Shown here: positions 1 to 32,062 of the stretch, piece by piece
Layout of the letters: each line of letters opens with the position of its first letter
Position numbering within the stretch: position 1 is the stretch's first letter
DNA from: Pseudomonadota bacterium
GTDB taxonomy: Bacteria; Pseudomonadota; Gammaproteobacteria; Burkholderiales; Burkholderiaceae_E
Assembly: GCA_029779755.1 (NCBI GenBank)
Contig: JAKOZZ010000189.1
Span: 1 to 32,062, forward strand
Length of the DNA: 32,062 nt
Direction of reading: 5' to 3'
Program-made: the position numbers and the translations under genes
The notes under the pieces: model-generated
The model's input: the letters and a program-made list of their open reading frames with translations, nothing else
What the model was told of the DNA's origin: nothing
Databases searched by the model: none

Positions 1-1
1 G

Positions 2-334
2 TTCCCGCTGGTGGAGCTGGCCACGCAGTGCGAGATGCTGCGCCTGCTGATCCGCAAGACCGCCTGGGAGATGGACCAGATGCCGCATCCGGAGGTCGAG
101 AAGAAGCTGTCGGACAAGGTGTCGATGTGCAACTACTGGGCCAACCGGCTGGTGTGCGAGGCGGCCGACCGGGCGATGCAGGTGCACGGCGGCATCGGCT
201 ATTCGCGGCACAAGCCGTTCGAGCACATCTACCGTCACCATCGGCGCTACCGCATCACCGAAGGCTCGGAGGAGATCCAGATGCGCAAGGTGGCGGGCTA
301 CCTGTTCGGGTACATGGGGCCGAACAAGCACTGA
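2..334 (+). CDS. acyl-CoA dehydrogenase, C-terminal part (5' end outside window)
   Basis: Frame open from the left edge; ...CEAADRAMQVHGGIGYSRHKPFEHIYRHHRRYRITEGSEEIQMRKVAGYLFG is the typical acyl-CoA dehydrogenase C-terminus (Q.hGG.Gy...i.R.yRd.r...I.EGt.ei). Confidence 0.93.
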   Translation, partial: FPLVELATQCEMLRLLIRKTAWEMDQMPHPEVEKKLSDKVSMCNYWANRLVCEAADRAMQVHGGIGYSRHKPFEHIYRHHRRYRITEGSEEIQMRKVAGYLFGYMGPNKH

Positions 335-419
335 CCCGGTGGCGCCGGACGCCGATGCCCCCTGCGTCCGGGGACACACGCATCCGGTGAGACCGGACCA
401 ACCCTCCAGGATGGGAACG

Positions 420-1217
420 ATGAGTGAACCCGAAGTGCTGTGCTCGGTCGATGCGCGCGGCGTCGCCACGGTGCGACTGAACCGGCCGCACCGCAACAAC
501 GCCTACAACGACGCGATGCTGCGGGGCCTGCTCGACGGCGTCGGACGGCTGGCCGACGACCCGTCGGTGCGCGTGATCGTGCTGCGCGGCAACGGCCCCC
601 ACTTCCAGGCCGGTGCCGACCTCGGCTGGGTGCGCGGCGTGAGCGCCGGCGATGCGCAGGCCAATCTGGCCGCCTCTCGGCTGACGGCGCAGGCCGTCTG
701 CGCGCTCAACGAGGTGGCCAAGCCGACGATCGCCCTGGTGCACGGCTCCTGCGTGGGGGGCGGTACCGGAGTGGTGGCCGCCTGCGACGTCGTAATCGCC
801 GAGCGCACCGCCCGCTTCACGATCAGCGAGGCGCGCTGGGGGCTGGCCGCGACGATCATCTTCCCGCACCTGATCGACGCGATCGGCCTGCGCCAGCTGC
901 GGCGCTATGCGCTCAGCTGCGAGGCGTTCGACGGCGAGCAGGCGCGCACGATCGGTCTGGTCCACGAGGTGTGCGCGCCGGGCGGCCTCGACGCGGCGGC
1001 AGCACCCGTCATCGAAGGCATCCTGCAGTCGGCGCCGCAGGCGATCGCGATCAGCAAGCGCAGCGCGATGCACTGCGCGGGAGCCGTCGTCGGCGAGGCG
1101 CTGTTCGAGCAGCTGGTGGCCCAGCACGCCGAGCGCCGCCAGACCGACGAGGCGCGCGAAGGCGTCGCCAGCTTCCTCGAGCGGCGGCCCGCCGCGTGGG
1201 TGCCGAAGGCGGAGTGA
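420..1217 (+). CDS. enoyl-CoA hydratase/isomerase family protein
   Basis: Crotonase fold: VRLNRPHRNNAYNDAM, GNGPHFQAGADLGW, VHGSCVGGGTGVVAACDVVIA, FTISEARWGL. ATG at 420 (MSEPEVL...); ORF track extends upstream to 339. Confidence 0.93.
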   Translation: MSEPEVLCSVDARGVATVRLNRPHRNNAYNDAMLRGLLDGVGRLADDPSVRVIVLRGNGPHFQAGADLGWVRGVSAGDAQANLAASRLTAQAVCALNEVAKPTIALVHGSCVGGGTGVVAACDVVIAERTARFTISEARWGLAATIIFPHLIDAIGLRQLRRYALSCEAFDGEQARTIGLVHEVCAPGGLDAAAAPVIEGILQSAPQAIAISKRSAMHCAGAVVGEALFEQLVAQHAERRQTDEAREGVASFLERRPAAWVPKAE

Positions 1218-1310
1218 CTCCGGGTCGCCTGCGACCCTGCACGCCGGCGCGCAGTGCCGGCGATGCGGGGCGCGATCCGGGGCCTGCGTGCGCTGTGGCC
1301 CTGGCCCGTC

Positions 1311-1868
1311 TCAGGCGGGAGACGTCGGCAGCGGGAACCGCTCCAGGTACTTCGCGTACTCGGGCTCGACGTCGATCTCCAGGCTGCCCAGCACGCGCAC
1401 GACCCCGTTGTAGAACGCGATCGTCACGATCAGGTCGACGAGCTGCTCGCGGTCGAGGTGCGCCTGGAGCGCGCCGAACGTGGCGGCCGACATCGCGCCG
1501 GCCTGCGTCGTCTCGCGTGCGCCTTTCAGCACCAGCGCCGCCGCCGGGTCGAGCGTCGCGGCACGCCCTTCGGTGTCGTCGATCAGGGCCGTGATGTCGG
1601 CGTCGGTGACGCCGAACTCGTAGCCGATCTTGATGTGGTGCGACCACTCGTACGGCGCACGCGCGAGGTAGCCGACCTGCAGGATGGCCAGCTCGCGCAG
1701 GCGCGGGTCGAGACGGCTGCCGAAGCGGATGTAGCCGCCCAGCCCCTGGAACGCCCGCAGCGCCCCCGGACTGTGCACCAGCTGTCGGTACAGCGCGATG
1801 TCGCGCTTCATCAGGTCCTGGTGCTCGGGGGCGAGATCGGACTTGTCCAGGTAGGGCATGCGGGCCAT
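1311..1868 (-). CDS. carboxymuconolactone decarboxylase (AhpD-like) family protein
   Basis: LDPRLRELAILQVGYLARAPYEWSHHIKIGYEFGVTDADI...DLIVTIAFYNGVVRVLGSLEI typical of CMD-family proteins. Confidence 0.85.
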   Translation of the reverse strand: MARMPYLDKSDLAPEHQDLMKRDIALYRQLVHSPGALRAFQGLGGYIRFGSRLDPRLRELAILQVGYLARAPYEWSHHIKIGYEFGVTDADITALIDDTEGRAATLDPAAALVLKGARETTQAGAMSAATFGALQAHLDREQLVDLIVTIAFYNGVVRVLGSLEIDVEPEYAKYLERFPLPTSPA

Positions 1869-1940
1869 GGCGGCTTCCGGAAGGGGGGCGGGCGCAGCGG
1901 GGCGACGGGCGCGGCGATGCGGCAGGCGCGGCAGGTGGCG

Positions 1941-2951
1941 TCAGGAGTCCGCCGTGAAGCCGATCGTCTTGACGATCGGGCCCCAGCGGTCGTAGTCGGC
2001 CTTGAGCATCGTGCGCAGCTCCTCCGGCGTGGACGAGGCCGCTTCCAGCCCCATCACGGCCAGGCCCTCGACGACCTCGGGGGCGGCCAGCGCCGTGCGC
2101 AGCGCCGCGTTGGCGCGGGTGACGACCTCGGGCGCGGGCTTGCCTGGCAGGAAGAAGCCGAACCACTCGCGGAAGACGAGATCCTTGTAGCCCTGCTCGG
2201 CGTACGTGGGCACGTCGGGCGCGAAGCGCGAACGCTGCGCGGCCGAGGTCGCGATCAGGCGGCACTTGCCGGCGGCGACGTGCTGCGTGAACTCGCCCAC
2301 GGGGCCGGATACGGCGGCGATCTGGCCGCCGATCATGTCGAGGATCGCGGGCTGGGTGCCGCGGAACGCGATGTGCTTGATCGGGACGCCGCTCGCACGC
2401 TCGAGCAGCGCGCCGATGAAGTGGGGCACCGACCCGGCCGCGGGCGAGCCGAAGTTGGCCTGCGCCGGATTCGCCTTGCACCAGGCGATGAAGTCGGCCA
2501 GCGTGCGCACCGACGCCGGCACCATCGGACCGACGGCGAAGCCGAACTCGAACCAGCAGCCGAGCGACGCGGGGCTCACGTCCTCGAAGGGGTTGTAGGC
2601 CAGCTTGCGATAGATGTGCGGATAGATCATCAGCATCGACGCCGGCGTCTGCAGGATCACGCTGCCGTCGCGTGGCGCCGCGCGCATCAGGTCGATCGCG
2701 ACCTGCCCGCCCGCGCCGGTGCGGTTCTCGACCACGGCGTTCTTCGCGTAGTTGCCGCGCAGACGGTCGGCGACACGGCGGCAGATCGTGTCGGACGTGC
2801 CCCCGGGCGGAAAGCCGGTGACGACCCGCACGGTGTCGAAGGCGGGCGCCTGGGCGCGCAGGGCCCCGGGCAGGGCCGCAGTGGCCGCCGCCGCTGCGGT
2901 CAGCCGCAGCGCATCGCGCCGCGAGACGGATTGGAACGGACTGTCGGACAT
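1941..2951 (-). CDS. Bug-family (TctC-like) periplasmic substrate-binding protein
   Basis: Tat-like signal SRRDALRLTAAAAATAALPGALRAQA then VRVVTGFPPGGTSDTICRRVADRL...VVENRTGAGGQVA...FGSPAAGSVPHFIGALLER, hallmark Bug protein. Confidence 0.92.
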   Translation of the reverse strand: MSDSPFQSVSRRDALRLTAAAAATAALPGALRAQAPAFDTVRVVTGFPPGGTSDTICRRVADRLRGNYAKNAVVENRTGAGGQVAIDLMRAAPRDGSVILQTPASMLMIYPHIYRKLAYNPFEDVSPASLGCWFEFGFAVGPMVPASVRTLADFIAWCKANPAQANFGSPAAGSVPHFIGALLERASGVPIKHIAFRGTQPAILDMIGGQIAAVSGPVGEFTQHVAAGKCRLIATSAAQRSRFAPDVPTYAEQGYKDLVFREWFGFFLPGKPAPEVVTRANAALRTALAAPEVVEGLAVMGLEAASSTPEELRTMLKADYDRWGPIVKTIGFTADS

Positions 2952-3060
2952 GAGCGCTCTCCTCGCGTGATGCCGGATTGCGGCCGGGCGGATGCGCCGG
3001 ACCGGACCATGCCGCCGGTCGCGGTGCGCCGGCGGTTCGAGGAAGCGATGATACCGACGC

Positions 3061-3369
3061 TCAGCGGTCGCCGCGTGCCGCGGCGAAATCCGTCCGGCGC
3101 CCGGCCCGCGCGGCGGCGTCGGCGCGCACGTCGGCCGGCAGGCGCGACAGCAGCCAGCGGATCGCCAGCGGCACCAGCACGAGGTCGTCGACGACCCCCA
3201 GCACCGGCAGCACGTCCGGCACCAGATCGACCGGCGACAGCAGGTACAGCGCGATGCCGAGCACGCCCAGCTTCAGCCAGCGGGGCGCCCGCGGGTGGCG
3301 CAGCGCATGCCACAGCAGGCGCGCGTCGCCCCGCACCACCGACCAGACCACCGACAGCCGTTTCCACAT
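3061..3369 (-). CDS. DUF1232 (YkvA-like) family protein
   Basis: RHPRAPRWLKLGVLGIALYLLSPVDLVPDVLPVLGVVDDLVLVPLAIRWL matches the DUF1232 core (YllSPiDliPD.iP.lG..DD). Confidence 0.88.
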   Translation of the reverse strand: MWKRLSVVWSVVRGDARLLWHALRHPRAPRWLKLGVLGIALYLLSPVDLVPDVLPVLGVVDDLVLVPLAIRWLLSRLPADVRADAAARAGRRTDFAAARGDR

Positions 3370-3562
3370 CGTCCGATCCTCCGCAAGGCGACGCGTGCCG
3401 CACGCATCGCGTCTTCAACGTGGGGGCGGGGACGCGGGATGACAAGTGCGCCTGCCGCGCCGCCGGGCGCCCGGAGTCCCGCTGGCGACCGCAGCCTCGC
3501 GGCCTCGCAGCCTCGCAGCGTCGCAGGCGCCCGCCGCGCCTCCGGCCGCGGCGACGCCCGGC

Positions 3563-4234
3563 TCAGATGCCGCGGAAGGTCGCGAAGTCGTCCAGCGGTG
3601 CGCGGCGCGTGACCAGCCGGTTGATCGGGTGCTGCGGATCGGCGTACCCGATCGCCATGCCGGTGAACAGCATGCGCTCGGCCGGCGTGCCCAGGAAGGC
3701 GGTGATCGTCTGCGGGTAGGTGGACCAGCATTCCTGCGCGCAGCTGTCCAGCCCTTCGGCCCGCAGCAGCAGCATCACGGTCTGCAGATACATGCCGAGA
3801 TCCGACCACTGCGGCTTGCCCATCCGGCGGTCGACCGTGCAGAACAGCGCCAGCGGCGCGTCGAAGAACTGGTAGTTGCGCGCGAACCAGCCCAGCCGCG
3901 CCGCCTTGTCCTCGCGCGGAATGCCGAGCAGGCCGTACATGTCCTCCCCCACCTGGAAGCGGTAGTCGCGGTAGGGCGCGACCAGTTCCTTCGGGTAGAC
4001 GTCGTAGTCCTTCTCCTCGCCGCCCGGCGCCTCGACCACGCGCGTGCGCATGATGGCCTTGAGCCGCGCGAGCTCGGCGCCGCCGACGACGTCGATGTGC
4101 CAGGGCTGCAGGTTGCCCCCCGACGGCGCACGCGCCGCGGCGGTCAGCACGCGCCGGATCGTGTCCGGCGGCACCGGCCGGTCGAGGTAGGCGCGGATGG
4201 AATGGCGCGAGGCCACGGCTTCGTAGACGTCCAT
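3563..4234 (-). CDS. nitroreductase family protein
   Basis: [51 protein letters not shown]-terminal [12 protein letters not shown]. Start set to internal Met; ORF track runs to 4324. Confidence 0.92.
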
Positions 4235-4401
4235 GGGGGCTCCGGTGGAAAGGGGCGTGTCGGATTGCAGGCGGACTCTACCGCGCCGCCGGCGTCCGGA
4301 TCTTCGTCGGTTTCGACGATGCACCGTCAGGACGGCTTTGGGATCATCCCCGACGAACGACGGCCCGCCGGGCCGGCACGTCTGGCGATAGGAGAGGAAC
4401 G

Positions 4402-5541
4402 ATGGCGGGTCCGCTGCAGGGGCTGAAGGTGATCGAGATGGTCGGCATCGGGCCGGCGCCGTTCTGCGCGATGATGCTCGCCGACCTCGGTGCGGAAGTG
4501 ATCCGCATCGACCGGCCCAAGCCCGATGCGCCCGCCCGGCAGGCGCGCTTCGACGTCACCGCGCGCGGCCGCCGCTCGGTGTCGATCGACATGCGCAAGC
4601 CCGGTGCGGTCGAGACCGTGCTGTCGCTGGTCGCGCAGGCCGACATCCTGCTCGAGGGGTTCCGGCCCGGCGTGATGGAGCGCATGGGCCTCGGCCCCGA
4701 CGTGTGCCTGGCGCGCAACCCGAAGCTGGTGTTCGGGCGCATGACGGGCTGGGGCCAGGACGGCCCGCTCGCCCAGGCGGCAGGGCACGACATCAACTAC
4801 ATCGCGCTGGCGGGGGCGCTGCACGCGATCGGCCGCTCCGGCGAGGCGCCGGTCGTGCCGCTGAACTACATCGGTGACTTCGGCGGCGGCGGCATGCTGC
4901 TCGCCTTCGGCGTGATGTGCGCACTGCACGAGGCGCGTCAGTCGGGCAAGGGGCAGGTGGTCGACGCCGCGATGACCGACGGCACGGCCGCGCTGTCGGC
5001 GATGATGTTCGGCTTCAAGGCGGCCGGCGTGATCAGCAACCAGCGCGGCGAGAACACGCTGGACGGCGGCGCGCACTTCTACGACACCTATGCGTGCGCC
5101 GACGGCAAGTACGTCGCGATCGGCGCGATCGAGCCGCAGTTCTACGCGAAGCTGCGCGAGCTGTGCGGCATCGACGACCCGGCCTTCGACGCGCAGCGTG
5201 ACCCGACGCGCTGGCCGATGCTCAAGCATCGCCTGGCCGACGTGTTCCGCACCCGCACCCGCGCCGAATGGTGCGCGCTGCTGGAAGGCACCGATGCGTG
5301 CTTCGCGCCCGTGCTCGACTGGGACGAGGCGCCGCAGCACCCGCACAACAAGGCGCGCGGCACCTTCGTCGAAGTCGAGGGCGTGATGCAGCCGGCGCCC
5401 GCGCCGCGCTTCAGCCGCACGCCGGCGGCAACGCCCGGCGTGCCCCGTCCGTCGGGGGCCGACACGGATGCCGTGCTGCGCGACTGGGGGGTGCCCGCGG
5501 CGCAGCTCGAGCAGCTGCGCCGCGACGGCGCGATCGGCTGA
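4402..5541 (+). CDS. CaiB/BaiF (class III) CoA-transferase, alpha-methylacyl-CoA racemase-like
   Basis: [35 protein letters not shown]...[18 protein letters not shown]...[29 protein letters not shown]. Confidence 0.93.
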
Positions 5542-5620
5542 CGCGGGCCTGCCCGGCATGGACACCGCAGACCGTCACACCGAGGCCCGCATGCCGCCCA
5601 CCCACGCAGGATCGCACGCG

Positions 5621-7177
5621 ATGTACCTGACCCAGCCGCTGCACAAGGCGCTGCGCGAGCGGCCGCGCGCGCTCGCCACCGTCTGCGGTGCGCGGCGCCA
5701 CGACTTCGCCACCTTCGTGGACCGGGTCGCACGGCTCGCCGCCGGCTTGCGTGCGCTGGGCGTCCAGCCCGGCGACCGGGTGGGCATGATGGCGCTGAAC
5801 TCCGACCGCTACCTCGAGTACTTCTTCGGGACCTGGTGGGCGGGGGCGGTGGTCAACCCGGTGAACATCCGCTGGAACGCCAAGGAGGTCGCCTACTCGC
5901 TCGACGACTGCGACACCCGCGTGCTGCTGGTCGACGACACCTTCGTGCCGGTCGCGCAGTCGCTGCTGGGCCTGTCGGCGTCGCTGCGCACCCTGGTCCA
6001 CGCCGGCGACGGGCCCACGCCCGGCGGCATGATCGGCTACGAAGCGATGCTGGCGTCGGCGGCGCCCGTGCCGGACGCGATGACGGGCGGCGACGCGCTG
6101 GCGGCCGTCATGTACACCGGCGGCACCACCGGCCTGCCCAAGGGCGTGATGCTCACGCACGACAACCTGTACATCAACGCGCTGTGCTCGGTCGCCACGA
6201 TGCCGCGGCCCGAGGATTCGGTCGGGATCCTGGCGGCGCCGATGTTCCACGTCGGCGGCTTCTGCCTGGCGATGCAGCTGATGCTGCGGCTGTGCCCGCA
6301 GGTGATCCTGCCCGGCTTCGACGAAGTGCCCATGCTCGAGGCGATCGAGCGCGAGAAGGGGCGCGAGACCTTCCTCGTGCCGACGATGATCAAGCGCCTG
6401 ATCGAGCACCCGCGCTTCGCCGACTTCGACGTGTCGACGCTGAACCTGATCATCTACGGCGCCGCCCCGATCGACAGCACGCTGCTCGACGACGCGATCC
6501 GTGCGCTGCCGCAGGCCAGCTTCTGCCAGGCCTACGGCATGACCGAGCTCGCCCCGGTGGTGGCGGTGCTGCCGCCGGCCGCCCATCGCGCGGTCGACGG
6601 GCGTCGCGACAAGCTGCGCTCGGCCGGCGTGCCGGTGCCGATCGCCGAGATCCGCATCGTCGACGGTGACGACAACGAGGTGCCCCACGGCACGGTCGGC
6701 GAGATCGTCGCGCGCGGCCCGATGGTGATGCGCGGGTACTGGAACAAGCCCGAGCAGACCGCGCAGGCCTTGCGTGGCGGCTGGATGCACACCGGCGACG
6801 GCGGCTACATGGACGACGACGGCTACATCTACGTGGTCGACCGCATCAAGGACATGATCGTGACCGGCGGCGAGAACGTGTATTCGGCCGAGGTCGAGAA
6901 CGCCATCCTCAAGATGCCGCAGGTCGCCATGTGCGCGGTGGTCGGCGTGCCCGACGACCGCTGGGGCGAGCGCGTGCATGCCGTGATCGTGCTGCGGCCC
7001 GGCCAGACGCTCGACGCACAGGCGGTGATCGCGCACTGCCGCGACGAGATCGCCGGCTACAAGTGTCCGCGCAGCGTGGAGTTCCGCGACGAGCTGCCGC
7101 TGTCCGCGGCCGGCAAGCTGCAGAAGTTCGTGCTGCGCGAGCCGTTCTGGGCCGGACGTGCGCGGCGCGTCAACTGA
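5621..7177 (+). CDS. acyl-CoA synthetase / AMP-dependent ligase
   Basis: YTGGTTGLPKGVMLTH (AMP-binding P-loop), YGMTELAPV, GWMHTGDGGYMDDDGYIYVVDRIKDMIVTGGENVYSAEVE. Start at 5621 (MYLTQPLHK) or 5591. Confidence 0.95.
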   Translation: MYLTQPLHKALRERPRALATVCGARRHDFATFVDRVARLAAGLRALGVQPGDRVGMMALNSDRYLEYFFGTWWAGAVVNPVNIRWNAKEVAYSLDDCDTRVLLVDDTFVPVAQSLLGLSASLRTLVHAGDGPTPGGMIGYEAMLASAAPVPDAMTGGDALAAVMYTGGTTGLPKGVMLTHDNLYINALCSVATMPRPEDSVGILAAPMFHVGGFCLAMQLMLRLCPQVILPGFDEVPMLEAIEREKGRETFLVPTMIKRLIEHPRFADFDVSTLNLIIYGAAPIDSTLLDDAIRALPQASFCQAYGMTELAPVVAVLPPAAHRAVDGRRDKLRSAGVPVPIAEIRIVDGDDNEVPHGTVGEIVARGPMVMRGYWNKPEQTAQALRGGWMHTGDGGYMDDDGYIYVVDRIKDMIVTGGENVYSAEVENAILKMPQVAMCAVVGVPDDRWGERVHAVIVLRPGQTLDAQAVIAHCRDEIAGYKCPRSVEFRDELPLSAAGKLQKFVLREPFWAGRARRVN

Positions 7178-7285
7178 TCGCCCATGCGACGGGTCTCCGT
7201 CCCTCGGTGCGCTGTCCCGCGCCGCACCGTCCCGCGCGGCGCCGCGCGGCCGTCCGGCGAGCGCCGCCCCGCCGCGCCGGCCGAT

Positions 7286-7315
7286 TTGACGCCGTTGCCG
7301 CCGTCCGCGTAAGGT
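7286..7315 (+). promoter_or_regulatory. weak candidate sigma70 promoter upstream of the nitronate monooxygenase-like gene
   Basis: TTGACG at 7286-7291 then 18 bp then TAAGGT at 7310-7315. Only the -35 is good. Confidence 0.3.
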
Positions 7316-7377
7316 CGCCTGTCCGGCAGCGATTCCCTCTGCCTCATCCCACCCCCACCACGGAAGCCGAGCCCGAC

Positions 7378-8355
7378 ATGAGCCTGCCCCCGATCCTTCG
7401 CGACCGTCTGCGCCTGCCGGTCGTCGCCTCGCCGCTGTTCATCATCTCCAACCCCGATCTCGTGATCGCCCAGTGCAAGGCGGGCATCGTGGGCTCGTTC
7501 CCGGCGCTCAACGCGCGGCCGAAGGAGCTGTTCGAGGAGTGGCTCCAGAAGATCACCAGCGAGCTGGCCGAGTACGACCGGCAGCATCCCGAGGCGCCGT
7601 CGGCCCCGTTCGCGGTGAACCAGATCGTGCACAAGTCGAACGACCGGCTCGATCACGACCTCGAGCTGTGCGTGAAGTACAAGGTGCCCATCATCATCAC
7701 CTCGCTGGGCGCCCGCACCGACCTCAACGACGCGGTGCACGCGTACGGCGGCATCACCCTGCACGACATCATCAACAACAGGTTCGCGAAGAAGGCGATC
7801 GAGAAGGGCGCCGACGGCCTGATCGCCGTGGCGGCCGGCGCAGGCGGCCATGCCGGCACGCTGTCGCCGTTCGCGCTGATCCAGGAGATCCGCGAATGGT
7901 TCGACGGCCCGCTGCTGCTGTCGGGCTCGATCGCCAACGGCGGTGCGATCCTCGCCGCGCAGGCGATGGGCGCGGATCTCGCCTACATCGGTTCGGCGTT
8001 CATCGCGACCAAGGAAGCGAACGCGGTCGAGGAATACAAGCAGATGATCGTCGCGAGCGGCGGCGACGACATCGTGTACACCAACCTGTTCACGGGCGTG
8101 CACGGCAACTACCTGAAGCCCTCGATCGTCGCCGCCGGTCTCGACCCCGAGAACCTGCCGGTCAGCGACCCCTCGAAGATGAACTTCGGCTCCGACCGCG
8201 AGAAGCCCAAGGCCTGGAAGACGATCTGGGGCTGCGGTCAGGGGATCGCCGCGGTCAAGTCGGTGGGCACCGCGGGCGAACTCGTCGCGCGGCTCAAGCG
8301 CGAGTACAACGAGGCGCGCCGCAACCTGCTGCAGAACACCCGCGACGCGGTCTGA
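7378..8355 (+). CDS. NAD(P)H-dependent flavin oxidoreductase / nitronate monooxygenase family
   Basis: MSLPPILRDRLRLPVVASPLFIISNPDLVIAQCKAGIVGSFPALNA...ADGLIAVAAGAGGHAGTLSPFALIQEIR...GGAILAAQAMGADLAYIGSAFIAT. Confidence 0.92.
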   Translation: MSLPPILRDRLRLPVVASPLFIISNPDLVIAQCKAGIVGSFPALNARPKELFEEWLQKITSELAEYDRQHPEAPSAPFAVNQIVHKSNDRLDHDLELCVKYKVPIIITSLGARTDLNDAVHAYGGITLHDIINNRFAKKAIEKGADGLIAVAAGAGGHAGTLSPFALIQEIREWFDGPLLLSGSIANGGAILAAQAMGADLAYIGSAFIATKEANAVEEYKQMIVASGGDDIVYTNLFTGVHGNYLKPSIVAAGLDPENLPVSDPSKMNFGSDREKPKAWKTIWGCGQGIAAVKSVGTAGELVARLKREYNEARRNLLQNTRDAV

Positions 8356-8424
8356 CGCGCTGGTCGCGCGTACCCCGGTGCGTGCCGCGTCGCGGTCTGC
8401 GCTGCCGGGCCGCGCGCGGCCGGT

Positions 8425-9168
8425 CTATGCGTACTCCGGCACCGCGTAACCGGTCTGCCGCAGCACGTGCTCGCGGTCGCGTGCCGTGAGCCCCTTGTAC
8501 CAGGCGGCGAGCTCCTTCACCGGAAGGCCGCCTTTTGCATACGGTGGCGGCGGCTCGCCGATCGCCTGGTACACGTTGGCCCAGGTGCACAGGTAGTACA
8601 CCGTCTTCTGGTTGGTGCCGCGCTCGATCAGGCCTTCGGCGCGCAGCGAGGCCAGGAAGAAGCGGTCGCACCACATCGCCATCGGGCGCGGCATCAGGCT
8701 CCAGCGCGGGATGGTGTGGAACGCACCGCGCAGCAGGAAGTAGCAGTTGGTGTCGACGTGCGAGCCGTCGAGGTCCTCGTCGATGCGCACGTCCATCACC
8801 GAGCCGTCGGCACGCGCCCACCAGCGCATCGCGGTCACGTAGTCGGCCTTGCCGTCGGCTGCGGCGTCGACGCACAGCGCCACGTGCTCCGGTGCGTACC
8901 AGTTGTCGGCGTCGAGGAATGCGATCGCGTCGAAGCCTTCCGCAGCGGCCAGCAGGCCGCCGATCGTGCGCGGCGTGTTGCCGTAGTCGGCATGGGCCTT
9001 GCCCAGGCGCACGTGACGCACGCCCATGTCGTCCAGCCAGTCCTGCGGATGACCGTCCGACACCAGGAAGTGCGTCGCCTCGTGCGTCTGGTCCTTGACG
9101 CTCTGCAGGCAGCGGGCCAGCCATTCGGCCGGCTCCTTGTAGTACGGGGTGACGACGGCAACGCGCAT
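8425..9168 (-). CDS. glycosyltransferase, GT2/GT-A-like
   Basis: MRVAVVTPYYKEPAEWLARCLQSVKDQTHEATHFLVSDG...GFDAIAFLDADNWYAPEHVALCVD: GT-A nucleotide-binding start and DAD-type motif. Confidence 0.82.
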   Translation of the reverse strand: MRVAVVTPYYKEPAEWLARCLQSVKDQTHEATHFLVSDGHPQDWLDDMGVRHVRLGKAHADYGNTPRTIGGLLAAAEGFDAIAFLDADNWYAPEHVALCVDAAADGKADYVTAMRWWARADGSVMDVRIDEDLDGSHVDTNCYFLLRGAFHTIPRWSLMPRPMAMWCDRFFLASLRAEGLIERGTNQKTVYYLCTWANVYQAIGEPPPPYAKGGLPVKELAAWYKGLTARDREHVLRQTGYAVPEYA

Positions 9169-9391
9169 GTTCGGACTCTCCGTGGGGCCGGCTGCGCCCG
9201 CGGCGCGCCGGAAGCCTGTTCGGCGGATGGTGAGGCGACTATACGGACGCAGGGCGCTGCGGATGTCGCGAAATGGCGCGCCAACCGTTCGCTATTCGCG
9301 GCTTGCCGCGCGTCGGGCGGGCCCTAAAGTCGGTGCATATCCTGTCCGCGGTGTTGCGGGCGGATCCACCACCCATCACGGAGTGCTCCCG

Positions 9392-10600
9392 ATGTCCGGC
9401 AATCGCAGGTATCTCGTCGTCGTCCGCGCGGGGGACGACTCGCTGCACGAGCGCTGGCTCGCGGCCAGCGAACGCAACTGGGATCTCGTCGTCAGCTACG
9501 GCGGTGACGACGCCCAGATCTTCCGGCGCCCCGACGTGATGCGCATCGACGGCAAGGGCGCGAAGTGGCCCGCGCTGCGCGAGCTGCTCGCGTCCGACGC
9601 CGTCGACTGGCGTGCGTACGACTACGTGTGGCTCACGCAGGGCGACATGATCACGACCGGCGAGGACGTGTCGCGCATGTTCGACATCTGCAGCGGGCTC
9701 GACCTGTGGGTCGCGCATCCGGCGCTGCACCGCGACAGCCCCACCAACCACACGATCACGCTGCACAACCCGGCGTTCGGCCTGCGCTTCGTGAACTTCG
9801 TCGAGGCCACCGCACCGGTGTTCCAGACACGGTTCCTGGGCGCGGTGCTGCCGTCGCTGCAGCTCAACGACAGCGGCGGCGGCCTCGGGTACCTGTGGCC
9901 GCGGCTCGTCGACGACGCCGGCCGCCGGTGCGCGGTGATCGACTCGGTGCCGATGCAGCGCATGCGCCCGATGCACGGCGCCGTGCGGTTCGAAGAGGCG
10001 CCGGTCACGGCCGAGCGTCACGACACCGTGCAGGTGATGGCCGCGTTCCAGATCGCCGAAGCGGCAGAGATCAACATCGGGGCGCTGATGCGCAGCGGTG
10101 AGCGCTATTCGCTGTTCGACGACAGCTGCGATGCCTTCATGGGACGCATCCTGCGCGGCATGGTCGGCGTTGCCGCCGGCCCGCATGCGCTGGGTCTGGT
10201 CTACATGGCGCACGAGCGCGCGCGTCGTGCCGGCCCGCTGGCCGTGCAGACGGTGGCATCGGGTGTCGTGTCCGGCGATGCCGCCACGCGTGCGGCCCCG
10301 GCGCCGTCCGCGCCCGCCGTGCCGATGGCGTCGCTCCCGGCGGCCGCGTCGGTTGCACCTGCCGCACCGATGTCTGTCGTGGCGCCGATGCCTGCTGCGG
10401 CGCCGATGTCTGCGGCGCCGATGTCGGCCGCGGCCCCGATGCCCGCCGCAGGGGGGCGCACGCCCGGCGCGTCGGCCGGCACGTTCGAACCCACGGTGGG
10501 CGCGGGTGCCGGGCCCACCCCGGACGACATGGAGAGCATGGCGGCCCTGCGCAAGCTCGCGATGTCGGTGCGCCGCACGTCGCTGCGGCAGCCGGCCTGA
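9392..10600 (+). CDS. DUF707-like (putative glycosyltransferase-type) protein with Ala/Pro/Met-rich C-terminal tail
   Basis: YLVVVRAGDDSLHERWLAASERNWDLVVSYGGDD...YDYVWLTQGDMITTGEDVSRMFDIC resembles DUF707 proteins; last ~120 aa low complexity (PMSAAPMSAAAPMPAA). ATG at 9392. Confidence 0.7.
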   Translation: MSGNRRYLVVVRAGDDSLHERWLAASERNWDLVVSYGGDDAQIFRRPDVMRIDGKGAKWPALRELLASDAVDWRAYDYVWLTQGDMITTGEDVSRMFDICSGLDLWVAHPALHRDSPTNHTITLHNPAFGLRFVNFVEATAPVFQTRFLGAVLPSLQLNDSGGGLGYLWPRLVDDAGRRCAVIDSVPMQRMRPMHGAVRFEEAPVTAERHDTVQVMAAFQIAEAAEINIGALMRSGERYSLFDDSCDAFMGRILRGMVGVAAGPHALGLVYMAHERARRAGPLAVQTVASGVVSGDAATRAAPAPSAPAVPMASLPAAASVAPAAPMSVVAPMPAAAPMSAAPMSAAAPMPAAGGRTPGASAGTFEPTVGAGAGPTPDDMESMAALRKLAMSVRRTSLRQPA

Positions 10601-10638
10601 TCGATCGGCGGCCGGCGCAGGTCGGCCGGAATGACGAG

Positions 10639-10670
10639 AACGCCGCACGATGTGCGGCGTTTCTGTTTCT
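10639..10670 (+). terminator. intrinsic-type terminator between convergent genes
   Basis: Perfect 10-bp stem AACGCCGCAC (10639-10648) - GAT - GTGCGGCGTT (10652-10661) followed by TCTGTTTCT; 39 bp after the DUF707-like stop codon. Confidence 0.8.
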
Positions 10671-10674
10671 GCGG

Positions 10675-10716
10675 GTCCGAGTCCGAGTCCGAGTTCGAGT
10701 CCGAGTTCGAGTCCGA
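10675..10716. repeat. hexanucleotide tandem repeat GTYCGA x7
   Basis: gtccga gtccga gtccga gttcga gtccga gttcga gtccga, directly after the terminator hairpin, intergenic. Confidence 0.9.
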
Positions 10717-10783
10717 GTCCCGAGGACGGATCATGCGCAGGGCGCCCGTGCCCCGCGCCCGGCCTGGCGCCCGGGGCCGCCGC

Positions 10784-11440
10784 TCACGCGCGCTGAAGTG
10801 CAGCCGGTGCGGCGCCCATGCGCAGCCGTGCGATCCGCTGATTTTCCGCCTTGCCGCGCCGGACCATCTCGGTCGGCGCGGTGCAGGCGATGTCGTGCGT
10901 CTTGATCAGCGCCCAGGTCGGGTACTTGCAGTAGGGGTTGTCGTGCTCGACCCGCTCGGTGAGCAGCAGTTCACCGCCGGTCTGGCGCACGAACTCGTTG
11001 ACCGCGTCCATCACCAGCGGCCAGTCCGGATGGTAGTCGTCGCCGGCGATCACGCCGCCGACCTTCACCTTGCGGAACCATTCGAAGATCGTCTCGCCGC
11101 CTTCCTCGCCGCCGTGCGCGTAGCCGTCGACGTAGACGAAGTCGAGCGATCCGTCGTCGAACAGGTCGATGGCTTCGTCGAAGCGCATGCGCAGCAGTTT
11201 GTAGGGCGCCTGCAGCCCGACGCGGCGCAGCGCGCGCTTGTATTCGGCGGTGTCGTGCAGATCGGCGTACATGTCGATGCCGATGAAGGTCGAGAACCGG
11301 CCTGAGCGCACCATGCGCTCGGAGAACACGCCTTCGGCCACGCCGAGCTCGACCCCGACGTTGTCGTTGCCTTCGAGCAGGTGCACGACGTCGTGGCGCT
11401 GGCAGTTGCGCAGGACGCGGAAGGGGACGGGCACGATCAC
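10784..11440 (-). CDS. class I SAM-dependent methyltransferase (Methyltransf_24-like)
   Basis: NDNVGVELGVAEGVFSERMVRSGRFSTFIGIDMYADLHD...SLDFVYVDGYAHGGEEGGETIFEWFRKVKVGGVIAGDDY. GTG start at 11440 (or 11434) inferred; the ORF-track extension to 11959 overlaps the next CDS. Confidence 0.8.
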   Translation of the reverse strand: MIVPVPFRVLRNCQRHDVVHLLEGNDNVGVELGVAEGVFSERMVRSGRFSTFIGIDMYADLHDTAEYKRALRRVGLQAPYKLLRMRFDEAIDLFDDGSLDFVYVDGYAHGGEEGGETIFEWFRKVKVGGVIAGDDYHPDWPLVMDAVNEFVRQTGGELLLTERVEHDNPYCKYPTWALIKTHDIACTAPTEMVRRGKAENQRIARLRMGAAPAALQRA

Positions 11441-11469
11441 GTTCGATCTCCGGTCGGGAATGCGGCGGG

Positions 11470-12057
11470 TCAGGCCCGGCGCGTGTTGGCCAGCAGCAGA
11501 CCCGTCTGGGCCAGGTAGATCGCTCCGTCCATGGCCGCGAGCTTGCGCACGCGCTTGGTGTCCTCGACCATCACCTGGCAGCCGCGTTCGGCGAGATGGT
11601 GGATCCAGTACTCGGTCGGCTGCTCGTTCACGTGGTGATGGCCGCCCTGGCCCGGCAGTGCGTTCGTCATCAGGATGAAGCGGCCGGCGCACATCGACTC
11701 GAGCAGGTTGTCGAGGTAGCGTTCCTCGATGTGCTCCACCACCTCCTGGCAGTGCACCAGGTCGACCCGTGCGCGCACCGGCCCGCGGGTGAGGTCGAAA
11801 TGGATCGCCGGGTACAGCGAGTTCGTGACGTTGGACGGCTCGCCCTCGACGGCCAGCACCCGCAGGCCGCGCCCGAAGAAGAATTCGCTCGCGTGCCCCA
11901 TGCCCGATCCCAGGTCCAGCACGGACTTCAGGCACAGCCGTTCCGTCACGTAGTTCCACACCGACGGCGCGAAGGTGAACGGGTCGCCCTCCTTGATGTT
12001 GCCGCCCAGGTGCGGGGCCTGCGGACTCGCGTTGTTGGTCAGGCCGGCGTAGCTCAT
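11470..12057 (-). CDS. class I SAM-dependent methyltransferase
   Basis: LCLKSVLDLGSGMGHASEFFFGRGLRVLAVEGEPSNV...RVDLVHCQEVVEHIEERYLDNLLESMCAGRFILMTNALPGQGGHHHVNEQP. Start overlaps upstream stop by 4 bp (ATGA). Confidence 0.85.
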   Translation of the reverse strand: MSYAGLTNNASPQAPHLGGNIKEGDPFTFAPSVWNYVTERLCLKSVLDLGSGMGHASEFFFGRGLRVLAVEGEPSNVTNSLYPAIHFDLTRGPVRARVDLVHCQEVVEHIEERYLDNLLESMCAGRFILMTNALPGQGGHHHVNEQPTEYWIHHLAERGCQVMVEDTKRVRKLAAMDGAIYLAQTGLLLANTRRA

Positions 12058-14474
12058 GCGATCTCCAGGAGGGATGTGGGCCGCTCGGTGGACGGCCGGA
12101 GGTGTTGGTTCAGCAGGGCCGCGGCGCGCTCGGGCGTGCCGGCCCGCAGGCGGCAGATCACGGCACCTTCCAGCGCCGCGTCGTCGGCGGCGTCGAGCTC
12201 GAGCAGCGCTTCGTACAGCGCCCCCGCTTCGACGACGTCACCGTGGTCGAGCTGCAGGCGCGCGAGCAGGTGCAGCGCACCGTGGTGGCGCGGCTGCAGT
12301 TCGAGCGTGCGGGCCAGCGCCGGCTCGAACAGGTCGATCCGTTCGAGCTGCAGGGCGGCCCGCGCGACCCGGTAGTGCGCCTGCGGATCCGAGGGCGTCA
12401 GCCGCGTGGCCCGCTGTGCCGACGCCAGGCTGCCGTCGAGGTCGCCGGCGGTTTCGCGCAGTTCCGCGGCCGACAGTGCGATTGCAGGGTCATCGGGGTG
12501 CTGTGCCTCCATCGCCGAGACTTCCGTCAGCGCGGCCTGCTCGAGCAGCGCGCTGCGGTGCGGCGCACCGGCCCCCCGGGCGTCCGATGCATCGTCCTCC
12601 GAGGTGAACGGCGCGTCGCCCGAGGGGGTGAACGGCGCGTCGCCCGACGGGGTGAACGGCGTGGCGTCCGACGAGGCGCGCGGCGTGGCCTCCGACGCGG
12701 CTGCGCTGCGCCCGCTGTCCATCGCCTGCGCAATCGCCGGGTGGTTCGGGTTGACCGCCACGGCGACGATCAGGCCTGTCTGGGTGGTGACGGACGCGAG
12801 GGTCATGTCGATGCGCGCCAGCAGGTCGGCGAGCTCGTCGGCCGTCCACTCGCGGCAGTGGGCCGGGTGCGCGGGCGGGCCCTCGTCGGCGCCCGGCACC
12901 TGCGTCGTGCGCTGGGTGCTGGTCAGCACGAGGGCCGGCGCATGCTCGAGCAGCGCGCGCAGGATCGACAGCGCGGGGCGCGGGTCGGCAAGCCGTTCGA
13001 GCAGCCCGGCACAGGCGATCACGCTGTGTGCGAGCAGGGCGTCCGGCAGCGGCAGCGGCGCCAGCGCCTCGAAGTCGGCCTCCAGCCACTGCACGGCCGG
13101 ATGGGCGAGGCGCCCGGTCTCGACCGCCTCGCGCGAAGCGAAGGCGATCCGCTTGAACGCGGTCGCCGCGGTGGCGAAGCCGGTGACGTCCTCGGTGCCC
13201 AGGCCGATCACCGTGTCGCAGTCCAGGGCCTGCGCCAGCTCGCCGGCCACCGTGTAGGCCAGTGCGTGCCGTTGCGCGTCGATCGCGGAGGTGTCGGCCT
13301 CGACCCGCGTGCGGGCCCGGTACCCGGCCGGCAGCGCGAGGTCGATCGCCCCGGGCGGGTCGATCGCCGGAGCCGCCGCGTCGGCGGTCCGTCGCACGCC
13401 GTACAGGATCGCCTGTCCGACTTCCAGGCCGGGCGCCGCCTGCACGTCGAAGAACTCCTGGAGCTGCGCCACCCACCAGGACACCGGCCGCACCGTCAGG
13501 TGCAGGTTCTCGCCGTTCGGCCCGAGCAGTCCGCTGGGGCGGGTGGACACGGTCACCAGCATCGAGTCGGCCAGGCGCGCCGCCTGCCGGAACACGATGC
13601 GCAGATCGTTCTCCGTCAGGTGTTCCAGCACGTCGGTCGACACGAAGCGGTCGAAGTGCTCGTCGATCATCGCCAGAGTGATGCAGTCGCCGCGCACCTT
13701 GCGGCGCACCGGGATGCGCGCGAACGCCACCTCGGACACCTCGATCGCGGTGACCTCGTTGCCCATGCGCTCCAGGTGCTGCGACAGTGCGCCGGTGCCG
13801 GCGCCGAATTCGATGATCCGTTCGCCGGTGAGCTGGATGTCGAGGCGCTGGAACAGGGCCAGGCCTTCACTCACAACGTACTGCGGATGCTGGCTGAAGC
13901 AGAAGTCGTACAGCTGCTTGTACGGGTACGACGCGCCGTACAGGGTCACCCCGGGCAGGGTCAGCAGCACGTCGAGCTCGCTGCGCGCATGCACCGTCTG
14001 GAACGCGGGGTCGGGACGCCAGTAGTGCCCGCTGCGGAATCCGTCGAAGCCGAACGCGTCGACCGGGATGCCCAGGTGCGCGCACAGCGCCAGCAGCGAC
14101 AGTCCGGTGGAGGGCTTGGGCAGGTCGGGCAGCAGCGCGTGCACGTCGGTGCGCGCGGCCAGCACGGGCACGGCGTTGTCGGCCCGGTACGCCGCCAGGT
14201 TCCCGGATTCGTGCGCGTCCTCGGTGAACGGTGACAGCTCCAGGTGCCGGTCGTGGTGCCTGATGTCGTGCCAGCCGCTGGTCACCCGCAGCGACGTGCG
14301 CTGCCCGACCATCGCCTCATGGCCGGTGATCTCGAAATTGTTCAGCCGGATCACGGTTGCGTAGCGGTCGATCAGGCTGCCCATCGGCCGGTCGGGAAGA
14401 CCGTTGCCGACGACCGCGATCGGTCGGCGCAAGGACAGCAGCACGTCTTCGGTGCAGAGGGTGGGGGCAGGCAT
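12054..14474 (-). CDS. multidomain protein: GT29 (sialyltransferase-like) domain + SAM methyltransferase + degenerate Rossmann-like segment + low-complexity linker + TPR
   Basis: N-term RPIAVVGNGLPDRPMGSLIDRYATVIRLNNFEITG...KPSTGLSLLALCAHLGIPVDAFGFDGFRSGHYW (GT29-like); GERIIEFGAGTGALSQHLERMGNEVTAIEVSEVA...FDRFVSTDVLEHLTENDLRIV (MTase); C-term SLASAQRATRLTPSDPQAHYRVARAALQLERIDLFEPALARTLELQPRHHGALHLLARLQLDHGDVVEAGALYEALLELD (TPR). Confidence 0.82.
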   Translation of the reverse strand: MPAPTLCTEDVLLSLRRPIAVVGNGLPDRPMGSLIDRYATVIRLNNFEITGHEAMVGQRTSLRVTSGWHDIRHHDRHLELSPFTEDAHESGNLAAYRADNAVPVLAARTDVHALLPDLPKPSTGLSLLALCAHLGIPVDAFGFDGFRSGHYWRPDPAFQTVHARSELDVLLTLPGVTLYGASYPYKQLYDFCFSQHPQYVVSEGLALFQRLDIQLTGERIIEFGAGTGALSQHLERMGNEVTAIEVSEVAFARIPVRRKVRGDCITLAMIDEHFDRFVSTDVLEHLTENDLRIVFRQAARLADSMLVTVSTRPSGLLGPNGENLHLTVRPVSWWVAQLQEFFDVQAAPGLEVGQAILYGVRRTADAAAPAIDPPGAIDLALPAGYRARTRVEADTSAIDAQRHALAYTVAGELAQALDCDTVIGLGTEDVTGFATAATAFKRIAFASREAVETGRLAHPAVQWLEADFEALAPLPLPDALLAHSVIACAGLLERLADPRPALSILRALLEHAPALVLTSTQRTTQVPGADEGPPAHPAHCREWTADELADLLARIDMTLASVTTQTGLIVAVAVNPNHPAIAQAMDSGRSAAASEATPRASSDATPFTPSGDAPFTPSGDAPFTSEDDASDARGAGAPHRSALLEQAALTEVSAMEAQHPDDPAIALSAAELRETAGDLDGSLASAQRATRLTPSDPQAHYRVARAALQLERIDLFEPALARTLELQPRHHGALHLLARLQLDHGDVVEAGALYEALLELDAADDAALEGAVICRLRAGTPERAAALLNQHLRPSTERPTSLLEIA
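12604..12675. repeat. 24-bp in-frame tandem repeat (~3 units)
   Basis: gtgaacggcgcgtcgcccgaggg / gtgaacggcgcgtcgcccgacggg / gtgaacggcgtggcgtccgacgag; period 24 bp (starts 12604, 12628, 12652), encodes (TPSGDAPF)n on the minus strand. Confidence 0.85.
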
Positions 14475-14579
14475 CCGGGCTCCAGGTGTTCGGGGCGGTG
14501 ATCCCGGACACTTTAGGGCGCACGGAGGCGGTCGAAGGCGCGATAAACGGGGGCTTACCGGCCAATCGCGAGGTCATTC

Positions 14580-14603
14580 GCGAGGGCGAGGGCGAGGGCG
14601 AGG
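14580..14603. repeat. hexanucleotide tandem repeat GCGAGG x4
   Basis: gcgagggcgagggcgagggcgagg, intergenic, ~105 bp upstream of the 806-aa gene start on the minus strand. Confidence 0.85.
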
Positions 14604-14630
14604 TGGGCGCGTCGTCCGCGCCCCGGGGCT

Positions 14631-15233
14631 TCAGGCGCCGGCGTCGTCCGCGGCGCGTGCGACGATCGTGATGCCGCCGACCTCGATGCGTTGCCCCGCA
14701 CGGATCTTGGCCGTCTTGCGCGACTCCTGCACGCCGTCCACGCAGACCTGGCCAGCGGCCACCATCGCCTTGGCGGCACCGCCGCTGTCGGCGACGCCGG
14801 CCACCTTGAGCAGCGCGTCGAGGGTGATGAATTCGCCGCGCAACTGCACGGTCAGGGGCTCGGCCGGGGCGGCGGCTCCACGGCCGGCAGCGCGGGCCCG
14901 GGCTCGGCCCGGGCCTGGCGCGGTGCCCGGTGTGGTGCCCGGTGCGGTGTCCGGGGCAGGGACTGCCGTCGCGCGGTCGTCCGCCCGACGCGGTCCTGCG
15001 CGCCCGGCGGGATCCGCGGGGCCCCGCGACCTCGGGTCACCGTGTGCCGGGGCAGCGGGGCCGCGCGCGCGTGGCGCCTCACCGCGCGTCGGCGGCATGG
15101 CATCGCGCGCCTGCGGACGTGCTGCACCGCGCGGGGCCGTGCGGGTGTCCCGCGTCGACGGGCGCGCGGGAGGGCCGCCGGTCTGTCCCTGGGCCGATGC
15201 GCGCGCACGTCGCGGCGGACGCTGCACGCTCAT
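14631..15233 (-). CDS. S4 RNA-binding domain protein (YbcJ-like) with long Arg/Pro/Ala-rich N-terminal extension
   Basis: C-term QLRGEFITLDALLKVAGVADSGGAAKAMVAAGQVCVDGVQESRKTAKIRAGQRIEVGGITIVA is an S4 domain. ATG at 15233 overlaps upstream stop (ATGA); an alternative GTG at 14849 would give only the S4 domain. Confidence 0.75.
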   Translation of the reverse strand: MSVQRPPRRARASAQGQTGGPPARPSTRDTRTAPRGAARPQARDAMPPTRGEAPRARGPAAPAHGDPRSRGPADPAGRAGPRRADDRATAVPAPDTAPGTTPGTAPGPGRARARAAGRGAAAPAEPLTVQLRGEFITLDALLKVAGVADSGGAAKAMVAAGQVCVDGVQESRKTAKIRAGQRIEVGGITIVARAADDAGA

Positions 15234-16264
15234 GCGGCGCTCCGGACGGGTGCCGCGCCGAGCCCGAATTCGCGCGCGATCAGCGCGTACGAACGTCGCC
15301 GCACCGCCGGATCGTAGGCCCAGGTGTTCACGACCAGATGGTCGAGCTGCAGCGCGGCGGCGGTGGCGCGCATCTTCTCGGCGACCTCGGCGGCGCTGCC
15401 GACGAACGACTTGCGGCGCATCGCGTCGACCGTCGGCCATTCGTCCGGCGCGAAGCCGCGCGCGGCGATCTCGTCCGGCGGCTGCAGCGGCCCGGGCCGG
15501 CCCCGGTTGCGGTCGACTCGCCAGCGCTCCCGGCTGAGCGCATGGTGCGCGGCCTCGGCACTGGTGTCGGCCGCCAGCGCCCAGATGCAGATCGTGGCCT
15601 GCGGCTCGGGATGGCGCGGGCTCGGCCGGTAGCGCGTGCGGTACAGGTGCAGCGCAGTCTCGACGCCCTGGCCGTCCATGAAGAAGTAGGCGAACGCGTA
15701 GGGCAGGCCGAAGTGCGCGGCCAGTTGCGCACCGTAGTCGGAACTGCCCAGCACCCAGATCTCCGGGCTGCGTTCGGGCGTGCCGACCAGCGCCGCCGGC
15801 GGGCGCGGATGCGCGACGACGCCCTCGTGGGCGTTGCCGGAGGTCCAGGCCTGCAGGTCGAGGATCTGTTCCGGGAAGTGCTCGGCCGCGGCGTAGGCGT
15901 TGGGGTTGAGCAGCTGCGCGGTGCGCATGTCGCTGCCCGGGGCCCGTCCGACCCCGAGGTCGATCCGGCCCGGCGCCAGCGCATCGAGCACACGGAACTG
16001 CTCGGACACCTTCAGCGCCGAGTAGTGCGGGAGCATCACGCCGGCGCTGCCGATGCGGATGCGCTGCGTGCGCGCCGCGATCGCCGCCATCAGGATCTCG
16101 GGCGCGGTCCCCACGATCGTCGACAGGCTGTGGTGCTCGCTCAGCCAGAAGCGGTCGTAGCCGAGCGCCTCGCAGTGCACGGCGAGTTCGAGCGTGTCGC
16201 GGATGGCCTCGTCCTCGCCGTGGCCCGCCAGGGAGATGGACTGGTCCAGCACCGAGAGCTTCAT
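15230..16264 (-). CDS. LLM-class (luciferase-like) flavin-dependent oxidoreductase
   Basis: LSVLDQSISLAGHGEDEAIRDTLELAVHCEALGYDRFWLSEHHSLSTIVGTAPEILMAAIAARTQRIRIGSAGVMLPHYSALKVSEQFRVLDALAPGRIDLGVGRAPGSD. Confidence 0.95.
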   Translation of the reverse strand: MKLSVLDQSISLAGHGEDEAIRDTLELAVHCEALGYDRFWLSEHHSLSTIVGTAPEILMAAIAARTQRIRIGSAGVMLPHYSALKVSEQFRVLDALAPGRIDLGVGRAPGSDMRTAQLLNPNAYAAAEHFPEQILDLQAWTSGNAHEGVVAHPRPPAALVGTPERSPEIWVLGSSDYGAQLAAHFGLPYAFAYFFMDGQGVETALHLYRTRYRPSPRHPEPQATICIWALAADTSAEAAHHALSRERWRVDRNRGRPGPLQPPDEIAARGFAPDEWPTVDAMRRKSFVGSAAEVAEKMRATAAALQLDHLVVNTWAYDPAVRRRSYALIAREFGLGAAPVRSAA

Positions 16265-16340
16265 CGGCAGGCCTCGCCTCGGGACGGGCGCGCGGGCCCG
16301 TGGCGCGGGACGGTGCCCGCACGCGTGCGCATGGCTGCGC

Positions 16341-16997
16341 TCACGCCGGCTTGTAGGTGTGGACCTGCAGGCCTTCGCGCTGCAGGGCGGCCGCCACCGG
16401 TGCCTGCGCGGCGACCCGTTCGGCGAAGGCGGTATAGGCCGGCAGCGTGGCCGGATCGATGCCGGCCATGCCGCCCCAGCGGAACAGGGTCAGCGCGTAC
16501 GCGTCGACCGGGGTCAGCGCCGCGCCGGCGAGGAACCCGCCGGCCGCGGGGATCATCGACTGGATGCGTTCCAGGTGGCCGCGGAACTTCGCCACCGCCA
16601 TCGCACGGATCTCGGCCTGTGCGGCTTCGCCCTCGGCGAAGTTCCCCGGGCGGAAGACGTGCGTGAACGTCGGGTGCGCGGTGTTGTTCATCCAGGCGAG
16701 CGTCGACAGCGCCTGGGCGCGCGCCCACGGGTCGGCCGGCAGCAGGTTCGCCTTGGGGTGGGCGCGGTCGAGCCAGTCGCAGATGGCGACGATCTGGGAC
16801 AGCGGCCGGCCGTCGACGACCAGCAGCGGCACCTGCCCGTTGGGGTTCAGCGCCAGGTACTCCGGCGTCTTGTGCTCGCCCTTGGCCATCTTCAGCATCC
16901 GGGGCGTGAAGGCCGTGCCGGTGCCGGCCTGGACCATCTCCAGGGCGACGTGCGGCACGAACGAGCAGGCGCCCGGGGCAAAGTACAGTTCGATCAT
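16341..16997 (-). CDS. glutathione S-transferase family protein
   Basis: MIELYFAPGACSFVPHVALEMV...PEYLALNPNGQVPLLVVDGRPLSQIVAICDWLDRAHP. Confidence 0.93.
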   Translation of the reverse strand: MIELYFAPGACSFVPHVALEMVQAGTGTAFTPRMLKMAKGEHKTPEYLALNPNGQVPLLVVDGRPLSQIVAICDWLDRAHPKANLLPADPWARAQALSTLAWMNNTAHPTFTHVFRPGNFAEGEAAQAEIRAMAVAKFRGHLERIQSMIPAAGGFLAGAALTPVDAYALTLFRWGGMAGIDPATLPAYTAFAERVAAQAPVAAALQREGLQVHTYKPA

Positions 16998-17027
16998 CCT
17001 CGTCTCCGTGTGTTGTCGTGCGGCGCG

Positions 17028-18038
17028 TCAGGACGCGTCGTGCTTCGGGGGCTCGAGCCCGGCCGCGTGCGCCTGCTGGTCGGCATGGTACGAGGATCGT
17101 ACCAGTGCGCCGACCGCGGCGTGGGCGAAGCCCAGTGCATTGGCGATCTCCTCGAACCGGCGGAACTGGTCGGGATGCACGTAGCGCCGCACCGGCAGGT
17201 GCGCGTTCGAGGGGGCCAGATACTGCCCCAGCGTGAGCATGTCGATGTCGTGCGCGCGCATGTCGCGCATCACGGCCACGATCTCGTCGTCGGTCTCGCC
17301 CAGCCCCAGCATCAGGCCCGACTTGGTCGGCACGCCCGGCACGCGCTTCTTGAACTCGGCGAGCAGCTTCAGCGAATGGTGGTAGTCGGATCCGGGGCGC
17401 GCCTCCTTGTAGAGGCGCGGCACGGTCTCGAGGTTGTGGTTCATCACGTCGGGCGGCGCCGCCTCGAGGATCGCCAGCGCGCGGTCGAGCCGGCCGCGGA
17501 AATCGGGCACCAGCACCTCGATGCGGGTGGCGGGCGACAGGGCGCGCACACGCCGGATGCAGTCGACGAAGTGCTGTGCCCCGCCGTCGCGCAGGTCGTC
17601 GCGATCGACGCTGGTGATCACCACGTACGAGAGCTTCAGCGCGGCGATCGTGCGTGCGAGGTTCTCGGGCTCTTCGGTGTCGAGCGGATCGGGGCGGCCG
17701 TGGCCGACGTCGCAGAACGGGCAGCGGCGGGTGCACTTGTCGCCCATGATCATGAACGTGGCGGTGCCCTTGCCGAAGCACTCGCCGATGTTCGGGCAGG
17801 ACGCCTCCTCGCACACGGTGTGCAGCTTGTGCTCGCGCAGGATCGACTTGATCTCGTAGAAGCGCGTGTTGTGCGAGCCGGCGCGCACGCGGATCCAGTC
17901 GGGCTTCTTCAGCACCTCGGCAGGCACCACCTTGATGGGGATGCGCGCGGTCTTGGCGCCGGCCTTCTGCTTCGCATGCGGGTCGTACGGTGCCGCGTCG
18001 GTCGTCGTGCCGTCGGCGCGGGGATCGGTTCCGGACAT
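17028..18038 (-). CDS. lipA: lipoyl synthase
   Basis: [48 protein letters not shown] (auxiliary and radical-SAM cysteine motifs), C-term VRSSYHADQ. Confidence 0.98.
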
Positions 18039-18039
18039 G

Positions 18040-18711
18040 TCAGCTGCCTTCGAGGAGGTGGGCCAGGGTCTGCCCGAACCGGTCGGCGACCGCGGCAGGA
18101 TCGGTCGGTCCGATCAGGGTGCGCAGATCGGTCACCGCCAGACCGGGATAGCCGCAGGGGTTGATGCGCAGGAAGGGCTCGAGGTCCATCGCCACGTTGA
18201 GCGCCACGCCGTGATAGCTGCAGCCGCGGCTGATCCGCACGCCGAGCGACGCGATTTTAGCCCCTGCGCCGTCGGCCGCGGTCTCGACGTAGACGCCGGG
18301 CGCGCCGGGGCGCCGCGTCGCCTGCACGCCGAAGCGGGCGAGCGTGTCGATCACGGCCTGTTCGAGCCGGTCGACGAATCCCCGCACCGTCAGGTGCGCC
18401 CGGTGCAGGTCGACCAGCACGTAGGCGACCACCTGCCCGGGGCCGTGGTACGTCACCTGGCCGCCGCGCTCCGTCTGCACCACCGGGATCGTGCCCGGCG
18501 CGAGCAGGTGCTCGGCGCGCGCGGCCAGCCCCATCGTGAAGACCGGCGGATGCTCGACCAGCCAGATCTCGTCGGCGGTGCCGGCACCGCGCGTCTGCGT
18601 GAACGCGCGCATCGCCTCGAGTGCCGCCGCATACGCCATCGGCCGCAAGCCGCGCACGACCGGTCGGGGCCGCTGCGCGGCCGCGGGGCGGGGGGCGTCG
18701 GCGGGGCGCAC
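18040..18711 (-). CDS. lipB: octanoyltransferase
   Basis: [23 protein letters not shown]...[26 protein letters not shown]...[38 protein letters not shown]. Confidence 0.98.
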
Positions 18712-18714
18712 GCG

Positions 18715-19011
18715 TCAGAGCACGACGCGGACCATCGGGTGCGCGGCCAGCGCGCGGTAGACGCCCTCGAGCTGGCTGCGCGAGGTGACGCGCAGGGGCA
18801 GGGTGATGCTCAGGTAGCCGCCCTTGGACGACAGCCGCAGTTCGATCGCGCCCGGGTCGAAGTCGGGCACATGCGCGCGCGCCAGGTCGGCGATGGCCTG
18901 GGCGAACCCGTCCGCCTGCCGGCCCATCACCTTGATGGGGAAGTCGGCCGGGAACTCGAGCAGCTGCTCGATGCGGTCGAACGCCGCGGTGAGCGAGACG
19001 GAATCGGTCAT
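18715..19011 (-). CDS. DUF493 (YbeD-like) family protein
   Basis: LEFPADFPIKVMGRQADGFAQAIADLARAHVPDFDPGAIELRLSSKGGYLSITLPLRVTSRSQLEGVYRAL; adjacent to lipB as usual for this family. Confidence 0.93.
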   Translation of the reverse strand: MTDSVSLTAAFDRIEQLLEFPADFPIKVMGRQADGFAQAIADLARAHVPDFDPGAIELRLSSKGGYLSITLPLRVTSRSQLEGVYRALAAHPMVRVVL

Positions 19012-19856
19012 GCGGACTTGGCCTCCTGATATGCCGCGTACAGACGGGCATAGATGGGGCCGGGAACGCCGGTGTCAACCGGGCGGCCGTCGATCGACGT
19101 GATCGGCAGCACCTCCTTGGTGGCCGACGTCGACAGCAGTTCGTCCGCCGCGAACACCTCCTCGCGGGTGATGTTGCGGAACTCCAGCGGCAGTCCGCAG
19201 GCGGCGCACAGCGCCTCCATCAGTCCGACCCGGATCCCTTCGAGGACGAGGTGGTCGCGCGGGGCGCCCAGCACGCGGCCGTCGCGGACCACCCAGATGT
19301 TGCTGGCCGAGCCCTCGGTCATGAACCCGTTGCGGAACATCACGCACTCGGCGGCGCCGGCGTCCACCGCCGCCTGCCGGGCCAGCACGTTGCCCAGCAG
19401 CGAGGTCGACTTGATGTCGCAGTGCAGCCAGCGCTCGTCGGGCAGCGTCACGACGGCGATGCCGCGCGCGCGCACCGCCGGCGGCACGTGCACGAACGGG
19501 TTGGACATCGCGAACACGGTCGGCGCGACGCCCTCGGGAAACGCATGGTCGCGCCGGGCGACGCCGCGCGTGACCTGCAGGTACACGACCTGGTCGGGCC
19601 AGGGATGCCGTTGCACCAGCTGCTCGATCAGGTGCGTCCAGCCGGCCGCATCGCGCGGATTGGCGATCCGCACCTTCGCCAGGCTGCGCTCGAGCCGCGC
19701 CAGGTGCTCGGCGATGCGGAACGGCCGGCCGCCGTAGACGGGCACCACTTCGTAGATGCCGTCTCCGAAGATGAAGCCCCGGTCGAGCACGGGGACGCGT
19801 GCCTCGTCGAGCGGCACGAACGCATCGTTCAGGAACACGAACTGCGGGTCCGACAT
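19008..19856 (-). CDS. class IV aminotransferase (D-amino acid aminotransferase-like)
   Basis: DEARVPVLDRGFIFGDGIYEVVPVYGGRPFRIAEHLARLERSL...CDIKSTSLLGNVLARQAAVDAGAAECVMFRNGFMTEGSASNIWVV. Confidence 0.93.
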   Translation of the reverse strand: MSDPQFVFLNDAFVPLDEARVPVLDRGFIFGDGIYEVVPVYGGRPFRIAEHLARLERSLAKVRIANPRDAAGWTHLIEQLVQRHPWPDQVVYLQVTRGVARRDHAFPEGVAPTVFAMSNPFVHVPPAVRARGIAVVTLPDERWLHCDIKSTSLLGNVLARQAAVDAGAAECVMFRNGFMTEGSASNIWVVRDGRVLGAPRDHLVLEGIRVGLMEALCAACGLPLEFRNITREEVFAADELLSTSATKEVLPITSIDGRPVDTGVPGPIYARLYAAYQEAKSA

Positions 19857-19913
19857 GGCTGCTCCGTCAGCGGCGCCGCGCGCCCCGGGTGCGGGCGGCG
19901 CGCTTCGCCCGGG

Positions 19914-21074
19914 TCACTTGCTCATCCACAGGCGGATCGTATCCCAGGCGCGTCCGAAGAGGCCGGCCTGGTCGACCGCGGCCAGCGCCAGCACGGGCCG
20001 TTCGGCCAGCACCTGATCGCCGAGCTTCACGCGCATCGTGCCGATGCGCTGCCCCCGCGTCACCGGTGCGATCAGCGGCTGCACGCGTTCGACCTCGGCC
20101 TTGATCGCGCCCGCCTGTCCCTTGGCGACCGTCACGAACACGTCCTGCTCGAAGCCCGCGGACACCTCGTTCGCCGCCCCCTTCCAGACCTGGTACTTGC
20201 CGAGCGGCTGGCCCGCGGTCAGCACCTTCACCGCCTCGAAGTTCTGGAAGCCGTAGTTCAGCAGCTTCTGCGACTCGATCGCGCGCGCCGACTCGGACGC
20301 CGTCCCGGTGACCACCGACAGCAGCCGGCGGTGGAAGCCCGCGCCGGCCTGCTCGCGCCGGCTCGACGCGATCAGGCAGTAGCCGGCCGCGTCGGTGTGC
20401 CCCGTCTTGACGCCGTCGACCGACGGGTCGAGGAAGAGCAGCCGGTTGCGGTTCGGTTGCCGGATCTTGTTGTACGTGTACTCCTTCAGCGAGTAGTACT
20501 TGGCATAGTCCTGCGGGAAGTCCTCGATCAGGCGCACGGTCAGCAGCCCGAGATCGCGCGCCGTCGTGTAGTGCGCCGGGTCGGGCAGCCCCGTCGCGTT
20601 GCGGAAGCGGGTGTTCTTCATGCCGATGCGCGCGGCTTCCCGGTTCATCAGCTCGGCGAAGCCGGCCTCGGTCCCGGCGACCGCCTCGGCCAGCACGATC
20701 GAGGCGTCGTTGCCCGACTGCACGATCATGCCGTGCAGCAGCTCGTCCACGGTGGCCGGCCGGGCGGGCTCGACGAACATGCGCGAGCCGATGGCCTTGT
20801 ACGCCGGCGCCGACACCGGCGGGCGCTGGTCGAGCGTGAGCTTCTTGTCGCGCAGGGCCGCGAACACCAGGTACGCGGTCATCAGCTTGGTGAGCGAGGC
20901 GGGCTCGATCTTCGTGTCGGCGTCGCTGGCGGCCAGCGTCTGTCCCGAGCTCATGTCGAGCAGCAGCGACGAGCGCGCAGCGAGCGTCGGGGGCGGCAGC
21001 TGCGACCAGGCCGCGAACGGCAGCAGCGCGAATGCCGCGGCGATCAGGGAAGTGCGAAGGGGTTTCATCTGCAT
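19914..21074 (-). CDS. D-alanyl-D-alanine carboxypeptidase (PBP5/6 type, DacA/DacC family)
   Basis: Signal peptide; SxxK EPASLTKLMTAYLVF; SGN VQSGNDASIVLAE; KTG VDGVKTGHTDAAGYCLIAS. Confidence 0.95.
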   Translation of the reverse strand: MQMKPLRTSLIAAAFALLPFAAWSQLPPPTLAARSSLLLDMSSGQTLAASDADTKIEPASLTKLMTAYLVFAALRDKKLTLDQRPPVSAPAYKAIGSRMFVEPARPATVDELLHGMIVQSGNDASIVLAEAVAGTEAGFAELMNREAARIGMKNTRFRNATGLPDPAHYTTARDLGLLTVRLIEDFPQDYAKYYSLKEYTYNKIRQPNRNRLLFLDPSVDGVKTGHTDAAGYCLIASSRREQAGAGFHRRLLSVVTGTASESARAIESQKLLNYGFQNFEAVKVLTAGQPLGKYQVWKGAANEVSAGFEQDVFVTVAKGQAGAIKAEVERVQPLIAPVTRGQRIGTMRVKLGDQVLAERPVLALAAVDQAGLFGRAWDTIRLWMSK

Positions 21075-21154
21075 CGTCCGGAGGTCCGGCGCACGCCCGG
21101 GCCTGCGACGGTCGCCGAGGCCCTGGACGCCAGCCGCAGGAGGGGGAGGCGCGG

Positions 21155-21160
21155 ATTATA
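21155..21160 (-). promoter_or_regulatory. candidate -10 box (TATAAT) upstream of the carboxypeptidase gene
   Basis: Minus-strand TATAAT in the intergenic gap; no convincing -35 at 17 bp. Confidence 0.35.
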
Positions 21161-21202
21161 GTCGCCGGGCCGCTGCGCTCCCGGCCGATCCCGCACTGCG
21201 CT

Positions 21203-21706
21203 TCAGGGGGCGACGAGTTCCGCGTACAGCGGCCGCACGAGGGCCAGCAGGCGCTCGGCGGCTTCGCGTCCGCGCATCCGCTCGACCGTGTCGATCGCCT
21301 CGCGCAGCACGCGCCGGAACACCTCGAGGTTCACGCAGTCGCGCAGCCGCGCCTCCAGGATCAGGCCGGCCGCGCCGACCTCCCGCTCGAAGGCGCCGTC
21401 CAGCGCCGTCAGCAGCCGTGCCTGGACCGCACGCTCCTTCTGCCGGCGCAGATCGTCCTCGCGCGGGGCCACGTCCTCCGCGATGCCGGCCAGGGCGATC
21501 AGCCCGCAGGACTCGAGCCGGTCGACGATCGGCGCGAGCTCGCCGGGGCGGGCGAACGGAGGGAGGTCGGCCAGACGCCGCCGTCCGTCGAGCAGGATCA
21601 GGATGCGGCGCTCGGAGATCGACAGCTTGTGCGCGCGCGCAGCCACCTCGGCCGCACCCGACTCGGTCTTGGCGAACACCAGCCGCGGGTCGAGGTCACG
21701 CGTCAT
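21203..21706 (-). CDS. uncharacterised protein, paralogous to the upstream gene product
   Basis: VFAKTESGAAEVAARAHKLSISERRILILLDGRRRLADLPPFARPGELAPIVDRLESCGLIAL aligns with the N-terminal half of the 21703..22275 product. ATGA overlap. Confidence 0.8.
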   Translation of the reverse strand: MTRDLDPRLVFAKTESGAAEVAARAHKLSISERRILILLDGRRRLADLPPFARPGELAPIVDRLESCGLIALAGIAEDVAPREDDLRRQKERAVQARLLTALDGAFEREVGAAGLILEARLRDCVNLEVFRRVLREAIDTVERMRGREAAERLLALVRPLYAELVAP

Positions 21707-22275
21707 GGCGTGTCCCGGATCGACGCGACGCGCTCCAGGAAGCGCAGGCTGGCAGGGCGTCCCGACACGGCCTCCACCACCGATGCGGCGGCCGGCAGCA
21801 GCGCGCGCAGTTCGTCGAGGCTGCGGCTGCGTTCGACGCGGATCGCGAGCTCGTCACCGTGCGGGCCGATCGCATCGAGGAGCAGGCGCACCACCCGGCG
21901 CTGCAGGGCGTGCAGCTCCGCGGTCGCGCCGGGCGCAGCGGGTGTCGGCCGGGGCGGCGACGTGCGCGGGTCGGCGGGTGCCTGCCGCGGCGGCGCCGAC
22001 CCCGTGTCGGGGGGTGTCGGTCGCGGCGCCGCCGTGCCCGGGTCGGCGGGCCCGTCGCCGCGCACGCGCTGCACGAACCCCTGTTCCTGCAGCATCTGCA
22101 CGCACTGGGCGAGTTCCTGGCCCGGCATCATGCGGGCGAGTTCGCGGCAGCTGCGGCGTCCGTCGATGAGGATCAGGATCTGCCGCACCCGCGGGTTCAG
22201 TCCGTAGGTGCGGTGGCGCAGCTCCTGCAGCGCCTTGTCGGTCTTGTGCAGGATCAGGTGCGCGTCGTGCTCCAT
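21703..22275 (-). CDS. uncharacterised protein with ILILIDGRR motif and Pro-rich linker
   Basis: ILHKTDKALQELRHRTYGLNPRVRQILILIDGRRSCRELARMMPGQELAQCVQMLQEQGFVQRV, then Pro/Ala linker, then a second helical region. Confidence 0.8.
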   Translation of the reverse strand: MEHDAHLILHKTDKALQELRHRTYGLNPRVRQILILIDGRRSCRELARMMPGQELAQCVQMLQEQGFVQRVRGDGPADPGTAAPRPTPPDTGSAPPRQAPADPRTSPPRPTPAAPGATAELHALQRRVVRLLLDAIGPHGDELAIRVERSRSLDELRALLPAAASVVEAVSGRPASLRFLERVASIRDTP

Positions 22276-22284
22276 CGCGCGCCG

Positions 22285-22956
22285 TCATTCGGAATCCGGT
22301 GCGCCGTCGATGCCGGCCGGCGCGGCGAGGAAGCCCAGCACCAGCCGCTTCAGCACGGGCAGCCGGCGGTGGAAGAAGTGGTCCGTGCCCGGGATCACCA
22401 CGACGGGCAGTCCCTGCGGTCGCGCCCAGTCGAACACCGACGACAGCGGAACGACGTCGTCGACCTCGCCATGGATGACCAGCGTGTCGGCAGGAACGGT
22501 GTCGACCTCGAACCGCGAGGTGGCCGGCCCGACCAGGATCATCCGCTGCGCGGGCGTACCCGCCGCCGCGAGGCGCGACGCCACCCGCGTCTGCACGAAG
22601 CTTCCGAACGAGAAGCCGGCGAGCACCAGGGGGGCATCGGGCGTGCCGGACAAGGCCGGGTCGGTACGCAGCTGCCGGGTCAGCCAGAGCAGGTCGTCGG
22701 TTTCGCCGCGCCCGGCGTCGTGGGCGCCCGCCGAGGCGCCGACCCCGCGGAAGTTCGGTCGCCAGCACAGGTAGCCGGCCTGCACCAGCGCCCGGGCCAG
22801 GGTCTGCACCACCTTGTTGTCGCGCGTGCCGCCGTACAGCGGGTGCGGATGGGCGACGAGGGCGCCGCCGCGGGGCGTGGACGCGGGCCGGTCGATGGCG
22901 ACGTCGATCGCGCCCTCGGGGCCCGCGAGCGTCACGACCGTGGTGCCGGCGTTCAT
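22285..22956 (-). CDS. alpha/beta hydrolase
   Basis: GGALVAHPHPLYGGTRDNKVVQTLARALVQAGYLCWRPNFRGVGASAGAHDAGRGETDDL...LVLAGFSFGSFVQTRVA...VIHGEVDDVVPL...VIPGTDHFFHRRL. Confidence 0.93.
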   Translation of the reverse strand: MNAGTTVVTLAGPEGAIDVAIDRPASTPRGGALVAHPHPLYGGTRDNKVVQTLARALVQAGYLCWRPNFRGVGASAGAHDAGRGETDDLLWLTRQLRTDPALSGTPDAPLVLAGFSFGSFVQTRVASRLAAAGTPAQRMILVGPATSRFEVDTVPADTLVIHGEVDDVVPLSSVFDWARPQGLPVVVIPGTDHFFHRRLPVLKRLVLGFLAAPAGIDGAPDSE

Positions 22957-23270
22957 TCCAGACGCAGGCGGTCGACCGGCCGACCTCCGACCAGGTGTGC
23001 GTCGATGATCTCGTCGACGTCCTTCTCGTCGATCACGGTGTACCAGACGGCGTCGGGATACACGACGACGACCGGACCGTGCTCGCAGCGATCGAGGCAG
23101 CCCGACTTGTTCACGCGGATGCGGCCTTCGCCGGCCAGGCCCAGCGCCTTGACGCGCGCCTTCGCGTGCGCCTGCAGCGCCTCGGAGTTGCGGTGGGCGC
23201 AGCACGGACGATCGCCGTCTTCGCGGCGGTTCGTGCAGAAGAAGATGTGGTGCTTGTAGAAGGAGTTCAT
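22953..23270 (-). CDS. thioredoxin-like [2Fe-2S] ferredoxin
   Basis: MNSFYKHHIFFCTNRREDGDRPCCAHRNS...RIRVNKSGCLDRCEHGPVVVVYPDAVWYTVIDEKDVDEIIDAHLVGGRPVDRLRL. Confidence 0.93.
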   Translation of the reverse strand: MNSFYKHHIFFCTNRREDGDRPCCAHRNSEALQAHAKARVKALGLAGEGRIRVNKSGCLDRCEHGPVVVVYPDAVWYTVIDEKDVDEIIDAHLVGGRPVDRLRLE

Positions 23271-24355
23271 GGTGTCCGGGCCATTATAGAACCGGCCTCC
23301 GCGCGCAGCGCGGCCAGCCGGCGGATGCTCCACGCGAGGGCGGCGACCGGCCAGAACAGGGCGGCGCCGCGCAGCAGGCCGTCGAAGTTGCGCCACGCGC
23401 CCGCCGAGGACGGGCTCGACATCGTCTCGTGGTACGTGTCGACGGGAAAGACGTTGGTCAGCGCTGCAGTGCACAGCAGGGCGACGATGGCGATCCGCAG
23501 GCGGGCGCGCCGCCGCGCGGACGCGAGCAGCGCCAGCGCGATCGCGCCGATCACCAGTCCGCCCTGCGCGCCCGCCGACAGCCACGCGAACGCGAGATTC
23601 GGTCCGCGCAGCCAGGCGGCGCCGAGGGTCTTCGCCAGCAGGGCGGCGGCGATCACCGCCGTCGTCAGCAGGCCGCGCGGGGCGGCCGGCGGGTGGAGCT
23701 CGCGCACCAGCATCCCGATCGTGACGAATGCGCCGCCTGCCGCCAGCGCTTCGGCCAGCACCGCGTACGCCGGGTCGAGACGGTGCAGCAGCATCGGCGG
23801 ATCGATCAGGGCGCCGTGCCCGAACAGGACCCGCTGCGGATGGCTCTGGATGACCACCCAGGCGGCCAGCAGCGTCAGGCCCAGCGACGCGTCGAACGGT
23901 TGCAGGCTGGCCCGCTGCCAGGCCGGGTGGCGCCGCTCCTGCCGCGCCCAGGCCGTCGCGAGCAGGGCGCCCAGCAGCGCCCCGCCGGTGTTCGCGATCC
24001 AGTCGAGCCGCGAGGGCACGCGGCCGGGCAGGTAGTTCTGCAGCGATTCGAGGAGGATCGACACGGCGCTGCCGGCGAGGGCCGCCAGCAGCGCTGCCCG
24101 GATCGACCCGAGCTCGGCGCGCCGCAGCAGCGCCACGACGATGCCGCCCAGCGGCGCGTAGACGACCACGTTGGCGAGCAGGTCGAGACGGGTCCAGTAG
24201 CGCGGCCACGGTTCGGTGAGGAACGCGATCGGCGAGCCGCCGATCGGCCGCCAGCCCTGCATCGGGTAGAGGCTGCCATACGCAAGCGCCGCGAGGTATG
24301 CGACGAGCATCACCTGGACGAGAGCGGACGGGCGTGTGCTGGGCTGGATCGGCAT
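23267..24355 (-). CDS. VanZ family membrane protein
   Basis: AALAYGSLYPMQGWR...LDLLANVVVYAPLGGIVVALL...SILLESLQNYLPGRVPSRLDWIANTGGALLGALL plus multiple hydrophobic segments. Confidence 0.88.
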   Translation of the reverse strand: MPIQPSTRPSALVQVMLVAYLAALAYGSLYPMQGWRPIGGSPIAFLTEPWPRYWTRLDLLANVVVYAPLGGIVVALLRRAELGSIRAALLAALAGSAVSILLESLQNYLPGRVPSRLDWIANTGGALLGALLATAWARQERRHPAWQRASLQPFDASLGLTLLAAWVVIQSHPQRVLFGHGALIDPPMLLHRLDPAYAVLAEALAAGGAFVTIGMLVRELHPPAAPRGLLTTAVIAAALLAKTLGAAWLRGPNLAFAWLSAGAQGGLVIGAIALALLASARRRARLRIAIVALLCTAALTNVFPVDTYHETMSSPSSAGAWRNFDGLLRGAALFWPVAALAWSIRRLAALRAEAGSIMARTP

Positions 24356-24421
24356 CGGGACGCGCACGGCGGACGCGCGGATCGCGCACCGTCCCGCCGT
24401 GCCTGCCGGAGGGTACAGGAT

Positions 24422-25321
24422 ATGATTCTCCCCGTGACCAGAGCCCCCGACGACCGCCCTGAATCGCGCCGGGACACGACCCGTGCGATGCCGTACGACC
24501 GCGCGGTGGTGGCACCGGCGGCCGGTCTGCCCGAAGCGTCGATCGAGGTGGTCGACACCATCGACTCCACCAACCTCGAGCTGATGCGCCGCCCGATGGG
24601 ACCCGGCGGCCACCGCTGCGTGCTGCTGGCCGGCATGCAGGTCGCCGGCCGCGGACGACGCGGACGCGTGTTCATCAGCGACCCCGACGATTCCCTGACG
24701 GTCTCCGTCGCCTGCGACGACCCGTTCGATCCGGCCGCGCCGGCGCTCACCGGCCTCTCGATCGCGCTCGGCGTCGAGGTCGCGCGCACCCTGGCGCCCC
24801 TGGTCCCGGGCATCGGGCTGAAGTGGCCCAACGACCTGCTGCGCGACGGCCGCAAGGTGGGGGGCATGCTGATCGAGTCCCGCCTGTCGCCGCAGATGCG
24901 GCGCATCGTCGCCGGCCAGGGGCTCAACCTGCGCATGCCGGCCGCGCTGGCCGAACGGATCGGGCAGCCGGTGGCCGGCCTGTTCGACCGTCATCCGATG
25001 CCGGTGTCGCGCGACGTGCTCGCGGGGCGGATCGCCGGCGGCCTGATCCGACGCATCGAGCGGTTCCTGCGCGAGGGGTTCGGCGACACGGCGTCCGAAT
25101 GGGCGCCGTTCGACGTGCTCGCCGGCCGCGAGGTGTCGGTGATCGAGAGCGGGCGGCCCACGCTGGTCGGCATCGCCCGGGGCGTCGGGCCCGATGGCTG
25201 CCTGCTGTTGCAGACGCCCGAGGGGGTGGTCGAGGTGTCGGTCGGGGACGTGTCTGCGCGCCTCGGCGACCTGAGACAGGCCCCTGCGGCCGACGTGTCC
25301 GCACGCGGAGCGGGCGCATGA
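24422..25321 (+). CDS. birA: biotin--[acetyl-CoA-carboxylase] ligase (no N-terminal HTH)
   Basis: DTIDSTNLELMRR, AGMQVAGRGRRGRVFISDPDDSLTVSV, GLKWPNDLLRDGRKVGGMLIE. SD-like GGAGGG at 24408-24413 supports ATG 24422; 24488 is an alternative. Confidence 0.94.
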   Translation: MILPVTRAPDDRPESRRDTTRAMPYDRAVVAPAAGLPEASIEVVDTIDSTNLELMRRPMGPGGHRCVLLAGMQVAGRGRRGRVFISDPDDSLTVSVACDDPFDPAAPALTGLSIALGVEVARTLAPLVPGIGLKWPNDLLRDGRKVGGMLIESRLSPQMRRIVAGQGLNLRMPAALAERIGQPVAGLFDRHPMPVSRDVLAGRIAGGLIRRIERFLREGFGDTASEWAPFDVLAGREVSVIESGRPTLVGIARGVGPDGCLLLQTPEGVVEVSVGDVSARLGDLRQAPAADVSARGAGA

Positions 25322-25884
25322 GGGCGGCCCTGCTGCTGCTGGTCCTGGTCAACCTGCTGCTGTTCTTCTGGTGGCAGGGATTGCTCGATGCCTGGATTCC
25401 GGGGGCACGCGACCCCGCGCGCATCGAGCGGCAGGTGGCGCCCGAGCGTCTCAGCGTGCTGCCGGCCACCGCAGGCGCGTCTGGCGCCGGCGCGCCCGGC
25501 GTCGCCGGGACGCTGGCCGCGTGCCACGAGCTGGGGCCCCTGGATGCGGCGCGCCGCGACGCGGTCGTGGCGCTGATCCAGGGGTTCGGGACATCGGTGC
25601 GTGCGGATGCCGGCGAGACCGGAATCCGCCTGCTGATCGATGCGTCCGTGCCGTCCGAGAAGACGGCCGAATGGCTGGCCGCGATCGCCGCCGAGGCCCG
25701 GCAGCCGGTGCGGCCGTGCATTCCGCCGTCCGTGCCCGCAGAACGCCTGCCGGCCGACCGGGGGCGGGGGGATGCGGCAGCCGCGGCGGCAACGGCGCCG
25801 GGCGGTGCACCCGCGGCCGAGGGTGCGCCGCGCGCGCCCGGCAGCGAAGGCGCCGCCGCAGGCGCCGGCACCCAGGCGCGCTGA
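25318..25884 (+). CDS. hypothetical membrane-anchored, SPOR-domain-like protein
   Basis: MRAALLLLVLVNLLLFFWWQGLLDAWIPG (TM anchor) + ACHELGPLDAARRDAVVALIQGFGTSVRAD; ATGA overlap with birA stop. Confidence 0.72.
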   Translation: MRAALLLLVLVNLLLFFWWQGLLDAWIPGARDPARIERQVAPERLSVLPATAGASGAGAPGVAGTLAACHELGPLDAARRDAVVALIQGFGTSVRADAGETGIRLLIDASVPSEKTAEWLAAIAAEARQPVRPCIPPSVPAERLPADRGRGDAAAAAATAPGGAPAAEGAPRAPGSEGAAAGAGTQAR

Positions 25885-25924
25885 CCGCACGTTCCGCGTC
25901 CGGGCGCCCCACGGCGCGACGGGA

Positions 25925-26422
25925 TCAGGCGCGTGACCGGATGCGTTCCAGCATGCGCGTCGTCGAACGCTCGAACTCGAAGGGGATCGACACCACCCGA
26001 CCGCCGGCGGCGCGCACCTCCGACGCACCGACGATGCGGTCCACCGGCCAGTCGCCGCCTTTCACCAGCACGTCGGGACGTGCTGCGAGGATCAGCGCCA
26101 GCGGCGTGTCCTCCTCGAAGAAGGTGACCACGTCGACACAGCCGAGCGCGGCCAGCACGGCCATCCGGTCTTCGCAGGCGTTGATCGGGCGGTCTTCGCC
26201 CTTGCCCAGGCGCCGCACCGACGCATCGCTGTTGACCGCGACCACCAGGCACGCACCGAGCGCGCGTGCGCGCGCCAGGTAGGTGACGTGGCCGCGGTGC
26301 AGCAGGTCGAACACGCCGTTGGTGAACACGAGCGGACGCGGACAGGGGCGCAGCGCGTCTGCGAGCCCGGCAGGCGGGACGATCTTGGCTTCGAACGCGG
26401 CGGGAGGCAGTGGAAGGGTCAC
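25925..26422 (-). CDS. rfaE2: D-glycero-beta-D-manno-heptose 1-phosphate adenylyltransferase (HldE C-terminal type)
   Basis: [98 protein letters not shown] start. Confidence 0.95.
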
Positions 26423-27306
26423 GGATTGAGCTGGCGGTAGACCGAGGTGGCGACGGCCTGCATCGTGTCACGGGCGAGTTCGCCCGACAACGCGTAGCCG
26501 AAGCCGCGGTCGAGCCAGTAGAACGTCAGCAGCCCATGCTCCTCGGAGAACCGGAACGCCGTATCGGCGCCGTCGGCGTCCCGCCGCACGTACAGCGTCA
26601 GGCGCTGTCCGCCGACGGCTTCGAACATGAACTGCGCCGCCACGCCGGTGTCGTCGGGGAGCAGCCGGCCACCGATCAGCCGGAAGCCCTCGCCGCCCAG
26701 GTCGGGCACTTTCAGCGGCGCGCCCAGGCGCTTGGACAGCCAGGCCACCAGGTGGGTCTGTTCCGACGCGCCCACCTCGACCGGATGCCGGACCTCGGGC
26801 GCGTAGGCGGCGTGGGCGACCGCGGCGGCCCGATCCAGGCCGCGGATCTCCGGCGCCAGCGTCGCTGCGGCCGGGCCCGACGGCGCCTGCGTTGCATGGA
26901 GCAGCCATCCGCCGCCGATGCCGACCAGGAACGACGCGGCCAGCGCGAGCCAGCGCGATGCGGGCGCGCCCGGACGGTACCGGTCGGACGGGGCGTTGCC
27001 GCCGCCCGCGGGCGGGTGGCCGGGCCGGGCCGCCGGGAGCGCGCTGTCCGCCGCCTCCGACCGCTCCGACCGCGTCCGTGCCGCCGGCCCGCCGCGCGCG
27101 GCATGCAGCAGCCGCTCGGGCACCGGCTCGTCGAGCGCATCCGCGAACAGGTCGGCGAGGGCGTCGTTCAGCCGGCGGTAGTGTTCGGCCCGCGCCGCGA
27201 GCGCGGGATCCTGGGCCAGGGCGGCCGCCACCCGCGCCTGCGCGTCCGCCGGCAGACGGCCGTCGACCCAGGCCTGCAGTTCGGAGTCGTCGATGCTGGG
27301 GTTCAT
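26419..27306 (-). CDS. membrane-anchored anti-sigma factor
   Basis: [34 protein letters not shown] (anti-sigma N-term), one TM ([20 protein letters not shown]), C-term [47 protein letters not shown]; no cysteine; coupled to a sigma-factor gene. Confidence 0.88.
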
Positions 27307-27929
27307 TTGATGCGCTTCAGCCGGGTTCCGGGCGTTCGGGGTTCGCCCCCGTCCCGGACGTGGCCGATCTCCTCGCGCAGACGCTGCCGTGCGCGCGAGA
27401 GTCGTGACATGACGGTGCCGATCGGCACCGACAGGATGGCGGCGGCCTCCTCGTACGTGGCCTGCTCGACGGCCACGAGCAGCAGCACCTGGCGATGCTC
27501 GGGCCCCAGCCGGTCGAACGCGCGCTGCAGGTCGATGCGGTCGATCGGCTCGACGTGCGCATGACCTTCCGCGGTGTCGGCCAGGTCCTGGAGCGTGTCG
27601 TCGTCGGTCGCGACCGTGCGATCGCCCCGCAGCAGGTCGATCCGGCGGTTGTGCATGATCGCGAACAGCCACGCGCGCAGATCGCTGCCGGGGATCCATT
27701 GGGCGCGGCGCGCCCACGCGCGCTCGAGGGTGTCCTGCACGAGATCGTCGGCGGCCGCGGGCTCATGGACCAGCGTGCGTGCATAGCGCCGAAGCCTGGG
27801 CAGCAGCGCGACCAGCGTCGCCGCGAACCCGTCCGCCTGGGGCTCGTCGGCGATCACGAGCAGTGCTCCCGGGAAGTGGGCCGCGGGGGGCGGGGCGGAG
27901 AGGCGGATGGGGCGAGGGGAGAACGGCAC
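27303..27929 (-). CDS. ECF-type RNA polymerase sigma factor
   Basis: LRRYARTLVHEPAAADDLVQDTLERAWAR...LRAWLFAIMHNRRIDLLR; LGPEHRQVLLLVAVEQATYEEAAAILSVPIGTVMSRLSRARQRLRE. GTG start 27929; GTG at 27857 with GGGAGC upstream is an alternative. Confidence 0.95.
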   Translation of the reverse strand: MPFSPRPIRLSAPPPAAHFPGALLVIADEPQADGFAATLVALLPRLRRYARTLVHEPAAADDLVQDTLERAWARRAQWIPGSDLRAWLFAIMHNRRIDLLRGDRTVATDDDTLQDLADTAEGHAHVEPIDRIDLQRAFDRLGPEHRQVLLLVAVEQATYEEAAAILSVPIGTVMSRLSRARQRLREEIGHVRDGGEPRTPGTRLKRIK

Positions 27930-27961
27930 GGTGCGATCGGCAAGGACACGCTTGTGCTCCG

Positions 27962-27989
27962 TGAACGCGGCCCGGGCCGCCTGTATTCC
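27962..27989 (-). promoter_or_regulatory. candidate ECF-sigma autoregulatory promoter
   Basis: Minus strand GGAATA (27984-27989) - N16 - CGTTCA (27962-27967), 33 bp upstream of the sigma-factor start. Confidence 0.55.
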
Positions 27990-28033
27990 ATGTGCTCCGG
28001 TCCGCGGGCGCCGCGCGCCGGACCGCGACCGCA

Positions 28034-28047
28034 GCGATCCGGATCGC
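28034..28047. repeat. perfect 14-bp palindrome GCGATCCGGATCGC
   Basis: Self-complementary sequence just upstream of the candidate ECF promoter, flanked by GCGACCGC copies. Confidence 0.6.
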
Positions 28048-28053
28048 GACCGC

Positions 28054-28896
28054 TCAGGTCGGGGCGGGTTCCGCGCGCGTGAGTTCGCGCCGGTAGCGGT
28101 TCAGATCCTGGGCCGTCTTGAAGCTGCGCTCGAACAGCAGCGACAGGTTGTGCAGGATCCGGTCGACCACCTTGCCTTCCCACGCGGCGTCGAACTGGAT
28201 CTGTTCGTCGAGCCAGCGCTCGAGCCACCCGGGCTCCGGGAGCCGGCTCTGTACGGTGTCGTTGGGGAACAGCGCCTTGTTCACGTGCAGGTTGGTCGGG
28301 TGCAGCGCCTGCGTGGTCCGCCGTGCGCTGGCCATCAGCACGCCGATCTTCGCGAAGGCGGCGCGCGCCGAGTCGCCGAACTGGCCGATCGCGCGCTTCA
28401 TGTACTGCAGGTATGCGCCGCCGTGCCGCGCCTCGTCGCGCGAGATGATGTCGTAGATCGCCTTGATCACCGGCTCGGTGTGCCATTCGGCCGCCTTGCG
28501 GTACCAGTGGTTCAGGCGGATCTCGCCGCAGAAATGCAGCATCAGGGTCTCGAGCGCCGGCGCCTCGTCGAATTCGAAGCGCACCGCGTGCAGTTCCTCC
28601 TCGGTCGGGAGCAGGTCGGGGCGGAAGCGTCGCAGGTATTCCATCAGCACCAGCGCGTGCTTCTGCTCCTCGTAGAACCACACCGACATGAACGCCGAGA
28701 AGTCGCTGTCGTGACGGTTGTCGCGCAGGAACATCTCCGTCGCCGGCAGCGCCGCCCATTCGGTGATCGCGTTCATCTTGATCGTGCGCGCCTGCTCGTC
28801 GCTGAGCAGGGACGCGTCGAACCGATCCCACGGGATGTCGGTGTCGAGACTCCAGCGCACACGTTCGAAGGACTGGAAGAGCTGCGGATAAAGCAT
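28054..28896 (-). CDS. ferritin-like di-iron protein (acyl-ACP desaturase / ferritin-like superfamily)
   Basis: WFYEEQKHALVLMEYLRRF and IYDIISRDEARHGGAYLQYM: two ExxH di-iron motifs in a helical protein. ATG at 28896 preferred over TTG at 28908. Confidence 0.8.
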   Translation of the reverse strand: MLYPQLFQSFERVRWSLDTDIPWDRFDASLLSDEQARTIKMNAITEWAALPATEMFLRDNRHDSDFSAFMSVWFYEEQKHALVLMEYLRRFRPDLLPTEEELHAVRFEFDEAPALETLMLHFCGEIRLNHWYRKAAEWHTEPVIKAIYDIISRDEARHGGAYLQYMKRAIGQFGDSARAAFAKIGVLMASARRTTQALHPTNLHVNKALFPNDTVQSRLPEPGWLERWLDEQIQFDAAWEGKVVDRILHNLSLLFERSFKTAQDLNRYRRELTRAEPAPT

Positions 28897-28957
28897 GTTG
28901 GCACCCAAAAGTCAACCCGGCATTCTAGCAAGCCCCGGTGACGTTTCGGTGAATCCT

Positions 28958-28976
28958 GTCGGGCCGGCGGCCCGAC
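28958..28976. repeat. inverted repeat GTCGGGCC-ggc-GGCCCGAC
   Basis: 8-bp perfect arms in the gap between the NTF2-like stop and the ferritin-like start; GGCCCGAC repeated at 28981-28988; no T-tract. Confidence 0.6.
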
Positions 28977-29043
28977 GGCCGGCCCGACGCGCCCTCCGGC
29001 GACCCGGCCGCCGCCGTCGCGGCCGGTCCCCGTGCGCACCCCG

Positions 29044-29499
29044 TCAGCCGGGTGTTCCCGCTCTGCGGCGCAGCCAGCGCATCACCGCACCGATCAGCGG
29101 CAGCTTCTCGTACAGCTCGCCTGCGGCATCCCAGTAGTCGCGATGCAAGACCACTTTTCCATCATGGTCGAAGCGCAGGTGGGTGCCGCCGTGGATGCGC
29201 TGCAGGCCCGTCGGCGCACCCGCGCGGAACCGAAATTCGAAGTCCCAGGTCAGGAACGCCTGCCCGCCGGCATCGAGGCGTTCGTGCACGACGAAGCGCG
29301 GACCGTCGAGCTGCTCGAACATGTGCGCGAAGATGCGTTCGATCGCCGCGACGCCGCGGACGTCGTTGAACGGATCGACGAAGTGCGCGTCGGCGGCGTA
29401 GAGCTCGCCGATGCGCGCCACGTCCTCCGGGCGCAGCGACTCGAAGAAGCGCACCACGCGGGTCAGCGGGACGTCGTTCGGCGCATTGGTGGGGGCCAT
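29044..29499 (-). CDS. NTF2/SnoaL-like family protein
   Basis: VVRFFESLRPEDVARIGELYAADAHFVDPFNDVRGVAAIERIFAHMFEQLDGPRFVVHERLDAGGQAFLTWDFEFRF...LRFDHDGKVVLHRDYWDAAGELYEKLPLIG. Confidence 0.88.
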   Translation of the reverse strand: MAPTNAPNDVPLTRVVRFFESLRPEDVARIGELYAADAHFVDPFNDVRGVAAIERIFAHMFEQLDGPRFVVHERLDAGGQAFLTWDFEFRFRAGAPTGLQRIHGGTHLRFDHDGKVVLHRDYWDAAGELYEKLPLIGAVMRWLRRRAGTPG

Positions 29500-29522
29500 G
29501 GGTGGGCTCCGGATCGCACCGT

Positions 29523-30341
29523 TCACCGCAGCGCGTCGTGCGCGCGCTGCGCCGGCGCGGCGTCGCTGCCCGTATACGATCGGACGAGCGCGAAATACGC
29601 GCGGTACGGCAGCAGCCGCAGCAGCTTCAGCGCGCGTGTGAACCGGGACGGGAAGTGGATCTCGAAGCGCCCTGCCGCCAGGCCCTCGAGGATGTGCGCA
29701 CTGGCCTGGTCGGGATCGATCAGCGCGGGCATGTGGAAATCGTTGCGCGCCACGAGCCGCGTGCGCACGAAGCCCGGGTTGATCAGGTAGGTCGACACGC
29801 CCAGCGGGTGCAGGTCCATGTACAGGGATTCGGCCAGGTTGTGCAGGGCGGCCTTGCTCGGGCCGTAGGCGAGCGAGCGGGGCAGTCCGCGATAGCCCGC
29901 CACGCTGGCCACCAGTGCGATGCCGCCCTGGCGCTGCCGGATCAGCGTCGGCAGCGCCACCGACAGGCCGTTGTAGACCGCGGTGAGGTTGGTGTCCAGC
30001 GTGTGCAGCGCCGCGTCCAGGTCGAACTCGTGCGCGCGCATCGGCGTGTAGGTGCCGGCGTTCCAGATCACGAGGTCGATCCCCTCCCAGCGGGCCATGA
30101 GCTGGTCGTGCGCCCGCCGCAGTCCCTTCGCGTCGGTCACGTCCGCCGGCAGCACGAGCACGTCGTCCGGCGCTGCGCGCGCGATCTCCTCCAGGGCGGC
30201 GGCGCTGCGCGCCGTGAGCGCCACGCGTGCGCCGGCGCGCAGGAGCGCGTGCGCAAGACTCGCGCCGATGCCCGTCGAGGCGCCGACGATCCACACGCGT
30301 CGCCGCCGCCAGTCGCGGATCGGCTCGTTCAGGGAACGCAT
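29523..30341 (-). CDS. short-chain dehydrogenase/reductase (SDR)
   Basis: VWIVGASTGIGASLAHALLRAGARVALTAR...WNAGTY...LVASVAGYRGLPRSLAYGPSKAALHNLAESLYMDL (TGxxxGIG-like and YxxxK). Confidence 0.95.
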   Translation of the reverse strand: MRSLNEPIRDWRRRRVWIVGASTGIGASLAHALLRAGARVALTARSAAALEEIARAAPDDVLVLPADVTDAKGLRRAHDQLMARWEGIDLVIWNAGTYTPMRAHEFDLDAALHTLDTNLTAVYNGLSVALPTLIRQRQGGIALVASVAGYRGLPRSLAYGPSKAALHNLAESLYMDLHPLGVSTYLINPGFVRTRLVARNDFHMPALIDPDQASAHILEGLAAGRFEIHFPSRFTRALKLLRLLPYRAYFALVRSYTGSDAAPAQRAHDALR

Positions 30342-30343
30342 GT

Positions 30344-30880
30344 TCAACGTCGCGTGAAGGAAAGCGTGACTTCGCCGACGCGGATGCCGAACTTGTGCAT
30401 CGTCGCCCGGTTCAGCATCACGCGATCGTCGACCAGGAACATCCAGTCGTCGAAGTCGATGTGCCAGGTGCGGCCGTCCAGGGGGATCGCCATCGTGTAC
30501 CGCCAGTTCAGCGCATTGCCGGCGGTCCGCCCCGCCGCGCTGCCGACGACGTCCTCGGCGCTGCCCGCGTAGCGACCGTCCCCGAGGTCGCGCACGGTCC
30601 ACACCCGCCGCTGGCGCTCGCCGTCCGACCACACGAAGCGCTCGTCGAGCGTTCCGACGTCGCCGTTCCAGCGCGCCTCGATGGTGACCGTGAACCGGCG
30701 CAGCACCTTGCCGGACCGGTCCTGCACCATGCCCCAGCCGTCGATCGTGCCGTCGAAATAGCGGCGCAGTTCGAGCGCGGGCGCCTGGCGGGCATAGGTG
30801 CCGGGGTCGATGCTCGTGCAGCCGCCCGCGAGGAGGCTGGCTGCAAGGAGCAGAAGGAAGGCGCGTGCGCGCAGGATCAT
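30344..30880 (-). CDS. DUF3833-like lipoprotein
   Basis: MILRARAFLLLLAASLLAGGCTS (lipobox LAGGC); LRRYFDGTIDGWGMVQDRSGKVLRRFTVTIEARWNGDVGTLDERFVWSDGERQRRVWTV. Confidence 0.85.
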   Translation of the reverse strand: MILRARAFLLLLAASLLAGGCTSIDPGTYARQAPALELRRYFDGTIDGWGMVQDRSGKVLRRFTVTIEARWNGDVGTLDERFVWSDGERQRRVWTVRDLGDGRYAGSAEDVVGSAAGRTAGNALNWRYTMAIPLDGRTWHIDFDDWMFLVDDRVMLNRATMHKFGIRVGEVTLSFTRR

Positions 30881-32062
30881 GATGGGGCTCCGGGGGGATG
30901 TGCGTCGGCGCGTCCCGCGTGGTCGGGGGTGGGGGCCAGCAGGACGAGGACGCCGGCGGCGAGCTTGAAGGCGCTGGGCAGCGCCGCGTACACGAGGCTG
31001 AGCGCCAGGGTGCTTTCGGCGGCATGCTGCGCGCCGACGCCCTGTGCGGGTCCGCCGAACCACGCCACCAGCGGCAGGGCGGTGCCGGCCGCGATCGCGA
31101 GGTTGGCTTTCGTCGCCAGGCTCCACACGCCGAAGTACGCGCCCTCGCGGCGGCCGGCGTGGCCGGCGTCGTTGATGATCGCCGCCAGCCACGCCGACGG
31201 CACCGCCAGATCGCTGCCCAGCGCAAGACCGGTGAGCACGCAGACGGCCAGAAACGGCGCCCAGTCGCCGCGCCCCAGGCCCAGTGTCCAGACGAAGGCG
31301 AGCACGGCGAAGGTCATGCCCAGCAGCCAGGCGTGACGGAACCCGTACGCGCGCGTGGCCCGCACCCACAGCGGCATGCCGAGCGCGCCCGACAGAAAGT
31401 AGGCGATCAGGAAGACCGCGCCCATGCGCTCGCTCGCGCCCAGCACGTCGCGCACGTACAGCAGCACGAGCGTGGCCGGGATCGCCGTGGCGATGCCGTT
31501 GAGCACAAATGCGGCCAGCAGCCAGCGGAACGCGCGATTGCCGAAGATCTCGCGCCAGGCCGTCCAGCCGCCGCCGGATCTGCCGGACACTGCGGCCGGG
31601 TCGCCGGGGCGGAGAACCTGCGTGTCCGTACCGCCACTGCCGCCCCCCGACGTGCGCGCGACACCGGCGCCCGCGAACGGCGAGGGCGCCCCCTGCAGCA
31701 CGATCGTCGCCAGCCCGGCGAGGGCGACGAAGCAGACCGACAGCGCGCCCGTGCTGCCAGTCGCCAGCAGTCCGGCGGCCGTGACCACGCCGACCAGGCC
31801 GAACGCTTCACGCACCGACGTCACCCGTGTGCGCTCGGAGGCGGTGGTCCCGAGGGTCGACCCCCACGCCTGGTGCGCGATCGACACGCACGAATACGCG
31901 AGATACGTGACCAGCGACGTCAGGGCCAGCCATGCGGGCAACGCCGCCGGCCCGCCGATCGGGTGCAGCATCGCGGTGAAGCCGAGGGCGAGCGGCGCCA
32001 GCCCGAGCAGGATCCAGCGTCGCAGGCTGGCGCGCGACCCGCTGCGGTCGATCGCCACGCCG
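30877..32062 (-). CDS. MFS transporter, GPH/MFS_2-like (N-terminus outside window)
   Basis: AIDRSGSRASLRRWILLGLAPLALGFTAMLHP resembles the loop 2-3 motif of MFS_2 transporters; many TM segments; frame open to the right edge. ATGA overlap with the DUF3833 start. Confidence 0.85.
   Translation of the reverse strand, partial: GVAIDRSGSRASLRRWILLGLAPLALGFTAMLHPIGGPAALPAWLALTSLVTYLAYSCVSIAHQAWGSTLGTTASERTRVTSVREAFGLVGVVTAAGLLATGSTGALSVCFVALAGLATIVLQGAPSPFAGAGVARTSGGGSGGTDTQVLRPGDPAAVSGRSGGGWTAWREIFGNRAFRWLLAAFVLNGIATAIPATLVLLYVRDVLGASERMGAVFLIAYFLSGALGMPLWVRATRAYGFRHAWLLGMTFAVLAFVWTLGLGRGDWAPFLAVCVLTGLALGSDLAVPSAWLAAIINDAGHAGRREGAYFGVWSLATKANLAIAAGTALPLVAWFGGPAQGVGAQHAAESTLALSLVYAALPSAFKLAAGVLVLLAPTPDHAGRADAHPPGAPS

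Follow-up and report, generated by a model that had tools for sequence, protein, structure and literature searches.

Results

A phage-like set of putative glycan-modifying modules fused in one bacterial protein

Analysis of the window (the whole stretch of DNA studied here, 32,062 nucleotides) revealed an 806-aa protein whose parts match a glycan-decorating gene set of tailed phages, in which they are separate genes, whereas here they are fused in one chain. Its residues 1–185 are a GT29 (sialyltransferase-family) domain by family and by fold. With a probability of roughly 0.55, judged from the sequence, we read the protein as a multidomain enzyme that decorates surface glycans, in which the GT29 domain would add an acidic ulosonic sugar, the first methyltransferase domain (MT1) would methylate, and a second one (MT2) together with a TPR domain would serve for docking. 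The protein is organized as follows:

12054..14474, minus strand: the whole 806-aa GT29/methyltransferase/degenerate methyltransferase/repeat linker/TPR protein (ORF with an ATG start)
13920..14474, minus strand: GT29 domain, residues 1–185 (Pfam PF00777, phmmer to ST3Gal1, Foldseek to 2wnb)
13380..13889, minus strand: MT1, class I methyltransferase with an intact motif I, residues 196–365 (Methyltransf_11)
12675..13379, minus strand: MT2, degenerate methyltransferase-like domain, residues 366–600 (similarity to an Azospirillum Methyltransf_23 protein)
12603..12673, minus strand: in-frame tandem repeat linker with a 24-bp unit, APFTPSGD (TRF)
12057..12554, minus strand: TPR domain, residues ~641–806 (TPR_16, TPR_19)

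The codon-phase GC is typical of the genome in each domain of the ORF (GC3 0.87–0.95, compared with 0.93 for lipA) and is shifted in the antisense 710-aa ORF and in the ORFs of other frames, thus indicating that the 806-aa ORF is one continuous gene. GGAG is located just 5′ of its ATG, there is no frameshift or internal stop, and its stop codon overlaps the start of the following gene by 4 nt (ATGA). A preliminary description of this DNA had proposed a single ORF here, and the codon-phase GC, the GGAG and the ATGA overlap bear this out; all features that it listed, from the GT29-like N-terminus to the TPR, are present. The protein is probably soluble and cytoplasmic.

The N-terminal domain belongs to the GT29 family

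The PF00777 profile matched the ORF far above chance, with a score of 40.7 bits vs. a cut-off of 23 (Pfam), the best stretch covering only model positions 58–106, and a single-sequence phmmer search of the PDB matched porcine ST3Gal-I at E 9e-4. Sialylmotif L (VVGN..RLNN, residues 20–61), sialylmotif S (PSTG, residues 121–144) and motif III (residues 150–152, where H150-Y-W falls on the HYW) could all be aligned to ST3Gal1. In the VS-like motif, H162-x3-E166, the histidine is present and the spacing is HxxxE, not HxxxxE; the H-x4-E form is retained in the phage relatives L170 and L172. An AlphaFold (AF2) model of the domain, built from 16 GT29 rows, reached pLDDT 73 and pTM 0.74, and its 31 best PDB fold matches were all GT29 or GT42 sialyltransferases (TM by query length 0.36–0.56), with 2wnb matched at E 3e-7 (Foldseek). 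The sialyltransferase-like character first noticed by eye is thus corroborated by the Pfam score, the motif alignment and the fold matches, and the GT29 match lies at the N-terminus where it had been predicted.

The domain shares sialylmotifs L, S and III (HYW) and the fold with GT29 sialyltransferases of PF00777, such as porcine ST3Gal-I (2WNB) and human ST6GalNAc2. Unlike these enzymes, the 806-aa protein is bacterial, shows no visible membrane anchor, carries the HxxxE form of VS and is fused to a methyltransferase and a TPR; moreover, a sialic-acid synthase was not found in its genome. Proteobacterial GT29-like proteins with sialylmotifs are already known, and the domain described here has both family and motifs in common with them (PMC5811610). 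The proteobacterial GT29s that we found are mostly single-domain, whereas this domain groups apart from them, with GT29s of phage contigs.

One intact and one degenerate methyltransferase, a repeat linker and a TPR

MT1 matched Methyltransf_11 with E 8e-12 (46.1 bits vs. a cut-off of 21.2, Pfam), and its glycine-rich motif I, IIEFGAGTG, is intact, in agreement with the complete class I SAM-methyltransferase motif reported at the outset. A GENLHLTVRP..WW signature at its C-terminus is common to its phage and chromosomal relatives, and its AlphaFold model has a pLDDT of 76–92 across residues ~216–345. MT2 is 30% identical over 193 aa to the Azospirillum Methyltransf_23 protein and has VIGLGTED at the position of VIDIGCGG in this relative, so that the glycine motif I is gone. 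The Methyltransf_23 signal is weak (E 0.042, Pfam), hhalign found no match between MT2 and the MT1 profile, and the AlphaFold model of this region is poor and not reliable. By its sequence, MT2 is a degenerate methyltransferase lacking SAM motif I and should not be classed as an active methyltransferase; this is the segment that had been described as Rossmann-like without a clear glycine motif.

The linker comprises 3.0 copies of its unit with 91% matches (TRF), in keeping with the repeat originally seen. The C-terminal TPR, likewise recognized earlier, matched TPR_16 with E 1.7e-13 (51 bits vs. 32.7, residues 639–806 searched alone) and TPR_19 with 5e-8; PilW-like profiles were among the matches.

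The GT29 domain groups with GT29s of phage contigs

The closest GT29 domains found are on IMG/VR contigs, with 41% and then 34% identity, and these contigs carry phage genes (a head maturation protease, a helicase). The domain groups with the phage-contig GT29s with a support of 98/98 in a careful tree and an SH-aLRT of 94 in a larger quick tree, although the patterns that retrieved the phage-contig sequences had been modelled on the window; the hits were then verified with the window's own sequence (tblastn). Some alignment rows carried invented or altered letters solely to shape such patterns, and no conclusion rests on them.

Among 80 viral loci found from MT1-type methyltransferases, a GT29 gene was nearby in 7, while the 78 viral loci found from phage GT29 bore a GT8-like gene in 56 cases, an MT1-type methyltransferase in 48, a GT9-type gene (often with TPR) in 35 and Methyltransf_24 in 12; a GT29-MT1 fusion was not found in any of these 78 loci. 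When viral GT29s from all scans, the MT1-seeded one included, were pooled and clustered at 85% identity, the resulting 63 clusters had a GT8-like neighbour in 35, a GT9-type one in 24, Methyltransf_24 in 13 and an MT1-type methyltransferase in 33, and since a methyltransferase with the G-x-N-x-H motif occurred in only 16/63, part of what the looser MT1-type counts pick up may be generic methyltransferases. Among 50,697 cultured-phage records, by contrast, only 4 were matched by the MT1 domain (tblastn).

The set of GT29, MT1-type methyltransferase, GT8-like, TPR-GT9 and Methyltransf_24 genes is common on tailed-phage contigs (L108, L160, L170, L172, L183–L261), sometimes with radical SAM or sulfotransferase-like genes and in several cases with virion structural genes on either side. 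The modules are the same as in the 806-aa protein, and in some loci of L108, L160, L170, L172 and others (IMG/VR) GT29 directly precedes an MT1-type gene; the difference is that the phages keep them as separate genes amid virion structural genes, as opposed to a single fused gene. In one phage lineage (L160/L119/L171), the GT29 gene overlaps the following MT1-type gene via ATGA, amid head and tail genes. Two phage contigs, L106 (4137–6812) and L152 (3900–6590), encode ~890-aa single-chain proteins in which MT1-type and FkbM-like methyltransferases are combined with an oxygenase-like C-terminus and with an N-terminal region that looks DUF115/MptE-like by eye. Another viral contig, L214 (IMG/VR 3300035698_015077), carries several divergent GT29 genes in tandem.

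The gene opens an island that is missing from its slot in three sister species

The 806-aa gene is the first gene of an island and of a three-gene operon, next to which lie:

11470..12057, minus strand: small methyltransferase of MT1 type, second operon gene (hhalign to the MT1 profile, probability 97%, E 1e-10)
10784..11410, minus strand: Methyltransf_24 protein, third operon gene (Pfam E 8e-10)
9389..10600, plus strand: convergent ORF with an Ala/Pro-rich tail, glycosyltransferase-like by eye
8425..9168, minus strand: GT2 glycosyltransferase, at the other end of the island (Glycos_transf_2, E 1e-10)

The Methyltransf_24 protein is 34% identical to the product of a gene in GT29-bearing phage contigs. 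Family searches gave no match for the convergent ORF, which may be DUF707-like. Hexamer tandem repeats, GTCCGA x7.7 (10675–10720) and GCGAGG x4 (14580–14603), lie at or near both ends of the operon and are possible slippage sites. Genes for Wzx, Wzy, a ligase or sugar-nucleotide synthesis were not found beside the 806-aa gene.

In three sister species, the order dacC-dat-lipB-lipA and nmo is conserved and the island is missing from the lipA-nmo slot; this variable interval contains a hisC recognizable by eye in two of them and several other genes in the third. By its nucleotide composition the island does not look foreign, suggesting that it was not transferred recently or that its donor genome was similar, and no RNA families or tRNAs were found in the window, so that no tRNA marks an integration site. 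The 806-aa gene was probably acquired horizontally, a direction of transfer that we infer.

The missing island in the sister species, together with the degenerate MT2 and the altered VS motif, would also suit a decaying cassette, phage-derived or otherwise horizontally acquired, that has no current function and is retained by chance. We regard this as distinctly improbable, as the gene has no frameshift or stop, the codon-phase GC is genome-typical in all domains, motif I is intact and the operon overlaps are preserved.

Distribution and related fusions

GT29 is rare: counting the source genome each time, it is borne by 4/399 genomes of the order, 6/369 of the class and 9/399 of the phylum; within the family it is found in the source genome only (1/74). 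Across ~1,980 genomes, the whole architecture was not encountered in a second protein, and the GT29 part had no match in 50,697 phage and 72,556 plasmid records. Two further scans of genome contigs yielded no relative, their narrow peptide patterns making this weak evidence of absence. The combination had initially been called unusual, and this stands for the whole architecture, which is unique in the sets searched and not a common annotated family there; it does not stand for the pairing of parts, given the independent fusions in genomes G692 and G468 and the phage loci where GT29 and methyltransferase genes are neighbours. In particular, two G692 proteins (L021 and L025) have a GT29 fused to an MT1-type remnant, as in the 806-aa protein, but in reversed order, the remnant being N-terminal and degenerate, and without a TPR, while a G468 protein has weak TPR matches ahead of GT29. 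The idea that a GT29-methyltransferase fusion is unique to the source genome was therefore rejected. The two G692 fusion genes lie ~12 kb apart.

MT1-type genes also occur beside TPR-GT9 genes on the chromosome of G029, where they adjoin type IV pilin genes, and beside one such gene on that of G033. Such neighbourhoods, as well as the PilW-like profiles among the TPR matches, may point to a protein acceptor (a pilin, a flagellin or another secreted protein), which the TPR would dock while the GT29 and the methyltransferase build and cap its glycan. This explanation is possible but doubtful, because the window contains no gene for a pilin, a flagellin or another acceptor and the TPR profile matches are generic.

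At the G029 locus (L099, 5636–13671), two genes resembling those of type IV pilins lie close to an MT1-type methyltransferase, a GT8-like gene and four TPR-GT9 genes, which makes it a candidate for pilin glycosylation.

Discussion

In this work, we described a protein whose putative function is best read from its sequence as that of a single-chain sugar transferase and O-methylase with a scaffold, as had been supposed in the preliminary description, although the methylation may be on O or on N. The preliminary interpretation is thus supported in part; drawn from the sequence alone, it had no view of the phage link or of the failure to find a sialic-acid synthase. The GT29 membership, the intact motif I, the ATGA operon, the island missing from the slot in sister species, the MT1-type genes beside TPR-GT9 genes in G029 and G033, and the phage and fusion parallels counted for a glycan-decorating enzyme, while the HxxxE spacing, the lack of Wzx/Wzy/ligase or sugar-nucleotide neighbours, the non-foreign composition and the chance that the MT1 profile also catches generic methyltransferases in viral loci counted against it. 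For such an enzyme, we infer the activity, donor, acceptor, step order, and the roles of MT2 and the TPR as follows. The GT29 domain would use a CMP donor to place an acidic ulosonic sugar on a glycolipid precursor or a surface glycan; MT1 would next methylate the product, possibly as a cap; and MT2, no longer catalytic, would join the TPR in holding the acceptor or partner proteins, e.g., the two methyltransferases whose genes come next in the operon.

The donor for this protein is more likely to be CMP-Kdo than CMP-sialic acid, a Kdo-type sugar being favoured by the failure to find NeuB, by the plant precedent and by the expectation of CMP-Kdo in any Gram-negative. A NeuB model that does detect the enzyme in control genomes gave 0 matches in the source genome, a MAG whose completeness of 82% makes this absence soft, and NeuB was not found in 5/6 same-genus-level relatives either, three of the relatives searched being 98–99% complete. 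A plant GT29 is, on genetic evidence, a Kdo transferase: Arabidopsis RCKT1/MGP2, which transfers Kdo to pectin RG-II (PMC11288761), belongs to the same family and sets a precedent for a Kdo donor, differing from the 806-aa protein in being a Golgi plant enzyme with no fused methyltransferase or TPR. It nevertheless may be that the GT29 does transfer a nonulosonate (sialic, pseudaminic or legionaminic acid), with the synthesis genes in the missing part of the MAG or a scavenged donor, as all GT29 enzymes among the PDB matches are sialyltransferases; the NeuB searches and the Kdo-using plant enzyme make this unlikely.

As a more speculative extension of the glycan-decorating reading, which we consider a long shot, a bacterium might have captured a phage glycan set and merged it into a single chain, which would attach a Kdo-type sugar at the cell surface and cap it with a methyl group, e.g., altering or hiding a phage receptor, while the phage versions would apply this chemistry to virions or to glycans of the host.

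Sequence data repeatedly turn up GT29 proteins of bacteria and phages, and no activity for any of them was found in the literature searched. The GT29-methyltransferase fusion, whose parts are frequent neighbours in phages, provides “Rosetta stone” evidence that both act on the same product, and the 806-aa protein offers one expressible chain with which donor, acceptor and methylation could be identified. Its main interest is that it links modules which phages carry as a gene set that is still poorly understood.
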